Part shown: positions 1 to 64,000 of the stretch, one piece after another
Layout of the letters: every line of letters begins with the position of its first letter
Numbering within the stretch: the stretch's first letter is position 1
DNA from: Streptomyces sp. Je 1-332
GTDB taxonomy: Bacteria; Actinomycetota; Actinomycetes; Streptomycetales; Streptomycetaceae
DNA: 64,000 nucleotides
Direction: 5' to 3'
Assembly (NCBI RefSeq): GCF_040730185.1
Contig: NZ_CP160402.1
Span: forward strand, 7,936,001-8,000,000
Position numbers and translations under genes: made by a program
The notes under the pieces: model-generated
What the model saw: only the letters and a program-made list of their open reading frames with translations
Database searches by the model: none
What the model was told of the DNA's origin: nothing

Positions 1-552
1 CGGGTCCATCATCGCGGCGGGATCGGTCCATGGGGCGTCGGCGCCGAGCAGGCGGTCGAGTGCGTCCGTGGTGACGGGGAGCAGGTCCGCGTCCAGCTGG
101 GCCGCGAGGTAGCTGTGGAGCGCGGTGAGGGCCTGGCGGGGGCTCGCGGCGTGGGTGATCTCCAGGGGGCCGTCGAAGCCGGCGAAGCGGACCTGTTCGT
201 GTGCGGGCCTGCCGTCGTTGAACGCCTTTGCCCAGCGCACGAGTTCGCGGTTGGCCGCATGGGTGTCCCAGCCGTGGCTGAAGCCGTGCTTCACGACGTC
301 GTCGAGAGTGCCGGTGCCCGAAGTGACGTAGTCGTCCACTGCCAGACCCCTCATGCAGTCGCTCTCGATCGCGATCGTCCGGTAGCCCTCCCGCTCGGTG
401 AGCTGCTGGAAGAGCTCGTTGCGCAGGTCGAGCAGTGCGTCCTCGCCGTGGGTGGGCTCGCCCACGGCGAGCAGTCGCGGCCGGGCCGGGAGGAGGTTCA
501 TGACGGTGGCCGCGTCGACGGAGCGCACGGTGTCCTTGGTGTCAGTAGCCAT
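1..552 (-). CDS. Erythromycin esterase family protein (C-terminus beyond window)
   Basis: Only the first 184 residues are visible; the 3' end lies off the left edge. The start is the ATG at 552. Residues about 29-34 read GEPTHG, the signature of the erythromycin esterase (Ere/succinoglycan biosynthesis) superfamily, followed by an ELRN-like stretch (DLRNELFQQL) and IAIESD. Members are hydrolase-like proteins that open macrolide lactones in the best-known cases; most actinobacterial members have no proven substrate. The divergent MerR/TioE-type regulator, 46 bp away, probably controls it. Resistance function is inference; family call is strong. Confidence 0.85.
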   Translation of the reverse strand, partial: MATDTKDTVRSVDAATVMNLLPARPRLLAVGEPTHGEDALLDLRNELFQQLTEREGYRTIAIESDCMRGLAVDDYVTSGTGTLDDVVKHGFSHGWDTHAANRELVRWAKAFNDGRPAHEQVRFAGFDGPLEITHAASPRQALTALHSYLAAQLDADLLPVTTDALDRLLGADAPWTDPAAMMDP

Positions 553-567
553 GCCTTAAACGCTATC

Positions 568-587
568 GTTGAACCAACGGTTGAAAC
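568..587. promoter_or_regulatory. Candidate MerR-type operator between the divergent genes
   Basis: The 46-bp gap contains two overlapping palindromes: GTTG-AAC-CAAC (568-578) and CAAC-G-GTTG (575-583), so GTTGAA occurs twice about 14 bp apart. MerR-family activators bind dyads placed inside the promoter spacer, which fits such a tight divergent arrangement. Binding by the neighbouring regulator is inferred from position only. Confidence 0.4.
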
Positions 588-598
588 TTTGCAGCGGC

Positions 599-1405
599 AT
601 GGGCGGTCCAATGGGACGAAACCTTCAAAGCGGTGAGCGGCTCAGGCCCGTGGATCTGGCGCGCGGGCACGGTCTGTCCACCCAGGCGGTCAGGAACTAC
701 GAGGAGGCCGGGATCCTCCCGGCCGCCGATCGCTCGCCGCACGGCTATCGCGCCTACACCTCGCTGCACGCGCGGGCGCTGCGCGCTTTCCTCGCCCTGG
801 TGCCCGGCCACGGCCACCGGACCGCGACGGCCATCATGCGGGCCGTGAACCGAGGTGAGGTCGAGGAAGCGTTCCGCCTCATCGACGAGAGCCACGTCCA
901 GCTCCTTGAGGACCGGCGGACCCTCCAGGCTGTGGAGAGGGCACTTCGAGACCTGGGGTCCGCGACACCGCTGTCCGGTGCCGGTGCCGGGCCCGGGGCA
1001 GGGGCCTGGGCCGGTTCCGAGGGCATGTTCGTCGGGCCGCTGGCCGGACAGCTCGGGATCCGGCCCGCGACCCTGCGCAAATGGGAGACGGCCGGATTGG
1101 TGAGCCCGCGCCGGGACCCGCGGACCGGCTACCGCGTCTACGACGAGGCCGACGTACGGGATGCCCGGCTGGTGCACCAACTCAGGCGGGGCGGCTATCT
1201 GCTGGAGCGGATCGCCCCGCTGATCGCCCAGGTGCGGGCGGCCGGTGGCCTCGAGCCCCTGGAGGCCGCGTTGAGCGACTGGCGCGGCAGGCTGGTCACC
1301 CGCGGACGGGCGATGCTGACCGGCGCCGCCGAGCTGGAGACATACCTGAGCGAGAGCGGGCTCTCAGGAAGGTCAGGGCGAGCCCACTCCAAATCTGCGG
1401 AGTAG
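599..1405 (+). CDS. MerR family regulator with two MerR HTH domains (TioE-like)
   Basis: 268 residues from the ATG at 599 (611 is an alternative; the longer TTG at 569 falls inside the operator). There are two MerR-type winged-helix units: the first at about residues 15-70 (RPVDLARGHGLSTQAVRNYE, with GYRAY), the second at about 140-210 (LAGQLGIRPATLRKWE, with GYRVYDEADVRDARLVHQLR). The tandem arrangement is the one seen in TioE-type regulators. No C-terminal ligand domain of the TipA or BmrR sort is seen. It diverges from the erythromycin-esterase-like gene, its likely target. Confidence 0.85.
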   Translation: MGGPMGRNLQSGERLRPVDLARGHGLSTQAVRNYEEAGILPAADRSPHGYRAYTSLHARALRAFLALVPGHGHRTATAIMRAVNRGEVEEAFRLIDESHVQLLEDRRTLQAVERALRDLGSATPLSGAGAGPGAGAWAGSEGMFVGPLAGQLGIRPATLRKWETAGLVSPRRDPRTGYRVYDEADVRDARLVHQLRRGGYLLERIAPLIAQVRAAGGLEPLEAALSDWRGRLVTRGRAMLTGAAELETYLSESGLSGRSGRAHSKSAE

Positions 1406-1453
1406 CGTTCGAAGTGGGTAGGAGGGTGACACGCGTCGATGAGAGGAGACGGT

Positions 1454-2407
1454 GTGGCGTCGGACGACAAGGACCCGGAGCGTTTGCTGGACGGGTTGTC
1501 GGTGGATGAGGCCCGGCCGGAGCGCCCGGTGCTGCTCGACGCGGACGGAGAGCCGCTGCGGACCTGGCGGGAGAACTATCCCTACTCGGAGAAGATGAGG
1601 CGCAGGGAGTACGAGCGCCAGAAGCGGATCCTGCAGATCGAGCTGCTGAAGCTGCAGAGATCGGTGCGTGAGCAGGGCCAGCGCATCGTGATCGTGTGCG
1701 AGGGACGCGACGCGGCGGGCAAGGGCGGCACGATCAAACGCTTCACCGAGCGCCTCAACCCCCGCGGGGCCCGCATCGTGGCGCTGGACAAACCCACTGA
1801 ACGGGAAGCCGGGCAGTGGTACTTCCAGCGTTACGTGGCGCAACTGCCGTCCGCCGGTGAAATCGTCTTCTTCGACCGGTCCTGGTACAACCGAGCCGGC
1901 GTCGAGCCCGTCATGGGCTTCTGCACTCCACACCAGCACGAGGAGTTCCTCCAGCAGGCGCCGCTGTTCGAGAAGATGATCACTGATGACGGCATCGTGC
2001 TGGTCAAGTTCTGGTTCTCCGTCTCCAGGGCGGAGCAGCGCACACGCTTCGCCATCCGCCAGGTCGATCCCGTACGTCAGTGGAAGCTCTCGCCCACGGA
2101 CCTGGCCTCGCTGGATCTCTGGGACGCGTACACCCGCGCCAAGGTGGACATGTTCCGCGCCACGGACACCGTCCATGCTCCGTGGTCGGTGATCAAGTTC
2201 AACGACAAGCGCCGCGGGCGCCTCGAAGCGATCCGGCACCTGCTGCTGTCCGTCGACTACGCGTCGATGGACAAGGAGGCGGTGGGGGAGGCGGACCCGC
2301 TCATCATCGGTCCGGCCGACACGCTGCTGGAAGCGGACGAGGACCCGACGGACCTGTCACCCAGCCGAATCGCCCAGAATGAGGAAGGGCCCGGCAAGCA
2401 CCCGTGA
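1454..2407 (+). CDS. ppk2: Polyphosphate kinase 2 (PPK2)
   Basis: PPK2 transfers phosphate between polyphosphate and nucleotides (usually making NTP/NDP from polyP). The protein is 317 residues from GTG 1454, chosen because AGGAG ends 5 nt upstream; an ATG at 1439 lacks such a site. Walker A is GRDAAGKGG (residues 84-92), the lid region follows, and Walker B is FFDRSWYNRAGVE. One PPK2 domain of normal length is present. Its stop overlaps the GTG of the next, broken, PIG-L gene (GTGA, 2404-2407), so the two were once translationally coupled. Confidence 0.93.
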   Translation: MASDDKDPERLLDGLSVDEARPERPVLLDADGEPLRTWRENYPYSEKMRRREYERQKRILQIELLKLQRSVREQGQRIVIVCEGRDAAGKGGTIKRFTERLNPRGARIVALDKPTEREAGQWYFQRYVAQLPSAGEIVFFDRSWYNRAGVEPVMGFCTPHQHEEFLQQAPLFEKMITDDGIVLVKFWFSVSRAEQRTRFAIRQVDPVRQWKLSPTDLASLDLWDAYTRAKVDMFRATDTVHAPWSVIKFNDKRRGRLEAIRHLLLSVDYASMDKEAVGEADPLIIGPADTLLEADEDPTDLSPSRIAQNEEGPGKHP

Positions 2408-2933
2408 CGGCCCGCGCCCCGAAGCCCGCCCCCACGCCCGTGCCGAGCCTGCTCGCGGTTTTCGCCCACCCGGACGACGAGTCCCTGTCGGCGGGCGGCG
2501 TGCTCGCCCGGCACGCAACCGCGGGCGCCCGCACCGCAGTCGTCACGGCGACATGGGCCGCGGACACCACACGCGCCACCGAGCTGACCCGGGCACTTCA
2601 GCTCCTCGGCGCGGGTCCACCGCGCATGCTCGGATACGCCGACGCCCGCGTACCACGGTCTGGGGCGGGCGACTGGCCGCGACAGGCAAGGCCATGCACA
2701 GTGTTCCGGACGAGTGGGTCACCGCGACCGTCGATGTCGGGCCCTGGCTGGAACAGAAAGTAGCCGCGGTGCTGGCCCACCGCACCGAGGTGGAGCGGGG
2801 GGCCGTCCCCGGGCTGATCGCGGGCCTTTCGGCAGCGGAACGGGCACAGCTGCTGTCCACCGAGTGGTACATCCGCCACGACCCAGGCCACGCCAGGCCG
2901 GCAGTGGCAGCACAAACGGAACTGACGGTCTGA
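2404..2933 (+). pseudogene. Broken PIG-L family deacetylase
   Basis: PIG-L (LmbE-like) proteins are zinc N-deacetylases of sugar-amine substrates, in actinobacteria including mycothiol-pathway relatives. The first ~80 residues (frame of GTG 2404) carry the zinc motif FAHPDDESLSAGG and end with GYADARVP. The characteristic C-terminus (HSVPDEWVTATVDV, then QKVAAVLAHRTEVERG and STEWYIRHD) continues in another frame from about 2690 to the TGA at 2931. The middle of the protein, with the second zinc-histidine region, is missing, so the gene has an internal deletion plus a frame change around 2655-2690. It is not expected to be active. Confidence 0.8.
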
Positions 2934-2952
2934 ATGAAGGGGGAGTCCGCGT

Positions 2953-3738
2953 ATGACCGCGTTACATGTGACGGTGTGGGACGAGACCGGCGGTGAGGCA
3001 GCACCTGCGGTCTTCGCGCACAACATTTTCACGTGGGGCAGTGACGAGGCGTACGGGTTCGCCGCCCAGCGGCCGCTGTCCGACCGTAATCGCCTGCTCC
3101 TGGTGGATCGCCGCGGCTACGGCCGAAGCCCCGACACCGACCGGAGCGACTTCGACACCGACGCCGACGACCTGGTGCAACTCCTTGAACAGCAGGACGC
3201 GGGCGCGCACTTGGTCGGCCACGGCAACGGCGGCCTGGCAGCCATGCTCGCCGCCGGACGCCGTCCCGACCTCGTGCGTTCCCTGACGCTGATCCAGCCA
3301 TCCGCGTTCTCGGCGGCGGCCGGGCACCCGGTCGTCAAGGCCATGCTGGACCGGGTGCACGACAGTGCCGGCCTGCCGGACTCGGTGACGCCGGAGCAGT
3401 ACCTGCGCGCCTCCACCGAAGGCCTGGGCATGACCATGCCCGACCCCACCCCGCAGCGTCTTCGTGCCGTGGCCACCTCGATGCGCGAACGCCCGGTGTG
3501 GGAAGCAACCGTGCCCCTGGAGCCGTTGCGGGCCGCGCCCTGGCCGACGCTGGTGATCTGCGGAACCTGGCAGGACGCGCCGCAGACGTACCGCACGTAC
3601 GCGGGTGAGCCGCTGATCGCCTGCGCCGAAGCGGTGGCGGACGCCGTCGGTGGCCGGCTGCTGCGTGTGGAGGGCTACTACCCGCACACCCAGCAACCGG
3701 CCACGGTCAACACTGCCTTGAGGAACCTGTGGGCTTGA
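2953..3738 (+). CDS. Alpha/beta hydrolase fold protein lacking the nucleophile serine
   Basis: 261 residues. The fold is recognisable from the oxyanion-side strand, the LLLVDRRGYGRS turn, and a late histidine (YYPHTQ). At the nucleophile elbow, where GHSxGG is normal, the codons give GHGNGG (about residue 91), so the catalytic serine is glycine. Either the protein is inactive or non-hydrolytic, or it is a decaying gene like its upstream neighbour. RBS-like GGGGGAG lies before ATG 2953. Confidence 0.8.
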   Translation: MTALHVTVWDETGGEAAPAVFAHNIFTWGSDEAYGFAAQRPLSDRNRLLLVDRRGYGRSPDTDRSDFDTDADDLVQLLEQQDAGAHLVGHGNGGLAAMLAAGRRPDLVRSLTLIQPSAFSAAAGHPVVKAMLDRVHDSAGLPDSVTPEQYLRASTEGLGMTMPDPTPQRLRAVATSMRERPVWEATVPLEPLRAAPWPTLVICGTWQDAPQTYRTYAGEPLIACAEAVADAVGGRLLRVEGYYPHTQQPATVNTALRNLWA

Positions 3739-3765
3739 CCCGCGATGACGACGGAAGAGCGGCCG

Positions 3766-4620
3766 TCAGCGCTCGGCGAGGCCCGCGAGCAGCTGGGCGG
3801 CGGGCTTCGGGTGGACGAGCCAGCGCAGGTGGCTGCCCTCAAGGGTCCCGACGTCGAAGGTGTTGTCGGGGGTGAGCGCGTCGGCCTCGCGGATCATGCG
3901 GTCCTGCACGGCGAGCGGGACGCTCGCATCGTCCGTCAGGCGCACATAGGTCCTGGGAATGCGACCCCACGTGGCGGCCTGCGTCCGGTCGGCGGACGTG
4001 CCGACATCGAGGTTCTCGTCGGGCTGGAAGGTGTTCAGGAACGTCAGGAACTCCTCATCGGTGAGGTCGGCGGCGAAGGCCTGCTTCATAGCGGCGATCG
4101 TCTCCGGGGCGGCAGTCCGGAAGTTGACCCGGAGCAGGCCGAGTTCGGCGGGGTTCCCGACCAACGCCGACGCGAAGGCGGCCGGGTCGACACTCGCCAT
4201 CTCCGGCTCGGCGTAGTAGTCGCTGACATCCAGGTCCACGGGGCACCAGGCGGAGACATAAGCGATACGGTCGATCAGCTCGGGGCGGGCATTGCCCACC
4301 TTGGTGATGGTGGCGCCGCCTCTGCTGTGGCCGACGAGGATCGTCGGCCCGTTCTGTTTCGCTCTCTCGAGGACCTCGATCACACGGGCGGCATTGTCGG
4401 CGAGGGTGACTCCCTTGATGGATCCGGGGACTCCGGCTAGCGCGTCGAGATCCTGCGGCGCCTGGTATGCGGCGGCGTAGGTCGCCTCGAACCCGTGCCC
4501 GGGAAGGTCGACCGCGACCGAACGGTGGCCGAGGAGACCGAGCTCTGCCTGCAGCGGCGCGAACGAGAACGAGTTCGCGAAGGCACCATGAACAAAAACG
4601 AATGTCGGCTGATTTTGCAT
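3766..4620 (-). CDS. Alpha/beta hydrolase (EstC/salicylate-esterase-like)
   Basis: 284 residues from ATG 4620, which has GGAGG 8 nt upstream; the longer reading frame to 4728 has no such site. Motifs: FVFVHGAFANSFSF (oxyanion HG), AVDLPGHG, nucleophile elbow GHSRGG, a late aspartate region (VPLAVQDRMI) and the catalytic histidine in EGSHLRWLVHPK. The layout resembles small esterases of the EstC/methyl-salicylate esterase type. There is no signal peptide. It converges on the preceding hydrolase gene and stands alone on its strand. Confidence 0.87.
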   Translation of the reverse strand: MQNQPTFVFVHGAFANSFSFAPLQAELGLLGHRSVAVDLPGHGFEATYAAAYQAPQDLDALAGVPGSIKGVTLADNAARVIEVLERAKQNGPTILVGHSRGGATITKVGNARPELIDRIAYVSAWCPVDLDVSDYYAEPEMASVDPAAFASALVGNPAELGLLRVNFRTAAPETIAAMKQAFAADLTDEEFLTFLNTFQPDENLDVGTSADRTQAATWGRIPRTYVRLTDDASVPLAVQDRMIREADALTPDNTFDVGTLEGSHLRWLVHPKPAAQLLAGLAER

Positions 4621-4751
4621 GCCCGTAGCCTCCAACGAAAGGATCTTCGGAGCAAGCACGATTCGGCTGCTCCCGAGCCAACGCCCGTCCCGCGGCGCCA
4701 CCTTGCTGAGCAGCGGTCGGGTACCCATTCGTCCCCGCTTAGCCTTTGCCC

Positions 4752-5369
4752 ATGAGTGACGACACCTGGGACGCCCTGAACACGACTCCGATCGCGGAGA
4801 TACGGCGACGCGCCGCGATCATCGACACCCTTGCCGAGGTCGAACCGGTGACGGTGGAGAGCGCGGAGAGGTTCGCCTGGAACGACAGTGGTGGGCAATC
4901 GGCCGTGTGGTACTTCACGCCGGACGGCCGAGCGATGTTGCTGACCTTCGACCACGAGTCGGAGCTGAACCTCTACGCCGAAAGCACCTACGCGGTGCAA
5001 GAATCGCTGTACGCCGGAGTCCCCGCGGACCTCGTCCAGCTGGTACGCAACCGCCCTGAGAACTACGAGTCCTTGAACCTGACCGATCCGGAGACCGATG
5101 AGACGATCCACTACGCCGGCGGCGTGTTCTGGTTCGACGGCACGCGGTGGCAGGCCGCCGAAGGGTTCCTGGCCCACTGTGACCGGGAGGGCCTGGACGC
5201 CATGACCGAGTCCGGATTCGGCTACTGCCTCGACGACTACCTTTTCGGCCAGGAGTTCACCGCGGAGAGCTTCGTCGCCTACCGGCAGGACGACGGCTGG
5301 TACGACACCCCCGCGGAGAAGGACGAGGCGCTGGCCGCTGCCCGGTCCGTCTTCACCAGGCACGGATGA
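4752..5369 (+). CDS. Conserved hypothetical protein
   Basis: 205 residues from ATG 4752 (a TTG at 4746 is less likely). The composition is acidic and aromatic, with no signal peptide or membrane helix, and it looks like a small soluble cytosolic protein. Features include WYFTPDGRAMLLTFDHESEL and HYAGGVFWFDGTRWQAAEGF, suggestive of a beta-rich fold. There is little room for a leader before the ATG, so a leaderless transcript is possible. I do not recognise the family. It sits 47 bp upstream of the VOC gene in the same direction. Confidence 0.65.
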   Translation: MSDDTWDALNTTPIAEIRRRAAIIDTLAEVEPVTVESAERFAWNDSGGQSAVWYFTPDGRAMLLTFDHESELNLYAESTYAVQESLYAGVPADLVQLVRNRPENYESLNLTDPETDETIHYAGGVFWFDGTRWQAAEGFLAHCDREGLDAMTESGFGYCLDDYLFGQEFTAESFVAYRQDDGWYDTPAEKDEALAAARSVFTRHG

Positions 5370-5416
5370 CGTGGCGGAGCGGCCCGCTGGGAGGCCGCCC
5401 TGCATAGCATGACCTC

Positions 5417-5761
5417 ATGACCGTAGATCTGTTCGCGGGTATTCCCGTCCGCGACTACACCACGGCGGTGGCCTGGTACCAGCGACTGTTCGGCGGGCCG
5501 CCGGCCTTCCTGCCCAACGAGACCGAGGCGGTGTGGGAGCTCGGCGAACACCGGTACATGTTCATCGAGGTGCGGCCCGATCACGCCGGGCACGCCCTGC
5601 ACACCGTCTTCGTCGAGGACCTGGACGCCCGCCTCTCCGGGATCGCCGACCGAGGTCTGAGACCGGACACACGCGAGACCTACGCCAACGGCGTCCGCAA
5701 GGCCACCTACCGTGATCCGGACGGCAACGAAATCGGATTCGGCGGCGGCCCGACGGCCTGA
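5417..5761 (+). CDS. VOC (glyoxalase/bleomycin resistance) family protein
   Basis: 114 residues, a single vicinal-oxygen-chelate module pair. It starts with AGIPVRDYTTAVAWYQRLFG and ends with the typical YRDPDGNEIGFGGGP. Metal-ligand candidates are His at the HRYMFIEV strand and the C-terminal glutamate of DGNEIGF. Such single-domain proteins are metal-dependent enzymes or drug-binding proteins; the substrate cannot be told. Its 3' end overlaps, tail to tail by 55 bp, the end of the membrane protein on the other strand. Confidence 0.85.
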   Translation: MTVDLFAGIPVRDYTTAVAWYQRLFGGPPAFLPNETEAVWELGEHRYMFIEVRPDHAGHALHTVFVEDLDARLSGIADRGLRPDTRETYANGVRKATYRDPDGNEIGFGGGPTA

Positions 5762-7284
5762 CCGTCCCTCTCGGCGCAGAGGTAGGGGCGCGCGAGGAAC
5801 AGGGCGGTGGCGGTCAGGATGATGCCGAAGTAGACCGGGGCGAGGTGGATGAGGTCGGTGTAGTGGATCGTGCCGTGCACCACCACGGCTGGTAGGAAGC
5901 CGGCGGCCGCCGCCGTGGCCAGAGTCCAGAAGACCCAGGCCTCGCCCCGCCGCCAGCCCCACGCGCTGAGCAGCACGATCGCCACCGCGGCGGACATGAG
6001 GGCGCCCCCGAAACCCGCACGGTCGTGGGCGAGGAACGGCACGAGCCGCGGATTGACGGCTTCCAGGGTGCGTGTGTCGGAGCCCAGGAAGGTCAGGTCC
6101 GTCGGGACGAAGACATCGGTCAGACCGACGACCGAGATCACCGCCCCGCCGACGAAGAGCCCCGCACCCGTGAGAATCATCAGCAGCTGGCCCACCAGGG
6201 CGCGTCGGCGCTCCGGCTCCGGGCCCTCCGGCGCCACGCGCCACCGTGCTGTGTGCGGCGCGCGGCGTACCGCCGCGACGAACATCGGGAACAGCACGAG
6301 GGCGGTGGCCGTGTGCAGCGGTTCCACGAAGCCGGTGGCCAGGAAGTAGAACAAGGTGGGGAAGCCGATCGCCCCCGAGAGCAGATACACCTCACGCGCC
6401 CAGGGCCAGCCGCTTCGGATTCCGCCCACGGCGAGGCCCGTGTAGAGCGCGCCGATGGCCACCATCGTGCCGGCCATGGTGATCCGGTCGTGCTGGAGGA
6501 AGTGCACGAGGTGGTGGTTGGCCGCGTGCAGTTCGTGCAGCGTCATGCCGAGGTAGTCGCGGTCGTACCAGAGCAGCACCGGTCCGAGCGTGATCGCCGC
6601 GGCGCCGAGTCCCGCGCCCGTCATACCGAGCCCGACGAGCAGCGCCCACCACCAGGCGGGCCAGCGCCGGGGATTGCGGCCGACGTCGCGCAGCGCCGGA
6701 GCGGGCACGGTGGGCGTCGCGGCCTCGGTGACCCGCGCGAACCAGCCGGGTCCCGCGGCCACCAGCACCGCGGGGCGGGCGAGGACGACGGTGCCCGGAT
6801 CGTCGAGCGCGGTCGCGGCGGCGGACACCGACGCATCGCACACATGGACGACGTGGGGGTCGTCGCCGCTGGTGAATCCGTCGACATACGGCTTGAGGGC
6901 GGCCTCGGCCTCCGGGTCGCGGGCGCGGACGACCACCGGGACAGAGCGTCCTGCCGCGGCCTCGCGCACGGTCTCCGCATCAGCCGCCGAGACCGGCGCC
7001 ACCTCTACGACCCCGGCCCCGAGCGGGGACATGGCGCGGACCGTGTCGCGGGCGAGCGAGGGCGGGACGGATATGCCGAGGCGGACGGTGACGGGCACAC
7101 CTGCGATCTCACCGGCGAGCCGCTCCGGCGGATGGCGATGGCCGAACCCACGGGCGATCAACCGCGCGCCGGCGGGACGGGATCCGACCGAGGCCAGCAG
7201 CCGCAGGGCGGTGCGCTGCGAACGGCGCAGGCCGAGTACGGCAGCGGCGGCGCCACGCAGCGGCTGATACGTCCAGTCAGGCAT
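5707..7284 (-). CDS. Dihydroorotate-dehydrogenase-like domain fused to a duplicated polytopic membrane region
   Basis: 525 residues from ATG 7284, which overlaps the upstream monooxygenase stop by 8 bp. The first ~130 residues follow the start of class 2 dihydroorotate dehydrogenase (YQPLRG, ALRLLA, FGHRHPPERLAGEIAGVPV, VRLGISVPPS), but the flavin-site Lys/Asn motifs are not evident. From about residue 215 the protein becomes membranous with roughly eight helices. The membrane part looks duplicated: HFLQHDRITMAG in the first half matches PFLAHDRAGFGG in the second, with similarly spaced helices. The role is unknown; coupling to an FAD monooxygenase suggests a redox link. Confidence 0.7.
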   Translation of the reverse strand: MPDWTYQPLRGAAAAVLGLRRSQRTALRLLASVGSRPAGARLIARGFGHRHPPERLAGEIAGVPVTVRLGISVPPSLARDTVRAMSPLGAGVVEVAPVSAADAETVREAAAGRSVPVVVRARDPEAEAALKPYVDGFTSGDDPHVVHVCDASVSAAATALDDPGTVVLARPAVLVAAGPGWFARVTEAATPTVPAPALRDVGRNPRRWPAWWWALLVGLGMTGAGLGAAAITLGPVLLWYDRDYLGMTLHELHAANHHLVHFLQHDRITMAGTMVAIGALYTGLAVGGIRSGWPWAREVYLLSGAIGFPTLFYFLATGFVEPLHTATALVLFPMFVAAVRRAPHTARWRVAPEGPEPERRRALVGQLLMILTGAGLFVGGAVISVVGLTDVFVPTDLTFLGSDTRTLEAVNPRLVPFLAHDRAGFGGALMSAAVAIVLLSAWGWRRGEAWVFWTLATAAAAGFLPAVVVHGTIHYTDLIHLAPVYFGIILTATALFLARPYLCAERDGQAVGPPPNPISLPSGSR

Positions 7285-8470
7285 CAGTGGCCGCCGTCCC
7301 CGCCGCGGGCACCTGGTCACCAGGCGCCGTCCAGCCGAGAACCGCCGTCATGGAACGCAGCGCCGCCCGCTCCGGCACCAGCCGGGCGGCCGCGTCGCGC
7401 AGCAGCACGGCGGGCGGCCAGGCCAGTTGGCCCACTGCGCCGAGCCGGGCGGAGCGGCGCGAGATCGCCCGGGTCCTCGGGCGGCGCAGCAGGTCGTACG
7501 AGCGGAGCGCGGCCGGCACGTCCGGGGTGCCGTCGAGACAGTGGGCCAGGGTGACCGCGTCCTCCAGGGCCTGGCACGCGCCCTGGCCGAGGTTCGGGGT
7601 CATGGCATGGGCCGCGTCACCCAGGAGCGCGACCCGGCCGCGGACGAAGGAGGGCAGCGGCGGCAGGTCGTACAGGTCGTGCCGGAGCACCGCGTCCGGG
7701 GGGACGGAGGCCAGCAGGGTGGGGATGGGCTCGGGCCAGTCCCCGAACCGGCGCAGCAGTTCGCCGTGTTGCGAGGTCCCGGAAGCCACCTCTGCCCCCG
7801 CCGGAAGCGAAGCGGTCGCGAAGCAGTACATCCGTCCGCCCGGAAGCGCCGTGTAGCCGAACCTCTCACCGCGACCCCAGGTGGCCGCACCCTCGGAGGG
7901 CGGCGCGGCCAGCGGCTCGGTGACCATGCGCCAGGCTGAGTACCCGGCGTACCGAGGGCCTGCCGCATCGGGCCAGAGCGCGCCGCGGACCGCGCTGCGC
8001 AGCCCGTCGGCGCCGACCACGAGGTCGGGTCGGGACTCGCCGCCGGGGTGTTCCACGACCGGGCCGTGGTCGTCGTCACGGACCGCGGACACCTCGCTGG
8101 CCGGCCGCAGACTGTCGGCGGGCAACGCCTCGGTGAGCGCCCGCAGCAGGTCCGCGCGGTGCAGGACCACCAGGGGGTGGCCGAAGCGGCGGGCCAGCTC
8201 CGCGTTGTCCGTACGGGACAGCCAGCGGCCACGCCGGTCGCGTACGCCGCCGGTGGCCTCGACGGCGCCGAGTGCCCGGACGGTGCGGTCCAGGCCGAGT
8301 ACTTCGAGCGCCCGGAGCGCGTTCGGCCACAGGGAGATACCGGCGCCGATCTCGGTGAACTCGGGGGCCCGTTCGAGTACTTCGACTCGCCATCCCCGGC
8401 GGTGCAGGGCGATGGCCGCCGCGAGGCCGCCGATACCGCCGCCCACGATGGTCGCGGCGCGCTGCGCCAT
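7277..8470 (-). CDS. FAD-dependent monooxygenase (PHBH/UbiH type)
   Basis: 397 residues from ATG 8470 (GAGGAA just upstream). The N-terminal Rossmann FAD motif is TIVGGGIGGLAAAIALHRRG, then the DG motif VGADGLRSAVR, then the second FAD motif VALLGDAAHAMTPNLGQG, all three in class A flavoprotein hydroxylase order. Such enzymes hydroxylate aromatic or polyketide substrates using NAD(P)H and O2. The gene is the first of a two-gene operon whose stop overlaps the next start. A perfect 14-bp dyad (8541-8554) lies upstream. The substrate is unknown. Confidence 0.9.
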   Translation of the reverse strand: MAQRAATIVGGGIGGLAAAIALHRRGWRVEVLERAPEFTEIGAGISLWPNALRALEVLGLDRTVRALGAVEATGGVRDRRGRWLSRTDNAELARRFGHPLVVLHRADLLRALTEALPADSLRPASEVSAVRDDDHGPVVEHPGGESRPDLVVGADGLRSAVRGALWPDAAGPRYAGYSAWRMVTEPLAAPPSEGAATWGRGERFGYTALPGGRMYCFATASLPAGAEVASGTSQHGELLRRFGDWPEPIPTLLASVPPDAVLRHDLYDLPPLPSFVRGRVALLGDAAHAMTPNLGQGACQALEDAVTLAHCLDGTPDVPAALRSYDLLRRPRTRAISRRSARLGAVGQLAWPPAVLLRDAAARLVPERAALRSMTAVLGWTAPGDQVPAAGTAATDA

Positions 8471-8790
8471 GGTTCCTCGCTCTGCGTTCGGGCGCCACCC
8501 CCGGTCAAGTGGCCGTCGATCCGGTGCCCGAACGGCAAGCGACTTGCACAAGTCCGCCTGAGCAGCGCCTTATGCCAACATGTCGACAGAGACCTGTCAA
8601 CGCGACATCTCATGCCGGCCACTACGAGCGGGGTGCGACCACCCAGCCGCGAGGCCGCCCCCTTGACTCGACAGGGCCTGATTATCTCTTGGCCGAGTAT
8701 GCGGAAATCTATGTTGGCCAGATTAGACATTGGGGCACGGTGGCAGTCACAATGAGCACGTGCCTGGACCCCGCACCTCTGGAGTTGCCC
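8471..8790. other. Divergent intergenic region (320 bp)
   Basis: No credible gene. It separates the monooxygenase operon (minus) from the STAS gene (plus). It holds the GACTTG-CA-CAAGTC dyad at 8541-8554 and an imperfect inverted repeat at 8580-8608 (ATGTCG...CGACAT arms with a second inner pairing CGACAG/CTGTC). The 8660-8730 part is AT-richer than its surroundings (around TGATTATC and AGATTAGACATTGG) and could hold the STAS promoter, but I could not assign -35/-10 boxes with confidence. Confidence 0.5.
8541..8554. promoter_or_regulatory. Perfect dyad, candidate repressor operator
   Basis: GACTTGCACAAGTC has 6-bp perfect arms around a 2-bp centre, about 70 bp upstream of the monooxygenase ATG. 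Dyads of this size are typical of MarR/TetR-type repressors, yet no such gene is adjacent. Assignment to a regulator is not possible from this window. Confidence 0.4.
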
Positions 8791-9135
8791 ATGTCCGACA
8801 GCGTCAGCCGCCCCAAGTGCGTCGTGGAGCAGTACACGAGGAGGGGCAGTTGGGTCGTCGTCGTTCGGGGTGACCTCGACATGGATTCCGTGCCCTCCCT
8901 GCGCGAGGTGATGGAAAAAGCCGCAGCCGCACTCCCGGTGCTCGTCCTGGACGCGAGCGGGGTGACCTTCGCGGACTCCTCCGCATTGAATCTCTTGCTG
9001 CTCGTCCACCAGGCCAGCACGCTGCGCATCGTCGCCGCGCCCCAGATGCTGCGCATGCTGCGGCTGACCGGCGCCGACCAGATCCTCGACCTCTATCCGT
9101 CCTTGGAAGAGGCCTGCACGGTCGCGGCCGGATGA
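8791..9135 (+). CDS. STAS-domain anti-sigma factor antagonist
   Basis: 114 residues from ATG 8791 (GGAG 7 nt upstream; ATG 8753 would add 13 residues). One STAS domain: VVVVRGDLDMDSVPSLREV, then the phosphorylatable-serine loop LVLDASGVTFADSSALNLLL, matching the SpoIIAA/BldG-type pattern DxSxxxFxDSSG. It should bind an anti-sigma factor or RsbW-like kinase when unphosphorylated. No partner kinase gene is adjacent; two more STAS genes occur in this window (31433 and 56482). Confidence 0.88.
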   Translation: MSDSVSRPKCVVEQYTRRGSWVVVVRGDLDMDSVPSLREVMEKAAAALPVLVLDASGVTFADSSALNLLLLVHQASTLRIVAAPQMLRMLRLTGADQILDLYPSLEEACTVAAG

Positions 9136-9160
9136 AGCCGGCGCTGACTGCAGTCGACTC

Positions 9161-10222
9161 TCAGGCCAGCAGCCGCAGCACCGCTTCCTCGATGGCCCCC
9201 TGCGTCGCCGGATGACCGAACGCGGCACTGTCGCCCAGCTGTTCAAGGGCGTCGGCTATCGTCCGGCCTTCGTCGAAGAGCTCGACGACCCGAGGGTTGA
9301 TGTAGGAGGCGCGGCACACCGCTGGCGTGTTGCCCAGGTACCCACTGACCTCGCGGACGGCCCTGGCGACGGCCCTCTTGCGTGCGGCCCGGGACTCCCG
9401 GCCGACCCGCGCCGAGACGGCGAGGGCGACCGCCGCGAGGACGGTCGCGTGCCAGGTGCGGAAGTCCTTCGCGGTGATGTCTCGGCCCGCGCGATGACGC
9501 AGGTAGTCGTTGAGTTCGGCGGCGTCGAGCTCGTGCCAGGCCCCGCCCTGCCAGTAGGCGAACAGCCGTTGGCCCCCGCCGCCCCGGCGCAGCAGCGCGC
9601 GCAGGACACTGCAGGCGGGTGGATCGACCAGTGCGCGGGTCTGCGTCTTGGAGTACTTCGCCGGATACGTGAGTGTGACCTCCCCGGCCTGGCAGGACGC
9701 GTGCTCCTTGAGCAGGGTGGTGAGCCCGTACGTGCCGTTGTCCCGACGGTAGGAGTCGTTGCCGACGCGGAAGAAGCCGAGGTCGAGCAGGCGGACGGCA
9801 CAGGCCAGGACGCGTTCGCGGCACAGACCACGGCGGCCGAGGTCCTCCGTCACCTGCGAGCGCACCTCGGGAAGTGCCCGCGCGACCTCCAGCACGTGGT
9901 CGTGCTTCGCCGTTTCCTGCCGCTCGCGGAACCGCGGGTGGTACAGATACTGGCGCCTGCCCGCGGCGTCGGTGCCCACGGCCTGCAGATGCCCGTTGGG
10001 CCACGGACAGATCCAAACGTCCCGCCAGGCCGGCGGGACGGCGAGCCGCCGCAGGCGCTCCTTCTCCTGCGGGTCGCTGATGGGGCGTCCCGATGCGTCC
10101 TTGTAGGCAAATCCACGCCCGCGACGGACCCGGGAGATCCCGGGTCCGTCGACGTGGCTCGTCCGCAGCCGCCGCTTGTCACGCATGTCCCAGGAGTGCC
10201 CCCGCAGCGCGGCCTCAGACAT
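9161..10222 (-). CDS. DNA topoisomerase IB (poxvirus/bacterial type)
   Basis: 353 residues, the usual length of small bacterial type IB topoisomerases. These nick one strand through a 3'-phosphotyrosine and relax supercoils. The N-terminal beta-rich domain contains GRGFAYKDASGRPI and PPAWRDVWICP. The catalytic domain has FFRVGNDSYRRDNGTYGLTT, the ITAKDFRTWHAT region (catalytic Lys/Arg/His area) and the tyrosine in CRASYINPRVVELF (about Tyr307). A single-gene unit, accessory in most genomes. Confidence 0.93.
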   Translation of the reverse strand: MSEAALRGHSWDMRDKRRLRTSHVDGPGISRVRRGRGFAYKDASGRPISDPQEKERLRRLAVPPAWRDVWICPWPNGHLQAVGTDAAGRRQYLYHPRFRERQETAKHDHVLEVARALPEVRSQVTEDLGRRGLCRERVLACAVRLLDLGFFRVGNDSYRRDNGTYGLTTLLKEHASCQAGEVTLTYPAKYSKTQTRALVDPPACSVLRALLRRGGGGQRLFAYWQGGAWHELDAAELNDYLRHRAGRDITAKDFRTWHATVLAAVALAVSARVGRESRAARKRAVARAVREVSGYLGNTPAVCRASYINPRVVELFDEGRTIADALEQLGDSAAFGHPATQGAIEEAVLRLLA

Positions 10223-10285
10223 GGTCGTACGAGCGGCCAGGCACGGCGCGGGCCGGTGGGCTGATGTGCCGTCGGGGCCGACCGG

Positions 10286-10594
10286 CTACGGCCGGGGGTT
10301 CTCCCGACGCCACGAGGGCCGGCCCCCAGGCCCCGCACGCCCGGCGACTGAGGAGCATCGCGGGCACAGTCGCTGAACCCGGTCTGCCGACCCGCCGGAC
10401 TCGGGGATGGCGTCCGTCCAGGGCACGTGCGGGAAGCGCGTGAGCTGGGACCGACTGAGGGAGAGCCCGCAGACGGTCTCGTTGCGGCCCGGCTGCCAGG
10501 CGTGTGCCTCACCGGCCGGCAGACGCCGCCGCCCCTCCTCCTCGTCGACCCACTGCCCAGACGCGGCCACCGCGTAGTTCGTCCGCCTGACCAT
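10286..10594 (-). CDS. Small conserved protein with paired-cysteine motif
   Basis: 102 residues from ATG 10594, chosen because AGGAGG lies 9 nt upstream. Conserved-looking core: YAVAASGQWVDEEEGRRRLP, AHAWQPGRNETVCGLSLSR and a late CPRC. The CG...CPRC cysteines could form one metal site. I recall similar small proteins across Streptomyces, with no known function. The C-terminal tail (after CPRC) is Gly/Arg/Pro-rich and may be poorly conserved. Confidence 0.7.
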   Translation of the reverse strand: MVRRTNYAVAASGQWVDEEEGRRRLPAGEAHAWQPGRNETVCGLSLSRSQLTRFPHVPWTDAIPESGGSADRVQRLCPRCSSVAGRAGPGGRPSWRRENPRP

Positions 10595-10607
10595 GGTCAC
10601 CGACCTC

Positions 10608-11588
10608 CTACGGCAGGGGCAGGAGCGGAGTGCGGCTCTTGCAGGTCCAGGTGGCGCGGTGGGCGGGGTCGAGGGCGTCCAGGGTCAGGTTGATCACGTT
10701 GGGGGAGTACAGGGTGTCGACGTGGCCGGACCTGTCGGTGGGACACACCTGTTGCAGCGTGATGTTGTCGACCGCTGCCGGGCGGTCGGCGGGGGAGGTG
10801 AGAAAGCCCGAGGTGTACGGGGTGACCATCTTGTCGTAGGCGGTGGCCACCACGGTGTAGTTGACGCCGGGCAAGGTGTCACCGCCCGCGTTGAGCCGCT
10901 TCAAGAACGCAGAGCCCACCATCTGCTGCCGCGACGACGGACCCACCACCACATCGGTCGCCGGGGCGACCGCCCTGACCAGGGTGTCGAGACCGTTCGC
11001 CGTCGTTCCGTGGTTGTCCGGGGCGAGCCCGATCAGCCGGTTCACCTTGGACGCACCCCCCTCGAACTTCAGGTACTGGCGCGGCATGAGACCGCCGAGG
11101 GAGTGCCCGACGATGTCCACCGTGCGGGCCCCGGTGGTGCGCAGTACGCGATTGACATAGGTGGCCAGTTCCCTGGCCGAGTCCTCGATGCGGCCGGTGC
11201 CCTTCGCTCCCAGGGCGTTGAGGGGACTGCCGTGGGCGCCGTAGTTGAGGGCGTAGACGCAGTAGCCGGCGTCGGCGAGCGCGGGGGCCATCGCGTTCCA
11301 GCTGTTGTAGGCGTTCATGGCCGTGCCGTGGACCAGCACGACCGGCCGGGGGTGGGCACGCAGGTCGGCGTCGGCCGGGCAAGGGCCGGCGGGGTCCCGC
11401 TGGGCCCCGGGTGGACTGGAGTTGGCGGTCGCGGGGGACAGCAGGGTGGACACCGAGGCCCCGAGCGCGGTGTCGTGGTGAGGCCGGGGTTCAGCGGGTG
11501 CGGTGCTCGCCGCGGCCGGCCAGGGCGAGCAGGCGAGTGCGGCAAGGGAACAGACAGCGGCGGCCGTGGCGGCGAAACGCGAACGCAT
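10608..11588 (-). CDS. Secreted class 2 lipase / triacylglycerol esterase
   Basis: 326 residues from ATG 11588 (the open frame runs on upstream, but GAGAGG lies 8 nt before this ATG). A Sec signal peptide covers about residues 1-27 (MRSRFAATAAA, then AAAS). The mature part has RPVVLVHGTAMNAYNSWN (oxyanion), nucleophile elbow GHSLGG, NHGTTANGLD, and a late DRSGHVDTLYS histidine region. Fold and motif order match lipase class 2. It should hydrolyse lipid or ester substrates outside the cell. Monocistronic. Confidence 0.88.
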   Translation of the reverse strand: MRSRFAATAAAVCSLAALACSPWPAAASTAPAEPRPHHDTALGASVSTLLSPATANSSPPGAQRDPAGPCPADADLRAHPRPVVLVHGTAMNAYNSWNAMAPALADAGYCVYALNYGAHGSPLNALGAKGTGRIEDSARELATYVNRVLRTTGARTVDIVGHSLGGLMPRQYLKFEGGASKVNRLIGLAPDNHGTTANGLDTLVRAVAPATDVVVGPSSRQQMVGSAFLKRLNAGGDTLPGVNYTVVATAYDKMVTPYTSGFLTSPADRPAAVDNITLQQVCPTDRSGHVDTLYSPNVINLTLDALDPAHRATWTCKSRTPLLPLP

Positions 11589-11734
11589 GGCAGGGACCTC
11601 TCGGCAGGCGGGCTCGACCCGGCAGCCCTCGGAAAGGGAGCTTTGGGCATCCGCACCGACAACGCGGTGCGCGCGCCGCGGGTAATGGTGCGTCACCCGG
11701 GCGCACCACGGCCCCGTGGGACCCAGGCGCAGGC

Positions 11735-13447
11735 TCACCGTATGGCTGGTCGGATGTGGCCGTGATCGAGGGTGAGGATCTGGTCGGCGGTCGTGAGGCC
11801 CGCGTCGTCGTGAGTGATCAGCAGAGTCGTGCGGCCGTGGGTGGCGTGCAGGATGTCGGTGAGCACGGCAACGGCGGTGTCGGGATCCAGTCCTTCGGTG
11901 GGTTCGTCCAGGACGAGGACGGGCGGGTCGGCGAGCAGGGCTCGGGCCAACAGGAGGCGCCGGCGTTGGCCGCCGGACATGGCGGAGCCGTTCTCGCCGA
12001 GGAGGGTGTCCCAGCGGTCGGGGAGGGAGTCGATCCAGGTGAGGAGCTGGGCACTGCGCGCGGCTTCGCACAGCTCGGCATCGGTCGCGTCGGGGCGGGC
12101 CAGGAGGAGGTTGGCGCGGATGCTGGTGCGAAAGACGTGGGCGTCCTGGGTCATGCCGGTGATCGCGCGCCGGGCGTCGGTGCCCGCGCAGTCACGCAGC
12201 TCGCGTCCGCCGACACGGATGCTGCCGGACTCGTAGGGGACGAACCGCATGAGCGCCGCGATCAGCGTCGACTTGCCGGAACCGCTGGCACCCATGAGTA
12301 CGGTCAGGCGACCGGGCGGCAGGCGCAGACTCACGCCGTCCAGGGCCGGAGGGGCATCGGGAAGGTGGCGTACGCGCAGGTCGGTGATCTCCACCCCGAC
12401 CGGTGTCCGGGCGGTGAGTGCGACCGGAGCGGACGGGTCGGTGACGGGCGGCGGAGTGTCGAGGAGCTCGGTCAACCTGCGTGCGCTGACCCGCACTTCG
12501 GCGAGGTGGCGAGCCGCGGCGGGCAACGGCGTCAGGGCCTCGAAGGACACCAGCGCGAGGACCGCGAGGACGGTGAGCCGCACGGCGGGCAGTCCCCCCG
12601 CCGCATGGGCACGCAGCGCGAGCCAGGTCACCCCGACCGTGGCCGTCGCCTGGAGGAGCAGGACCGTGGCCGAGGCGAGCGAAGTGGTCCAGGCCGCCCG
12701 GCGTTCCAGAGCGGCGATGCGGGCGGAGGCGTGGCGCAACCGCCCGTGGGCCCGGCCCAGGGCTCCGTACGCGGCGAGGTCCGCCGCGCCCTGGGTCAAG
12801 TCAAGGGTGCACGCGCTGAGTTGGGCCCGCGCCGTCTTCTCCGCGCGGCTCGTACGGCGGGACAGTGTGAGCACCAGGGCGGGTACGAGGAGTCCCGCCA
12901 CGGCGAGCAGCAGCCCCAGCAGGACGCCTGCCTGCGGCAGCAGCGCCGCGGCCATGGAGGTGGCGGCCGCGGCGACCGCGCAGGCGGCCGCCGCCGGGAT
13001 CAGGACCCGTAGCAGGAGGTTCTGCGCGGCGTCGACGTCGTCGACCAGGCGGGTGAGCAGGTCGCCGTTGCGGAAGGCGGGGGTGCCCGCGGGGGCGAGG
13101 GGCACGAGGGCCTCGTACACCTGGGTGCGGAAGCCCGCGACGGCCCGCAGTACGCCGTCGTGGCCCAGCAGCCGGTCGATGTAGCGCAACGCCCCGCGCC
13201 CGAGGGCCAGGGCGCGGACGGCGACGATGGCCAGGCTGACCGAGGCGAGCGGAGGCTGTTCGGCGGCGCGGGTGATCAGCCAGGCGGCGGTGGCCATCAG
13301 CGCGGCGGACGCCAGCTCGCTGCCGGCCGAGGCGAGCGTGGCGGGCAGCAGTCGGCGCCAGTGCGGCAGGAGTTGGCGCAGGAGACGGAGGGTCGGGTGG
13401 GGTGTCCGTGCCGAGGGGAGGGTGGCTACACCAGGGTGGAGGGTCAT
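11735..13447 (-). CDS. cydC: CydC, ABC exporter half-subunit for cytochrome bd assembly
   Basis: 570 residues. Six membrane helices fill residues ~20-310, followed by an ATPase: Walker A GASGSGKST, Q-loop GMTQDAHVF, signature MSGGQRRRLLLAR, Walker B PVLVLDEPTEGLD, H-loop ITHDD. The start ATG at 13447 overlaps the CydD stop (ATGA). CydDC exports thiols/haem-related compounds needed for bd oxidase assembly. In S. coelicolor the two halves are a single CydCD protein as I recall; here they are split in the repeat-rich linker. Confidence 0.92.
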   Translation of the reverse strand: MTLHPGVATLPSARTPHPTLRLLRQLLPHWRRLLPATLASAGSELASAALMATAAWLITRAAEQPPLASVSLAIVAVRALALGRGALRYIDRLLGHDGVLRAVAGFRTQVYEALVPLAPAGTPAFRNGDLLTRLVDDVDAAQNLLLRVLIPAAAACAVAAAATSMAAALLPQAGVLLGLLLAVAGLLVPALVLTLSRRTSRAEKTARAQLSACTLDLTQGAADLAAYGALGRAHGRLRHASARIAALERRAAWTTSLASATVLLLQATATVGVTWLALRAHAAGGLPAVRLTVLAVLALVSFEALTPLPAAARHLAEVRVSARRLTELLDTPPPVTDPSAPVALTARTPVGVEITDLRVRHLPDAPPALDGVSLRLPPGRLTVLMGASGSGKSTLIAALMRFVPYESGSIRVGGRELRDCAGTDARRAITGMTQDAHVFRTSIRANLLLARPDATDAELCEAARSAQLLTWIDSLPDRWDTLLGENGSAMSGGQRRRLLLARALLADPPVLVLDEPTEGLDPDTAVAVLTDILHATHGRTTLLITHDDAGLTTADQILTLDHGHIRPAIR

Positions 13448-15234
13448 CGGGCCATCAGGCCTTCCGCGGGGGCCGGTCGGGTCGGTGGGGTCGGTGGGGT
13501 CGGTGGGGTCGGTGGGGCAGGCTGGCCGGCCCGGCCCGGTCGGGGTGCTTGAGGCCGAGTGAGGCTGCCTGCTTCTACGGTGATGATCCGGTCGGCGTAC
13601 GGCAGCAGACTCGTGCGGTGGGCGACCACGATCGCGGTCTTGCCGCGCATGAGGCGGACCGTGGCGCGCGTGACCATGGCCTCGCTCTCGGGGTCGAGAT
13701 GAGCCGTCGGCTCGTCCAGGAGCAGTACGGGGGCGTCCTTGAGGAAGGCACGGGCCAGGGCGATCCGCTGACGCTGGCCCGCGGAGAGCCCGGCGCCGTG
13801 CTCGCCGAGCAGGGTGTCGTAGGCCTGGGGCAGTTCCTCGATGAAGTGACCGGCGTAGGCAGCATGTGCCGCTCGGCGCACCTCCGCGTCGTCGGCCTCG
13901 GGGCGTGCCAGACGGATGTTGTCCGCGACGGTGGCTGCGAACAAGTGCGGGCGCTGCGGCACCCACGCCACCTGCGTGCGCCACGCGTCGGCGTCGAGGT
14001 CGGCGAGGTCGGTCGCGCCGAACGAGACGCGTCCCGAAGAGGGGAGCGTGAAGCCGAGGAGGAGCGCGAGGAGTGTGGACTTGCCCGCGCCGCTCGGTCC
14101 GACCAGGGCGATGTGTTCGCCGGGGCGCACGGAGAGGGACACGTCACGGAGGGCGGGGGCCGCACGGCCCGGGTACTGGACCGTGACATTCTCCAGGCAC
14201 AGGTGCCCCTCGCGGGCGTCGGACACCGGGGCGGCGGCGCCCACGGTGGACGGGCCCCGAGCCACGGAGGGGGCGGCGGAGTCGTCGTCACAGCCGTCGA
14301 GGACGGCGAAGACCCGCTCGGCCACCGCGATGCCCTCGGCGCTGTCGTGGAAGGCCGCACCCGCCGCGCGCAGCGGCAGGTAGGCCTCGGGGGCCAGGAA
14401 CAGCACGACCAAGGCCGTACGCAGGTCCAACTCGCCACCGAGCAGCCGTAGTCCGACCGGCACCGCCACCAGCGCCACGGACAGGGTCGCGACCGTCTCC
14501 AGGACGAAGGAGGACAGGAACGCCACGCGCAGTGTGCGCATGGTGGCCCGCCGGTGGGCGTCCGCCATCTCGTGCACCACACGCGCCTGTTGCTTCTCCT
14601 GCCCGAACGCGCGCAGCGTCGGCAGCCCCGCCACCACATCGAGGAAGTGGCCGCCGAGCCGGGCGAGCAACTGCCATTGCCGGGCAGTGCGCATGACGGT
14701 GTGGGCGCCGACCAGCGCACCGAACACGGGGATCAGCGGCAGCGTCACGACGATGATCAGAGCGGAGGTCCAGTCCGTCCACGCCAGCCACCCGATGACC
14801 GCCAGGGGCACCACCGCCGTGGCCGTCATCGAGGGCAAGTAGCCCACGACGTACGCGTCCAGGGCGTCGAGGCCGCGGGTGAGCAGCGTGGCCGTCTCGC
14901 CGTGGCGCCCGGCCGTGAGCCGCAGCGGGCCGGTGTGCCGCAGCCGGCCGGTGATCCTTTCGCGCAGCGCGAGTTTGGTGTCGGCGGCGGCGCGTTGCGC
15001 GAGAACTCCGCGAGCCCAGGCGAGCAGCGCGCGCAGTGCCATGACGCTGCCCAGCGCTGCCGACGGTGCGACGCGGAAAGGGCGCCCGGCGAAACCGTCC
15101 GCGAGGACCGCCGCGAGCAGGGCCGCCTGGACGATGGTGAGCCCGGCAGCCAGGAGCGCGAGGGCCGTGGAACATGTCATGTGCCGCCGCAGCACCGGGA
15201 GTTCCCGCATCAGGCGGCGCTCTACGGGCTTCAT
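13444..15234 (-). CDS. cydD: CydD, ABC exporter half-subunit for cytochrome bd assembly
   Basis: 596 residues from ATG 15234. Transmembrane domain at ~25-310, then ATPase: Walker A GPSGAGKST, Q-loop AWVPQRPHLF, signature LSAGQRQRIALARAF, Walker B PVLLLDEPTAHLD, H-loop VAHRTSLL. It lies 62 bp downstream of cydB and its TGA overlaps cydC. The C-terminal tail is low complexity (PTPPTPPTPP), encoded by a 9-bp tandem repeat. It forms a heterodimer with CydC in the membrane. Confidence 0.92.
   Translation of the reverse strand: MKPVERRLMRELPVLRRHMTCSTALALLAAGLTIVQAALLAAVLADGFAGRPFRVAPSAALGSVMALRALLAWARGVLAQRAAADTKLALRERITGRLRHTGPLRLTAGRHGETATLLTRGLDALDAYVVGYLPSMTATAVVPLAVIGWLAWTDWTSALIIVVTLPLIPVFGALVGAHTVMRTARQWQLLARLGGHFLDVVAGLPTLRAFGQEKQQARVVHEMADAHRRATMRTLRVAFLSSFVLETVATLSVALVAVPVGLRLLGGELDLRTALVVLFLAPEAYLPLRAAGAAFHDSAEGIAVAERVFAVLDGCDDDSAAPSVARGPSTVGAAAPVSDAREGHLCLENVTVQYPGRAAPALRDVSLSVRPGEHIALVGPSGAGKSTLLALLLGFTLPSSGRVSFGATDLADLDADAWRTQVAWVPQRPHLFAATVADNIRLARPEADDAEVRRAAHAAYAGHFIEELPQAYDTLLGEHGAGLSAGQRQRIALARAFLKDAPVLLLDEPTAHLDPESEAMVTRATVRLMRGKTAIVVAHRTSLLPYADRIITVEAGSLTRPQAPRPGRAGQPAPPTPPTPPTPPTRPAPAEGLMAR
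13481..13516 (-). repeat. 9-bp tandem repeat at the CydD/CydC junction
   Basis: Four perfect copies of GTCGGTGGG on the plus strand (13481, 13490, 13499, 13508). On the coding strand they encode PPT repeats at the end of CydD. As the unit is a multiple of 3, copy-number change would alter linker length without changing frame. The cydC frame stays open through this region and well upstream, so one frameshift here would fuse the two proteins. Confidence 0.85.
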
Positions 15235-15296
15235 CCTGGGGTCCCTCGTTCCTCTCGTCTTCCGTCTCTTCGCTCTCCGAGGCGGGGTGACGAAGC

Positions 15297-16355
15297 TCAG
15301 AAGTAGCTGGGGTGACGGCGGCCGGTCCGGCCCCGGAAGGCCCACCAGCTCCACGACTGGTAGGCGAGGATCGTCGGGATCACCAGGACCCCGAACGCGC
15401 TGAGGATGCGCAACGTGGCGTCGTCCGTGACGGCGTGTCCGATGGTCAGCCCCTCACCCGCCGTACTGATCAGGAGGTACGGGTAGTGGCCGGCCCCCAC
15501 GAGCAGCACCGGCAGCGCTGTCGCGCAGCAAGTGGCTGCGAACGCCGAGGTGTCGTGCCCGCGGGCGAAGTGCCACCAAGCACTGGCGAGCGCGGCTGCG
15601 AACAGGGCGGCGACGGCCGCCGATGTCGCGCGGTTCGTCATCGATGCGCCCGCGCCGAACAGCGTGAGGAGTATCGCCAGGGTGCCCGCGGCCGCGGCCC
15701 CACGGAGGAGACCGGCACCCAAGAGCCGGGCTTTGGCCGCTGGTTCGGGGCCTGAGCGCAGCGCCACGAAGGCGGCGCCGTGCGCCGCGAACAGCAGGGC
15801 GGTGGTGACGCCGCAGGCCAGTGTGAACGGTGAGAAGACGTCGCCGGTCCCGATGTGGAAGCTCCCGTCTGCCCGACGGGGCACGCCGTGGAGCAGCAGG
15901 CCGACGACCAGACCCCAGCACACGGCGGGCAGGGCCCCGCCGAACACGATCAGGCCGTCCCACCAGCGACGTCCGCGAACGCTGTGGGACCGGCGCCGCA
16001 GCTGGACGGCGGCGTTGCCGAGGACGAGGCCGACGAGGATTGCCACGATCAACGGGTACAGGCCGGACAGAAGTGTGCCTTCGAGGTGCGGGAAGGCACC
16101 GAACAGGACGCCGGCGAAGGCGACCAGCCAGACCTCGTTGCCGAGAAAGAACGGCGCGATGGCGTCGAGGGCGGCGTTAGGGCCGGTGAGCTCCTCCGCC
16201 TCCTGCTCCTTCGCTGTCTTCTCCTCCCCGCCATGAACGCTTCGGTCACCGAGGAAGGGATGCAGCATCTGCACGCCGTAGTCATAGCCGCCGAGCACGA
16301 AGTACCCGGCGAGCAGCAGGCCGAGGAGGGCCAGCCAGGCGGTCTCCAGAGTCAT
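15297..16355 (-). CDS. cydB: Cytochrome bd quinol oxidase subunit II
   Basis: 352 residues, nine or so membrane helices, from ATG 16355. N-terminal hallmark is GYFVLGGYDYGVQMLHPFLG, followed by NEVWLVAFAGVLFGAFP, and SWSWWAFRG near the end. CydB pairs with CydA to form the bd oxidase, which reduces O2 to water at high affinity without proton pumping. It starts 5 bp after the cydA stop, so the two are surely cotranscribed. A soluble insert with EEKTAKEQEAEE lies after helix 1. Confidence 0.95.
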   Translation of the reverse strand: MTLETAWLALLGLLLAGYFVLGGYDYGVQMLHPFLGDRSVHGGEEKTAKEQEAEELTGPNAALDAIAPFFLGNEVWLVAFAGVLFGAFPHLEGTLLSGLYPLIVAILVGLVLGNAAVQLRRRSHSVRGRRWWDGLIVFGGALPAVCWGLVVGLLLHGVPRRADGSFHIGTGDVFSPFTLACGVTTALLFAAHGAAFVALRSGPEPAAKARLLGAGLLRGAAAAGTLAILLTLFGAGASMTNRATSAAVAALFAAALASAWWHFARGHDTSAFAATCCATALPVLLVGAGHYPYLLISTAGEGLTIGHAVTDDATLRILSAFGVLVIPTILAYQSWSWWAFRGRTGRRHPSYF

Positions 16356-16360
16356 CTCGC

Positions 16361-17677
16361 TCAACTTTCCGTTACCGCGGGGGAGTAGGACAGGGTGGTC
16401 ATCTCGGCGCCACCGCCCGCCGCCGGAGGCAGGTCGTCGGGGAGGGGCTCGGTGGCGCCGAGCTGGGTGGCTTCCGGGCCTCGCAGGGCAAAGCGGGTGA
16501 TCAGGGTCCAGTTCGTCACCGCCAAGGCGAGGAAGATGGCGATGAAGAGGGCGCAGGACACCGCGAGTGAGGCCGTACTGACGTGGGAGAGTGCGTTCTC
16601 GACCGTCAACTCGCCGTAGACGAGCCAGGGTTGGCGGCCGACCTCGCGGACGACCCAGCCGCCCGCGGAGGCGATGAAGGGGAACGGCACTGATGCGACC
16701 AGCAACCACAGGGCCGGGCGCCAGCGCGTCAGCCGGCTCTTCCACAGGAGGATGACGGCGATGAACGTGATGGTGGAGACGGTGTTGCCGATGATCGTCA
16801 TCACGTCCATCGAGATGCGCATCGTGTCCTGCCAGGGCACGTAGTTGCCGGGCCCGTGCTCCTTGACGAGCTGTGCCTGCAGCTCGGCCACGCCGCTGTT
16901 CTCCAGGACCGCGTCCTTCATGGGCTGCGTCCGCTCGATGACGGGCCGCTGCATCTCGCCGACGACGACGACGAAGAAGGACGTGACCATGGCCACCCAC
17001 AGGCCCAGACGCATGGAACCGCGGAACAGCTCGGTCTCCTTGGTGCGCCGGAGGAAGTGGTAGGCGCTGACCCCGGCGATGAAGACACCGCCCGTCGTCA
17101 GCGCGGCCAGCGCGATGTGCAGGAGCGCGACCAGGGCGCTGGAGTTGGTCAGCAACGCCCCGAAGTCCGTCAAGTAGGCTGCGCCGTCGCGGACTTCGTA
17201 ACCGACCGGGTGCTGCATGAAGCCATTGGCGATCATGATCCAGTACCCGGAGGCGTAGGCGGTCAGGGCGACCAGCCAGATGAGCGTGACGTGCACGCCC
17301 CTGCGCATACGGCCCCAGCCGAAGATCCACATGCCGAGGAAGGTGGACTCGGCGAAGAACGCGATGAGGGTTTCCAGCGCCAGCGGAGCGCCGAAGACAT
17401 TGCCCGCGAACTTGCTCAGGCCACTCCAGCTGAGCCCGAACTGGAACTCCATGACCAGGCCGGTGACGATGCCGACCGCGTAGTTGATGACGTAGAGCTG
17501 GCCCCAGAAGCGGGTCATGCGCTCCCGGACGGCCTTCTTGACGGGGTCACGGGTGTACGCGGCGCGGGTGTGCATGATCGCCACGAGGGGGACGAGCCCC
17601 ATGGTGAGGATCACGAACAGCCAGTGGACGCCGGTCGTGGCCGCGAACTGGAGTCGGGCCAGATCCGCAGCGCTCAT
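16361..17677 (-). CDS. cydA: Cytochrome bd quinol oxidase subunit I
   Basis: 438 residues from ATG 17677 (GGAAGG 7 nt upstream). Haem ligands by alignment in mind with E. coli: His18 (GVHWLFVILTMGL) for b595, His187 (LLHIALAAL) and a Met near 290 (RISMDVM) for b558. The quinol-site GRQPW motif is present at about 348-351. The Q-loop is short, as in most actinobacteria. It is the first gene of cydABDC, which gives respiration at low oxygen. The usual Rex-type operator is not visible upstream; a LysR gene diverges instead. Confidence 0.95.
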   Translation of the reverse strand: MSAADLARLQFAATTGVHWLFVILTMGLVPLVAIMHTRAAYTRDPVKKAVRERMTRFWGQLYVINYAVGIVTGLVMEFQFGLSWSGLSKFAGNVFGAPLALETLIAFFAESTFLGMWIFGWGRMRRGVHVTLIWLVALTAYASGYWIMIANGFMQHPVGYEVRDGAAYLTDFGALLTNSSALVALLHIALAALTTGGVFIAGVSAYHFLRRTKETELFRGSMRLGLWVAMVTSFFVVVVGEMQRPVIERTQPMKDAVLENSGVAELQAQLVKEHGPGNYVPWQDTMRISMDVMTIIGNTVSTITFIAVILLWKSRLTRWRPALWLLVASVPFPFIASAGGWVVREVGRQPWLVYGELTVENALSHVSTASLAVSCALFIAIFLALAVTNWTLITRFALRGPEATQLGATEPLPDDLPPAAGGGAEMTTLSYSPAVTES

Positions 17678-17784
17678 GGTGGGACCTTCCTGGGGGACGG
17701 GTGGCCGTACCCGCGAGGCATCGCCCCTGCTGCGGGGATCGCATCGCCTGCCTGACGGCCTTGATGAAGACCGTAGGGAGAATT

Positions 17785-17840
17785 CCTTATGCGTTCCAAG
17801 ACTTCTTTTGGCATGTGAAGATGACTCCGAAGGCATAAGG
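17785..17840. promoter_or_regulatory. Inverted repeat in the cydA/lysR divergent region, candidate LysR site
   Basis: CCTTATGC at 17785-17792 is repeated inverted as GCATAAGG at 17833-17840, with flanks TT and GAA extending the match. The arms are 40 bp apart, too far for one dyad but suitable for two LysR-tetramer contact sites around the divergent promoters. The right arm is only 15 bp from the lysR start, consistent with autorepression. Functional assignment is inference. Confidence 0.5.
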
Positions 17841-17855
17841 GAAGGTGGGTGGATC

Positions 17856-18785
17856 ATGGATCTTCTGCAGCTGCGGTACTTCCAGACCGTCGCCCGTTTC
17901 GAGCACATCAGCCGCGCCGCCCAGGAACTGCGCGTGGCCCAGCCCTCGTTGAGCCGCACCATCGCCCGCCTGGAGTCCGAACTCGGCTCCCCGCTCTTCG
18001 ACCGGCAGGGGCGCCGCATCCGGCTCAACCCGTACGGCGCGATGTTCCTGCGGCATGTGGAGCGGGCCCTGAGTGAGCTGGATGACGGCTGCAGGGCCGT
18101 GCGTGAGGCCCGTGACACCGGGCTCGGGCGCGTGAGCGTCGCCTCCGAGACCCTCCTGACGATCACTCACATCCTCGGCAGCTTCCGGGCCGGTCATCCG
18201 CGCGCCGACGTACGGCTCTTCCAGTCGACCGCACAGGAGATGGACCGCCGGCTGCGCACCAGGGAGGTCGACTTCTGTGTGGCCTCACAGCCGCTGACCG
18301 GCACGAACCTCGAGTCGGTCGAGCTCGCCCGCGAGGAGGTGCTGCTCGCGGTGCCGCCCGGTCACCGGCTCGAAGCGCGGGAGAGCGTGACGATCCCCGA
18401 GATCGCCGACGAGCCCTTCGTCACCACGCGCCCCGGCCACTGGCAACGCGCCCTCCTGGACCGGCTGTTCGCGGCCGAGGGGCTCACGCCGCTGCTCTCC
18501 TGCGAGGGCGACGAGCCGGGTGCCAGCCAGGACATGATCAGCGCGGGCCTCGGCATCGGCCTCATCCCGGAGATCTCCCGCCAGGTCGGCACGGAGACGC
18601 AGGTTCCGGTGGCCTGGGTCCACGTGGACGCACCGGACTGCGAGCGGGTGCTCACCCTGGTGTGGAGCCGCGACGGCTACCTCTCCGAAGCCGCCCTGAA
18701 ATTCCGGGAGTTCATCACCAGCAAGCCCTTCATGTCCCACCGCAGGCCCGCTGCGCGCGGCGAGGCTTCCCTTGCACCGTCCTGA
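17856..18785 (+). CDS. LysR family transcriptional regulator
   Basis: 309 residues from ATG 17856 (GGGAAGGTGGGTGG upstream). N-terminal HTH at residues ~1-60: MDLLQLRYFQTVARFEHISR, AAQELRVAQPSLSRTIARLE, FDRQGRRIRLN. The rest is a periplasmic-binding-like effector domain (RVSVASETLLTITHILGSF to LVWSRDGYLSEAA). It diverges from cydABDC with a long inverted repeat between, so it may regulate the oxidase operon or only itself. The effector is unknown. Confidence 0.9.
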   Translation: MDLLQLRYFQTVARFEHISRAAQELRVAQPSLSRTIARLESELGSPLFDRQGRRIRLNPYGAMFLRHVERALSELDDGCRAVREARDTGLGRVSVASETLLTITHILGSFRAGHPRADVRLFQSTAQEMDRRLRTREVDFCVASQPLTGTNLESVELAREEVLLAVPPGHRLEARESVTIPEIADEPFVTTRPGHWQRALLDRLFAAEGLTPLLSCEGDEPGASQDMISAGLGIGLIPEISRQVGTETQVPVAWVHVDAPDCERVLTLVWSRDGYLSEAALKFREFITSKPFMSHRRPAARGEASLAPS

Positions 18786-18872
18786 CGCGAACCAGGGTCC
18801 CGAACGCAACGGCCCAGGTGATCGATGCGTCGGCGGCAAAGTTCAAGGCCGGGTGCCGGACGGCGGGCGGTG

Positions 18873-19562
18873 TCAGCCGATGGGGTCGGGCAGCGGTACC
18901 ACCCGGTAGGCGAGCTGGATCGTGCTGCCGGTGGCGGGGTCGCCGAGTTCCACGCGCCAGCCCTCGGCGAACTGGTCCACGCCTTCGGTCATGGGGATGG
19001 TGCCCGAGATCAGGACGGTGCCCGGGGTCAGGCCGCCACGCTCGCGCAGTACGCCGGTCCAGTAGCCGGGGGTGAGGAGTTCGGCCAGCGTGCCGTGCTG
19101 GATCTCGATCTCCCGGCCGTCGGCGTGGGCGACCCAGGCACGCAGGGTCAGTTCGTCGACGCGCGACTCGACGTCGGCCAGGGGCCAGGCCTGCCGGGCC
19201 AGGACATCGGGCGCCGCGTTCTTGCTCCAGGCCACGCCGTGGACCTCGAGGTCACGGTCGGTGTGATCACAGGCCGCCGTCAGCAGCAGCTCGCCACCGT
19301 CCGCGACGACCAGGGCCCATTCCGCCTCGCCGGACGTGCGGGCGTGCGGGGCGGCGACCCGCTCGGTCTGCTGGGCCAGGTAGGGGGAGACGGGGTAGAG
19401 GGCCGGGGTCACCGACGGCGCGGGCACTCCCAGTTGGGCGAGCTCGGCGACATGCGCGGCGACGTCGGCCTGCTCGCGCCCGGCGTAACCGGCGTTCAGC
19501 ACCTGCACGACATCGACATCACGGGTGGAGCCGTCAGGAAGTTCGAAGGTCAGCACGGCCAT
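18873..19562 (-). CDS. DUF2848 family protein
   Basis: 229 residues from ATG 19562 (GGAG 6 nt upstream). The sequence matches the DUF2848 pattern as I recall it: MAVLTFELPDGS, VLNAGYAGREQADVAAHVAE, LYPVSPYLAQQ, then TLISG-like GTVLISGTIPM near the C-terminus. The fold is probably related to fumarylacetoacetate hydrolases, but no activity is proven. It is transcribed divergently from the MHS-type transporter, across a triple-hexamer operator that matches the one at the GntR gene. Confidence 0.75.
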   Translation of the reverse strand: MAVLTFELPDGSTRDVDVVQVLNAGYAGREQADVAAHVAELAQLGVPAPSVTPALYPVSPYLAQQTERVAAPHARTSGEAEWALVVADGGELLLTAACDHTDRDLEVHGVAWSKNAAPDVLARQAWPLADVESRVDELTLRAWVAHADGREIEIQHGTLAELLTPGYWTGVLRERGGLTPGTVLISGTIPMTEGVDQFAEGWRVELGDPATGSTIQLAYRVVPLPDPIG

Positions 19563-19639
19563 GAGGCACTCCAAAGGGGGCAGGGCTCGACAAGGGTCTC
19601 GACGATCTCGACACGGTCGACTTCTGGCGCGGGGGTTGC

Positions 19640-19667
19640 GCATACGACCTGTATACAAGAAGTATGC
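19640..19667. promoter_or_regulatory. Three-hexamer GntR-type operator (11-bp phasing)
   Basis: GCATAC (19640-19645), GTATAC (19651-19656) and GTATGC (19662-19667) are each 11 bp apart; the set is symmetric about the central GTATAC. It lies between the divergent DUF2848 and transporter genes. The same hexamers with near-identical phasing occur at 22774-22802, beside the GntR gene. The shared site is direct sequence evidence for co-regulation; the binding protein is inferred. Confidence 0.7.
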
Positions 19668-19718
19668 CGGAAGGTCGATGTCCAGGTCGATGTCCCCTCG
19701 ACGCAAGGATCGGGAAGC

Positions 19719-21083
19719 ATGCAGCACACCCCTCAGGGCCCACCGGCGGTCACGCCGGGCCGCTCCGGCATCCGCCGGGCCTTCTTCGCAAGCCTCACCG
19801 GCACCGCTCTGGAGTGGTACGACTTCGCGGTCTACTCCGCCGCGGCGGCCCTCGTCTTCGGTGACCTTTTCTTCCCCTCGGAGGACCCCCTCACCGGCAC
19901 CCTCCTGGCGTTCTCCACGTATGCCGTCGGCTACGTCTCACGACCGCTGGGCGGCTTCGTCTTCGGACGCCTCGGCGACGTGATCGGCCGCAAGAAAGTC
20001 CTCATCGCCACCCTGGTCCTCATCGGCGCCGCCACCTTCCTCATCGGCGTCCTGCCCACGTACGGCACCGCCGGCATCACCGCCCCCATCGCCCTGGTCC
20101 TGCTGCGGTTCGCGCAGGGCGTCGGCGTGGGCGGCGAGTGGGGCGGTGCGGTCCTGCTGTCCAGCGAGTTCGGCGACCCGCGCCGCCGCGGCTTCTACGC
20201 CTCCGCCGCGCAGATCGGCCCACCCGCCGGAAACCTCCTGGCCAACGGCGTACTGGCCGCCCTGGGCGTACTGCTCACCGAGGAGCAGTTCCTGTCCTGG
20301 GGCTGGCGCGTGGCCTTCCTGCTCTCGGGTGCCCTGGTCGCCTTCGGGCTGTGGATCAGGGCGAAGCTGGAGGAGACCCCGGTCTTCAAGGCCATGGAAG
20401 CCGAGGAATCCCGGCCGCAGGCGCCGATCCGCGAGGTCTTCACCACCCAGCCCCGCGCCCTGTGCGCCGCGATCCTCAGCCGGGTCGCCCCCGACGTGCT
20501 GTACGCGATGTTCACCGTGTTCGTCCTCACCTACGCCACCGACGAACTCGGCATGACCCGCGGCTCCGCCCTGACGGCCGTACTGGTGGGCTCCTTCCTG
20601 CAGATCTTCCTCATCCCCCTGGCCGGCGCCCTGTCCGACCGGGTCAACCGCCGCCTGCTGTACGGCTGTTCCGCCCTCGCCGCGGGGGTGTGGCCGTTCG
20701 TGTTCTTCCTCGTGGTCGACGGCGACAGCTGGTTCCTGCTGGTGTGCGGCGTCGTGATGGCACTGGCCATCCACTCCTTCATGTACGGCCCGCAAGCGGC
20801 GTTCGTCGCCGAACAGTTCTCGCCCCGTCTGCGCTACACGGGATCGTCGCTCGCCTACACCCTGGCGGGCCTCATCGGCGGAGCGGTCGCGCCGCTGCTC
20901 TTCACCGCCCTGCTCAGCGCGTACGGCAGCTGGGTGCCGCTGGCGCTCTACCTCGCCGCCGCGGCAGCCGTGACCCTCATCGGGCTCTTCCTGGGCCGGG
21001 ACTCCGCCCACGCCGAAAAGGAGGACGAGCTGCTCGCCGGCGCCGCCACCCCGGAGGCGGCCCCCGCGGCCCGCGTTCCGTAA
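19719..21083 (+). CDS. MFS transporter, metabolite:H+ symporter (MHS) type
   Basis: 454 residues, 12 predicted helices. Motifs: ASLTGTALEWYDFAVYSAAA, the loop 2-3 signature GRLGDVIGRKK, RFAQGVGVGGEWGGAVLL, GWRVAFLLSG; all are typical of the shikimate/alpha-ketoglutarate/proline-betaine symporters. It probably imports a small organic acid or zwitterion by proton symport. The start ATG 19719 has a close GGGAAG. It is followed by a carbon-nitrogen hydrolase gene and diverges from DUF2848, so import and degradation of one amide-like nutrient is the likely theme. Confidence 0.9.
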   Translation: MQHTPQGPPAVTPGRSGIRRAFFASLTGTALEWYDFAVYSAAAALVFGDLFFPSEDPLTGTLLAFSTYAVGYVSRPLGGFVFGRLGDVIGRKKVLIATLVLIGAATFLIGVLPTYGTAGITAPIALVLLRFAQGVGVGGEWGGAVLLSSEFGDPRRRGFYASAAQIGPPAGNLLANGVLAALGVLLTEEQFLSWGWRVAFLLSGALVAFGLWIRAKLEETPVFKAMEAEESRPQAPIREVFTTQPRALCAAILSRVAPDVLYAMFTVFVLTYATDELGMTRGSALTAVLVGSFLQIFLIPLAGALSDRVNRRLLYGCSALAAGVWPFVFFLVVDGDSWFLLVCGVVMALAIHSFMYGPQAAFVAEQFSPRLRYTGSSLAYTLAGLIGGAVAPLLFTALLSAYGSWVPLALYLAAAAAVTLIGLFLGRDSAHAEKEDELLAGAATPEAAPAARVP

Positions 21084-21170
21084 CGTCAGCGCTCCCGGTC
21101 CCTGCCCGTGTCCGCTCCCGTCTCCGCCATCACCCCGCCCGCCCCTCACGACTCCGAAAGGCGGTCCACC

Positions 21171-21974
21171 GTGCGCATCGCACTGAGCCAGCTCACCACC
21201 GGCCCCGAGCCCGGCAAGAACCTCACCCTCATCAAGGAATGGACCTCACGCGCGGCCGACGCCGGCGCGGACATCGTCGTGTTCCCCGAGGCGTCGATGG
21301 CCTGCTTCGGCACCCCACTGGCGCCCCTCGCCGAACCCCTGGACGGCCCCTGGGCCACCGCCGTCCGCACCGTCGCCGAGGAGGCGGGCCTCACTGTGGT
21401 GGCGGGCATGTTCACCCCGGCATCGGGAGGCCGGGTGGCCAACACCCTGCTCGCCACCGGACGCGATGTCGAAGCGGCGTACGACAAGATCCATCTCTAC
21501 GACGCGTTCGGCTACGCCGAGTCCGACAGCGTGGCCGCCGGGTCCCGGGTCGTCACCATCGACGTGGACGGCGTACGCCTGGGTCTGGCGACGTGTTACG
21601 ACGTGCGCTTCCCGGAGTTGTTCCGGGCGCACGCCGACGCGGGGGCCACCGCCACCCTGCTGGCGGCCTCCTGGGGCGCGGGACCCGGCAAGATCGACCA
21701 GTGGGAGCTGCTGGTGCGGGCCCGCGCACTGGACGCCACGCTGTGGGTCGCCGCCGTCGACCAGGCCGACCCGGCCGCGCGGGGCGACGCGGCCGGGGGC
21801 ACGGCACCCACCGGAGTGGGGCACAGCATGCTCGTCGGCCCCGACGGCACCGTGCGCCACCGCCTGGGGGCCGAGGCGGAGCTGGCGCTGGTCGACGTGG
21901 ACGCCGACGAGGTCATGGCGGTCCGCAAGAACATCCCGGTGCTGGCCAACCGGCGGTTGGGGGAGCGGCGCTGA
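21171..21974 (+). CDS. Carbon-nitrogen hydrolase (nitrilase superfamily amidase)
   Basis: 267 residues from GTG 21171. The Glu-Lys-Cys triad is complete: Glu40 in VVFPEASM, Lys106 in YDKIHLYDAFGY, Cys142 in LATCYDVRFPEL. This branch hydrolyses C-N bonds of omega-amides, carbamoyl compounds and related substrates. It follows the transporter by 87 bp in the same direction and probably acts on the imported compound or its derivative, under the same GntR control. There is no signal peptide, so it is cytosolic. Confidence 0.9.
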   Translation: MRIALSQLTTGPEPGKNLTLIKEWTSRAADAGADIVVFPEASMACFGTPLAPLAEPLDGPWATAVRTVAEEAGLTVVAGMFTPASGGRVANTLLATGRDVEAAYDKIHLYDAFGYAESDSVAAGSRVVTIDVDGVRLGLATCYDVRFPELFRAHADAGATATLLAASWGAGPGKIDQWELLVRARALDATLWVAAVDQADPAARGDAAGGTAPTGVGHSMLVGPDGTVRHRLGAEAELALVDVDADEVMAVRKNIPVLANRRLGERR

Positions 21975-22129
21975 GCGAGAAGGGCCAGCAACTCCCTTTA
22001 CCTGCGGGGCTGTCGGGCTGGCGGGGCTGACGATCTTCCGCCGAGACTCTCGGGTCCGACAGCAACGCGGCCCAGCGCAACTCATATCGGCGTCCGCCCG
22101 TCCGAACGTACGCCCGTGTGCTCGCCCGG

Positions 22130-22777
22130 CTACCCGGCAAGCAGAACCTTAAGTGTCGACTCCAAGTGGCTGTCGATCGCGGCGCAGGCGGCCTGCGCGT
22201 CACCGGCCGTGAGGGCATCCACGATCGCCCGGTGCTCGTCGAGCACCGCTTCCTGGCGGCCCTGCTGGTTGTAGAGGGCCACGACTCCGGCCCGCACCTG
22301 GCGGCTGCGCAGCCCCTCGTAATGCCGGTCGAGCAGTGAGTTGCCCACGGCCGACACGAGCGACGAGTGGAAGAGGTGGTCCACGTCGATGAACTCCTTG
22401 GCCTGGTCGGGCCCGCTCAGCGTGCGCTGCCGATCCAGGCAAGCGCCCAACTCCCGCACCGGCGCCCGCCCCGCGTCGATGACGTGCTGCGCCGCGTACC
22501 GCTCGACGATCCCGCGCAGCTGCATCAGCTCGGTGATCTCACGCCCCGACAGGGGCGCCACCCGCGCACCGCGCTTGGGCACCAACTCGACCAGGTCCTC
22601 GGCGGCCAGCAGGAGCAGAGCTTCGCGGATCGGGGTGCGCGAGACACCGATGCGGTCGGCGATGTCCTGCTCGGAGAGGAACTCGCCCTGCATCGCCGGG
22701 TCCGTGAGCACCGTCTCCTTGAGGTACGCGTACGCCTTCTCCCGACCCGACGCCACCACTACCCCCAGAGATCGCAT
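22130..22777 (-). CDS. GntR family regulator, FCD-type
   Basis: 215 residues if ATG 22777 is used; a GTG at 22756 or 22759 after GGGGG is a good alternative because 22777 touches the operator. The winged helix spans ~10-70 (EFLSEQDIADRIGVSRTPIR, EALLLLAAEDLVELVP), followed by an all-helical FCD ligand domain with the metal-type residues in DVDHLFHSSL and DEHRAIVDAL. It faces the transporter-amidase genes and has the same triple-hexamer operator at its own promoter, so autoregulation plus repression of the neighbouring catabolic genes is likely. Confidence 0.88.
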   Translation of the reverse strand: MRSLGVVVASGREKAYAYLKETVLTDPAMQGEFLSEQDIADRIGVSRTPIREALLLLAAEDLVELVPKRGARVAPLSGREITELMQLRGIVERYAAQHVIDAGRAPVRELGACLDRQRTLSGPDQAKEFIDVDHLFHSSLVSAVGNSLLDRHYEGLRSRQVRAGVVALYNQQGRQEAVLDEHRAIVDALTAGDAQAACAAIDSHLESTLKVLLAG

Positions 22778-22802
22778 ACACCTTGTATACGGAAGTGTAT
22801 AC
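22774..22802. promoter_or_regulatory. Three-hexamer operator at the GntR gene
   Basis: GCATAC (22774-22779), GTATAC (22785-22790) and GTATAC (22797-22802) are spaced 11 and 12 bp apart and cover the region just before the GntR start. It matches the operator at 19640-19667, sharing CTTGTATAC on one strand. This is evidence for autoregulation. Confidence 0.7.
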
Positions 22803-22871
22803 GGAAGCTACCACGAAGCCGCGCTACAGCGCCCGGCGCTGCGGGCCGCGGCGGGCCAGTGCCTCGCTCGG

Positions 22872-24359
22872 TCAGTCGGCGAGCCGCGCGGTGAAGACCC
22901 GGTGCCCGTCGCTTCGGCTGGCGCTGACCGTGAACGCGCCCTCGGCGTCGTCGGCGTCGACCGTCAGAGTGTCTCCCTCGTGACGAACCGTGGCGGGATC
23001 CAGCATGAGAACGAGATCTGGCCCGTCGAAGCCGACGCTGGTCTCCCTCACCTCCAGGCTTCCGCCCTTCAGCGACAGTGAGCCGGTACTCCCCAGTGCC
23101 ACGGTGAACGGCAGCTTGTCGGCCTTGTAGTAGCCATTCGACTGGAAGTCGCTGCGGGCCGCCTTCGCGGGCAGCCGCAAAAGCACGGTCGACGGCTCGG
23201 CGTACACCTGCGCCAGCGGATCAAGCACCTCACCCAACTGCTGGTTCGCTGCCCGGGCTTGGGCCCGCGCCCGTGCCTCGAGGCTCTCGGGGACGGACTG
23301 CCGCTTCGGGGCGATGCCCTTGAGGAGGAGCTGTTGGGGAGTCTGCCCACTCGACTCGCTCTGCTGCTTGACGCGGGCGCCGGAGCCGAGGTGATCGGCC
23401 AGGAGCAGGGAGGCGAGCCCGACGTAGTAACTGCCGGTGTCGCCCTGGATCTTCTCAGGGTCGGTGATGTGCTTGAGGGAGGTGAAGTACGCCTGGCGGG
23501 CGGCGTCCAGAGAGCCGCCGGCATTCGCCTGGACGAACGCAAGTTTGCCCACGTAGTTGGCCGTCCCCTCCAGGACGTCCGTGCGGCTCAGGGCACGGTG
23601 CTGTTCGGGCAGCGTCTTCGCCAGCTGCTGCTCCCACCAGGCCGCGGCCTGGAGGTGGCCGGCACGCCGGGCCTCGTCACGGCCGGCATCGAGCAAGCTG
23701 TTGTAGAGGAGCACCCGGAACAGGGTCTCCTCCTTGCGTATGGGGTAGTACGTCGCACGCCCCGTGACGTCGCTGCCATGGAGCGGCTTGGCGAGGGCCT
23801 TCCAGCGGGTCGTCTCGCCGTCGTGTTGTACATAGGCATGGAACTGTTCGTGCGTCGCTGTGTCGAACAGCAGTGACGTCGCGTTCTTGGGGAACATGCC
23901 GCTGGGGTCACGGTCGGGCAGCCCTCGCGCGTAGTCCCGCGCCTCCAGCGCCACGACCACGGCGTGCTGCCCGTCCCACTCAGTCATCGTGAACCCACCG
24001 GCCCTGGGCACCGCGATGTTCCGTCGCTTCAAGTCCGCGAGGGGCACGCGGTTCCTGCCCCGCGGAGTGATCGACCACGCGGCCTTCCCGTCGGTGACCA
24101 GCAGCATGTGCTCCGCGTAGTCGGTGCCTGGCCAGATCCGGTCCATGTGCCGCCAGACCTTGGCCACGTCCTTCTGTAGTCGGTCGGCCGTTTCGTCGAG
24201 ACCGAGCACCTCACCCGGTGCGGGCGTTCCGGTGTCCGCGAACGCCGAAGTGCCGGTGACGGTCTTGGGTGCGGCGCAACCGGTGTCCGTCAGTGCCAGC
24301 ACGACGAGCCCGGTCACAGCCAGGGTGATGCCGCGGCAACGCAGCGCCCGGAACGTCAT
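22872..24359 (-). CDS. Secreted or lipid-anchored HExxH protein
   Basis: 495 residues from ATG 24359. An N-terminal signal (LAVTGLVVLALTDTGC) ends in a cysteine; the -3 residue is Asp, so lipidation is uncertain. At mid-protein, ATHEQFHAYVQH has the zinc-protease HExxH pattern, and EGTANYVGKLA about 70 residues on could give the third ligand, a gluzincin-like layout. The C-terminal ~100 residues look like a beta sandwich. The gene diverges from another lipoprotein metallopeptidase (24598), so the pair may act together outside the cell. Family not recognised. Confidence 0.65.
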   Translation of the reverse strand: MTFRALRCRGITLAVTGLVVLALTDTGCAAPKTVTGTSAFADTGTPAPGEVLGLDETADRLQKDVAKVWRHMDRIWPGTDYAEHMLLVTDGKAAWSITPRGRNRVPLADLKRRNIAVPRAGGFTMTEWDGQHAVVVALEARDYARGLPDRDPSGMFPKNATSLLFDTATHEQFHAYVQHDGETTRWKALAKPLHGSDVTGRATYYPIRKEETLFRVLLYNSLLDAGRDEARRAGHLQAAAWWEQQLAKTLPEQHRALSRTDVLEGTANYVGKLAFVQANAGGSLDAARQAYFTSLKHITDPEKIQGDTGSYYVGLASLLLADHLGSGARVKQQSESSGQTPQQLLLKGIAPKRQSVPESLEARARAQARAANQQLGEVLDPLAQVYAEPSTVLLRLPAKAARSDFQSNGYYKADKLPFTVALGSTGSLSLKGGSLEVRETSVGFDGPDLVLMLDPATVRHEGDTLTVDADDAEGAFTVSASRSDGHRVFTARLAD

Positions 24360-24597
24360 GACGATTCCCAACCTCGGGACGTTTCCCGACCTCGGAAAGG
24401 CCGTCGGGACGACAAGCCTCTGCACCACCGTGCGCGCCCCGTCGCGCGGGCGCCCCCGCACCACCGGCCGATGCCGCCGTTCGAGGGAAGGGGGCGACGT
24501 TCACCTGAGTGGCCGACGAGGATGGCCGGGTGCGCGCGGTGGGGCAACGCTGAGGGAGCGGGGGCAGGGGGTACTCCATGGCAGAACGGATCCCACC

Positions 24598-24687
24598 ATG
24601 TCAGCGAAGCCGCCACTCGCAACGGCCATGTCAGCGAAGCCGCCGACCGCAACGGTCACGTCAGCGAAGCCGCCAGCCGCAACGGTC
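24598..24687 (+). repeat. Three 30-bp tandem repeats over the start of the DUF4344 gene
   Basis: Units start at 24598, 24628 and 24658, each beginning RTGTCAGCGAAGCCGCC-like (ATG, ATG, ACG) and ending GCAACGG. They duplicate the translation start and encode MSAKPP..AT ten-residue units before the signal peptide. The third copy starts with ACG instead of ATG. It looks like recent local amplification. Confidence 0.9.
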
Positions 24688-25578
24688 GCCGCCGTCACCC
24701 TCGCGTGCGCGCTCGCACTCAGTGCCTGCACCGCAGACCAGGCCCCCGGTTCGACCAGGGCGGCAGCGCGGGCCGCCACAGCCACCGCGTCGGCCGGGGA
24801 GCCCCCGGGGACCGGCCGGCCGACGACGAAGAACGACGGGAAGCTCATCACGGTCTACGAGCCTGGCACGACGCCGGCCGGGGAGAAGTCCCGCGGCTTC
24901 CTCGAGAAGAACCACGTCCTGGACGACGTCGCCTCGCAGGCCAACGCGCGCGTGACGCTGGCTCACGATGTGCCCTTGATGGGCTTGAACTGCGATGAGT
25001 CGAACGCCTATTGGAGCGCGATGCGGCAGGACATCCGCTACTGCTACGAGTTCGAGGCCTCCACCCGCAAGCTCTTCGAGAAGCCCGATGACGACGGGAA
25101 GAAGCCCACCTCCAAGGACGTCGACGATGACATCGTCGGCTTCACCAACGGCATCGTTCTGCACGAGCTGGGACATGCGCTGATCAGCATGTACGAGCTG
25201 CCTGTCACCGGCAAGGAAGAGGACGCAGTCGACCAACTCGCGGTCGTCCTGCTCACCACCGGCGATCAACCGCACGACAAATACGTGGCTGAGACGATCT
25301 ACGCATGGGCCAGGATGGCCTCCGAGAAGGAGCTCAACAAGTCCGCATCGGACATGCTCGAGCTCTACTCCGACGAACACTCCCTGAGCGCGCAGCGCCT
25401 CTACAACTGGACCTGCTGGCTGTACGGCTCCAACCCCGACGCCTACCAGGGCCTCGTCGAGAGCGACGACAACCCCGACGGCGCCCTGCCGTCGGCCCGA
25501 GCCGGGCAGTGCGAGGACGAGTACAAGAAGCTCAGCAAATCCTGGAACACCCTCCTCAAGCCCTACCTCAAGCAGTGA
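24598..25578 (+). CDS. DUF4344-type metallopeptidase lipoprotein
   Basis: 326 residues from ATG 24598; ATG 24628 is also possible as the start region is duplicated. After the repeats comes a lipoprotein signal with lipobox LSAC (ALALSACTAD). The catalytic motif is HELGHALISMYELP (HExxH), with GKEEDAVDQLAVVLL giving the likely third ligand Glu/Asp; this matches DUF4344 putative metallopeptidases. Cysteines in LNCDES and IRYCYEF may form a disulfide. The predicted place is the outer face of the membrane. It diverges from a second HExxH protein. Confidence 0.82.
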   Translation: MSAKPPLATAMSAKPPTATVTSAKPPAATVAAVTLACALALSACTADQAPGSTRAAARAATATASAGEPPGTGRPTTKNDGKLITVYEPGTTPAGEKSRGFLEKNHVLDDVASQANARVTLAHDVPLMGLNCDESNAYWSAMRQDIRYCYEFEASTRKLFEKPDDDGKKPTSKDVDDDIVGFTNGIVLHELGHALISMYELPVTGKEEDAVDQLAVVLLTTGDQPHDKYVAETIYAWARMASEKELNKSASDMLELYSDEHSLSAQRLYNWTCWLYGSNPDAYQGLVESDDNPDGALPSARAGQCEDEYKKLSKSWNTLLKPYLKQ

Positions 25579-25637
25579 GCCGCAGACGACAGGCTGCCGC
25601 ACGCCCGGTGAACTCCGCCCCGCCGCTCGCCATGGGC

Positions 25638-26042
25638 TCAGGCTTGTCGTAGCGACAGCGCGAACTCGCTCAGGTGGACCAGCCCCTCGACCCCGTCGGC
25701 GGCCCGCACGAAGGCGCCGAACGGGATCAGCTTGGTGACCTGTCCCTCAAGGCGTTGGCCCGGTGCTGTGCGGTCGGCGAATTCCTCGAACGGGTCCGGC
25801 TGCAGGGCCCGCAGGGACAGTCGGGCCTCCAGGTTCCACGTGTCGAACTGGAGGCACTCGCAAGCGACGCTCTGCCCGATCCCCACGACGTCCGAGGCCG
25901 CTTCGATGTAGCGCCACGACAGTTCGGGGACGGTGATGAAATCGACGCCCGGGGTGGTCCCCGGAGGGGGCGGTGGCGGCGTCGGGGTGGTTTCTCCAGT
26001 GGCGGGGCGAAAGAAGCGTGCATAGAACGGGAGACACGATCA
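25638..26042 (-). pseudogene. Decayed S1-domain RNA-binding protein
   Basis: The frame from 26042 to 25638 encodes DFITVPELSWRYIEAASDVV, then GQSVACECLQFDTWNLEARL and an S1 module (LEGQVTKLIPFGAFVRAADG). Such Streptomyces proteins carry two S1 domains. Here the first is replaced upstream by a proline-rich stretch with no ATG/GTG start before 25886, and the second ends after GLVHLSEFALSLRQA, missing its last strands. Only an 82-residue piece could be made from the GTG at 25886. I read it as a remnant with both an N-terminal loss and an internal deletion. Confidence 0.6.
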
Positions 26043-26083
26043 CGTGCGGGGCGAGGACGTCCCGCTGAAATGGAGAATCGAAA

Positions 26084-27259
26084 ATGGCCGCTGAGTCATT
26101 CTCTGCCGCGGGGGACACTTCCGGAACCGGCGAACCTCTGCTGTCGACGTCGGTTCACTGGGGTACTGCGCAGCTCGGCGCCCCACCCGCCCACCAGCCC
26201 GCCCCATGGCCGCAGGAAGCCGAGCACGAGACCGAGGACGTTCCCCCGGAGTGGGATGCGAACGGCGCCGACGACGAGCCCCCGCCAGAGGTGCCTGACA
26301 CCGACGACGAACCCTCGGCGCAGGCACCGCCGGGCCCGGACGAGGACGCGGTGGAAGAGCTCATACGCGTCGCCGTGGTGTCCAGGCCGCTGGACGATGT
26401 CGTCGACCTCGTCACCCTCCTGGAGCAGTCACCTGGCGGCGTGACCACCGCGGCCTCGGTGCTCCGCCTGGCAGCCGTCGCCCGCTCCGTCGAGGACGTC
26501 ACCCGGCTGGTGGAACTGCTCGGCCCGCCGGAACACCCCGCCGAGCACATGGACGAGGCCATCCGGCATGCCGCCGAGGAACGGCCCGTTCCGGAGGTGG
26601 GCCGACTCGTCCATCTGCTGTCCCGCCCTCCGTACGATCCGCACAGCGGCGCGGAGGCGGTGCACGCCGCCGGTACGACCCGGTCCGTCGAGGATCTGAT
26701 GCAGTTGATCGGCAGCCTCCGCGAGCACAAGGAAGCCGACTACCCCGACGTCGTGGTCCCGGCCGCGCCGCTCGCGCCGCCCGCCGCGGCGGCGGCCCAG
26801 CCCGCGACCGCCCCCGCCTCCGCCTCCGAGGCCGCGGAGGCGACACAGGCGCAGAGCAAGACCCCCCTGGTGTGGCTGCGCCGTGTGGCGGGCGTACTCC
26901 TCCTGCTCTGTGCGGCGGCTCATCTCCCGCTGAACTGGTCGGACGCGTCCACCGTCGGTCTCTTCACCGCACTCGGCGTCTTTGCCCTCTGCGCCGTGGC
27001 GGGCGCGGCGCTCTGCTTCAGCAGGTCGCCGATCGTGGCCGTGGTGAGCACCTTGATCGCCGGCGGGTTGTCCCTCGGCCACCTCGTGGACGACCGGGTC
27101 AACTCCCGGACGCTCGCCTACGTGTTGCGGCCCGACTGGGTGCCGGCGCCGCTGCCGACCCTGGCGGCGGTGGCCGCGACGCTGGCCGCGCTGCTGGTCG
27201 TGGCGCTCACGATCGCCGGCCTCAGGGCGGCCAACCGCAAGGCCGCCCCGCGCTTCTAG
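26084..27259 (+). CDS. Membrane protein with four helical repeats
   Basis: 391 residues from ATG 26084 (GGAG 8 nt upstream). An acidic, Pro-rich start (1-85) is followed by four ~33-residue helical repeats: SRPLDDVVDLVTLLEQ, ARSVEDVTRLVELLG, ERPVPEVGRLVHLLS and TRSVEDLMQLIGSL. An Ala/Pro linker (~225-260) leads to four C-terminal membrane helices. The repeats are likely cytosolic and suggest protein-protein contacts. I know similar Streptomyces proteins only as hypotheticals. It is monocistronic, ended by the hairpin at 27274. Confidence 0.75.
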   Translation: MAAESFSAAGDTSGTGEPLLSTSVHWGTAQLGAPPAHQPAPWPQEAEHETEDVPPEWDANGADDEPPPEVPDTDDEPSAQAPPGPDEDAVEELIRVAVVSRPLDDVVDLVTLLEQSPGGVTTAASVLRLAAVARSVEDVTRLVELLGPPEHPAEHMDEAIRHAAEERPVPEVGRLVHLLSRPPYDPHSGAEAVHAAGTTRSVEDLMQLIGSLREHKEADYPDVVVPAAPLAPPAAAAAQPATAPASASEAAEATQAQSKTPLVWLRRVAGVLLLLCAAAHLPLNWSDASTVGLFTALGVFALCAVAGAALCFSRSPIVAVVSTLIAGGLSLGHLVDDRVNSRTLAYVLRPDWVPAPLPTLAAVAATLAALLVVALTIAGLRAANRKAAPRF

Positions 27260-27273
27260 GCGTGGACGCAACG

Positions 27274-27315
27274 AATGCTCGCGCTCCTCGGCGAAAGCCG
27301 GGGGGCGCGAGCATT
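27274..27315. terminator. Hairpin terminator between convergent genes
   Basis: AATGCTCGCGC (27274-27284) pairs perfectly with GCGCGAGCATT (27305-27315), giving an 11-bp stem with a 20-nt loop. It lies 15 bp after the membrane-protein stop and 20 bp from the rsrR stop on the other strand, so it can serve both. Confidence 0.7.
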
Positions 27316-27335
27316 TACGTCGGGCCGTATGCCTG

Positions 27336-27854
27336 TCAGCCGTGCGCGCCGTCGGCGCCCTCGGCGCCGCCGGGGCCGCTGGACCCATCGAGCCACGTTC
27401 CGATGGCCGGCAGGGCCTGGGGCCCGCTGTCCTGTTCCACCGAGCCCACCAGGTCGGCGACGGAGACCGCCGCAAGGGACGCTCGCCAGGCGGCGTCGGC
27501 CGCGGTCATCGCGCGGGCGATCGGGCACGGCTTGGTGCAGTCGTCGGGCGGCGTCCCGAAGGGCCCACGCTGACGGATCTCGGTGCACGTGAACGCCGGA
27601 CTCGCGCCGTCGACGGCCTGCACCACGTCCAGGACCGTGATGTCGCCGGCCGCCCTGGTCAGGACGTAGCCGCCCGTCTTGCCCTGAACGGACTTCACCA
27701 GGTCGGCCCGGGACAGAGCCTGCATCTGCTTGGCCAGATAGCTGGGCGAGACGTCGTGCAGCTGCGCGAGACGCGCGGCCGGGACCGGCTCGGTTGCCGC
27801 GGTCAGGACCACACAGCAGTGCAGCGCCCACTCCACGCCGCCGGACAGTTTCAT
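27336..27854 (-). CDS. rsrR: RsrR-like Rrf2 redox regulator
   Basis: 172 residues from ATG 27854. A winged helix (DVSPSYLAKQMQALSRADLV, QGKTGGYVLTR) is followed by cysteines at 90, 106 and 110 (FTCTE; DDCTKPC). Glu8, Trp9 and His12 (GGVEWALH) are at the positions I recall as cluster ligands and redox-tuning residue in Streptomyces venezuelae RsrR, whose [2Fe-2S] cluster is held by Glu, His and two Cys. The divergent NmrA-like gene and the operator between them also match that locus. It should act as a redox-switched repressor. Confidence 0.82.
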   Translation of the reverse strand: MKLSGGVEWALHCCVVLTAATEPVPAARLAQLHDVSPSYLAKQMQALSRADLVKSVQGKTGGYVLTRAAGDITVLDVVQAVDGASPAFTCTEIRQRGPFGTPPDDCTKPCPIARAMTAADAAWRASLAAVSVADLVGSVEQDSGPQALPAIGTWLDGSSGPGGAEGADGAHG

Positions 27855-27869
27855 GCACCCTCCCGATTG

Positions 27870-27918
27870 ACTCGGACACAGGATATCCGAGTATTATCTC
27901 GGACATCGGATATCCGAG
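27870..27918. promoter_or_regulatory. Tandem RsrR-type operators
   Basis: Two dyads sit 27 bp apart: ACTCGGA...TCCGAGT at 27870-27892 and CTCGGA...TCCGAG at 27898-27918 (inner part CATCGGATA). Both contain GGATATCCGAG. They occupy the gap between rsrR and the NmrA-like gene and resemble the inverted repeats reported for RsrR. Each probably binds a dimer, controlling the two divergent promoters. Confidence 0.75.
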
Positions 27919-27960
27919 TTAGAGCCGACCTGGCCACTCGGTACACAGAAGGGCACGATC

Positions 27961-28701
27961 ATGAACATCACGGTCATCGGCGGCACCGGACTGATCGGTT
28001 CCCAGCTCGTCTCCCGGCTCCGCGACGCGGGGCACGACGTAGTCGCCTCGTCCCTGTCGACCGGAGTCGACCTGCTCACCGGCGCGGGCCTCGACGAGGC
28101 GCTCAAGGGCGCGGACACGGTCGTCAACGTGTCGAACTCGCCTACGTTCGACGAAGCCTCGCCGGACTTCTTCCGTACCACCGTGGGGAACCTGCTGGCG
28201 GCGGGGGAGCGCGCGGGCGTCGGCCATCAGGTCGTCCTGTCCATCGTCGGCGTCGACCAGGTGCCGCAGCTGGACTACTACCGCGCCAAGACCCTCCAGG
28301 AGGACCTGCTGAGGCAGGGGCCCACCGCGTACTCGATCGTGCGCGCCACGCAGTTCTTCGAGTTCATGGACGCGGTCATGGCCTGGACCGCCGACGAGCG
28401 GACCGTCCGGCTGCCCGCCACGCCCGTTCAGCCCATCGCGACCGCCGACGTGGTCCAGGCTCTCGCCGACGTCACCACCGCCGCACCGCTCAACGGCACG
28501 CTCGACATCGCAGGACCCGACGTCTTCGCACTCGACGAGCTCGGCCGCCTGACGCTGTCGGCCCGCAAGGACCCCCGCACCGTCGTCACGGACGGGACGG
28601 CGGGCATGTTCGCGGCCGTCGAGGGTGACGTACTCGTCGCGGGGCCCGGCGCGCGCGTGGCCTCCACCCGATACGAGGACTGGCTCGGCGCTTCCCGCTA
28701 G
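27961..28701 (+). CDS. NmrA-like NAD(P)-binding oxidoreductase (RsrR target)
   Basis: 246 residues. The dinucleotide motif is TVIGGTGLIGSQLVSRLRDAG; VVLSIVGVDQVPQLDYYRAK holds the YxxxK pair, and IVRATQFFEF follows, as in atypical SDR/NmrA proteins. These bind NAD(P)(H) and either reduce small quinone-like compounds or sense redox state. It diverges from rsrR and shares the duplicated operator, so expression should rise when the RsrR cluster changes redox state. Confidence 0.87.
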   Translation: MNITVIGGTGLIGSQLVSRLRDAGHDVVASSLSTGVDLLTGAGLDEALKGADTVVNVSNSPTFDEASPDFFRTTVGNLLAAGERAGVGHQVVLSIVGVDQVPQLDYYRAKTLQEDLLRQGPTAYSIVRATQFFEFMDAVMAWTADERTVRLPATPVQPIATADVVQALADVTTAAPLNGTLDIAGPDVFALDELGRLTLSARKDPRTVVTDGTAGMFAAVEGDVLVAGPGARVASTRYEDWLGASR

Positions 28702-28805
28702 CCGACCGTCCGCCGAGGCCCTACGTCCGTATCCGCCACCACGGCAGGGCTTTCCTGCGTACTCTTCCTCGCAGACACCGGTCAGCGAGGTACGGGGGAG
28801 CAGTC

Positions 28806-28988
28806 ATGGCGTTGGAAATGCGTGAACGGTGCGAGCGCTGCGAGAACGCGGCCCTGCCGTGGGACGCACCGGCCAGGATCTGTTCCTACGAGTGCACGTT
28901 CTGCGAACCGTGCGCCGCGGCCATGCAGGACGTCTGCCCCAACTGCGGCGGCCAGCTCGTCAGCCGCCCCACGCGCGCCCAGCCCTGA
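28806..28988 (+). CDS. DUF1272 small cysteine-rich protein
   Basis: 60 residues from ATG 28806 with GGGGGAG upstream. Eight cysteines form zinc-ribbon-like pairs: CERCENA, SYECTFCEPCA and VCPNCGG. The pattern MRERCERCENAALPWD is typical of DUF1272. Function unknown, probably zinc-binding. It stands alone, 104 bp after the NmrA-like gene, with its own RBS. Confidence 0.88.
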   Translation: MALEMRERCERCENAALPWDAPARICSYECTFCEPCAAAMQDVCPNCGGQLVSRPTRAQP

Positions 28989-29400
28989 CCGCATCCCCGG
29001 AGCCACCGGCAGTCCTGGGTCAGCGCCCGCCGCTACGGGCACCGCCGCCACCTCCAGGGACACCGCGGTCACGGGATTTCACCCGGTGCTTCCGCTCCGA
29101 CAGGACGCTCCGCGAACCGGCCAAACCCCGCTTCAGCTGTGAGCCCACCCATAGGAGCCACGTCACATGCTATGGCCGGTAGTAGACCCCTCGCCGCGTG
29201 CACGGGCGGCCGTGGGCCCCTTGGGCGGCGTCTGACCAGGGGCGTCCTGCGTACCGCGGTAGTACGTCACATCATTGCGTCCTGCTCCCGCCACCGCTAA
29301 CCCTTGCTGAAGTTCCGGAGAGACGGGATCGATCGGGCGAAATCGCCGGCCCCGGTCCAGTCCCTCCTCAACAGACTTCGCATTGGAGAGTTACCCCCGC
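28989..29400 (+). other. Long leader/intergenic region upstream of the SLT gene (412 bp)
   Basis: No credible gene. The last ~200 bp could be a long 5' leader of the secreted SLT protein. It has a palindrome TACCGCGGTA near 29254-29263 and CCGCTAACCC at about 29294-29303. The latter resembles one short piece of the c-di-AMP (ydaO) riboswitch that precedes many actinobacterial muralytic genes, but the other conserved parts are not seen, so I do not call one. Confidence 0.4.
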
Positions 29401-29913
29401 ATGGCCATTACTCAGACGCAGACCAAGCCCGGCCGCACCACCCGACTGCGCAAGATCTCCGTCGCCGGTATCGCCACCGCCGGTGCAGCTGCCGCCGCCC
29501 TCACGCTGGTGCCCTCGCAGGCCCACGCCGCCGAGCCGGCCGCTGCGAGCAAGAACGTCTCTCAGGCCGCCGCGAAGGCCGAGAAGAACTACCCGAACAA
29601 CCTCGACGGCTGGATCAAGGAGTCCCTGGACATCATGAAGTCCAAGGGCATCCCCGGTTCCTACGAGGGCCTGCACCGCAACATCATGCGCGAGTCCGCA
29701 GGTGACCCGAACGCCCAGAACGGCTGGGACGTGAACGCGCAGAACGGCACCCCCTCCAAGGGCCTGCTCCAGGTGATCCAGCCGACCTTCGACGCGTACC
29801 ACGTGTCGGGCACGCCGAATAACCTGACCGACCCGGTCGCCAACATCACCGCGGCCGCCAACTACGCCGCCGACAAGTACGGCTCGATCGACAACGTCGA
29901 CTCCGCGTACTGA
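29401..29913 (+). CDS. Secreted transglycosylase-like (SLT domain) protein
   Basis: 170 residues. A Sec signal peptide ends at AHA (residue ~43). The mature protein is one lysozyme-like SLT domain (about 70-170): NIMRESAGDPNAQN supplies the catalytic Glu98, then SKGLLQVIQPTFDAYHV and NITAAANYAADKYG. It should cleave or remodel peptidoglycan glycan strands outside the cell. GGAGAG lies 10 nt before ATG 29401. The LCP ligase gene starts 86 bp downstream in the same direction, so a joint cell-wall function is plausible. Confidence 0.88.
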   Translation: MAITQTQTKPGRTTRLRKISVAGIATAGAAAAALTLVPSQAHAAEPAAASKNVSQAAAKAEKNYPNNLDGWIKESLDIMKSKGIPGSYEGLHRNIMRESAGDPNAQNGWDVNAQNGTPSKGLLQVIQPTFDAYHVSGTPNNLTDPVANITAAANYAADKYGSIDNVDSAY

Positions 29914-29999
29914 GCCACGGGCCGACCAGCCCAGGAAGACGCCGGTCGTCCAGCCCGCTGAGCCGCCGGTCAAAGAGAATGAAGGAGAAGGGGCAGCGC

Positions 30000-31136
30000 A
30001 TGCCGCACGAGAGCAGTAACGAGCAGCAGGCGCACATGGCCGAAGGCCCCGCAGTGCCCGGCTACGGACCCCCGCGGGTACGGGGCTCCCGGCGCAAGCC
30101 GAAGAAGAAGACCCTGCGGTACGTCGCGTGGGGCGCGCTGGGAGTGTTCCTGATCGGCGGGGGAGGTGCCGCCTACGCATGGCAGCACCTCAACGGCAAC
30201 ATCCAGGGCACGGACATGAACGCCGCGCTCGGGAAGGACCGGCCCAGCGAGCAGAAGGACGGCTCGATGAACATCCTCCTGCTCGGGTCCGACTCCCGAG
30301 CGGGAACCCACGGCCACTTCGGCAGCGGCATCAGTGGTGCCCGCGCCGACACGGCGATGGTCCTGCACGTCGACAAGACCCACAAGAAGGCTTCGGTCGT
30401 CAGCATTCCGCGCGACACGATGGTCGAGCGGCCCCAGTGCGCGAAGCCGCACGGAGGTACGGCGGACGGCGCGCAGCAGGCCATGTTCAACTCGTCCTAC
30501 CAGGTGGGTGGACCGGCGTGCACCGCGAAGACGGTGGAGAAGATGTCGGGCGTCCGCATGGACCACTACCTCGAAGTGGACTTCAAGGGATTCCAGAAGC
30601 TCATCGACGAGCTCGGCGGTGTGGACATCACCACCCGCAAGGCGATCCACGACCCCAACAGCGGTCTCGCCCTGAGCCAGGGCAAGCACACGCTCAAGGG
30701 CAAGCAGGCACTGGAGCTCGTCCGCACCCGGCACGGCGTGGGTGACGGGAGCGACCTGGGCCGCATCCAGCTCCAGCAGGCGTTCATCAAGGCACTGATC
30801 CACCGCGCCGAGACGGTCGATCCGCTGGGCAGCCCCGCCAAGTCCTACGACCTGGCGGACACCGCGACCAAGACCATCAGCGCGGACTCCGAACTGGCGT
30901 CCGCGGACAAGCTCCTCGGTCTGGCCAAGGAGCTGAAGGGCATCAGCCCGGACCGCACCAACATGGTCACGATGCCGGTCACCTACGACTCCCAGGACTC
31001 GGGACGGGTTCTGCCGCTCAAGAAGGCCTCGCACAAGGTGTGGAGCGCCCTGCGGCACGACCGGCCCATCCCGAAGTCCGCGACGCAGGACTCCGTGGGC
31101 GACCAGGCCGACTCCCCGGTGTCGGCGGGCACCTGA
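30000..31136 (+). CDS. LytR-CpsA-Psr (LCP) family cell-wall ligase
   Basis: 378 residues from ATG 30000 (AGGAG about 14 nt and GGGG 7 nt upstream; ATG 29979 is an alternative). A short basic N-terminus (RRKPKKKTLRY) precedes one membrane helix (~40-60). The LCP domain shows MNILLLGSDSR, ARADTAMVLHVDKTHKKASV, VSIPRDTMV, GVDITTRKAIHDP and ALELVRTRHGVGDGSDLGR, including the conserved Asp/Arg residues. LCP enzymes transfer polymers from lipid carriers to peptidoglycan. It ends before a strong terminator. Confidence 0.93.
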   Translation: MPHESSNEQQAHMAEGPAVPGYGPPRVRGSRRKPKKKTLRYVAWGALGVFLIGGGGAAYAWQHLNGNIQGTDMNAALGKDRPSEQKDGSMNILLLGSDSRAGTHGHFGSGISGARADTAMVLHVDKTHKKASVVSIPRDTMVERPQCAKPHGGTADGAQQAMFNSSYQVGGPACTAKTVEKMSGVRMDHYLEVDFKGFQKLIDELGGVDITTRKAIHDPNSGLALSQGKHTLKGKQALELVRTRHGVGDGSDLGRIQLQQAFIKALIHRAETVDPLGSPAKSYDLADTATKTISADSELASADKLLGLAKELKGISPDRTNMVTMPVTYDSQDSGRVLPLKKASHKVWSALRHDRPIPKSATQDSVGDQADSPVSAGT

Positions 31137-31145
31137 CCTGTCCGC

Positions 31146-31188
31146 AGGGCCACAACACGTCCTGAGTCGTACGGCGTGTTGTGGCCCT
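31146..31188. terminator. Strong hairpin terminator after the LCP gene
   Basis: AGGGCCACAACACG (31146-31159) pairs perfectly with CGTGTTGTGGCCCT (31175-31188): a 14-bp stem and a 15-nt loop, starting 9 bp after the stop. No T-tract follows, as is common in Streptomyces. Confidence 0.85.
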
Positions 31189-31432
31189 GTCGGTCAGGAT
31201 CCCTACAGGAGTAGCCTGTTGACCTAGTCCGTGGAACGAATGTCTGCCGTCAGCGCGGCAGCGGCGTACCGGCGACCTCTCGGGCTCGGAGTATGGCCCC
31301 CACCGCCAGCGGCTGTATCCGCGGGGCTCTGCCCCCGCCACCTGGCACCGCGAAGACGCGCCGCTCCCTCCGGGGCTTTGCCTCCCCTGAGCTCCGCTCC
31401 TTCTCGACGGTGCACGGCACCCGGGACTTCTC

Positions 31433-31774
31433 ATGCGTGGCTACTTCGCCGACGATCTGCTGCTCATCGTGCCCTCCACCGCCGCCGCCGGCGTGTGCCT
31501 GTTCGGAGAGGTCCTGGGCGCGCACAAGGGCGCGCTGGCCATGGCCCTGAACGCACAGCGCGATGCCACCCAAGAGATCATCGTCGACCTGACGGGCGTG
31601 CACTACCTGGCCAACAGTGCCCTGGAGATTCTCGTGGCCCTCGCCAAGAACCTACAGCCACCCCAGCGGCTGCTCGTCCACGCCGCCCCCGAACTGGCAT
31701 TACGGGAAAGACTCGACGCACGCGGATGGGGGGACATCGAAACCCTGCGGCTCACTGTCAGCTCGCCGCGGTGA
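31433..31774 (+). CDS. STAS-like protein
   Basis: 113 residues from ATG 31433. A single STAS-like fold: GVCLFGEVLGAHKGALAMAL, then IIVDLTGVHYLANSALEILVAL (the phospho-serine loop region) and RLLVHAAPELALRERLDARG. It resembles anti-sigma-factor antagonists, although the DSS triplet is replaced by NSA. The upstream 296 bp (31137-31432) contains the LCP terminator and otherwise nothing I can name. Its end overlaps the convergent hutD end by 17 bp. Confidence 0.7.
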   Translation: MRGYFADDLLLIVPSTAAAGVCLFGEVLGAHKGALAMALNAQRDATQEIIVDLTGVHYLANSALEILVALAKNLQPPQRLLVHAAPELALRERLDARGWGDIETLRLTVSSPR

Positions 31775-32354
31775 TCCTGATTTCGGCCACTGCGCCGTCG
31801 CCCCGTAGAGCCAGCACCCCGGGGCCCTCCTGCCGCACACAGTCGAGACGGCCGAGCGCCGTTTCCCGTCCGTCCGGGCCGCCCACGGTGATCCCCTCGG
31901 TGGCAGCCATGATGAGCAGCACCTCGCCCTCGTCACACCGCACCCCCGCTTCGGAGGTGACGGTGACGACCCGCACCTGTGCGCTCGCGCGGCCCCTGCG
32001 GGTCATCGCGTTCAGGTCGCGCACCGCGCCGGCCTCGAGCCGACAGTCCGTCTCAGCGTCACCGGAGAAGGCGAACGGGCTCAACGGGCTTACCACTTCC
32101 GGGACCCCGTCCACGGTCAAGACCATGCCTTCGCCCTCGATCAGGGTGATCACGCGATCAATCCCGGGAAAGGAAGAAAACGCTCCTCCCGCGTCCACGT
32201 CCGCGATACTCACCCGCCAGTCGAAGCCGTCCACCGGCTCCACCGCGCCAAGAGGCGCTCGCACGACGCCCGACGCGACCTCCCGGGTCACGCCGCCACC
32301 GTTCTTCCACGGCATGCTGCGGTAGTCGCTCCAGCGCAGAACATCGCCGCCCAT
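31758..32354 (-). CDS. hutD: HutD/Ves family cupin-like protein
   Basis: 198 residues. Motifs at the start, LRWSDYRSMPWKNGGGVTRE, and WRVSIADVDAGGAFSSFPG, RVITLIEGEGM are diagnostic of HutD/Ves, a duplicated cupin fold. In Pseudomonas HutD is linked to histidine use and proposed to bind formylated intermediates; no hut genes are in this window. It converges on the STAS gene and lies 70 bp from the end of nothing else on its strand, so it is monocistronic. Confidence 0.88.
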   Translation of the reverse strand: MGGDVLRWSDYRSMPWKNGGGVTREVASGVVRAPLGAVEPVDGFDWRVSIADVDAGGAFSSFPGIDRVITLIEGEGMVLTVDGVPEVVSPLSPFAFSGDAETDCRLEAGAVRDLNAMTRRGRASAQVRVVTVTSEAGVRCDEGEVLLIMAATEGITVGGPDGRETALGRLDCVRQEGPGVLALRGDGAVAEIRITAAS

Positions 32355-32424
32355 AGGATGCCGCCTCCCTCTTCCTCCGTCGTCCGAGCGGCCACCTTAC
32401 GGGCTGGAAGGAAGCAGGCCGGTG

Positions 32425-33027
32425 TCAGCCGAGCTTGCCGCGCTCCGGCTCAGGGATGCTGGTGGGAGGAGGGGGCGTGTAACTCACCCCGTAGACACGG
32501 GAGAACCGGTTGGCGGGCGCTGCAGAGCCTGCGAGTCGTTCGAGGAAGAACGCGCGTGCCATCGACTGCATCTGCTCACCGCTCACGTACACGACCCACC
32601 GGTTGGACGCGGCGTTGAAGCGGGCCGCGTCCACGACCGACTCCAGGCCCGACGCGGGCTCGTGGTGCAGTCGCCCGCGGAGTTCGACGAACCGTCTCAG
32701 GGCGTCCAACTCCGATAGGCGCAGGCCTACTTGCTGCAGGCCGGGCGCCGGATCGCCGATGGGCAGCGGAGCGGCCCTCACCTGTGCGTAGAGGAGCGCG
32801 TCCCATCCGTCGGCCGTCAGCTGAACCGCCCACACGACCGGTCGGCCCGCTGCCGAGGACAGCTCCGTCGGCTCCTCGCGGGGCGCCGCCCGGGCGAGCC
32901 CGAGTCTCACCAGGGGCGCCGTGGTGCGTTCATCGAGGCCTGGCCCTGCCGTCGCCCATCCATCGGTGGTGCGCTGCATGTCAGCCACCCGTCGCAGCAG
33001 CGCGAATTGCTCAGCCGAGCGCCGCAT
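32425..33027 (-). CDS. DUF6417-like conserved protein
   Basis: 200 residues from ATG 33027, where GGGAGGGG lies just upstream; the frame stays open much further. It is soluble, with no signal peptide or membrane segment. Core segments: WAVQLTADGWDALLYAQ, LRLSELDALRRFVELRGRL and WVVYVSGEQMQSMARAFFLE. I recall this pattern from Streptomyces proteins named DUF6417, with a winged-helix-like first half. No function is known. Confidence 0.65.
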   Translation of the reverse strand: MRRSAEQFALLRRVADMQRTTDGWATAGPGLDERTTAPLVRLGLARAAPREEPTELSSAAGRPVVWAVQLTADGWDALLYAQVRAAPLPIGDPAPGLQQVGLRLSELDALRRFVELRGRLHHEPASGLESVVDAARFNAASNRWVVYVSGEQMQSMARAFFLERLAGSAAPANRFSRVYGVSYTPPPPTSIPEPERGKLG

Positions 33028-33552
33028 CCCCGCCCCTCCCGCCGAACAGTGAGTTGCCGCGACGCTAGCGTGCATCTCCGCCCGGAGGAGGGCTGTTGCG
33101 GCGGACTCCCTCCGAATTGGTGCGTACGGGGGCGCGGGGGAGCGGGGGCGTGGCGGCTCAGCGCGTTGCGCGCGAGGTGGCGGCCAGCGAGCGGACCCCT
33201 CTACCGGGCGCACGCGATCGGGCCCGAGGCCATCGCGAGTGCCGTCTCGTACGCCCTGGCGCAGCCGGCCGATGTAGACGTCAACGAAATCGTCGTACGC
33301 CCTGTCCGTCAGCGCTGACCCCTGAACCTGAACCTGTCCGTTTGAGATCAATGCAGGTGGCTACCCGATCGCTGCGTAAGCACAGCGCTGTGCGACGTAG
33401 GCGCCGGTTGGTTGGGACACACAGCCACCGGCGCTGCCGCACGCACAGAACCGCAAACTATGGCCAGGCATGTGCGGAATCTGCGATGCTCGGCTCATCA
33501 GCGGTTCTGCCGGCCCGACAGAGGCAGCCCGAGCGGACGAGAGGCAGAGCAG
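33028..33552. other. Gene-poor stretch with an SDR remnant and a perfect palindrome
   Basis: 525 bp without an intact gene. It contains the C-terminal piece of a short-chain dehydrogenase (33199-33318) and a perfect 14-bp palindrome GCACAGCGCTGTGC (33380-33393) about 160 bp before the ANTAR gene. The region looks like the scar of a deleted gene plus the ANTAR gene leader. I see no RNA gene or transposon end. Confidence 0.5.
33199..33318 (+). pseudogene. Fragment of a short-chain dehydrogenase (C-terminus only)
   Basis: The 39 residues before the TGA at 33316-33318 include GPEAIASAVSYALAQPADVD and then VNEIVVRPVRQR, the well-known C-terminal end of YdfG-like SDR oxidoreductases (usually ...DVNEIVVRPTAQR). 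The Rossmann fold and the YxxxK site are absent upstream in all frames, so only the tail of the gene survives. Confidence 0.75.
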
Positions 33553-33927
33553 GTGGCTTCCTCACCGGACTCTCCCAACACATCGGCCCTGAACCCTCGT
33601 TGTGGCTCCGCGCCGCAGGCCCCCGACAACGATTGCGCGGAAGAGCTCGCCGAGATCAAGGCGCTGCGCACCGAGGTCAACGACCTGCATCGCGCCATGG
33701 AGTCCCACCCGTGCATCGACCAGGCGCGGGGCATGCTGATGACACTGGGTCCGTGTACCGCGGATGAGGCGTGGGAGATCCTCGTCGAGGTGTCGCAGCA
33801 CTCCAACACCAAACTGCGCGCGGTGGCGGAGGAGTTGATCGCCACGACAGAGGGCGAGCCGCTGCCAAGCCCGGTGCGCGCCGCTCTCGGTGAGGCGCTG
33901 AGGAAGCGGCAAGCGGCCACGGGCTGA
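33553..33927 (+). CDS. ANTAR-domain protein
   Basis: 124 residues from GTG 33553 (GAGAGG about 8 nt upstream); earlier in-frame starts exist. A short helical lead (CAEELAEIKALRTEVNDLHRAM) precedes the three-helix ANTAR domain: HPCIDQARGMLMTLGPCTAD, EAWEILVEVSQHSNTKLRAV. ANTAR proteins bind paired RNA hairpins and prevent termination. No GAF or receiver domain is present, so the input signal is unclear. I did not find the twin-hairpin target in its leader. Confidence 0.85.
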   Translation: MASSPDSPNTSALNPRCGSAPQAPDNDCAEELAEIKALRTEVNDLHRAMESHPCIDQARGMLMTLGPCTADEAWEILVEVSQHSNTKLRAVAEELIATTEGEPLPSPVRAALGEALRKRQAATG

Positions 33928-33939
33928 GCGCATCGGCTC

Positions 33940-35004
33940 TTATGCGTCCCAGTAGTTGAGCGGAGCGGAACCCAGACTGTGCCCTCGGCGGTCGAGTACC
34001 CGCCCCACGTGCTTGATCGTGCGCAGCACCACGGCACGCTCCGTGATGCGCAGATCCAGGTGCGCGAGGCGGCTGTTGAGCAGCGCCTCGGTGGTGTGGA
34101 CCTCGGACAGGGTCGGCAGCCAGATGTCGAGCACCAGATTGTGCGCGCCCGCCGTGATGCTGCACATGCGCAGGCCGGGCAGGGTACGCAGCGCGCTCAC
34201 CGTCTCGTCGAGATGCTGGGCGGGCACCGAACCGAAGTAGACGACCGATACCGGGAACCCCGTCAGCGGCCTGGCCAGCGCGCAGCGCAACGAGAGCCGC
34301 CCGGTCCCGGTCAGGACGCGCAGCCGGCGCCGGACGGTCGCGGCGGAGGCGCCGACGGTCTGGGCCAGCTCCGTCAGGGGCATACGGCCGTCGGTGCCGA
34401 GCGCGAGCGCGATGCGGCGGTCGAGAGGCCGCAGTGGCTCGTCGGGCACCGCGGGTCGTTCCATGGTCAGGGCGCTCCGCTGCTGCCGGGTGAGACTGCG
34501 CAGCCGCCAGGAAGCTCCCTCGAAGGGCGCCGCGGTGATGACGTGGCTGCGTACGGCGCGCACGCCGGGCAGCTGCGACACCCGGTCGCCGGAGAGCCGG
34601 GCGAGGCCGTCGAGATCGGTGGCGCCGACGATCGCGAGCAGATCACGCCCGCCCGAGGTCTGCTTGAGGCTCAGCACATGGGGATCGCGGGCGAGCTGCC
34701 CGATGGTGTCCTCGCTCAGGCGCCCGTCCATGTCGATCTCGATCTGGGCGTAGACGCCCTCGTCGTGGCCGGGTGAAAGGTAGCCGTCGACCCAGGCCAT
34801 GCCTGCGCGCACCATGCGGTCCCAGCGGCGGGCGACCGTCACCGCGTCGACCTCCAGAACCTCACCCATCCGTACCCAGGACACCCGGGGCTGGATCTGG
34901 AGGGCGTGCACGATGGCCAGGTCCAGTTCGTCCAGCGTGTGCGCTCGCTGCGAGTCCACGAGGCCTGTGTCGGCGGTATGGGTGTCCGTGAGGCGCGCGT
35001 CCAT
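33940..35004 (-). CDS. Lrp/AsnC family regulator with two AsnC HTH units
   Basis: 354 residues, twice the usual Lrp length. Two modules each have an AsnC-type HTH (LDELDLAIVHALQIQPRVSW and PLDRRIALALGTDGRMPLTE, the latter with VGASAATVRRRLRVL) followed by a ligand-binding RAM-like half. Such tandem Lrp proteins usually sense amino acids or related compounds. It diverges from the amidohydrolase-AbgT operon across a 92-bp AT-richer gap, so that operon is its likely target. Confidence 0.88.
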   Translation of the reverse strand: MDARLTDTHTADTGLVDSQRAHTLDELDLAIVHALQIQPRVSWVRMGEVLEVDAVTVARRWDRMVRAGMAWVDGYLSPGHDEGVYAQIEIDMDGRLSEDTIGQLARDPHVLSLKQTSGGRDLLAIVGATDLDGLARLSGDRVSQLPGVRAVRSHVITAAPFEGASWRLRSLTRQQRSALTMERPAVPDEPLRPLDRRIALALGTDGRMPLTELAQTVGASAATVRRRLRVLTGTGRLSLRCALARPLTGFPVSVVYFGSVPAQHLDETVSALRTLPGLRMCSITAGAHNLVLDIWLPTLSEVHTTEALLNSRLAHLDLRITERAVVLRTIKHVGRVLDRRGHSLGSAPLNYWDA

Positions 35005-35096
35005 GAGGTGTGCCGAATCCTGCGTCGATGGCGTTCTGATGAAAGATTCCGGCGATTTTACACAGTCGTGATTCCTGATACCGAGGATCGTCGGCC

Positions 35097-36407
35097 ATGA
35101 GCCACGAACAGTTCTCCTCTCTGCGCATCATCCGAGCCCGCCTGGTCGACGGCACCGGCGCGTCCCCTGTCGAGGACGCCGTCATCGACGTCGACGAGGA
35201 CGGCACGATCGCATACGCCGGACCGGCCGCGACGGCACCGCAGGCGCCCGCAAGGACCCGCACCGTGGACGCGGCGGGGCGCACGGTCCTGCCGGGCTTC
35301 ATCGACACCCATGTCCATCTCGCCATCGAATCGCCCCGGCAGATGGTCCGCCGCCACGAGAGCGACCCGACCGTGGAGACGTTCCGCACCGCGGAGCGGC
35401 TGCGCATCACCCTGGAGGCGGGGATCACCACCGCCCGCGACCTGGGCGGTCTGCAGGCCGGGTACCGGGACGCGGTCGCCGCGGGCCTCACCACAGGACC
35501 CCGGCTGCACACCGCGGTCCGCATCCTCAGCCACACCGGCGGCCACGCCGACTTCCGCTCGGAGTGCGGCTTCGACCCCAGCGCCGGGGTGGGCGAGATA
35601 GCCGACACCCCGGACGAGGTACGGGTCGCGGTGCGCCGCCTGCTCCGCTCCGGCGCGGACGTGATCAAGGTCTGTGCGACCGGCGGCATGAGCAGCCCCT
35701 ACGACCAGCCCGACGACGAGGGCCTGACCGTCGAGGAGATCCGCACGGTCGTCGACGAGGTGGCCCGGCACGGCGGCCGCCCCGTGGCGGCCCACGCCCA
35801 GGGCACCGCGGGCATCATCAACGCGATCCGCGGCGGCGTGAGCAGCGTCGAGCACGGCTACGGCCTCACCGCCCAGGCGCGCGAACTGGCAGGCGAGCAG
35901 GGCACGTTCGTGGTGCCGACCCTGTCGACGGTGTTCGACGGCATCGACCGTTCGACCATGCAGCCCTTCCACTACGAGAAGAAGGTCCGCTGGTCCGGCA
36001 TCACCCGGGAGAACATCGCCGCGGCCATCTCCGACGGCGTACGCATCGCGATGGGCACCGACGCGGCGATGGTGCCGCACGGCCGCAACCTGCGCGAGCT
36101 CTCCCATCTCGTCTCCCTGGGCATGACCCCGGAGCGGGCCATCGAGACAGGCACGCGCAGCGCCGCCGAACTCCTCGGCCTCGCCGCGGAGATCGGCACG
36201 TTGGAAACAGGCAAACACGGCGACCTGGTGATGTGCGACGGCGATCCGCTCGCGGACATCTCGGTGCTCGCCGACCCGGCCCGCATCGTGCTCGTCGCCC
36301 AGCGCGGCGCCGTACGCAAGGACACGCTCGGCCTGGCGCGGACCGCTCCCGCGGGGAGCGGCGCCTCCGCGGCGAGCGGCACACCATCGCAAGGAGCCGC
36401 CGGATGA
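35097..36407 (+). CDS. Amidohydrolase (prolidase/imidazolonepropionase-like)
   Basis: 436 residues. Metal ligands are visible in LPGFIDTHVHLAIES (HxH), the lysine in GADVIKVCATGGM, His in VAAHAQGT and VEHGYGL, and Asp in AMGTDAAMVPHG: the full set of a binuclear metallo-dependent hydrolase. This branch includes Xaa-Pro and other acyl-amino-acid/peptide hydrolases. No signal peptide, so cytosolic. It is first in an operon with an AbgT-type transporter (ATGA overlap), divergent from an Lrp regulator. Together they suggest import and hydrolysis of an N-acyl or aryl amino acid or a dipeptide. Confidence 0.9.
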   Translation: MSHEQFSSLRIIRARLVDGTGASPVEDAVIDVDEDGTIAYAGPAATAPQAPARTRTVDAAGRTVLPGFIDTHVHLAIESPRQMVRRHESDPTVETFRTAERLRITLEAGITTARDLGGLQAGYRDAVAAGLTTGPRLHTAVRILSHTGGHADFRSECGFDPSAGVGEIADTPDEVRVAVRRLLRSGADVIKVCATGGMSSPYDQPDDEGLTVEEIRTVVDEVARHGGRPVAAHAQGTAGIINAIRGGVSSVEHGYGLTAQARELAGEQGTFVVPTLSTVFDGIDRSTMQPFHYEKKVRWSGITRENIAAAISDGVRIAMGTDAAMVPHGRNLRELSHLVSLGMTPERAIETGTRSAAELLGLAAEIGTLETGKHGDLVMCDGDPLADISVLADPARIVLVAQRGAVRKDTLGLARTAPAGSGASAASGTPSQGAAG

Positions 36408-37996
36408 GCACGTCGACCACCCCCGCGAAGACGCCGGCCGGCGGCGGGCCACCGCAGCACTCCGTACTCGACAAGGTCCTGAACGGCATCGAGCGCGCGG
36501 GCAACAAGCTGCCGCATCCGGTGCTGCTGTTCCTCGGCCTGTTCCTGATCATCGGCACGGTGTCGACGGTCCTCGCGGCCACCAACACCACCGTCACGGT
36601 GCCGGGCGAGGACAAGACACTCGCGGTGAAGGGGCTGTTCAGCGGGGAGGGTGTGCGCTGGCTGCTCGAGAACTTCATCCCGAACTTCACGGGATTCCCC
36701 TCGCTGGGCACCGTCCTGCTGATGATGGCCGCGGTCGGCGTGGCCGAGAAGACGGGCCTGCTGGAGACGGCCGTACGCGCGTCCATCGCGCGGGCTCCGA
36801 GGCGACTGCTGCCCTACCTGGTCGCCTTCGTCTCCTGCCAGGCGCACCTGATGAGCGACGTGGCGATCCTGGTGATCCCGCCGCTGGCCGCACTCGCCTT
36901 CAAGAACGCGGGCCGCAACCCGATCGCGGGCCTCATCGGCGGCTTCGCCTGCGTCTGCGCGGGCTACGCGGCGGGCTTCTCCATCGGCGCGCTCGACGCG
37001 CTCTACACCGGCATCACTCATCAGGCCGCCGCGGTCGTGCCGGGCGGCGGGAGTGCCCCCACGCACATCCTCATCAACTACTTCTACACAGCCGCCGCGA
37101 GCTGCGTGCTCGCCCTGATCGGCGGGTTCCTGATCTCCCGCGTCCTGGAACCCCGGCTGCCACGGCCGGACACGACGGCCGACTCCGGGACCGAGCCGAC
37201 TGAGGCGGATGGAGTGACGGTCGTCACCGTCACCGTCACAGCCCGGCAGCGCACGGGCCTGCTGCGCTCAGGCCTCGCCGTCCTCCTCTACGCGGCTGTC
37301 GTCATCACCTGCTGGCTGCTGCCGGGCTCCCCGCTGCGCGGCGAGGGCGGCGCGCTGGTGCCGTCGCCGGTCCTCGACGGCATCGTGCCGTTGCTGTTCG
37401 TCGCGTTCGTCCTCGCGGGTGTCGTCTACGGCCGTACCGTCGGCACGCTCAAGCACGCCGAGGACGCGCCCCGCATGATGGCCGATTCGATCACCGGGAT
37501 GTCCGGGTACATCGTGCTGATCCTGGTGATATCCCAGGTCATCGGAGTCTTCGACTGGTCCAACGTCGGCACCCTGCTCGCGGTGAACGGCGCAGACCTC
37601 CTGGAATCCGCGGGCCTGACAGGCTTCACGGGCCTGGTCCTCTTCGTCCTCCTGGTCTGCGTCCTGAACCTGTTCGTCACCTCGGGCTCGGCCCTGTGGT
37701 CCCTGGTCGCCCCGGTCTTCGTACCGGCGTTCATGCTCATCGGCATGGAACCCGCGGTCACCCAGGCGGCGTTCCGAATAGGCGACTCCGCGACCCAGAT
37801 GATCACGCCGCTCAACCCGTACGTCTTCCTGATGCTGACGATCCTGCGCCGCTACGAACCCGGAGCACAACTGGGCACGGTCCTGTCCCGACTCTCGGTG
37901 TTCGTGGTCCCGTTCCTGATCGCCTGGCTCGCGGTCCTCGGCCTCTTCTACGGCTTGGGCCTGCCACTGGGGCCGGGGGCGGACATCCATCGGTGA
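36404..37996 (+). CDS. AbgT family transporter
   Basis: 530 residues, about 12 helices. The family marks include IERAGNKLPHPVLLFLGLFL, LMMAAVGVAEKTGLLE, SDVAILVIPPLAAL, GYAAGFSIGALDALYTGIT, SGSALWSLVAPVFVPAFMLIG and IGDSATQMITPLNPYV. AbgT proteins take up p-aminobenzoyl-glutamate (a folate breakdown product), and some export sulfonamides. The start ATG overlaps the amidohydrolase stop. The partner hydrolase would release the amino acid; whether the substrate is p-aminobenzoyl-glutamate itself is not shown. Confidence 0.92.
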   Translation: MSTSTTPAKTPAGGGPPQHSVLDKVLNGIERAGNKLPHPVLLFLGLFLIIGTVSTVLAATNTTVTVPGEDKTLAVKGLFSGEGVRWLLENFIPNFTGFPSLGTVLLMMAAVGVAEKTGLLETAVRASIARAPRRLLPYLVAFVSCQAHLMSDVAILVIPPLAALAFKNAGRNPIAGLIGGFACVCAGYAAGFSIGALDALYTGITHQAAAVVPGGGSAPTHILINYFYTAAASCVLALIGGFLISRVLEPRLPRPDTTADSGTEPTEADGVTVVTVTVTARQRTGLLRSGLAVLLYAAVVITCWLLPGSPLRGEGGALVPSPVLDGIVPLLFVAFVLAGVVYGRTVGTLKHAEDAPRMMADSITGMSGYIVLILVISQVIGVFDWSNVGTLLAVNGADLLESAGLTGFTGLVLFVLLVCVLNLFVTSGSALWSLVAPVFVPAFMLIGMEPAVTQAAFRIGDSATQMITPLNPYVFLMLTILRRYEPGAQLGTVLSRLSVFVVPFLIAWLAVLGLFYGLGLPLGPGADIHR

Positions 37997-38015
37997 CGCT
38001 GGGCTACCTTGCGGC

Positions 38016-38516
38016 GTGAGCAGTCGGCGGTCGGAGCTGCTGTTGCGGTCGGAGGACGGCCCTCTGAGCGATCTGGAGTTCCTCGACTGGGAGGACGAGG
38101 CGCTGGTGGCCCAGTTGACCGAGGCCGGATTCCTCTCGCAGCCGGAGGCAATCGTTCGGGCCGGGGCCGTCCCCGGCTGGGCCTACGCCATCGAGAGCCA
38201 TACCTCCCGTTCGAGATACCACCTGGAAGCGCTCTCGCGCGGCACGCGCGTGTACACGGTGTTCCGCAGCGGCGCGGGAATGCAGCGGGTGGGCCATGCC
38301 CGCGACGGCCGCGAACTGTCCGACTACGAACCGCGGGAACCGGTCCCGGGAGTCGTCGCGACGGACGAGCAAATGCCCGGTTTCACCTACACGGGTGAGG
38401 AGTTGCCCGACGTGGCCTTCCTCGGGTTCCTCGAGCGAGAGCTCGGGGTCCGTATCGCCTGGGAGGACACCCTGGCGCCGCTTCCCGCGGCCGCCTTCGC
38501 CGAGGGCTTCGCCTGA
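38016..38516 (+). CDS. Conserved hypothetical protein (DUF6461-like)
   Basis: 166 residues from GTG 38016. It has PGWAYAIESHTSRSRYHLEA, LSRGTRVYTVFRSGAGMQRV and ARDGRELSDYEPREP, a pattern like the DUF6461 family (GWALEG..., FRNV..., YARDGE...EP), then a helical C-terminal part (DVAFLGFLERELGVRIAWED). Soluble, function unknown. Only 19 bp from abgT; it could be cotranscribed, but the family relation is tentative. Confidence 0.6.
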   Translation: MSSRRSELLLRSEDGPLSDLEFLDWEDEALVAQLTEAGFLSQPEAIVRAGAVPGWAYAIESHTSRSRYHLEALSRGTRVYTVFRSGAGMQRVGHARDGRELSDYEPREPVPGVVATDEQMPGFTYTGEELPDVAFLGFLERELGVRIAWEDTLAPLPAAAFAEGFA

Positions 38517-38519
38517 GCC

Positions 38520-38547
38520 TCCCGGCTCCCGGCTCCCGGCTCCCGGC
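38520..38547 (+). repeat. 7-bp tandem repeat
   Basis: Four perfect copies of TCCCGGC follow the hypothetical gene, with a fifth degenerate one (TCTCGGG). It is a simple-sequence repeat in a short intergenic gap. The arms CCGGG/CCCGG could also allow weak hairpins, but there is no clean terminator. Confidence 0.75.
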
Positions 38548-38602
38548 TCTCGGGTCAGGTACTGCGATTGCCGACCCCCGTGGGGTGCAGCAGGATGCGG
38601 AG

Positions 38603-39469
38603 ATGCGTTTCTCGGTGAACATTCCGAACTTCGGTGACTTCGCAGATCCCAGGACCGTGGCGAAGCTGGCCGTGGCGGCGGAACTGGCAGGGTGGGACGG
38701 GCTGTTCGTCTGGGACCACGTGCAGCATCGCAAACACGCGGGCAGGCCCTTCGGGGACCCCTGGATGCTGCTGACCGCCGCCGCGCTCGCCACCTCCCGG
38801 ATCAGGCTGGGCACGCTGGTCACGCCGGTCGCCCGGCGGCGCCCGCAGCAGCTCGCCCGCCAGGTGGCGACCCTGGACGTCCTGAGCGGCGGGCGGGTCA
38901 CCTTCGGTGCGGGTCTCGGCGGTCCCATCGAGGACGAGTACGGCAGCTTCGGCGACACCACCGACCCGAAGGTGCTTGCCGAGCGGCTGGACGAGGGCCT
39001 GGACCTGCTGCAACGCTATTGGTCGGGCGAGCCGGTAAACCACGACGGACGGCACTACCAGGCACGTGACGTGACACTGCTGCCGGCGACGGTGCAACGC
39101 CCCCGGCCGCCGATCTGGGTCGCCGGGTTCTGGCCGAACCGTCCGCCCATGCGCCGGGCCGCACGTTGGGACGGCGCGGTCCCGCTGTTCACCGACGCCA
39201 AGCACGGATACGTGCCCCCGATCGACCAGGTCCACGACCTCGTGACCTACGTGAAGGAGCAGCGCGAGGGCAGTTCCGACACCCCCTTCGAGATCGTCCT
39301 CGGCGGTGCGTCGCCGGGCGACGACGCTGCCAAGGCCCGTGACCTGATCGGCCCGTTGGCCGAGGCAGGCGTCACCTGGTGGGACGAACGGCAGATCCAG
39401 ACCGGCGAAGGACTCGACCGCCTCACCCCAGTGCTGCGCCGCGTGGAGCAGGGCCCGCCGGTCTTGTAG
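38603..39469 (+). CDS. LLM-class (F420-type) flavin-dependent oxidoreductase
   Basis: 288 residues from ATG 38603. A luciferase-like TIM barrel: MRFSVNIPNFGDFADPRTVA, GWDGLFVWDHV, IRLGTLVTPVARRRPQQLAR, GGRVTFGAGLG and PPIWVAGFWPNRPPMRRAAR. Actinobacterial members with this layout mostly use F420 rather than FMN. Substrate unknown. Single gene, followed by a small hairpin. Confidence 0.88.
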   Translation: MRFSVNIPNFGDFADPRTVAKLAVAAELAGWDGLFVWDHVQHRKHAGRPFGDPWMLLTAAALATSRIRLGTLVTPVARRRPQQLARQVATLDVLSGGRVTFGAGLGGPIEDEYGSFGDTTDPKVLAERLDEGLDLLQRYWSGEPVNHDGRHYQARDVTLLPATVQRPRPPIWVAGFWPNRPPMRRAARWDGAVPLFTDAKHGYVPPIDQVHDLVTYVKEQREGSSDTPFEIVLGGASPGDDAAKARDLIGPLAEAGVTWWDERQIQTGEGLDRLTPVLRRVEQGPPVL

Positions 39470-39470
39470 G

Positions 39471-39485
39471 GCCCCCGGCGGGGGC
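39471..39485. terminator. Short GC-rich hairpin
   Basis: GCCCCC (39471-39476) pairs with GGGGGC (39480-39485) around a 3-nt loop, directly after the oxidoreductase stop and before the convergent gene. Flanking TAG/CTA extends the symmetry slightly. The stem is short, so termination is only likely, not sure. Confidence 0.45.
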
Positions 39486-39521
39486 TACACACTGAAGCCC
39501 GTCCCGTCGGCCGACAGATCG

Positions 39522-40148
39522 TCAGCCGGACGCCCGTAGCCTGTCCGCCCCTGGCCCGTCCAGCTCGTCCAACGCTCCCCGCCGCCCGGAGACGGCCAAC
39601 AGCAGGGACAGCGCGGTTCCGCGCACGGGCGGGCCCTCCCCGATCAGCAAATCAGCGTCGCGCGGGGCCAGTTGAACCCCGGCCACCCTCTCCTTGGCTC
39701 CGCCGAAGGACACCGACGTACGAGTCTGGAGGCGGAGTGCCCTGACCACGGCCTCTGGCCGGTAGGCGCGGGTGAGTCCCAGGGGGCGACGAATGTCCTC
39801 GCCGTGTACGACCTCCTCGACGAGCCGCGTATCGAGGGGCGCCGGCGGTGACGACCTCCGCGAAGCCACCTGACGCAGCCGCTCCAAAGTTTCCTGCGGC
39901 GAGGCACCGCGCTGCCGCTCCACCCCGCGTGCGTTCTGGCGGTCGAAATCAAAACGCGCCCGGACCATGGCGCCGACGAAGCCGAGGCGCGTGGCGCGAG
40001 CCGTGTCGATCAGATGGGCCGCCACATCATGCACGGACCATCCCTCGCACAGCGACGGGACTTCCCACTGCTCGTCATCCAGACGCGCGAGATCCTCGAT
40101 CAGCGCCGCGCGCTCCGCGTGGACCAGTGACCAGACATCATCGTTCAC
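39522..40148 (-). CDS. Maleylpyruvate isomerase family (mycothiol-dependent type) protein
   Basis: 208 residues. A DinB-like four-helix bundle at the start: ERAALIEDLARLDDEQWEVP, LCEGWSVHDVAAHLIDTARA carries the metal-site histidines (WSVHDVAAHL), with a third in VEEVVHGEDIRRPLG. This set is typical of mycothiol-dependent maleylpyruvate isomerase/TIGR03083 proteins. They use the thiol cofactor in isomerisation or detoxification. No aromatic pathway genes are adjacent, so the substrate is unknown. Confidence 0.85.
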   Translation of the reverse strand: MNDDVWSLVHAERAALIEDLARLDDEQWEVPSLCEGWSVHDVAAHLIDTARATRLGFVGAMVRARFDFDRQNARGVERQRGASPQETLERLRQVASRRSSPPAPLDTRLVEEVVHGEDIRRPLGLTRAYRPEAVVRALRLQTRTSVSFGGAKERVAGVQLAPRDADLLIGEGPPVRGTALSLLLAVSGRRGALDELDGPGADRLRASG

Positions 40149-40282
40149 GGCTGTTCCTCTGCTCGACCCCAGTGTCTGTCGGAGAGACTCATGACGCGGC
40201 GGGAACTCATCGCGGGGCGGGTGCGACCACCGTTGAGAATGGGCAGTCGACGCCGGTGGCGTCCACGAGGGGGGAGTCCCAG

Positions 40283-41227
40283 ATGAAGGTAGTCCTGGCA
40301 GGAGGCACCGGGCAGGTCGGAGCCGTCCTGGAGCGTTCGATGACCGCCGCCGGGCATGACGTCGTCGTCCTGACCAGGAGCCCCGTACGTGCCCGGCAAG
40401 TAGCGTGGGACGGGCGGACGTCGGGCCCCTGGGTCGAGGAGATCGACGGCAGCGACGTCGTGATCAATCTGGCGGGCCGCAGCGTGAGCTGCCGTTACAC
40501 CGATGCCAATCTCCGGGACATGATGGACTCACGGGTCCAGTCCGCGGAGGCCGTCGGCGAGGCCATCGCGGCCGCGGCGAAACCGCCACAGGTCTGGCTG
40601 CAGATGAGCACTGCCACGATCTACGCGCACCGGATCGACGCACCCCATGACGAGGCAACCGGCGTCATCGGCGGTACGGAGACGGGAGTTCCGGACTACT
40701 GGGAGTACAGCGTCCGCATCGCCAAGAACTGGGAACACGCACAGCGGGCAGCCGCCACCCCGCACACCCGCAAGATCGCTCTGCGCGCCGCCATGGTGAT
40801 GAGCCCCGACCGCGGCGGTGTCTTCGACGTCCTGCTGCGGATGGTCCGCCTCGGTCTCGGCGGGCCGGTCGCGGGCGGAGCTCAGTACCTGTCCTGGATC
40901 CACGACCGGGACTTCGTGCGCGCGGTGGAGTTCCTGATCGCCCGCGAGGACATCGCGGGCCCGGTGAACCTCGCCGCCCCCGGCCCACTCCCACACCGCG
41001 CGTTCATGCACGGGCTGCGGGCCGCGGCAGGCGTCCCGGTGGGGCTCCCCGCCACTAGATGGATGGCGGAGGTGGGTGCCTTCGTGCTCCGCACGGACAC
41101 AGAACTGCTCCTCAAGAGCCGCCGAGTCATCCCCGGACGACTACTCGAAGAGGGCTTCACCTTCGAGCACGGAACCTGGCCGGACGCGGCGACCGATCTC
41201 GTCCGGCGCGCAAGGGGCCGCCGCTGA
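40283..41227 (+). CDS. TIGR01777-type epimerase/SDR protein (SulA-like)
   Basis: 314 residues from ATG 40283 (GGGGGAG 6 nt upstream). The Rossmann motif KVVLAGGTGQVGAVL is followed by VVINLAGRSVSCRYTDANLR, STATIYAHR, YWEYSVRIAKNWE, and the C-terminal DUF1731 part (PATRWMAEVGAFVLRTDTEL, LLKSRRVIPGRLLEEGF). These extended SDRs are widespread; proposed roles are cell-division-related (SulA-like) or nucleotide-sugar related, with no firm activity. Single gene. Confidence 0.88.
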   Translation: MKVVLAGGTGQVGAVLERSMTAAGHDVVVLTRSPVRARQVAWDGRTSGPWVEEIDGSDVVINLAGRSVSCRYTDANLRDMMDSRVQSAEAVGEAIAAAAKPPQVWLQMSTATIYAHRIDAPHDEATGVIGGTETGVPDYWEYSVRIAKNWEHAQRAAATPHTRKIALRAAMVMSPDRGGVFDVLLRMVRLGLGGPVAGGAQYLSWIHDRDFVRAVEFLIAREDIAGPVNLAAPGPLPHRAFMHGLRAAAGVPVGLPATRWMAEVGAFVLRTDTELLLKSRRVIPGRLLEEGFTFEHGTWPDAATDLVRRARGRR

Positions 41228-41430
41228 GCGGCCACGGTCACCGCACGCGGAAACCGAGCCGCGGGGCGCCCTCCGTACGCACCCGCCCGGGTCCGGGGCG
41301 CGCACTCCCGCTGCGCCGTTCACCCGCTGCGCCGGCCCCACCAGCCCTGCCGCCAGCCCGGTCCCGCGTGGTCGACCGGGCTGGGCGGGCAGCGCAAAGC
41401 AAGCACCTGTACGTGTGGGTGCGAGCCGCT

Positions 41431-42111
41431 TCAGCTGGTGGCGCTCTCCGCCTGCGGTGCGGCCGCCGAAGCCGCCGAGGCCGCCGGTGCGGCCGCGGTG
41501 TAGAAGACGGAGGAGCCCTGCTTGGTGCGCTGCGCCCGGCCCCTGGCGACCAGGCCCTCCACGGTGGTGCGCACGACCGTGGTCTTGATGGTGCGGTCAG
41601 GCAGATCCTGGGCGAGTGCGCTGGTGATCTCGGCGGCCGAGCGCGGCTCGCCCTGCTGGGCGAGGTGGTTGTCGATCAGCTCGACCAGCGTCGGCCCCGA
41701 CGCCGAATCGGCGGACTTCTTCGCGCCGGTCTTGCCGGTCTTGGGAGCACTCTTGGCTGCCTTGGCAGCCTTCTCCTTGGTGTCCTTGGCCTTGTTGGCA
41801 GTGGGCTTCTTCGTTCGGGCCGCCCCGGAATTGTTCGCACTTGCCCGAGGAGCGGGTACTGCCTTCTTGCCGGTTGACGCGCGGCTCGACGCCTTCTTCG
41901 CGGTGGCCGTCAGTGCTCCGGAGGAGCCGAGTGCCTGCTGCATGCTCAGCAACAGCGCGTGGTCGTTCTCCAGCGTCCGCAACTGTTCCTGCAGCGCTGT
42001 CAGCTGAGCCCCGACGCGCTCCTGCTCCTTGCGGTTGGTCTCGAGATCGGCGGTTACGCGTGCGGCGTATTGGGCCTGAACTCCGGCAGATTCCGGCTGA
42101 ACGTCCGACAT
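41431..42111 (-). CDS. Coiled-coil / Lys-Ala-rich / winged-helix protein, possible nucleoid or regulatory protein
   Basis: 226 residues from ATG 42111. Three parts: a coiled coil (~15-65, TNRKEQERVGAQLTALQEQL), a Lys/Ala/Ser-rich basic linker (~75-145, KEKAAKAAKSAPKTGKTGAK), and a winged-helix C-terminus (PTLVELIDNHLAQQGEPRSA, then RTTVEGLVARGRAQRTKQG). The basic linker resembles histone-H1-like tails. Dimerisation and DNA binding are likely; I recall such proteins in Streptomyces named only as regulatory proteins. Confidence 0.75.
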   Translation of the reverse strand: MSDVQPESAGVQAQYAARVTADLETNRKEQERVGAQLTALQEQLRTLENDHALLLSMQQALGSSGALTATAKKASSRASTGKKAVPAPRASANNSGAARTKKPTANKAKDTKEKAAKAAKSAPKTGKTGAKKSADSASGPTLVELIDNHLAQQGEPRSAAEITSALAQDLPDRTIKTTVVRTTVEGLVARGRAQRTKQGSSVFYTAAAPAASAASAAAPQAESATS

Positions 42112-42466
42112 GACATTGACCTTTTCGTGAGCGCACACGGTCGTGCGGATGGTGGGTCGTGCTCACGACTGAGCACTCCTGAAGGGGGGCGCACTTGATG
42201 CACCCATGAATGTTGGCTGCCCAACCTGCAACAGCAGTAACTCATGTGTGAGCAGTGAAGGCTACGTTCTGGCGTCCACCGACGAATACACGGAATGAAA
42301 AGTGACCCACACCTCCACATCATGTCGATCTCGCGTTCGAAAATGAGGTAGTCGGCGCCTCGGAAAGCATGCGTCCTCCTCGCAAAGCATGCGTTCCGAG
42401 CGGAAAGCATGCGCCCTGGGGGGAGTTGCCATGGTGGAGGGAGACACAACACCTCGGCGCTCGCCG
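42112..42466. other. Intergenic region (355 bp) between the winged-helix protein and the C-S lyase
   Basis: No credible gene. It contains the three phased GCATGC repeats at 42364-42413 (listed separately) and an AT-richer patch (42220-42360) that may hold the upstream promoter of the minus-strand winged-helix gene. The C-S lyase ends at 42467, so the repeats lie downstream of that gene. Confidence 0.5.
42364..42413. repeat. Three AAAGCATGCG boxes at exact 20-bp spacing
   Basis: AAAGCATGCG occurs at 42364-42373, 42384-42393 and 42404-42413, always preceded by a CG/GC-rich 10-mer that varies. Each has a GCATGC palindromic core. A 20-bp period is two helical turns, so three protein dimers could bind on one face of the DNA. 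No known operator comes to mind. Confidence 0.8.
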
Positions 42467-43657
42467 TCAGGTGACCGCCAACCCCATCCGCCGGACCGCC
42501 TCGGTGACGACCTCCGGCGACGCGGCAAGGTTGAGGCGGACGAAACCGTCGCCGCCCGTTCCGAAGGTGCTGCCCGAGTTCAGAGCGACGCGGCCACGCT
42601 GCAAGAAGACCTCGGCCGGGTCGCCGCCGAGCCCCAGTCCCCGGCAGTCCAGCCAGGCCAGGAAGGTGCCCTCCGCCGGCGTATAGCCAATGGCCGGCAG
42701 GTGCTCGGACAGGAGGGCGGCCAGCAGTCGGCGGTTGTCGTCAAGGCCGTCGAGCAGCCCGTCGAGCCATGCGCCGCCGTCCCGCAGGGCCGTCGTATGG
42801 GCGATGACCCCGAGGTGGCTCGGGCCATGGCTGACCTCTTCGGGCATGCGGGCGAGGTCGCTGGCGGCCTCGGGACCGGCGATGGCGAGGGCGGCCTTGA
42901 GTCCGGCCAGGTTCCAGGCCTTCGACGCCGACATCAGCGACAGCCCGTTCTCCGCACCCGCCACGCTCAGGAAGGGCACGAACGACACGCCAGACGCCAC
43001 GATCGGGGAGTGGATCTCGTCCGCCACGACGCGTACCCCGTGCTCGCGAGCCAGGTGGGCGATCCGCGCCAACTCGGCGGCGGTGTGCACTGTTCCGGTC
43101 GGGTTGTGCGGGCTGCACAGCAGGTACACCGGCCGGGCGGCGCCCCGAGCCGCACGCCGGAACACCTCCTCCAGGACGTCGAAGTCGATGCGCAGGTCCG
43201 GCCCGAGCGGCGACTCGACGACGAGCCGGTCCAGGTGGCCCACGAACTGATAGAAGGGCGGATACACGGGGGAGTTGACGATGACGGGATCGCCGGGCGA
43301 CGAGACCAGCTTGAGCATCTCGACGATGCCGAGCATCACGTCGGGCACGATCGCCGTACGCTCGACCGCGAGCCCGTCCCAGCCCCACCGCTTACGGGAG
43401 AACTCCGCCAGCGCCTCGGCGTATGCCGTTCCGGCGGGGTAGCCGGTGTCGCCGAGTGCCACGGCCTCGGTGATCGCCTCGGCGACCGGCTCGGCCAGCG
43501 GGACGTCCAGCTCGGCCACCCACAGCGGCAGTACGTCGTGCGGATACGTCCGCCACTTCATGCTCGTACGCCGTCGCAGTTGTTCCAGCGACAACCTACG
43601 CAGGGGGTTCGTGTTCGTGCTCTCCGGCCCGTCGACATCGCGCGACACATTTTCCAT
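42467..43657 (-). CDS. MalY/PatB-type PLP-dependent C-S lyase / aminotransferase
   Basis: 396 residues. Class I/II fold: [20 protein letters not shown] near the start is typical of MalY/PatB, then [20 protein letters not shown] (PLP Asp) and the Schiff-base lysine in [14 protein letters not shown], plus the late FVRLNLA arginine. These enzymes cleave cystathionine-like thioethers to thiol, pyruvate and ammonia. Start ATG 43657. Single gene; divergent from the iron-box PPOX gene. Confidence 0.9.
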
Positions 43658-43730
43658 ACGTCAAACGTAGGCAGACTCCAGCGGATTTCCGCCTGCTTCG
43701 ACGCGATCAATGAGCTCGGGTCCACCCATG

Positions 43731-43749
43731 TAAGGTGAGCCTAACTTAC
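43731..43749. promoter_or_regulatory. Iron box (DmdR1/IdeR-type)
   Basis: TAAGGTGAGCCTAACTTAC matches the iron-box consensus TTAGGTTAGGCTAACCTAA at 14 of 19 positions by my count, and is an imperfect dyad. It is 47 bp before the PPOX gene GTG and 74 bp from the C-S lyase start. DmdR1/IdeR with Fe2+ represses such promoters, so one or both divergent genes are probably iron-repressed. Confidence 0.65.
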
Positions 43750-43795
43750 TGGATCACCAGTCAGTTCGCCTGCACGCCGACCCGAGGAACGCCCC

Positions 43796-44356
43796 GTGCC
43801 CGACACCGCGCCACCCACGACCGTTCCGCTCTCGGGCAGTGGCGCCGCGGCGCCGCACGCGTGGCAAGAGCTCCGCTCGGGCGACGAGCTGACCCGGCTG
43901 CTCGGCGAACCGCATCCGATCGTCATCGACAAGGTCCATGACGAACTGACCGAGGACGACCTGGGAATCCTGGCCCGCTCCTCGTTCTGTGTCCTGTCCA
44001 CCGCGGACGCGGCAGGCAACTGCGACACGTCCCCGCGAGGCGACGCACCGGGCTTCGTGCACGCCCTGGACGCGCACACCGTCGCCCTGCCCGACCGCCC
44101 CGGCAACCGGCGCGGCGACAGCTTCCGCAACATCCTCGGGAACCCCCACGTGGGCCTGCTCCACCTGGTGCCGGGCAGTGATGACATCCTGCGCATCAAC
44201 GGCCGGGCGAGGATCCTGACGGACGCCCCGTTCTTCGACTCGATGACCGTCAAGGACCGGCGGCCCCTGCTGGCCGTCGTCGTGGAGATAGACGAGATAT
44301 TCCGGCACTGCTCACAGTCCCTGCGGCGCGCGGGTCTGTGGCATCCGGAGACATGA
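43796..44356 (+). CDS. PPOX-type FMN-binding flavoprotein (MSMEG_1061-like)
   Basis: 186 residues from GTG 43796 (GAGGAAC 5-6 nt upstream). A split-barrel flavoprotein: FCVLSTADAAGNCDTSPRGD, HTVALPDRPGNRRGDSFRNI and LRINGRARILTD are the FMN-binding strands of this subfamily. These enzymes bind FMN or F420 and reduce or oxidise small compounds. An iron box lies upstream, suggesting expression in iron starvation, for example in ferric-siderophore or haem handling. That role is inference. Confidence 0.85.
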   Translation: MPDTAPPTTVPLSGSGAAAPHAWQELRSGDELTRLLGEPHPIVIDKVHDELTEDDLGILARSSFCVLSTADAAGNCDTSPRGDAPGFVHALDAHTVALPDRPGNRRGDSFRNILGNPHVGLLHLVPGSDDILRINGRARILTDAPFFDSMTVKDRRPLLAVVVEIDEIFRHCSQSLRRAGLWHPET

Positions 44357-44576
44357 GGTCACGACCGCGCAGCCGGTGTAGTTCGTGTCGGACACCATGT
44401 CGCCGGTGTCGTCGAGTACCCCCGTCATCGGGTCCCGCGGGCCCTCACTGCCCTCTTTGGCGCTCGGCTATCCCTCCCTCTGGACAACGCCGTCACTCGG
44501 TGCTGGGATGCCAGCGGCCCCCTTGTGCTCCAACTGCCCTTGTCTCCCACGTGATCGAGGTCTTGCACGCCGCGGT

Positions 44577-44592
44577 TTTCCAACGTTGTAAA
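44577..44592. promoter_or_regulatory. Candidate LacI-family operator before the GH127 gene
   Basis: TTTCCAACGTTGTAAA is a near-perfect dyad around CAACGTTG (7 of 8 arm positions match), 53 bp before the GH127 start. LacI/GalR-family repressors bind 14-18-bp dyads with a central CG. A possible -35 TTGCAC (44563) and -10 TGTAAA overlap it. No LacI gene is adjacent. Confidence 0.5.
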
Positions 44593-44644
44593 TCTCCCTG
44601 TACGGCAGTCACCAGCGAACATGGACAACGACGGGACGGTATTC

Positions 44645-47077
44645 ATGACGCAGTTCGGCCGACGCCTCTTCCTCCTGCGCTCCGGCGCCATCACCCTCGG
44701 TGCGGCCGGTGGCACGGCCGCCGTCACCAGCACCTCCGCGCGGGCGGACACCCCGGCGCGCGGCGGCCTGTACGGCCCGAACGCCGCGCCCCTGGCGCCC
44801 ACCGCGTTCCAGAAGCTGCCGGTGGGCAGCGTCACCGCGTGCGGCTGGCTGCGCGTACAGCTCGACCTGCTGCTCAACGGCCTGTTCGGGCGGTACGCGG
44901 AGATCTCCCACTTCCTCGCGTACGACGACTCCGGCTGGGTGCACCCGGAGAAGGCGGGGTGGGAGGAAGTGACGTACTGGCTGCGTGGCTACGTCGACCT
45001 CGCCGCCCTCACCGGCGACCGCGCCGCCCTGGCGGAGAGCCGCCGGTGGATCGACGCGATCATCGCCACTCAGGAAGCCGACGGGTTCTTCGGGCCGCGA
45101 AGGCTGCGCACCCAGCTGAACGGCGGCCCGGACTTCTGGCCCTACTTGCCGCTGCTCCAGGTGCTGCGCTCGCACGAGGAGTTCACCGGGGACGAGCGGA
45201 TCGAGCCGTTCATGCTGCGCTTCATGCGTTTCATGAACGCCCAGGGACCCGGCGCCTTCAACTCCAGCTGGGTCTCCAAGCGTTGGGGTGACGGGCTCGA
45301 CGTCGCCTTCTGGCTCTACAACCGCACCCGGGAGAGCTTCCTGCTCGACCTCGCCGACAAGATGCACACCCATGGGGTGGACTGGGCGGGCGGCGTCGCC
45401 GACTGGCACAACGTCAATGTGGCGCAGGGCTTTCGCGAGCCCGCCCAGTACGCGCTGCGCTCCGGAAAGCAGGCCCACACCCGGGCGACCTACCGCAACT
45501 ACGCGACCGCGCTCGGGACGTACGGCCAGTTCCCCGGCGGCGGCTTCGCGGGCGACGAGAACGCGCGCCCCGGCTTCGGCGACCCCCGTCAGGGCTTCGA
45601 GACCTGCGGCACCGTCGAGTTCATGGCCAGCCACGAACTCCTCACCCGCATCACCGGCGACCCGGTCTGGGCGGACCTGTGCGAAGAGCTGGCCTTCAAC
45701 ATGCTGCCCGCGGCGACCGACCCCGCCGGGTCGGGCATCCACTACGTCACCAGCGCCAACAGCGTCGACCTCGACAACACCCGCAAGACCCAGGGGCAGT
45801 TCCAGAACGGGTTCGCGATGCAGGCCTTCCAGCCGGGCGTCGACCAGTACCGCTGCTGTCCGCACAACTACGGGATGGGCTGGCCGTACTTCACCGAGGA
45901 GTTGTGGCTCGCGACCCCGGACCGCGGCCTCGCAGCGGCCATGTACGCGCCGTGCCGGGTCACGGCGAAGGTCGCCGACGGCACCTCCGTCACGATCACC
46001 GAGGACACCGACTACCCCTTCAAGGAGACCGTCACCCTCACCCTGGACATGGACAAGCCGGTGCGCTTCCCGCTACGGCTGCGCATACCCGGCTGGTGCG
46101 ACGGCCCTCAACTCTCCGTCAACGGCGACCGGTTGCGTGCCCCGGACGACGGACCGGCCTTCGCCGAGGTCGAGCGGACCTGGCGCAAGGGTGACCGCGT
46201 CACGCTGCGACTGCCGCAGCGCACGACGGTCCGCACCTGGAAGAGCGGCGCGGTGAGCGTCGACCGCGGCCCCCTGACGTACTCCCTGCGCATCGGCGAG
46301 TCCTACGAGCGGTACGCGGGCACGGACGACTTCCCGCACCGAGCGGTGCACGCGACCACCCCGTGGAACTACGCGCTCGCCCCCGACCCGGCGGGCGGCC
46401 TGACCTTCACCGCCGACCCCGGACCCCTGACCGGCGACCCGTTCACGCACGAGGACGTTCCGGTACGCATCCGAGCTCGCGCTCGGCGCCTGGAGGAGTG
46501 GGTCGCGGACGACGAGGACGTGGTGGCACCCCTCCAGCGAAGCCCGGCCCGTGCCACCGGCGCGCAAGAGGAAGTGACGCTCATCCCGATGGGCGCGGCA
46601 CGCCTGCGTGTCACCGCCTTCCCCACAGCGACCCCCGACGGCCGCCCCTGGACGCCCGAGCCGCCCTACCGCCGGGTCGAGAACCGGCACAGCGGCAAGG
46701 TCCTCGCGGTCGACGGCATGTCCCTGGACGCCGGCGGACGCGTGGTCCAGTTCGACAACTCCGGCACCGGCGACCACGCGTGGCAGCTCATCGACCGAGG
46801 CGAGGGCTGGTACACCCTGCGCAACGGATACAGCGGCAAGGTGCTCGGCATCGAAGAGGCGTCAACGGCCGACTCGGCAAGGGCCGTTCAGTACACCGAC
46901 ACCGGAGCCGATCATCTGCGCTGGCAACAGGTCGACAAGGGGGACGGCTGGTTCCTGCTCCGCAACCGGCACAGCGGCAAGGTCCTCGGGGTGGACGGTA
47001 TGTCGACGGCCGACAGCGCACAGGTCGTGCAGTTCGAGGACAACGGCACGGCGGACCACCTGTGGCGGCTGACCTGA
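44645..47077 (+). CDS. Tat-exported GH127 beta-L-arabinofuranosidase with C-terminal ricin-type lectin
   Basis: 810 residues from ATG 44645. The Tat-type signal is GRRLFLLRSGAITLG, cleaved around SARA. The catalytic (alpha/alpha)6 domain (~45-450) carries the zinc-site residues of GH127: Glu and Cys in FETCGTVEFM and the Cys pair in YRCCPHNYGM (in the Bifidobacterium enzyme one of these Cys is the nucleophile). Two beta domains follow, then a ricin-B-like lectin (~670-810) with three RNxxSGKVLxV-type repeats. It should release L-arabinofuranose from plant glycans or glycoproteins outside the cell. Confidence 0.9.
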   Translation: MTQFGRRLFLLRSGAITLGAAGGTAAVTSTSARADTPARGGLYGPNAAPLAPTAFQKLPVGSVTACGWLRVQLDLLLNGLFGRYAEISHFLAYDDSGWVHPEKAGWEEVTYWLRGYVDLAALTGDRAALAESRRWIDAIIATQEADGFFGPRRLRTQLNGGPDFWPYLPLLQVLRSHEEFTGDERIEPFMLRFMRFMNAQGPGAFNSSWVSKRWGDGLDVAFWLYNRTRESFLLDLADKMHTHGVDWAGGVADWHNVNVAQGFREPAQYALRSGKQAHTRATYRNYATALGTYGQFPGGGFAGDENARPGFGDPRQGFETCGTVEFMASHELLTRITGDPVWADLCEELAFNMLPAATDPAGSGIHYVTSANSVDLDNTRKTQGQFQNGFAMQAFQPGVDQYRCCPHNYGMGWPYFTEELWLATPDRGLAAAMYAPCRVTAKVADGTSVTITEDTDYPFKETVTLTLDMDKPVRFPLRLRIPGWCDGPQLSVNGDRLRAPDDGPAFAEVERTWRKGDRVTLRLPQRTTVRTWKSGAVSVDRGPLTYSLRIGESYERYAGTDDFPHRAVHATTPWNYALAPDPAGGLTFTADPGPLTGDPFTHEDVPVRIRARARRLEEWVADDEDVVAPLQRSPARATGAQEEVTLIPMGAARLRVTAFPTATPDGRPWTPEPPYRRVENRHSGKVLAVDGMSLDAGGRVVQFDNSGTGDHAWQLIDRGEGWYTLRNGYSGKVLGIEEASTADSARAVQYTDTGADHLRWQQVDKGDGWFLLRNRHSGKVLGVDGMSTADSAQVVQFEDNGTADHLWRLT

Positions 47078-47109
47078 CGCCTGGCGCGGGGCGGGCTCGC
47101 CCACAGGCC

Positions 47110-47146
47110 GCTGGGGCGGCCCCCAACAGAGAGGGGCCGCCCCAGC
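47110..47146. terminator. Strong hairpin terminator between convergent genes
   Basis: GCTGGGGCGGCCCC (47110-47123) pairs perfectly with GGGGCCGCCCCAGC (47133-47146), a 14-bp stem with a 9-nt loop. It lies 32 bp after the GH127 stop and 22 bp from the csbD stop, so it serves both strands. Confidence 0.85.
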
Positions 47147-47168
47147 GACATGGTGATGCGAGATCGTG

Positions 47169-47342
47169 TCAGTGCTTGCCGATGTCCTTGGTCTTTTCCT
47201 TGGCCTGGCGTGCGTCGCCCTTCATCTGCTGGGCGCGCCCCTTGGCGGTGAGGCTTTCGTTGCCCACCGCGCGCCCGGCGGCTGCCGCAGCCGCGCCGGT
47301 GGCTTGCTCGACCTTTGCCTTGGCCTTCTCGTTGGCGGTCAT
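47169..47342 (-). CDS. CsbD family stress protein
   Basis: 57 residues, MTANEKAKAKVEQATGAAAA to KEKTKDIGKH, encoded from ATG 47342 to the TGA at 47169. The charged helical composition and the KGRAQQMKGDARQAKEKTKD segment match CsbD-like proteins, small abundant proteins usually under general stress sigma factor control. Too short for standard ORF cut-offs but convincing. Function unknown. Confidence 0.85.
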   Translation of the reverse strand: MTANEKAKAKVEQATGAAAAAAGRAVGNESLTAKGRAQQMKGDARQAKEKTKDIGKH

Positions 47343-47450
47343 CGTCCGCTCACGCTCCTTGGCATCGACATCATGTGCTGTCAGTACGCCTGGCCGCTCA
47401 GCCGCCCGGTAAACATGTCATCCAGTTGTTTACGAGTCGGTTCTGATTGC

Positions 47451-48194
47451 TCACGCCCGGCAGCGCAGCATCTCCAGTGGTGGGTTGGTGTGGAAGTCCG
47501 CCCAGTGGTCCGCGCCGAACTCGCGCACGCCGGCTTCTGAGACCGTCAGCGGCACCCAGGTCAGATCGCGGAACCCGGCCGCCTGAAGGCACTTCTCGTA
47601 GACCTCGCGGCGCGGCAGGTTGGCGAGGAACGAGACCGGTCCCGGGTCGAGCAGCGCCGTGGTCCTCACCTGCGGGCCCGTCTCGACTTCCGTACCGGTG
47701 AGCTCGCTGCGGAAGCCGTACTTGTCCGGGCCCGGCCCGTCGAAGCGGAAGTCGGGCGACTGGTTCAGGGCGAACAGTTCGCCGCCCGGCTTCATGTTCC
47801 GGCGGATGTTGCGGCACATGCGCTCCGTGGTGGCGATGTCCGGGGCGTAGTTGAGCAGCTGGACCGCGAGCACGATGTCGAAGCGCTCGCCGATCGGCCA
47901 CAGTTCCGCCACGTCGCCGATCTCGTAGCGCACACCGAGCGGATCGCGTTCCTCCAACTGCTGCGCCACGCTCACCATTTCACCGGAGATGTCGATGCCG
48001 AGGACATGGGTGGCGCCGCGCCGCTTGAACTCCCTGCTGTAGAAACCGGTGCCCGAGGCCAGGTCGAGGACCGACTTGCCACGCACGTCCCCGACCAGCC
48101 CCAGGAAACTGGGCACTACGGCGTACTGTTCCAAGGGCAGTGCCTTGAACCCCTCGTACGCCTCTCCGATTTCGTCGTACTGCTGCGCGCTCAT
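47451..48194 (-). CDS. SAM-dependent methyltransferase
   Basis: 247 residues from ATG 48194. Class I methyltransferase: motif I VLDLASGTGFYSREFKRRGA, acidic loop VLGIDISGEMV, then IGDVAEL and FDIVLAVQLLNYA. The QYDEIGEAYEGFKALPLEQY lead is typical of small-molecule methyltransferases (toxoflavin-type). Substrate unknown. It is preceded only by non-coding sequence, so it forms a single-gene unit. Confidence 0.88.
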   Translation of the reverse strand: MSAQQYDEIGEAYEGFKALPLEQYAVVPSFLGLVGDVRGKSVLDLASGTGFYSREFKRRGATHVLGIDISGEMVSVAQQLEERDPLGVRYEIGDVAELWPIGERFDIVLAVQLLNYAPDIATTERMCRNIRRNMKPGGELFALNQSPDFRFDGPGPDKYGFRSELTGTEVETGPQVRTTALLDPGPVSFLANLPRREVYEKCLQAAGFRDLTWVPLTVSEAGVREFGADHWADFHTNPPLEMLRCRA

Positions 48195-48352
48195 GACGCC
48201 GCCCTTCCATCCTCCGTGGGAATGCCCGTGCGACTGCCCCCCGTTGCCGGGCACGCCGCGGCTCTTGGCTGGCAGTCTCTACGAGCCCCGGCGGCCCTCC
48301 GTACTGGCAGAACCCACGAAGATCCGGACGTCGTCCCGGCTCGGCGCACAAA

Positions 48353-48383
48353 GGCGCCGCGGCACACAAGATGCCGCGGCGCC
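48353..48383. terminator. Hairpin terminator after the AIM24 gene
   Basis: GGCGCCGCGGCA (48353-48364) pairs perfectly with TGCCGCGGCGCC (48372-48383), 12 bp with a 7-nt loop, ending 7 bp beyond the AIM24 stop in its direction of transcription. Confidence 0.8.
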
Positions 48384-48389
48384 CACAGA

Positions 48390-49061
48390 TCAGGAGGCAG
48401 GGGCGGGCTTGGGTTCGCCGGGGTTGACCACCACGACGCCCTCCCCCTCCAGCTTGAGTTGCACGGCCTCGCCCGAGCCGCCCTTCACCATCGAGCCGAC
48501 GCTCTGCGAACGGTGCAGCGACGCGGCCAGCTGCGGGCTCCACGCAACGATGGCATCGGTGTCCACATGGACGGGCGCCTGCGGGGTCACGGGCAGCACC
48601 AGGGGGATGCCCGCACTGGTCAGTGCCAGCCGACCGGTGCCGGCGAACGTGCAGTTGAACAGGCCGCCGCCCGCCATTCCGGCGCCCTTGACCGTGGTGA
48701 TGTCGTAGCTCAGCGAGGCGTCGAAGCACAGGATGTTCTTGCCGTTGACCGTGAGGCCGTGGTTGTCGTCCACGTCGACGAGGAAACAGTGCGCCGCGTC
48801 GGACGCGAACCACGCCTCGCCCTCACCGCTGACCGCCATCAGGGCCAGGCCCTCACCGGTCACCGCGCGCTTGAGGAAGTTGCCCACCCCCTGGCCCTGC
48901 CGCTCGAACTCCAGGTTGCCCCGCCAGGCGACCATCGTCCCCTGCCGGGCTAGCGCCTCGCCCTTGACGGTGTAACGGACCGCCATCGCGTTGTCCTGCG
49001 TGAGCCCGGGGGCCGACGCGGGCTGGATGAGATTCTCGGGATCGAAGAGATTTCGCTGCAT
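48390..49061 (-). CDS. AIM24 family protein
   Basis: 223 residues, start ATG 49061. AIM24/TraT-like beta fold: VKGEALARQGTMVAWRGNLE, FLKRAVTGEGLALMAVSGEG, WFASDAAHCFLVDVDD and GLFNCTFAGTGRLALTSAGI. In Streptomyces these soluble proteins usually come in small clusters of AIM24 paralogues; here it is single. Role unknown; mitochondrial relatives affect membrane organisation. Confidence 0.9.
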   Translation of the reverse strand: MQRNLFDPENLIQPASAPGLTQDNAMAVRYTVKGEALARQGTMVAWRGNLEFERQGQGVGNFLKRAVTGEGLALMAVSGEGEAWFASDAAHCFLVDVDDNHGLTVNGKNILCFDASLSYDITTVKGAGMAGGGLFNCTFAGTGRLALTSAGIPLVLPVTPQAPVHVDTDAIVAWSPQLAASLHRSQSVGSMVKGGSGEAVQLKLEGEGVVVVNPGEPKPAPAS

Positions 49062-49269
49062 ACGTCCCCGGGTACCCCGTCAAGTCGCCGTCAGCCATGG
49101 GTGGTTGAGCGGTGGAATCCCGCCCCTGAAGCCATGGGCTGAGCAGCGGGAACGCGTGTGTGACCGCTGTCGTGACGTGTCGTCGCGCCATCCGCGGGTA
49201 CCTGCTCCGGCCAGGCGCCGAGCGTCGAAGAACGTAGCGTCAGCGTCGAAGGGCCTAGGAGGAGACATC

Positions 49270-49614
49270 ATGAGCGATCGGATACCGGCTTCCCCCGGCG
49301 AGGACGGCAGCACGCCTGTTCCCAGGGACCCCCCGGACCAGCAGGCGACGGACGAGCCGGACGCCTGGGACCTGGACGTGGGCAAGGTCGCCGCCGAGAA
49401 CGACGACGGCGACGACAGTGGCAACGACAGCGGTGGCGACAGCAGCAGTAACAGCGGCGACGAAAGCAGCAACAGCAACAGCAACGGCGACGGCGAAAGC
49501 GGCGCCTCGACCGACGTCCCCCGTACGGACGAGGGCGGCACCGCCAGGCGCGGTGAATCCCGCGCCCTGGAAAGCCACGCGGAGAAGCCGGTACCGGACG
49601 AGCCTTCCGGGTGA
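49270..49614 (+). CDS. Acidic low-complexity protein
   Basis: 114 residues from ATG 49270, with a perfect AGGAGG 6-7 nt upstream, so translation should be strong. The middle is a run of Asp/Ser/Asn/Gly (DDGDDSGNDSGGDSSSNSGD), the ends are Pro/Glu-rich. Predicted to be fully disordered and strongly acidic, with no signal peptide. It could act as a dehydrin-like or polycation-binding protein; nothing more can be said. Confidence 0.65.
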   Translation: MSDRIPASPGEDGSTPVPRDPPDQQATDEPDAWDLDVGKVAAENDDGDDSGNDSGGDSSSNSGDESSNSNSNGDGESGASTDVPRTDEGGTARRGESRALESHAEKPVPDEPSG

Positions 49615-49699
49615 GCGCGCGTGGGGGAGAGGCTCCGGCCCCGGCTCCGCCCTGACCCGCGGGGCCCCGGAGCCTTCGCGGGGAGTCCGCGTGGCAGCG

Positions 49700-50032
49700 T
49701 CAGGCGTGCTCCCCTTCCTCCCCTCCCTCCCGTTCCTCCAGGCGTCGCAAGCAGTCCTCCCAGCGTTGCCGTCGCTCGGCCGGCGTCTGCTCCCACCAGG
49801 CTGTCCCGCGTTCCCCCAGCCCTGTCTTGGCGAGCTGCACACGGGCTCGAGCGGCCTTCACCGCACCTTCGTCGTCACCCGCGGCGGCGACAGCCCGGCG
49901 AGCCGCCATGAGGTGGTGGGTCAGGCGCTTCTCCTCTTCGTCGGGTACGAGGGGATCGGTGGCCCGCCAGCGGCGGCCCTTGATGATGAGGAAACGGCCG
50001 TCCTCGGTGTACTGCGGGTCGTCAGTCGCCAT
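49700..50032 (-). CDS. Conserved small helical protein
   Basis: 110 residues from ATG 50032; the frame stays open to 50311 but that part is antisense to the repeat gene. The first 30 residues (PQYTEDGRFLIIKGRRWRAT, DPLVPDE) followed by a long charged helix (EKRLTHHLMAARRAVAAAGD) match small actinobacterial hypotheticals I recall next to DNA-related genes. The C-terminus is Glu/Arg-rich. Function unknown. Confidence 0.65.
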   Translation of the reverse strand: MATDDPQYTEDGRFLIIKGRRWRATDPLVPDEEEKRLTHHLMAARRAVAAAGDDEGAVKAARARVQLAKTGLGERGTAWWEQTPAERRQRWEDCLRRLEEREGGEEGEHA

Positions 50033-50177
50033 GCGGCCATCATGGCCCGCACGCCGGGCCGGCTTCAGGTTGCCGACCGCAATCGCGTGAGCGAGCTTGG
50101 TGAAAGCAGCAAGGGATCTCGAGGGTGTGCCCCCGTCCCAGCCCAGCCGTTCGATTCCCAGATTCTCAGGAGGAACG

Positions 50178-50441
50178 ATGACCAACCCCGAGCAGGATCC
50201 GAACCAGAACGAGGGGCCTGCGGACGGCGGTGCCGCGGGCACGCCCGGTGTCCACGACGGAGGAGCCGACGGTGGGGCCGAAGGGCCCGCGGACGGTGGC
50301 GCGGCGGGCACCCCGGGCGTTCACGACGGAGGAGCCGACGGTGGGGCCGAGGGGCCCGCGGACGGCGGTGCGGCGGGCAGGCCGGGCGTCCACGACGGAG
50401 GCGCCGACGGCGGAGCCGACGAGTCCGCAAGCGGCTCTTGA
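50178..50441 (+). CDS. Repeat peptide (BatC-like), coupled to a JmjC oxygenase
   Basis: 87 residues from ATG 50178, with AGGAGG 5-6 nt upstream. After a 12-residue leader (MTNPEQDPNQNE) come three 23-residue units, each GPADGGAAGTPGVHDGGADG plus GAE or similar (Arg for Thr in unit 3), then a short DESASGS tail. Similar small Gly/Asp/Ala-rich Streptomyces proteins are labelled BatC in memory. No signal peptide. Its TGA overlaps the TTG of the JmjC gene (TTGA), so the two are made together; the repeats, with their conserved HD and D residues, may be the enzyme substrate. Confidence 0.8.
   Translation: MTNPEQDPNQNEGPADGGAAGTPGVHDGGADGGAEGPADGGAAGTPGVHDGGADGGAEGPADGGAAGRPGVHDGGADGGADESASGS
50211..50417 (+). 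repeat. Three 69-bp in-frame tandem repeats
   Basis: Units 50211-50279, 50280-50348 and 50349-50417. Differences among units are mostly at third codon positions, and a stretch CACGACGGAGGAGCCGACGG is identical in the first two. The pattern shows selection on the peptide rather than only recent DNA duplication. Confidence 0.9.
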
Positions 50442-51643
50442 GCATCCCCCCGACCGAGCTCCAGAACGCCGACGCCGCAGCAGGCGTCGGCGTTTTGGAG
50501 ACACGGCTGACCGGCCTGAGCAAGGAGCGGTTCGCCCGCGACGTCTGGGCGCGCACGGCGCTGCTCACACGAGGAGCGAGCGACTTCTCCGACCTGTTCT
50601 CCGCCGACGCCGTGGACGAACTGACCTCGCGTCGGGGCCTGCGTACGCCCTTCCTCCGTGTCGCCAAGGACGGCTCCACACTCCCCGAGTCGTCCTTCAC
50701 CTCACCCGCCGGCGTCGGCGCCACCATCGCCGACCAGCTCGACGACACCGCCCTGTGGCGAAGCTTCGCGGACGGCGCCACGCTCGTCCTGCAAGCTCTG
50801 CAGCGCACATGGGCGCCGGTCGCGGACTTCACCGCCGGGCTGAGCACGGAGCTGGGGCATCCGGTGCAGGCCAACGCCTATGTCACGCCGCCGCAGAATC
50901 GCGGGTTCGACGACCACTACGACGTCCATGATGTCTTCGTACTGCAGATCGACGGCACCAAGCGCTGGCTCGTCCGCGAGCCCGTCCACCCCGACCCCCT
51001 GCGCGATCAGCCGTGGACGGATCGCCGCCGCGCCGTCGCCGAGGCCGCGAAGGGCGAGGCCTGCATCGACACCGTTCTCGAGCCCGGGGACGTCCTCTAC
51101 CTGCCGCGGGGCTGGCTGCACGCCGCCCAGGCGCAGGGGGAGGTCTCGATCCATCTGACGCTGGGGATCCACAGTTGGACGCGGTACGCGCTGGCCGAAC
51201 AGCTCGCCAAGGCCGCACTCGCGGAGCTGCGCGACGACCCCGAGATGCGCGGCACCCTGCCCCTGGGGGTGGACGGGCCTGACGGCGAGCTCGACATCGT
51301 GCGCGAACGCCTCGCCGCCGCGATCACCAAGGTCGATTCCGCTCCACTGTTCCACCGCACCAGACGAGGCCAGGCACGCCCCGCGCCGCTGGGGCCGCTG
51401 ACCCAGCTCAAGGCCGTCGACGGCCTCGGCCGGCACTCACGGGTACGTCTTCGCGGTGAGTTGGAAGCGCGCCTCGACGGCCCGCGTCTGTCCACGCGCG
51501 TGGGCTGGCTCGACTTCCCCGCGGCTGAACTGCCGTCGGTGGCCCGCATGCTGGACGGCGAGATTCGCACCGCCGGCGATCTCGGCATCGAACTCGTCGA
51601 GAGACTGCTGCGTGCGGGCGTACTGGTGCCCGCGGAACAGTGA
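50438..51643 (+). CDS. JmjC-type (cupin-4) Fe(II)/2-oxoglutarate oxygenase
   Basis: 401 residues from TTG 50438, overlapping the repeat-peptide stop; no other start with better signals is in frame. The iron-binding facial triad is His160 and Asp162 in DDHYDVHDVFVLQ and His228 in YLPRGWLHAAQ, in a cupin fold similar to ribosomal oxygenases (YcfD/RoxA, which hydroxylate Arg of L16). A winged-helix-like C-terminus (~320-400, DFPAAELPSVARMLDGEIRT) is as in those enzymes. The coupled repeat peptide is a candidate substrate; a ribosomal target is the alternative. Confidence 0.87.
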   Translation: MSIPPTELQNADAAAGVGVLETRLTGLSKERFARDVWARTALLTRGASDFSDLFSADAVDELTSRRGLRTPFLRVAKDGSTLPESSFTSPAGVGATIADQLDDTALWRSFADGATLVLQALQRTWAPVADFTAGLSTELGHPVQANAYVTPPQNRGFDDHYDVHDVFVLQIDGTKRWLVREPVHPDPLRDQPWTDRRRAVAEAAKGEACIDTVLEPGDVLYLPRGWLHAAQAQGEVSIHLTLGIHSWTRYALAEQLAKAALAELRDDPEMRGTLPLGVDGPDGELDIVRERLAAAITKVDSAPLFHRTRRGQARPAPLGPLTQLKAVDGLGRHSRVRLRGELEARLDGPRLSTRVGWLDFPAAELPSVARMLDGEIRTAGDLGIELVERLLRAGVLVPAEQ

Positions 51644-51650
51644 CACAGCC

Positions 51651-52550
51651 ATGGTGATCGCGGCAGACCGCTTCTTCTGCGCCGAGGCCGCGCGGACCCG
51701 CGGCGACCCACTGGCGGGCACAGCACCGCACGGTTCCATCTGGGTACTCATCGAGTACGAAGGCGGCTGGCCGCCCAACGGCTTCGACGGACTCCGTCTC
51801 GAACCCCTCACCAAAGGGCTCGTGTTCGCCGCCGCCCAGGCGGTGCGGGCACGCATCCTCCTGGTCAGGCGGCACGGACGCCGCACCCCCGAGAATTCCA
51901 GGCGCTGGGCCGTGCTGCGCCAGGACAGCTCCGGCGCCTGCCGCCAGCAGTGGGGCACATGGAGCCGTGATCAGGACCTGGCGGGGATCGCCGACGCCCT
52001 CAGCGCCCCCGGAGAGCTCGGGCTTCCGCCCGTCGTCCTCGTCTGCACCCACGGTCAGCACGACACCTGCTGCGCCGTGCGCGGCCGGCCCGTGGGACGT
52101 GCCCTCAGCGAGCGCTGGCCCGACCTGGTGTGGGAATGCACCCACATCGGCGGTGACCGGTTCGCGGCCAACGTCGTCGTCGCGCCCGACGGCGTCTACT
52201 ACGGCGGACTCGACGCCCCGTCATCCGTCACGGCGGTGGAGGAACACCTGGCGGGCCGGATTCACGGGGCACATCTGCGCGGTTACACGGATCTCTTCCC
52301 GCCGCAGCAGGCCGCTGTCGCGGCCGTTCTCAGACGCTTCGGCCCGGCAGGCCGGCACGACTACGCGGTCGTCGAGACGTCCCGCGAGGACAACCACTGG
52401 CGCATCCGCCTCACGGGCCGCCCGCCCCACCCGACGACGCTCGACGTCGAGGTGCACTCCTACCGCACCCCGCCGTGTCAGCTGACCTGCCGCGGACTGT
52501 CCATGAGCTCCGCGGCCGTCTACGAGGTCACCTCCATCGGCGTCGGCTGA
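51651..52550 (+). CDS. Sucrase/ferredoxin-like family protein
   Basis: 299 residues, start ATG 51651, 7 bp after the JmjC stop, so in the same operon. The thioredoxin-like [2Fe-2S]-type signature is CTHGQHDTCCAVRGRPVG, with HIGGDRFAANVVV following, as in the Sucrase/ferredoxin-like (Pfam 06999) family. A second cysteine pair sits at PPCQLTCRG. Such proteins may bind a [2Fe-2S] cluster; a role as electron donor or redox partner for the oxygenase is possible but unproven. Confidence 0.85.
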   Translation: MVIAADRFFCAEAARTRGDPLAGTAPHGSIWVLIEYEGGWPPNGFDGLRLEPLTKGLVFAAAQAVRARILLVRRHGRRTPENSRRWAVLRQDSSGACRQQWGTWSRDQDLAGIADALSAPGELGLPPVVLVCTHGQHDTCCAVRGRPVGRALSERWPDLVWECTHIGGDRFAANVVVAPDGVYYGGLDAPSSVTAVEEHLAGRIHGAHLRGYTDLFPPQQAAVAAVLRRFGPAGRHDYAVVETSREDNHWRIRLTGRPPHPTTLDVEVHSYRTPPCQLTCRGLSMSSAAVYEVTSIGVG

Positions 52551-52673
52551 GCCCCGCTGCCAGGCTCGTTCACCCGTCCGGACCAGCGTGCGAGCGGCCA
52601 CGATCGCCTGGATCACAGCGGAAGGCCGGCGTCCTTCGGGCCGGCTCTTTCAACTCTCCGGTAGCGTCGGCGT

Positions 52674-54359
52674 ATGAGTCATCCGCACCCTGAGCTGAAG
52701 CCCGCCCCGCCGCTCACCAAGGGGGGCCTGCGCGTGGTCGCCCTGGGCGGGCTGGGTGAGATCGGCCGCAACATGACGGTCTTCGAGCACGCCGGCAAGC
52801 TGCTCATCGTCGACTGCGGCGTGCTGTTCCCCGAGGACAACCAGCCCGGCGTAGACGTCATCCTTCCCGACTTCACGTCGATCCGGGACCGGCTGGACGA
52901 CGTCGTGGCCGTGGTGCTCACCCACGGCCACGAGGACCACATCGGCGGCGTGCCCTACCTGCTGCGTGAACGGCGCGACATCCCCGTCGTCGGATCGAAA
53001 CTGACGCTGGCCTTCCTCGAGGCCAAGCTCAAGGAGCACGGCATCCGGCCGCGCACGGTGCGGGTGCGCGAGGGGGACCGGCGTGGATTCGGGCCCTTCG
53101 ACTGCGAGTTCGTGGCAGTCAACCACTCCATCCCCGACGGGCTCGCCGTCGCCATCCGCACAGGTGCCGGAATGGTGCTCCACACCGGTGACTTCAAGAT
53201 GGACCAGTTCCCGCTGGACGACCGGATCACCGACCTGCGCGCCTTCGCCCGGCTCGGAGAGGAGGGCGTCGACCTCTTCCTCACCGACTCCACCAACGCC
53301 GAGGTACCGGGCTTCACCACCTCCGAGCGCGAGCTGAACCCCGCGATCGAGCAGGTCCTGCGTACGGCGCCGAGACGGGTCATCGTCTCCAGTTTCGCCA
53401 GCCACGTACACCGCATCCAGCAGGTGCTCGACGCCGCCCACCAGTACGGCCGCAAGGTCGCCTTCGTGGGCCGCTCGATGGTCCGCAACATGGGCATCGC
53501 CCGCGACCTGGGCTATCTGAAGGTTCCCTCGGGCCTTGTCGTCAGCATGAAGGAGCTGGAGAAGCTCCCCGAGAACCGGATCGCCCTGGTGTGCACCGGC
53601 TCCCAGGGTGAGCCGATGGCCGCGCTGTCCCGGATGGCCAACCGCGACCACGTGATCCGCATCGGCAGGGGAGACACCGTACTTCTCGCCAGCTCCCTGA
53701 TCCCCGGCAACGAGACGGCGATCTACCGCGTGATCAACGGCCTCACCCGCTGGGGCGCCAACGTCGTCCACAAGGGCAACGCCAAGGTGCATGTCTCGGG
53801 GCACGCGAGCGCCGGTGAGCTCATCTACTGCTACAACATCGTCAAGCCACGCAATGTCATGCCCGTGCACGGCGAGTGGAAGCATCTGAAGGCCAACGCC
53901 GATCTGGCCATCCGTACCGGCGTCGACCCCGACCGGGTCGTCATCGCCGAGGACGGCGTCGTCGTCGACCTCGTCGACGGCCGCGCCTCCATCACCGGCA
54001 AGGTCCCCGCGGGCTATGTCTACGTGGACGGGATGACCGTCGGCGGCGTCACCGAGGCCTCGTTGAAGGACCGGCTCACGCTGGCCGAGGAGGGTGTCGT
54101 CACGGTGGTCGCCATCGTCGACGCCGACACGGGGGCACTGGCCGAGGCCCCCGACTTCCTGGCCCGCGGTTTCGTCCACGACGCGGCCACCTTCGAGTCC
54201 GTCATCCCGGTGATCGAGAAGACCCTGGCCACCGCCGCCGAGGAAGGGGTCGGCGACGCCCACCAGCTCGAACAGCTCATCGCTCGCGCCGTGGCGAACT
54301 GGGCGTTCCGCACCCACCGCCGCAGGCCCCTGATCATCCCGGTCATCATCGACGCCTGA
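52674..54359 (+). CDS. rnj: Ribonuclease J
   Basis: 561 residues, the same length as known Streptomyces RNase J. Metallo-beta-lactamase/beta-CASP architecture: GLGEIGRNMTVFE, motif 2 LTHGHEDHIGG, HTGDFKMDQ, DSTNAEVPGF, beta-CASP ASHVHRIQQ and GSQGEPMAALSRMA, and HVSGHAS plus MPVHGEW near the end; the C-terminal domain is present. It should act as a 5'-3' exo/endoribonuclease. The neighbours here (sucrase-like, spermidine-synthase-like) are not the usual dapA setting, so this may be a second copy. Confidence 0.92.
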   Translation: MSHPHPELKPAPPLTKGGLRVVALGGLGEIGRNMTVFEHAGKLLIVDCGVLFPEDNQPGVDVILPDFTSIRDRLDDVVAVVLTHGHEDHIGGVPYLLRERRDIPVVGSKLTLAFLEAKLKEHGIRPRTVRVREGDRRGFGPFDCEFVAVNHSIPDGLAVAIRTGAGMVLHTGDFKMDQFPLDDRITDLRAFARLGEEGVDLFLTDSTNAEVPGFTTSERELNPAIEQVLRTAPRRVIVSSFASHVHRIQQVLDAAHQYGRKVAFVGRSMVRNMGIARDLGYLKVPSGLVVSMKELEKLPENRIALVCTGSQGEPMAALSRMANRDHVIRIGRGDTVLLASSLIPGNETAIYRVINGLTRWGANVVHKGNAKVHVSGHASAGELIYCYNIVKPRNVMPVHGEWKHLKANADLAIRTGVDPDRVVIAEDGVVVDLVDGRASITGKVPAGYVYVDGMTVGGVTEASLKDRLTLAEEGVVTVVAIVDADTGALAEAPDFLARGFVHDAATFESVIPVIEKTLATAAEEGVGDAHQLEQLIARAVANWAFRTHRRRPLIIPVIIDA

Positions 54360-54421
54360 CCACGCGCCGGTCATCCTGCCCCAGCCGCCCGAACTGCCCG
54401 GCCTGCCCAGAAAGTGAACGG

Positions 54422-55135
54422 ATGAGCGTGCGTTTCGAGGAGATCGACTGGCGTCCGACACCGATGGGGGACATCAGCCTGCGACGGCGAAGGGACCCGG
54501 CATCGGGCGATGACGTGTACGAGGTGAAGCTCGGTGACGAGTTCCTGATGTCCAGCCTCTTCACCGCCGGCGAGATCGCGCTGACCCGGCTCGGCCTCGC
54601 GCAACTGCCGGACACCGAACTGGACGTGGCGGTGGGCGGCCTCGGCCTCGGATACACCGCACGTGCCGCTCTCGACGACCGGCGGGTGCGCTCGCTGACC
54701 GTGATCGAGGCACTCGGCGAAGTGATCGACTGGCATCAGCGCGGGTACGTGCCGCTGGGCGCCGCCCTGTCGTCGGACCCCCGATGCCGCCTGGTCCAGG
54801 GCGACTTCTTCGCGATGGCGGGCGAGGACGGCGACGGTCTTGACCCCGAGGAGCCGGACCGCCGCTTCCACGCCATCCTCCTCGACGTCGACCACTCGCC
54901 CCGCCACGTACTGCACCCCAGCCACGCGGCGCTCTACGAGCCGAGCGGCTTGCGTGCCCTTGCCCGGCGGTTGCACCCCGGCGGCGTCTTCGCCCTGTGG
55001 TCGAACGACCCGCCGGACGCGGAGTTCTACGCCGTACTCGGCGAGGTCTTCCCGAAGGCGGAGAGCCACGTCGTCGATTTTCCCAACCCGCTGCAAGGCG
55101 GCAGCGCCACCAACACCGTGTACGTGGCGGGGTGA
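54422..55135 (+). CDS. Spermidine synthase-like methyltransferase-fold protein
   Basis: 237 residues. Rossmann core: DVAVGGLGLGYTARAALDDR, SLTVIEALGEVIDWHQRG, GDFFAMAGEDG and FHAILLDVDHSPRHVLHP. The motif order fits spermidine-synthase-like proteins, but the polyamine-binding acidic residues are not all in the usual context, so the product is uncertain. It begins 62 bp after RNase J and may be cotranscribed. Confidence 0.8.
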   Translation: MSVRFEEIDWRPTPMGDISLRRRRDPASGDDVYEVKLGDEFLMSSLFTAGEIALTRLGLAQLPDTELDVAVGGLGLGYTARAALDDRRVRSLTVIEALGEVIDWHQRGYVPLGAALSSDPRCRLVQGDFFAMAGEDGDGLDPEEPDRRFHAILLDVDHSPRHVLHPSHAALYEPSGLRALARRLHPGGVFALWSNDPPDAEFYAVLGEVFPKAESHVVDFPNPLQGGSATNTVYVAG

Positions 55136-55167
55136 AGAAGAGCAGAGGTCCGTAAGCCGGTGGAGCG

Positions 55168-55914
55168 CTACTTCGGCGGGTGGAGCTTGCGGAAGTACGT
55201 CCAGCTGGTCTCGTTGGGCTCGCTCCACTTCTCCGGGGCGCGGGCGAACTCCGGGTGGTGGGCGGCGATGTAGGCGCGGGTGCGCTCGGGGACCTGGTCG
55301 TACGAGCCGAGCTTGCGGCCCCGGCAGTGATAGGTGAGCCCGCCGGGCCGTTGGCCGCGTTCCATCCACGGGAGCCAGGGGGACATGCGGGTCCACGACA
55401 TGGTGGCTGGGACGCTGGGCGCGGCGCCGGCCAGGTCGGCGCGGTCCGCGAAGAACTGGAAGAGCTCCAGAGCCTTGTACGTGTCGTCGGCCGAGTTGAG
55501 GGGGTACTGGGCCACGGGCAGCGGCGAGGGATAGGCGAGCGGGATCTCCAGGCTGAAGCAGACCTGTCCGCCGAGATCAGTCGTCGGAATGGGGAAGGGA
55601 CGCCATTTCTGGTTCGCTGGGTCGTTCCATATGTGCACCACCGGCAGACCCTGCCAGGTCTTCAGGATCTCGCGCGTCCCGGGGTCCAGGTAGAACGCGG
55701 CCTCGCGGGTGAGCAGTTGGTAGGCGTCAGGTCCGGCTTCGACGTCCTGGACGAGCCGGGCGACATTGATCCCCTCGAAGCCGAACAGGCGCTGGTAAGG
55801 CTCGTCAGGCGCCCAGGAGTACACGTCTCCGGACCACCAGTACGTGACCTCGTCGCCGTCGAGCGAGGCCCGGGTACGCGCGAAGGAACGGAGCAGCTCT
55901 GCGGGTGTCGTCAT
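55168..55914 (-). CDS. DUF1838-like protein
   Basis: 248 residues from ATG 55914. Segments TYWWSGDVYSWAPDEPYQRL, FGFEGINVARLV and NDPANQKWRPFPI, plus PGGLTYHCRGRKL, resemble the DUF1838 family as I recall it. No signal peptide, mostly beta. Function unknown. It converges on the spermidine-synthase-like gene. Confidence 0.75.
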   Translation of the reverse strand: MTTPAELLRSFARTRASLDGDEVTYWWSGDVYSWAPDEPYQRLFGFEGINVARLVQDVEAGPDAYQLLTREAAFYLDPGTREILKTWQGLPVVHIWNDPANQKWRPFPIPTTDLGGQVCFSLEIPLAYPSPLPVAQYPLNSADDTYKALELFQFFADRADLAGAAPSVPATMSWTRMSPWLPWMERGQRPGGLTYHCRGRKLGSYDQVPERTRAYIAAHHPEFARAPEKWSEPNETSWTYFRKLHPPK

Positions 55915-55986
55915 AGGGACCACTCTGCGCCACCGCCGCCTGTTCCGGCGCGTCCGCGTGGCCTGTCCATCGGCTCCAGCAAAAAA

Positions 55987-56027
55987 GCGAGCGTGCCACC
56001 GAAAAGGAGGGTCGGTGGCACGCTCGC
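55987..56027 (-). terminator. Rho-independent-type terminator of the chaplin gene
   Basis: GCGAGCGTGCCACCG (55987-56001) pairs perfectly with CGGTGGCACGCTCGC (56013-56027). On the minus strand the stem is followed by TTTTTT (plus-strand A run 55981-55986), so it is a classical terminator for the chaplin gene, 46 bp after its stop. Confidence 0.9.
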
Positions 56028-56072
56028 TCAGACCGTGTGGAGCCAGTGGCTCCTACGGTGCTTTACGACCGG

Positions 56073-56312
56073 TCAGGCGTTGACGCAGGTGTTGCCGAAG
56101 GCCGGGTTGAGCAGACCGATGACGTTGACGGTGTTACCGCACACGTTGACCGGGATGTGGACCGGGACCTGGGCCTGGTTGCCCGAGAGCACGCCCGGCG
56201 AACCCACGGCAGCACCCTGGGCGCCGGCGTCCGCGGAAGCGAGACCCGCGGCGCCCATCACGAGACCACCGGTGGCCAGCACCACGCTCATCGTCTTCTT
56301 CATGGCAGACAT
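56073..56312 (-). CDS. Short chaplin
   Basis: 79 residues from ATG 56312 (AGGAG 8 nt upstream). A Sec signal (KKTMSVVLATGGLVMGAAGL, cleaved near ASA) precedes one chaplin domain: VHIPVNVCGNTVNVIGLLNP, then FGNTCVNA with the paired cysteines. Short chaplins self-assemble into amyloid rodlets that coat aerial hyphae and lower surface tension. No LPxTG anchor, so it is a ChpD-H type. The strong terminator suggests high expression. Confidence 0.95.
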   Translation of the reverse strand: MSAMKKTMSVVLATGGLVMGAAGLASADAGAQGAAVGSPGVLSGNQAQVPVHIPVNVCGNTVNVIGLLNPAFGNTCVNA

Positions 56313-56481
56313 ACTTCTTTCTCCTAGGGTTCGACCAGCAGGAAGGCGCCAAGCCAGCCTCAACAGACGTCGCGTGGCCGGAGCACCCCGCTTCTTTGGC
56401 GCCTCGGCTTGTCAACGCCCCAGTCGGGCTTCGGACACGCTGATTCCCCCGAATGCCAGCCCCCTGGCCCGGCCAGGAGTG

Positions 56482-56871
56482 TCAGGTGCTGGGAGCGGTC
56501 GTGGCGTCGAGGAGCGCGCGCAGTTGCTGAAACCCCTCTTCGCGGGTGTCGGCCAGAGGCAGGACGCCGGCGGCGCCGGTGATCTCGAGTACGCGCTGCA
56601 CGGACGTGTGGAACGGGCCGGCCAGGACGAAGGGGCGTTCTGCCTGCTCGTGCTCGGTGCTGGTGTGCAGGATCAGGCCGAGCAGGGTGCTGTCGGCGAA
56701 GGTGAGTTCGTCGACGGCGAGCAGGGTGGCATCGGTGTCACGGTGCGTCCGGGCGCTCTGGAGGGCAGCGGTGACCGCGCTCGCGTCCTGGATGTCGATC
56801 TCGTGGCGCAGCGTGACAACGGCCACCCGTTCCATCAGGGAGAGTTCAATTTTGTTGTCGTCGGGAAACAT
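56482..56871 (-). CDS. STAS-domain protein
   Basis: 129 residues. RVAVVTLRHEIDIQDASAVT is the first STAS strand-helix; LLAVDELTFADSTLLGLILH is the phospho-acceptor loop, here with AD-ST, and RPFVLAGPFHTSVQRVLEI follows. It fits the anti-sigma-factor-antagonist group. No kinase is adjacent. Start ATG 56871. This is the third STAS protein in the window and the loops differ, so they probably answer to different partners. Confidence 0.85.
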   Translation of the reverse strand: MFPDDNKIELSLMERVAVVTLRHEIDIQDASAVTAALQSARTHRDTDATLLAVDELTFADSTLLGLILHTSTEHEQAERPFVLAGPFHTSVQRVLEITGAAGVLPLADTREEGFQQLRALLDATTAPST

Positions 56872-56962
56872 TCCCCGACCCTGTCATATTCGCGCCCGGG
56901 CGTGCACGGAACACTCCTACTCGTGGAGGCCGCCCTGGCGCCCACGAGGAGGAGAGGGAGCG

Positions 56963-58195
56963 TCAGTTACCAGTGGCCGGGCGGAGGATGACCGGCAGTT
57001 CCCGGTGCCCGTTGGAGATGAACGACTCCGCGGGGCTCAGTGTGGAGGCGGGGACGGCGAGGGCGAGGTCCGGGAAGCGGGTGAACAGTGCCCTGAGCGC
57101 GGTCTCTGCCTCCATCCGGGCCAGGGCGGCGCCGAGGCAGACGTGGACGCCGTGCCCGAACGCGAGATGGGTCTTGTTGGCTCGGGTCAGGTCGAAGGTG
57201 CCGGCGCTCGCCCCGTGGAGGTCAGGGTGCCGGCCCGCTGCCGCGTAGGAGGCGAGGATCGCCTCACCCTGGCGGATCGTGAGCCCCTGTGCCAGCGGAA
57301 TGTCCTCCACCGCGAACCGCATCGGCAGGTGCGCCACGGGGGCCTCGTAGCGCAGCGTCTCTTCGACGACATCTGTCCACGCGCTCTTGCCCTCGCGGAC
57401 CAGGGCGAGCTGTTCGGGGTGGCTGAGCAGCGCGGCGATGGCCTGGTCCAGCAGGTTGACGGTGGTCTCGTAGCCCGCGCTGATCACGAGGAGGAGGGTG
57501 TCGAGGAGCTCCTGCTCGGCCAGGACGGAGCCGTCGTCGTCCCGGGTGGTGATGAGTACGGAGGTCATGTCGTCGCCGGGCTCGGCTCGCCTGGCCGCGA
57601 CCAGGTCGGTCAGGATCGCGTACAACTCCTGGGTGTTCGTGGCGGCCTGGTCGGGGTCGAGCGTGGTGTCGAAAACGCGGTCGACGGTACGGCGGAACCG
57701 GGCCTGGTGGTGATCGGGCACCCCCATGAGTTCGCTGATGACACGGATCGGCAGCGGGTAGGCGAACCGATCGCGCAGATCGACGGGCTCTCCGGCGGGA
57801 AGGGCGGCGAACTCGTCGAGCAACGTGTGGGATATCTCCTCGATACGCGGCTGCAGGGCGGCGATACGGCGCGCGGTGAACGCCGGGCTGACCAGACGGC
57901 GCAGCCGCCGGTGGTCGCCGCCGAAGGCGGTGAACATGTTGTCCACGGCCACCCACAGCGCGAGCGGCCAGGTGCCGACGATCTTGTCCGGGAACATCGG
58001 CCAGTGCTGACGGGGGTCCTTGGATACCCGCGGGTCGGTGAGGAGCTGTTTGAGCAGGGACGGATCGGTCACGGCCCACGCCTCGACGCCCAGGACATCG
58101 ACGCGGGCGGCCGGGCCGCGCGCACGCAGGGCGGCGTCCTCGGCGTGCCGGTCGCTGCCGGTGGCGTCCAGGACAAGGATCTGCGGCTGGTCCAT
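56963..58195 (-). CDS. Cytochrome P450
   Basis: 410 residues from ATG 58195 (GAGGAG 8 nt upstream). I-helix oxygen motif [10 protein letters not shown], ExxR in [10 protein letters not shown], haem-loop [15 protein letters not shown] with the thiolate cysteine near residue 358. Soluble bacterial class (CYP105/107-like). It needs a ferredoxin partner; none is adjacent. Substrate unknown; the gene stands alone between STAS and a small membrane protein, not in an obvious biosynthetic cluster. Confidence 0.93.
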
Positions 58196-58303
58196 GCGAG
58201 TGCTCCTCAGGGGTCGGGAATGCGCGGCCGGCGACCAGGCACGGGACACATTAGTTGGCCATCGGCGGGTCGGTGAAGGGCACTTGGGGGAGGGGACGCG
58301 CAG

Positions 58304-58399
58304 GTGGAGAGGACGTCACTCTCGTCGACTTTCCCTCGCTGCGGCGCGTTGACCGCCGAGGGCAAGCGGTGCCAGGTGATCATCGGACTGTACGGCTGA
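58304..58399 (+). CDS. Possible very small zinc-finger-like protein
   Basis: 31 residues from GTG 58304 (GGGGAGGGG about 10 nt upstream): [21 protein letters not shown] follows an 11-residue lead. The CGALTxxGxRC pattern occurs in small Streptomyces proteins with a paired-Cys knuckle. It is too short to be sure and may be a remnant of a larger gene. Confidence 0.35.
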
Positions 58400-58424
58400 C
58401 GTGCCCCGGAGGAATGAGAATGAG

Positions 58425-58619
58425 ATGACCGACGCCATCGTCCTGCTCGGAGTGGTCATCGGATTGTCCGTGCAGATCCAAGCCGTGTGGGACATGAGTC
58501 GCGCCCCTCTGGAGGGCGAAGACACGGATGCCGTGCAAGCCCAGGCGATCCTCCTGGCGATGGCGGGGGCCCTGTGCGCCGTCGTCGCCCTGTGCGTGGC
58601 GCTCTTCGTCCCGAGCTGA
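58425..58619 (+). CDS. Small two-helix membrane protein
   Basis: 64 residues from ATG 58425, with GGAGG 12 nt upstream. Two hydrophobic helices, AIVLLGVVIGLSVQIQAVW and AILLAMAGALCAVVALCVAL, flank a short acidic hairpin (EGEDTD). No recognised family. It could be a subunit of, or a toxin-like partner for, something else, but no neighbour supports that. Confidence 0.5.
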   Translation: MTDAIVLLGVVIGLSVQIQAVWDMSRAPLEGEDTDAVQAQAILLAMAGALCAVVALCVALFVPS

Positions 58620-58753
58620 CCGAGGCGCTCTCCAACCGGAAACCGGCATCGATTCCGGTGTCGCGTCGTCACTGGATGGCGCACCATGGGGCCCAGGAGA
58701 ACGACATCGTCTTGCGGGTGCGCCGGGTACGGCGCCGTCGGGGAGGAAGAACG

Positions 58754-59722
58754 GTGGACGGACAGCAGTGGGAGGCGACGGCCGCGGCCGTGCGGGAGGC
58801 GGTGCGTGCGCTGCTGCGCGTGCTGGAGCCGGAGCAGGTGCGTGTGCTGCGAGCGGGGCCCGACCGCCTGGACGCGCCCGAGTGGCGGGAGTGGACGTAT
58901 CTGCCGGGCTCGCGCCCCGGGTTGGCGACCGAGGGTCTCGATGCCCGGCAGCGCGAGGCGGTCGACGCCGTGCTGGCCGCGGCGCACAGCGTCGAGGGGG
59001 CCGAACTGGCCCGTGGGGCAATCGAAGTGGAGCGGTACCGCCGCGCCGCCGCCGGCGCCACGGGGGATGACCGCTACTGGGTGCGCCTGTCGGGCGACCC
59101 GGACAGCGGCGGCCCGTGGGGCTGGCGGATGAACGGCCACCATCTCGCCGTACACGTACTGATCGCGCCGGACGGCATGCGCGTGACGCCGCACTTCATC
59201 GGCGCGGAACCGGCGCGTATCGCGGACGGCCCGCAGGCCGGACGCAGGCTGCTCGGGCCGGAGGAGGACCTGGCGCGGCAGTTGGTCACGGACCTCGACG
59301 TCGGTCGGCGGGCCAAAGCGGTCTTCGCCGATTCACCGCCGGACGACATCCTGACCCGCGACGACCCCTTCGCTGATCCGGATCTGTTGCCGACGGGCCT
59401 GACCCACGGCGACATGGCTCCCGGTGAACAGCGGCTGCTCGAGCGTCTGGTGCGCCGCTACCTGGACCGCGCACCCGCCGCGTACGCGCGGGAGTGCTGG
59501 TCCGACACCGTGGCGCAAGGGCTGGACACCCTGTCGTTCTCCTGGGCCGGTGGCCGCGCGCCCGGGGACCGGCACTACTACTGCGTCCGGGCGCCGGACT
59601 TCCTCATCGAGTACGACAACACCCAGGACGACGGCAACCACGCCCACTCGGTCTGGCGGCACGTCCGCCACGACTGGGGCGCCGACCTGCTTCGCGCGCA
59701 CTACACCGAGCAGCACGGCTAG
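58754..59722 (+). CDS. DUF3500 family protein
   Basis: 322 residues from GTG 58754 (GGGGAGGAAG about 6 nt upstream). Diagnostic segments: DRYWVRLSGDPDSGGPWGWR, MNGHHLAVHVLIAPDG, TPHFIGAEPARI, then DTLSFSWAGG, HYYCVRAPDFLIEYDNTQDD and GNHAHSVWRH. This matches the DUF3500 family, whose function is not known; the conserved His/Asp/Asn set suggests a metal-dependent enzyme. No signal peptide here. Confidence 0.85.
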   Translation: MDGQQWEATAAAVREAVRALLRVLEPEQVRVLRAGPDRLDAPEWREWTYLPGSRPGLATEGLDARQREAVDAVLAAAHSVEGAELARGAIEVERYRRAAAGATGDDRYWVRLSGDPDSGGPWGWRMNGHHLAVHVLIAPDGMRVTPHFIGAEPARIADGPQAGRRLLGPEEDLARQLVTDLDVGRRAKAVFADSPPDDILTRDDPFADPDLLPTGLTHGDMAPGEQRLLERLVRRYLDRAPAAYARECWSDTVAQGLDTLSFSWAGGRAPGDRHYYCVRAPDFLIEYDNTQDDGNHAHSVWRHVRHDWGADLLRAHYTEQHG

Positions 59723-59801
59723 CCGGGCCTCGGCGCGCGTCGGAGACGGTCCCCAACGCGTGGTCGGCTTCGCGCCGGACCCCGCACGACTATGGCCGTA
59801 T

Positions 59802-59817
59802 TACTGACGGGTCAGTA
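59802..59817. promoter_or_regulatory. TetR-type palindrome before the secreted lipase
   Basis: TACTGAC-GG-GTCAGTA is a perfect 7+2+7 dyad, extended by CG pairs outside, and is a very common shape for TetR-family operators in Streptomyces. It is 48 bp before the lipase start. No tetR gene is adjacent, so the repressor is elsewhere. Confidence 0.6.
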
Positions 59818-59864
59818 CGGTGCTGCCGAACCCCCCTTGCCCACAGGAGAGTTGGGAGAGCTGC

Positions 59865-61085
59865 ATGATGTCAGCCTTACGCGGACGACCGGTGGCCGCG
59901 GGTGCCGTCCTCGCGGTGGCGGTGGTCGGACTCCCCGGGTCCGCCGCCGCGCAGAGCACGACCGCGCCGGACGACGCCCCGAACGCGACCCGCTCGGCCC
60001 CGGGTGCGAAGACCGCACCCGGCAAGATCATCCGCTCGGAACCGTCCTCGTTCCAGTACACCCCGGGCGTACCGACCCCCACCAAGGCCTGGAAGATCAC
60101 GTACCGGTCCACTTCCGCCAACGGACGGCCCAACGCCGTCTCCGGCACCGTGATCGTTCCCGACGACGGCAGAACCACCCCTCGCCCGCTCATCACGTAC
60201 GCCGTCGGCACGGTCGGTCTCGGCGACAAGTGTGCGCCGTCCGCCGGATTCCCGGGCGGTACGACGGCCGAGGCGCCACTCGTCAACGCCGCGCTGGTAC
60301 GCGGCTACGCGGTCGTCGTCACCGACTACGAAGGCCTCGGGACGCCTGGAGACCACACCTACATGGTCGCCAAGGCTCAGGGCAGCGCCGTCCTCGACGC
60401 GGCACGCGCGGCCCAGCGGCACCCGGAAGCGGCGAAGTTCGGCGTCTCCGCGAACGCGCCCGTCGGCATCATGGGCTACTCCCAGGGCGGCGGCGCCAGC
60501 GCGAAGGCCGCCGAGATGGCCAGGACCTACGCCCCCGAGCTGAAGGTCAAGGGAACGGCGAGCGGCGGCGTCCCCGCGGATCTCGCCAAGGTCGCCGAGT
60601 CACTGGAGGGTGGGGACAGCGCCGGTTATCTGCTGATGTCCGCCGTCGGCCAGAACGCGGCCAACCCGGCCCTGGGACTGAAGAAGTACCTCACCAAGGA
60701 AGGCCGCAAGCTCGCCGAGGTGGTGCGGAACGAATGCGTCGGCACGGTCCTGGAGGCAGGGCGCGGCAAGACGATCGAGGACGTCACCACGTCCAACCCG
60801 CTGGACCGGCCCGAATGGCAGCGGGCCATCGCCAAGCAACTGATCGGGACCAAGCGGACGTCGGCGCCGACGTTCGTGTACCACGGGGACGCGGACGAGA
60901 CGATCCCCTACGCGGTCGGGCAGAAGCTGCGGGCCGACTGGTGCGCGAAGGGGAACACCGTGGAGTGGCAGTCCTTCCCCGGGCAGTCCCACGTGGGGAC
61001 GGCAATCCAGGGCAACGGCCCGGCACTTGAGTGGCTCGGCCGACGCTTCGCCGGCGAGCCCACGTCAGGCAACTGCGGTACCTGA
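59865..61085 (+). CDS. Secreted lipase (LIP family)
   Basis: 406 residues from ATG 59865 (GGGAGAG upstream). A Sec signal ends at AAA (residue ~30). The fold resembles secretory lipases (Pfam 03583): RPLITYAVGTVGLGDKCAPS, VTDYEGLGTPGDHTYM, nucleophile elbow GYSQGG, acid region YHGDADETIPY and His in PGQSHVGTA. Two cysteine pairs suggest disulfides. It probably hydrolyses lipids or esters outside the cell under TetR-type control. Confidence 0.9.
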   Translation: MMSALRGRPVAAGAVLAVAVVGLPGSAAAQSTTAPDDAPNATRSAPGAKTAPGKIIRSEPSSFQYTPGVPTPTKAWKITYRSTSANGRPNAVSGTVIVPDDGRTTPRPLITYAVGTVGLGDKCAPSAGFPGGTTAEAPLVNAALVRGYAVVVTDYEGLGTPGDHTYMVAKAQGSAVLDAARAAQRHPEAAKFGVSANAPVGIMGYSQGGGASAKAAEMARTYAPELKVKGTASGGVPADLAKVAESLEGGDSAGYLLMSAVGQNAANPALGLKKYLTKEGRKLAEVVRNECVGTVLEAGRGKTIEDVTTSNPLDRPEWQRAIAKQLIGTKRTSAPTFVYHGDADETIPYAVGQKLRADWCAKGNTVEWQSFPGQSHVGTAIQGNGPALEWLGRRFAGEPTSGNCGT

Positions 61086-61121
61086 CGCGACGACCCGCGG
61101 CCGACGGCATCCAGACGAAGA

Positions 61122-61155
61122 CCGGGCCCGCCCTCGTGCTGAGGGGCGGGCCCGG
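61122..61155. terminator. GC-rich hairpin between convergent genes
   Basis: CCGGGCCCGCCCTC (61122-61135) pairs with GAGGGGCGGGCCCGG (61141-61155) with one bulged G and a 5-nt loop. It is between the lipase stop and the end of the large convergent gene, so it likely serves both. Confidence 0.8.
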
Positions 61156-61185
61156 CAGATGTGCGGGATGAATCAGCGCGTCGAC

Positions 61186-64000
61186 TCAGCGGTCGGTGGG
61201 CTCGATCCAGACGTTGCGGAAGCGGACCTTGTTGCCGTGGTCCTGGAGCCGGATGGCCCCCGCGGCAGCGGATTCGGCATCCCCTGCTCCCGTGGGACCG
61301 TCGACGGCCACGTTGTCGTGGACCTTCTTGCCGTTCCACACCACGGTGATGCGCGCGTCGGCGGTCTTCTTGCCGTCCGCGTCGAAGCGGGCCGCCCGGA
61401 AGGTGATGTCGTAGGTCTGCCAGGTTTCGGGCGCCGTGGAGGCGTTCTCGTCGGCGGCTTTCTTGGTGTAGATGGAGGCGGCTTCGTTCGCGGCGAGTTT
61501 CTCCACTCCGTAGGAGTCCAGGATCTGGACCTCGTAGCGTTCCTGCAGATAAATGCCGCTGTTGCCCCGGTCCTGTCCGGTCACGTCGTCCGGGAGCTTG
61601 GGCACCCGGAATTCGGCGTGCAGTGTGAAGTCGTTGAAGGCTTGTTTGGTGCGGATGTCGCCGCAGCACACCTCGATGGACTTGTCGGCGGTGCGGGGCC
61701 ATTGAGGGCTGCTGCCGTCCGGATGCTGCCAGGCGGCGGCGGTGCTGCCACCCGAGAAGAGGTCGATGCGGCTGTCGGGGCGGCGTACTTCGATCATGTC
61801 GAGGTTGACATGACCGGTGTCCTCGGGCCGGTAGGAATACGTGATGGTGTTGCGCCCCTTGCGCAGGGCGAGTTTCTCGGTCTTGGTCGACCAGCGCTTC
61901 CACGTCTCGGTGGAGGGCAGCTGCGTCTGGCGCGCGGACCCGCCGTTCACACTCACGCCGAGGGTCTTGGTGCCGGGGGCGGGGTGGGGGCCGTTGGCGT
62001 AGCGCAGGTCCACCGCGTACGTGCCCTTGGCCGGGGCCTGGACGTCGAACGTGGCCGTGGCACCGGGTTCGCCGAAGCCGTCGACGAAGCCGCTGCCGGT
62101 GAATCCGGCGTGCTCGGTGTCGATGTCCGCGCCGCCGGACAGCCGCGCCGACTCGGCGTCGTACGACGTGACCGGCTCGGTCTGGCCGGGGCGGGCGTTC
62201 AGGGTGTACCAGGCCTCGGTGGACCACAGCTGCTCGTCGTCGGCCGAGGAGAACGGGCGCGGTGAGCGTACGTGCACCACGCGGTCGCTCTTGAGTCCCG
62301 GGATGGTGAGCTGGACGGTGCGCCGGTCGTCGGAGATGTCGGCCTTCGTGACGGTCAGGGCCTCCTCGTCGACCTTGGGGCCGCCATAGGCGGGGGTAGG
62401 GGCGTAACGCCACTGCTCGACGGAGTACGCCCCGCTGGTCAGCTTCTCGACGGTCTTGTCCGAAAGCGGCTTGGTGTAGGTGAGCTTGAAGCCGTCGGAG
62501 GTGGCGCGCATCGTCTTGATGTCGAACGCGGTCTTGCCGTTCGGGGTGAGCTTCTGCAGGCCGAAGCGGAGCTTGCCCTCCTGGCCCCAGTTGCCGTCCG
62601 CACCGAGCCCGCCGGTGTAGATCGCCCCGTCAGGACCGGTGGAGATACGGGTGATGCCGGACTCCAGACCCTGCGTGTGGCGGAACACGGCGCCCTGGAA
62701 CTCGCCGTTGACCTTCTCCAGATCGGCGCGCTGCAGTCCGCCGTACGTGACGTCACCGAACATCAACTGCCCGGCGAAAGTCCCCTTCTTGACCGTCATG
62801 GGGGTGCTGGGGGAGTTGGCTATCTCGTTCTGCGGCAGCCACAGCACCGGCTTGGTGACGGTGTTGTCGTCGAACGGGCCTTCCGGGTTCGTGTAGTGAT
62901 TGAAGAACCGGTCCTGTTTGACGTGCATCAGCTTCGAGGCGGGCAGCCAGCCGCCCTGGTTGTCCGTGACGAACAGCTCGTTATCGGGGCCGCGGCCGAT
63001 GCCGTTGGGGGTGCGCAGGCCGCCGGCGAGGTAGGTGACCTTCCCGGTGTTCTTGTTCACCTTGATCGTGGTGCCGCGGTTGGGAGCGGGCTGCGGGTCG
63101 GTCGTCGCGCCGCCGTAGTTGATGGCGACGGACAGGTTCAGATAGAAGTCGCCCTTGTCGTAGAGCAGTCCGAAGGCGAATTCGTGGAAGTTCCCGCCGT
63201 AGGGCCACTCGGCGATCTTCCGCCGCTCGCTCGCGTCGTCGTCGCCCTCCAGATCGGCGAGCTCGGTCAGCTGGTGCTTCTCCGAGACGTACAGCTTCCC
63301 GTCCACGTACTTGACGCCCATCGGCTCCTTGAGCCCGTCGGCGATCTTCTCGAAGGTGACCTTGTCCGGTCCGGTGTCGCCGGTGACGTTGTCCAGGACG
63401 TACACCTCGCCCTTGGTCTCCTCGCTGCCGCCCCAGGTGGTCACGGCGAGCCGGCCGTCGGGCAGCCAGTCCATCGCGGAGACCTGCGGCTCGAAGCCCT
63501 TGGGGCGCAGATCGGTCAGCGTGTAGCCGGGGTTGACCGACGTCAGGGGGAGGCCGTCGCCCGGGGTGTCGTAGCTGCCCTCGCACTCCTTGCGGCCCGG
63601 CGCGGTCACCCGCACCACGTCGGCATCCGTACTGAGCACGGAGTTCGGTACGAGGGTGAAGGCGTCGGCGCCGGGCGGCTTCCACTGCAGGGTGACCTGC
63701 TGGTCGTTGCTCCGGTCGAAGTGGTCGACGCGCAGCGGGTGATAGCCCGGGGTGAGGGTGATCTCGCCGTCCTTGGGCTCGGCGCCGTGCAGCCCGTCGT
63801 GGTCGACGACCTTCTTGTCGCCGATGAACAGGCGCGAACCGTCGTCGCTGATCAGACGGAAGGTGTACGCGCCGTCCGCGGGCACGTTGATGTTGCCGAT
63901 GATCTGTGACACGAAGTTGTCGCTGAACCCGAAGCCCTCCGTGGAGGACCAGTCGACGGTGGGGATCAGCTTGTCGACGTTGGGGGTCTGGGCGGGCTTG
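61186..64000 (-). CDS. Large secreted PA14 / sorbosone-dehydrogenase-like / DUF1080 protein (N-terminus beyond window)
   Basis: 938 residues are visible; the start lies past 64000 because the frame is open to the edge (STEGFGFSDNFVSQIIGNIN at the boundary). Domains in order: PA14 (~20-140, AYTFRLISDDGSRLFIGDKK), a six-bladed beta-propeller of the glucose/sorbosone dehydrogenase type (~165-560, GFEPQVSAMDWLPDGRLAVT, GGLRTPNGIGRGPDNELFVT), a CBM6-like carbohydrate-binding module (~620-740), and a C-terminal DUF1080/3-keto-disaccharide hydrolase domain (~760-938, GNSGIYLQERYEVQILDSYG). Likely an exported sugar-modifying enzyme. Confidence 0.88.
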   Translation of the reverse strand, partial: KPAQTPNVDKLIPTVDWSSTEGFGFSDNFVSQIIGNINVPADGAYTFRLISDDGSRLFIGDKKVVDHDGLHGAEPKDGEITLTPGYHPLRVDHFDRSNDQQVTLQWKPPGADAFTLVPNSVLSTDADVVRVTAPGRKECEGSYDTPGDGLPLTSVNPGYTLTDLRPKGFEPQVSAMDWLPDGRLAVTTWGGSEETKGEVYVLDNVTGDTGPDKVTFEKIADGLKEPMGVKYVDGKLYVSEKHQLTELADLEGDDDASERRKIAEWPYGGNFHEFAFGLLYDKGDFYLNLSVAINYGGATTDPQPAPNRGTTIKVNKNTGKVTYLAGGLRTPNGIGRGPDNELFVTDNQGGWLPASKLMHVKQDRFFNHYTNPEGPFDDNTVTKPVLWLPQNEIANSPSTPMTVKKGTFAGQLMFGDVTYGGLQRADLEKVNGEFQGAVFRHTQGLESGITRISTGPDGAIYTGGLGADGNWGQEGKLRFGLQKLTPNGKTAFDIKTMRATSDGFKLTYTKPLSDKTVEKLTSGAYSVEQWRYAPTPAYGGPKVDEEALTVTKADISDDRRTVQLTIPGLKSDRVVHVRSPRPFSSADDEQLWSTEAWYTLNARPGQTEPVTSYDAESARLSGGADIDTEHAGFTGSGFVDGFGEPGATATFDVQAPAKGTYAVDLRYANGPHPAPGTKTLGVSVNGGSARQTQLPSTETWKRWSTKTEKLALRKGRNTITYSYRPEDTGHVNLDMIEVRRPDSRIDLFSGGSTAAAWQHPDGSSPQWPRTADKSIEVCCGDIRTKQAFNDFTLHAEFRVPKLPDDVTGQDRGNSGIYLQERYEVQILDSYGVEKLAANEAASIYTKKAADENASTAPETWQTYDITFRAARFDADGKKTADARITVVWNGKKVHDNVAVDGPTGAGDAESAAAGAIRLQDHGNKVRFRNVWIEPTDR

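Follow-up and report, generated by a model that had tools for sequence, protein, structure and literature searches.

A candidate RiPP-like cassette of actinobacteria in which a JmjC oxygenase probably hydroxylates aspartates of a neighbouring repeat peptide

In Streptomyces sp. Je 1-332, the gene of a small acidic repeat peptide runs into the start codon of a JmjC oxygenase gene, and this arrangement raises the question of whether the peptide is the substrate of the enzyme and, if so, which of its residues is modified. The locus was analysed within a window of 64,000 nucleotides (the whole stretch of DNA under study) and in related genomes. The reading that we favour, to which we assign a probability of about 0.6, is that of a RiPP-like cassette: many aspartates of the peptide would be hydroxylated by the neighbouring JmjC enzyme, with a ferredoxin-like protein as helper.

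The peptide is encoded on the forward strand at 50178..50441 behind an AGGAGG ribosome-binding site (50168..50173, +), a motif found ahead of the ATG in every one of the 8 genus loci that were compared. It has 87 residues, a net charge of -15 and three repeat units of 23 residues (50211..50279, 50280..50348 and 50349..50417, all +) with the sequence EGPADGGAAG(T/R)PGVHDGGADGGA. Tandem Repeats Finder reported the units as a 69-bp array of 3.0 copies (50210-50419), whose score of 329 is the highest of the 13 rows in the window; other arrays of the window lie at 13469-13517 (9 bp x 5.4) and 24596-24685 (30 bp x 3.0). The peptide stop codon TGA (50439-50441) and the JmjC start codon TTG (50438) overlap in the sequence TTGA (50438..50441, +). 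Open reading frames, overlap and array thus bear out the earlier note, made from the sequence of the window, which had described an 87-residue peptide of three repeats overlapping the TTG of the JmjC gene. The same note had held that the repeats differ mainly by synonymous changes and are under selection; summed over the three comparisons, we counted 23.5 synonymous and 2.5 nonsynonymous differences (pN/pS 0.042), which indicates that the amino-acid sequence of the peptide is held by purifying selection. Across 63 related peptides (237 units, 331 pairs) the ratio was 0.047, a value biased low because the units were chosen by a pattern that fixes many residues. The number of DxGA units ranges from 5 to 30 among the peptides of 78 near relatives. 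The peptide had no match in Pfam or NCBIfam at E values up to 1, and the name "BatC-like" first given to it proved to be merely a label that some databases put on some homologues.

The second gene (50438..51643, +) encodes a JmjC_2 Fe(II)/2-oxoglutarate oxygenase of 401 residues that matches PF08007 with an E value of 4.5e-28 and 97.8 bits (curated cut-off 22). Its HxD...H triad, H160/D162/H228, is intact, as had been noted, and invariant in alignments of 8 and of 25 rows. The closest solved chains by sequence are NO66 and next MINA, YxbC and YcfD. An AlphaFold2 model of the protein (mean pLDDT 80.8, pTM 0.76) retrieved NO66, YcfD and MINA in Foldseek with E values down to 2.1e-22 and a poor rigid fit (TM <0.5, rmsd ~21 Å). 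From the predicted secondary structure, the C-terminal part, approximately residues 320-398 (51395..51631, +), would form a winged-helix or RRE-like domain with strands at 335-338, 344-346, 350-353 and 356-359 and helices at 362-372, 379-382 and 384-392. A winged helix is also present in ribosomal oxygenases. Apart from the short strand 344-346, the predicted order fits that of the RiPP recognition element as given in PMC12710340, where PF08007 proteins with RRE-like folds are reported to have bacterial homologues in RiPP-like contexts. Four arginines are retained by 50 to 51 of the 52 cassette enzymes, namely Arg69, Arg123 and, in the C-terminal domain, the near-invariant Arg339 and Arg389; a basic residue occupies these positions in 22%, 43%, 4% and 4%, respectively, of 23 paralogues. 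It is plausible from this conservation that the four arginines grip the acidic peptide.

The surroundings of the enzyme were then compared among near relatives. An enzyme with at least 71% identity is present in 8 of 61 genus genomes (own genome included), and in all 8 the repeat peptide lies directly upstream, with its AGGAGG and with the TTGA overlap. When named genomes were scanned with the 8-row alignment, 163 relatives emerged, the best 80 of which are 68-82% identical and belong to Streptomyces and kin, Arthrobacter, Pseudarthrobacter, Paenarthrobacter, Kocuria, Brachybacterium and Rhodococcus; because half of the 8 genus loci recur among the named loci as identical records (G056=L076, G059=L061, G041=L082, G002=L105), the two sets were not summed. 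Among these best 80, the peptide lies directly upstream in 78, and the remaining two loci (L066 and L108) end at a contig edge with just 93 and 38 nt of upstream DNA. A Suc_Fer-like gene follows downstream on the same strand in 80/80, with 52-77% identity, and begins 0-42 nt past the JmjC match in the 64 loci with a printed offset. In 53 of the 78 relatives, the peptide stop likewise overlaps the JmjC start in an NTGA. Arthrobacter enzymes are about as close to that of the window as most Streptomyces enzymes and the tested neighbours of the cassette in the window are not shared, which hints at horizontal spread of the cassette.

A larger gene cluster was considered and rejected, as the neighbours in the window are rare near the 80 named loci (methyltransferase 1, AIM24 0, RNase J 1); a crude clustering of ORFs, which performs poorly in GC-rich DNA, left no family with more than 8 loci after exclusion of the frames that overlap the cassette. 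A plasmid-borne cassette was likewise rejected, since the 17 plasmid records that matched were all below 60% identity. A scan for promoters and terminators found nothing. Just 5' of the cassette, the window has a small Asp/Ser-rich ORF (49270-49614, +) that is present near none of the 80 named loci. The possibility that the peptide is a repeat protein independent of the enzyme was also addressed. The pattern DGGADGGA(D/E) occurs in 19 of the 61 genus genomes, namely every one of the 8 that have the enzyme plus 11 of the 53 that do not; the 11 enzyme-free matches lie in open frames of 155-961 codons, some of them encoding secreted proteins with LAETGA-like ends, and none of those read (one place per genome, frames to 400 residues, second places in G031, G035 and G051 left out) resembles the peptide. 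Two of them, L121 and L126 (genomes G019 and G030), look like secreted proteins and combine long (DGGA)n stretches with LAETGA-like C-termini, and neither genome has a cassette-type JmjC gene.

Linkage was next surveyed at the depth of the phylum with the 25-row alignment. Matches were found in 58 of 396 genomes and 61 loci were tabulated, many of whose rows match themselves at ~100%, being members of the comparison set; start codons of distant genes were picked by script rules. A cut set after viewing the table separates 53 clade loci (at least 206 bits) from 8 weaker ones (at most 190 bits). When a peptide was defined by at least 20% Asp in its last two thirds or by two DGGADG motifs, an acidic Asp-rich peptide preceded 48 of the 50 testable clade loci, a Suc_Fer-like gene followed 44 of 52 testable ones, and both were present in 42 of 49, while the 8 weakest-matching loci had neither (0 and 0). 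As a control, the same definition was applied to what precedes 541 other ORFs (250 aa or longer) and fitted in 1 case; these ORFs came from the window and from named loci of the Streptomyces/Micrococcaceae type, not from deep lineages. A trait of RiPP systems, a short precursor gene conserved beside the modifying enzyme, is thus present, and the genes that the earlier note had expected to be linked in relatives are so both near the window and across the phylum. The two exceptions are L180 (G197), which has an acidic ORF of another kind, and L181 (G337), whose repeats have 14% Asp. The Suc_Fer-like gene is missing from 8 of the 52 testable loci (L165, L166, L180, L181, L184, L205, L207 and L226; five were checked in 12-14 kb) and is therefore not indispensable.

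The core of the peptide changes over this distance, from EGPADGG..HDGGADG(G/S/T)A in the class of the window to DGDATD, DADASDADAAD or TDTDTTDS in deeper lineages, and enzyme and peptide remain paired while it shifts from DGGA to other Asp repeats. A quick tree keeps each of the two sets together, the 19 DGGA rows and the 33 Asp-rich rows each falling on one side of one branch (99% SH-aLRT); a further 26 rows, of neither group, were not counted, and three of them (L138, L181, L201) fall inside. As the trio of peptide, JmjC and Suc_Fer-like genes recurs in many lineages of one phylum, the enzyme very probably modifies the peptide, and of all parts of our reading this enzyme-substrate relation is the one that we hold with most confidence.

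Some loci depart from this picture. In G197 (L138/L180), the JmjC enzyme falls inside the DGGA clade, the peptide is swapped for the different acidic ORF and no Suc_Fer-like gene is found in 14 kb. In G171 (L205), the enzyme is an outlier and the upstream peptide consists of two copies of PTEDDENLDAPGEHSQDTGDE behind ITDNDITS. The genome of the window itself contains a second JmjC_2 gene (L028, G000:C1:4341446-4342495) and a second Suc_Fer-like gene (L157, G000:C1:6197530-6198129), which lie apart from each other; L028 was left out of the 61-locus table, and its surroundings gave no Asp-rich peptide and no Suc_Fer-like match. Further Streptomyces JmjC paralogues outside the cassette clade (L012, L014, L015, L017, L018, L019, L021, L022, L027, L030 and L031) adjoin other short peptides, with ends such as RSDGND, KSDMNDT or KSD(S/G)ND, and in L012 there are two such peptides in tandem, in which DPQDI/DPSDI and DDNDS stretches occur. 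JmjC enzymes adjoining small peptides may thus be a wider theme.

The third gene (51651..52550, +), 7 nt past the JmjC stop, encodes a Suc_Fer-like protein of 299 aa that matches PF06999 (E 6.1e-16, 59.5 bits, curated cut-off 34.9). It had at first been described as an adjacent sucrase/ferredoxin-like protein; the family assignment and the proximity stand, and the counts given above show that it travels along as part of the unit and is not a mere neighbour. In an alignment of 46 rows, made of 45 cassette rows (the window twice) and the second copy of the genome, Cys10, Cys132, Cys140, Cys141, His165 and Cys280 are kept in all 46. In Apd1-type thioredoxin-like ferredoxins, the 2Cys2His cluster site has the motif HxGGH. 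In the cassette protein the corresponding motif is HIGGD: at position 169, the second His site, 44 of the 45 cassette rows have Asp and 1 has Cys, and the second copy has His there, reading HLGGH in place of HIGGD. A 2Cys2His cluster site is reported for Apd1 (PMC11126956). By sequence, no solved homologue of the Suc_Fer-like protein was convincing.

A leader-like acidic motif, typically L(S/T)DxD(I/M)xT, precedes the core in 44 of the 48 phylum peptides, as found with a loose pattern ending in Ile, Met or Val and applied without background control (for example LTDEDIET). In L185 and L206 the pattern picked a neighbouring stretch, and LSDDDIQT and LADDDMST lie further along. The 4 peptides without the motif are all of the DGGA type, that of the window included, and the same loose pattern found it in none of the 78 near peptides. 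Near the 80 named loci, the crude clustering of ORFs revealed no recurrent protease or transporter gene. Since the type of the window has no leader-like motif and no such gene recurs, processing and export of the classical RiPP kind are unsupported.

To identify the residue that is modified, the composition of the peptides was compared. Asp, Gly and Ala are present in the repeat body of all 78 near peptides, Pro in 76, His in 74 and Thr in 58. In the last two thirds of the phylum peptides, Ala is found in 48/48, Gly in 47/48 and Thr in 47/48, whereas His is found in 20/48, Pro in 23/48 and Arg in 13/48; the presence of Asp in 48/48 is partly built in, as the definition of the peptide itself demands Asp. 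His, Pro and Arg are thus lost while enzyme and peptide stay paired, which favours Asp as the target, and His, Pro or Arg as a general target is rejected because each is absent from many peptides whose enzymes are intact. Asp is preferred over Ala, Gly and Thr on grounds of chemistry and not of counts. Asp would then be the sole plausible target common to all peptides: of the three residues that the earlier note had proposed, Asp is retained and His (absent from the repeat body of 4 of 78 near peptides) and Pro (absent from that of 2) are not. We consider hydroxylation of Asp in the peptide probable from these comparisons; the fact that the solved relatives closest to the enzyme are His and Arg hydroxylases counts against it.

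The enzyme might act on the same aspartates in another way, by oxidative cross-linking or cyclisation or with the hydroxy-Asp being converted further. A 2025 JACS study reportedly describes 2-oxoglutarate enzymes that macrocyclise RiPPs, and an Asp hydroxylase acting with a second oxygenase is reported to yield aminomalonate (PMC13097080). We regard this alternative as unlikely: as possible partners for a cross-link, Cys, Tyr and Trp occur in none of the 78 near peptides and Lys in the repeat body of just 7, the cassette has a single oxygenase, and its closest solved relatives are hydroxylases. That the target is instead the His (or Pro) of the PGVHDGG motif, in the manner of the histidyl hydroxylases NO66 and MINA, which are the closest solved structures, appears quite improbable. 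The free position before DGG is His in 217 of 237 units, but it is Gln in 16, Arg in 2, Ser in 1 and Glu in 1; the repeat bodies of L053, L060, L069 and L110 are free of His even though their enzymes are 68-82% identical to that of the window, and most deep relatives have no His either.

It is also very unlikely that the enzyme is a ribosomal oxygenase of the L16/L27 type, with the peptide serving in unmodified form as a regulator, decoy or translational starter in its operon. The enzyme shares fold and sequence family with YcfD and NO66, and homologues are labelled in databases as "ribosomal protein L16 Arg81 hydroxylase" or NO66, but such labels are homology transfers; actinobacterial JmjC_2 proteins owe their names of ribosomal hydroxylase or cupin to homology. 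Moreover, a ribosomal housekeeping enzyme would not be expected to occur as patchily as this gene, which is present in 8/61 genus genomes, and despite its change in sequence the acidic peptide is retained at the depth of the phylum; the linkage of JmjC and peptide genes argues for a non-ribosomal substrate. Least probable of all is an unmodified acidic metal-binding or hydration peptide with both enzymes handling iron in parallel, which would agree with the net charge of -10 to -39 in 77 near peptides and with the iron-using families of both partner proteins but leaves unexplained the constant partnership with one oxygenase clade and the leader-like motif.

Hydroxylation of the repeat aspartates thus being the preferred reading, the cassette may work as follows. 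The first gene would provide a small acidic repeat peptide as the dedicated substrate of the JmjC oxygenase encoded directly after it, the overlapping TTGA coupling the two genes. The enzyme would use Fe(II), O2 and 2-oxoglutarate to hydroxylate many of the repeat aspartates, most likely at the beta carbon, in DGGA in the type of the window and in DGDATD or DADASD in deep relatives. Its C-terminal winged-helix domain with the conserved arginines would grip the peptide via the leader-like motif in most lineages and, in the type of the window, which has no such motif, via the repeats themselves. The Suc_Fer-like protein could be a ferredoxin-like helper that transfers electrons or handles iron. 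The outcome would be a poly-hydroxy-Asp peptide of polyanionic character, for which metal binding is the most plausible use, a suggestion that we make tentatively. A further, speculative view takes the family as a phylum-wide and hitherto unrecognised class of ribosomal poly-beta-hydroxyaspartate, an encoded and tandem-expandable Asp polymer that is hydroxylated at many sites by a JmjC enzyme and has its own [2Fe-2S]-type protein. Such a polymer would store, scavenge or buffer iron or calcium, and the number of repeats would set its capacity; in this extended form we consider the proposal doubtful.

The analysis ties a large clade of actinobacterial JmjC_2 proteins to a concrete candidate substrate. 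Were the peptide to bear hydroxy-Asp at many positions, it would represent a new product of RiPP type in which a single enzyme hydroxylates Asp at multiple sites; it would open a route to encoded metal-binding polymers and give a first role to a conserved Suc_Fer-like subfamily.

Several components of this proposal have been published: BipG and PbsQ are JmjC/cupin-like enzymes that act on RiPPs, SmaO and PesH hydroxylate Asp in RiPPs, and FIH too can hydroxylate Asp. A cassette of Asp-repeat peptide, JmjC and Suc_Fer-like genes was not described in the titles and abstract openings of the literature searched, most subscription papers lying outside the search. Asp beta-hydroxylation in ribosomal peptides is reported for SmaO (graspetides) and the MNIO PesH; PesH differs in belonging to another enzyme family and in modifying one Asp, and neither enzyme is described in those reports as acting on a tandem Asp repeat. 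CanE and CinX are further RiPP Asp hydroxylases. Hydroxylation of RiPP precursors by JmjC/cupin-like enzymes is reported in PMC12257519 and PMC12707348. As in our cassette, BipG/BpmG of biphenomycin and PbsQ are 2-oxoglutarate enzymes coded with a short precursor peptide of which they hydroxylate a residue; their target is reported to be an ornithine in a short aromatic core within a multi-enzyme cluster, whereas here one oxygenase faces many Asp repeats. FIH, an enzyme of the JmjC fold, hydroxylates Asp in ankyrin R (PMC4543633) and so resembles the cassette enzyme in fold and in Asp hydroxylation of repeat proteins, but it is eukaryotic, has many substrates and no dedicated gene partner. Bufferins are likewise specified by a small conserved gene set of precursor, iron oxygenase and partner and chelate metal (PMC12452194); as they are described there as Cys-based, with Sec signal peptides and MNIO enzymes, the analogy is functional only. 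The ribosomal oxygenases NO66/RIOX1, MINA53/RIOX2 and YcfD are closest to the cassette enzyme, being the top matches by sequence and fold and sharing PF08007, the HxD...H triad and the C-terminal winged-helix-like domain, and the question arises of whether the reading of peptides is a role common to their winged helix and to the RRE of RiPP enzymes. NO66, MINA53 and YcfD are reported to modify His or Arg of ribosomal proteins (PMC4543633, PMC9994133); the genes of the cassette clade differ in adjoining those of an acidic repeat peptide and of a Suc_Fer-like protein.
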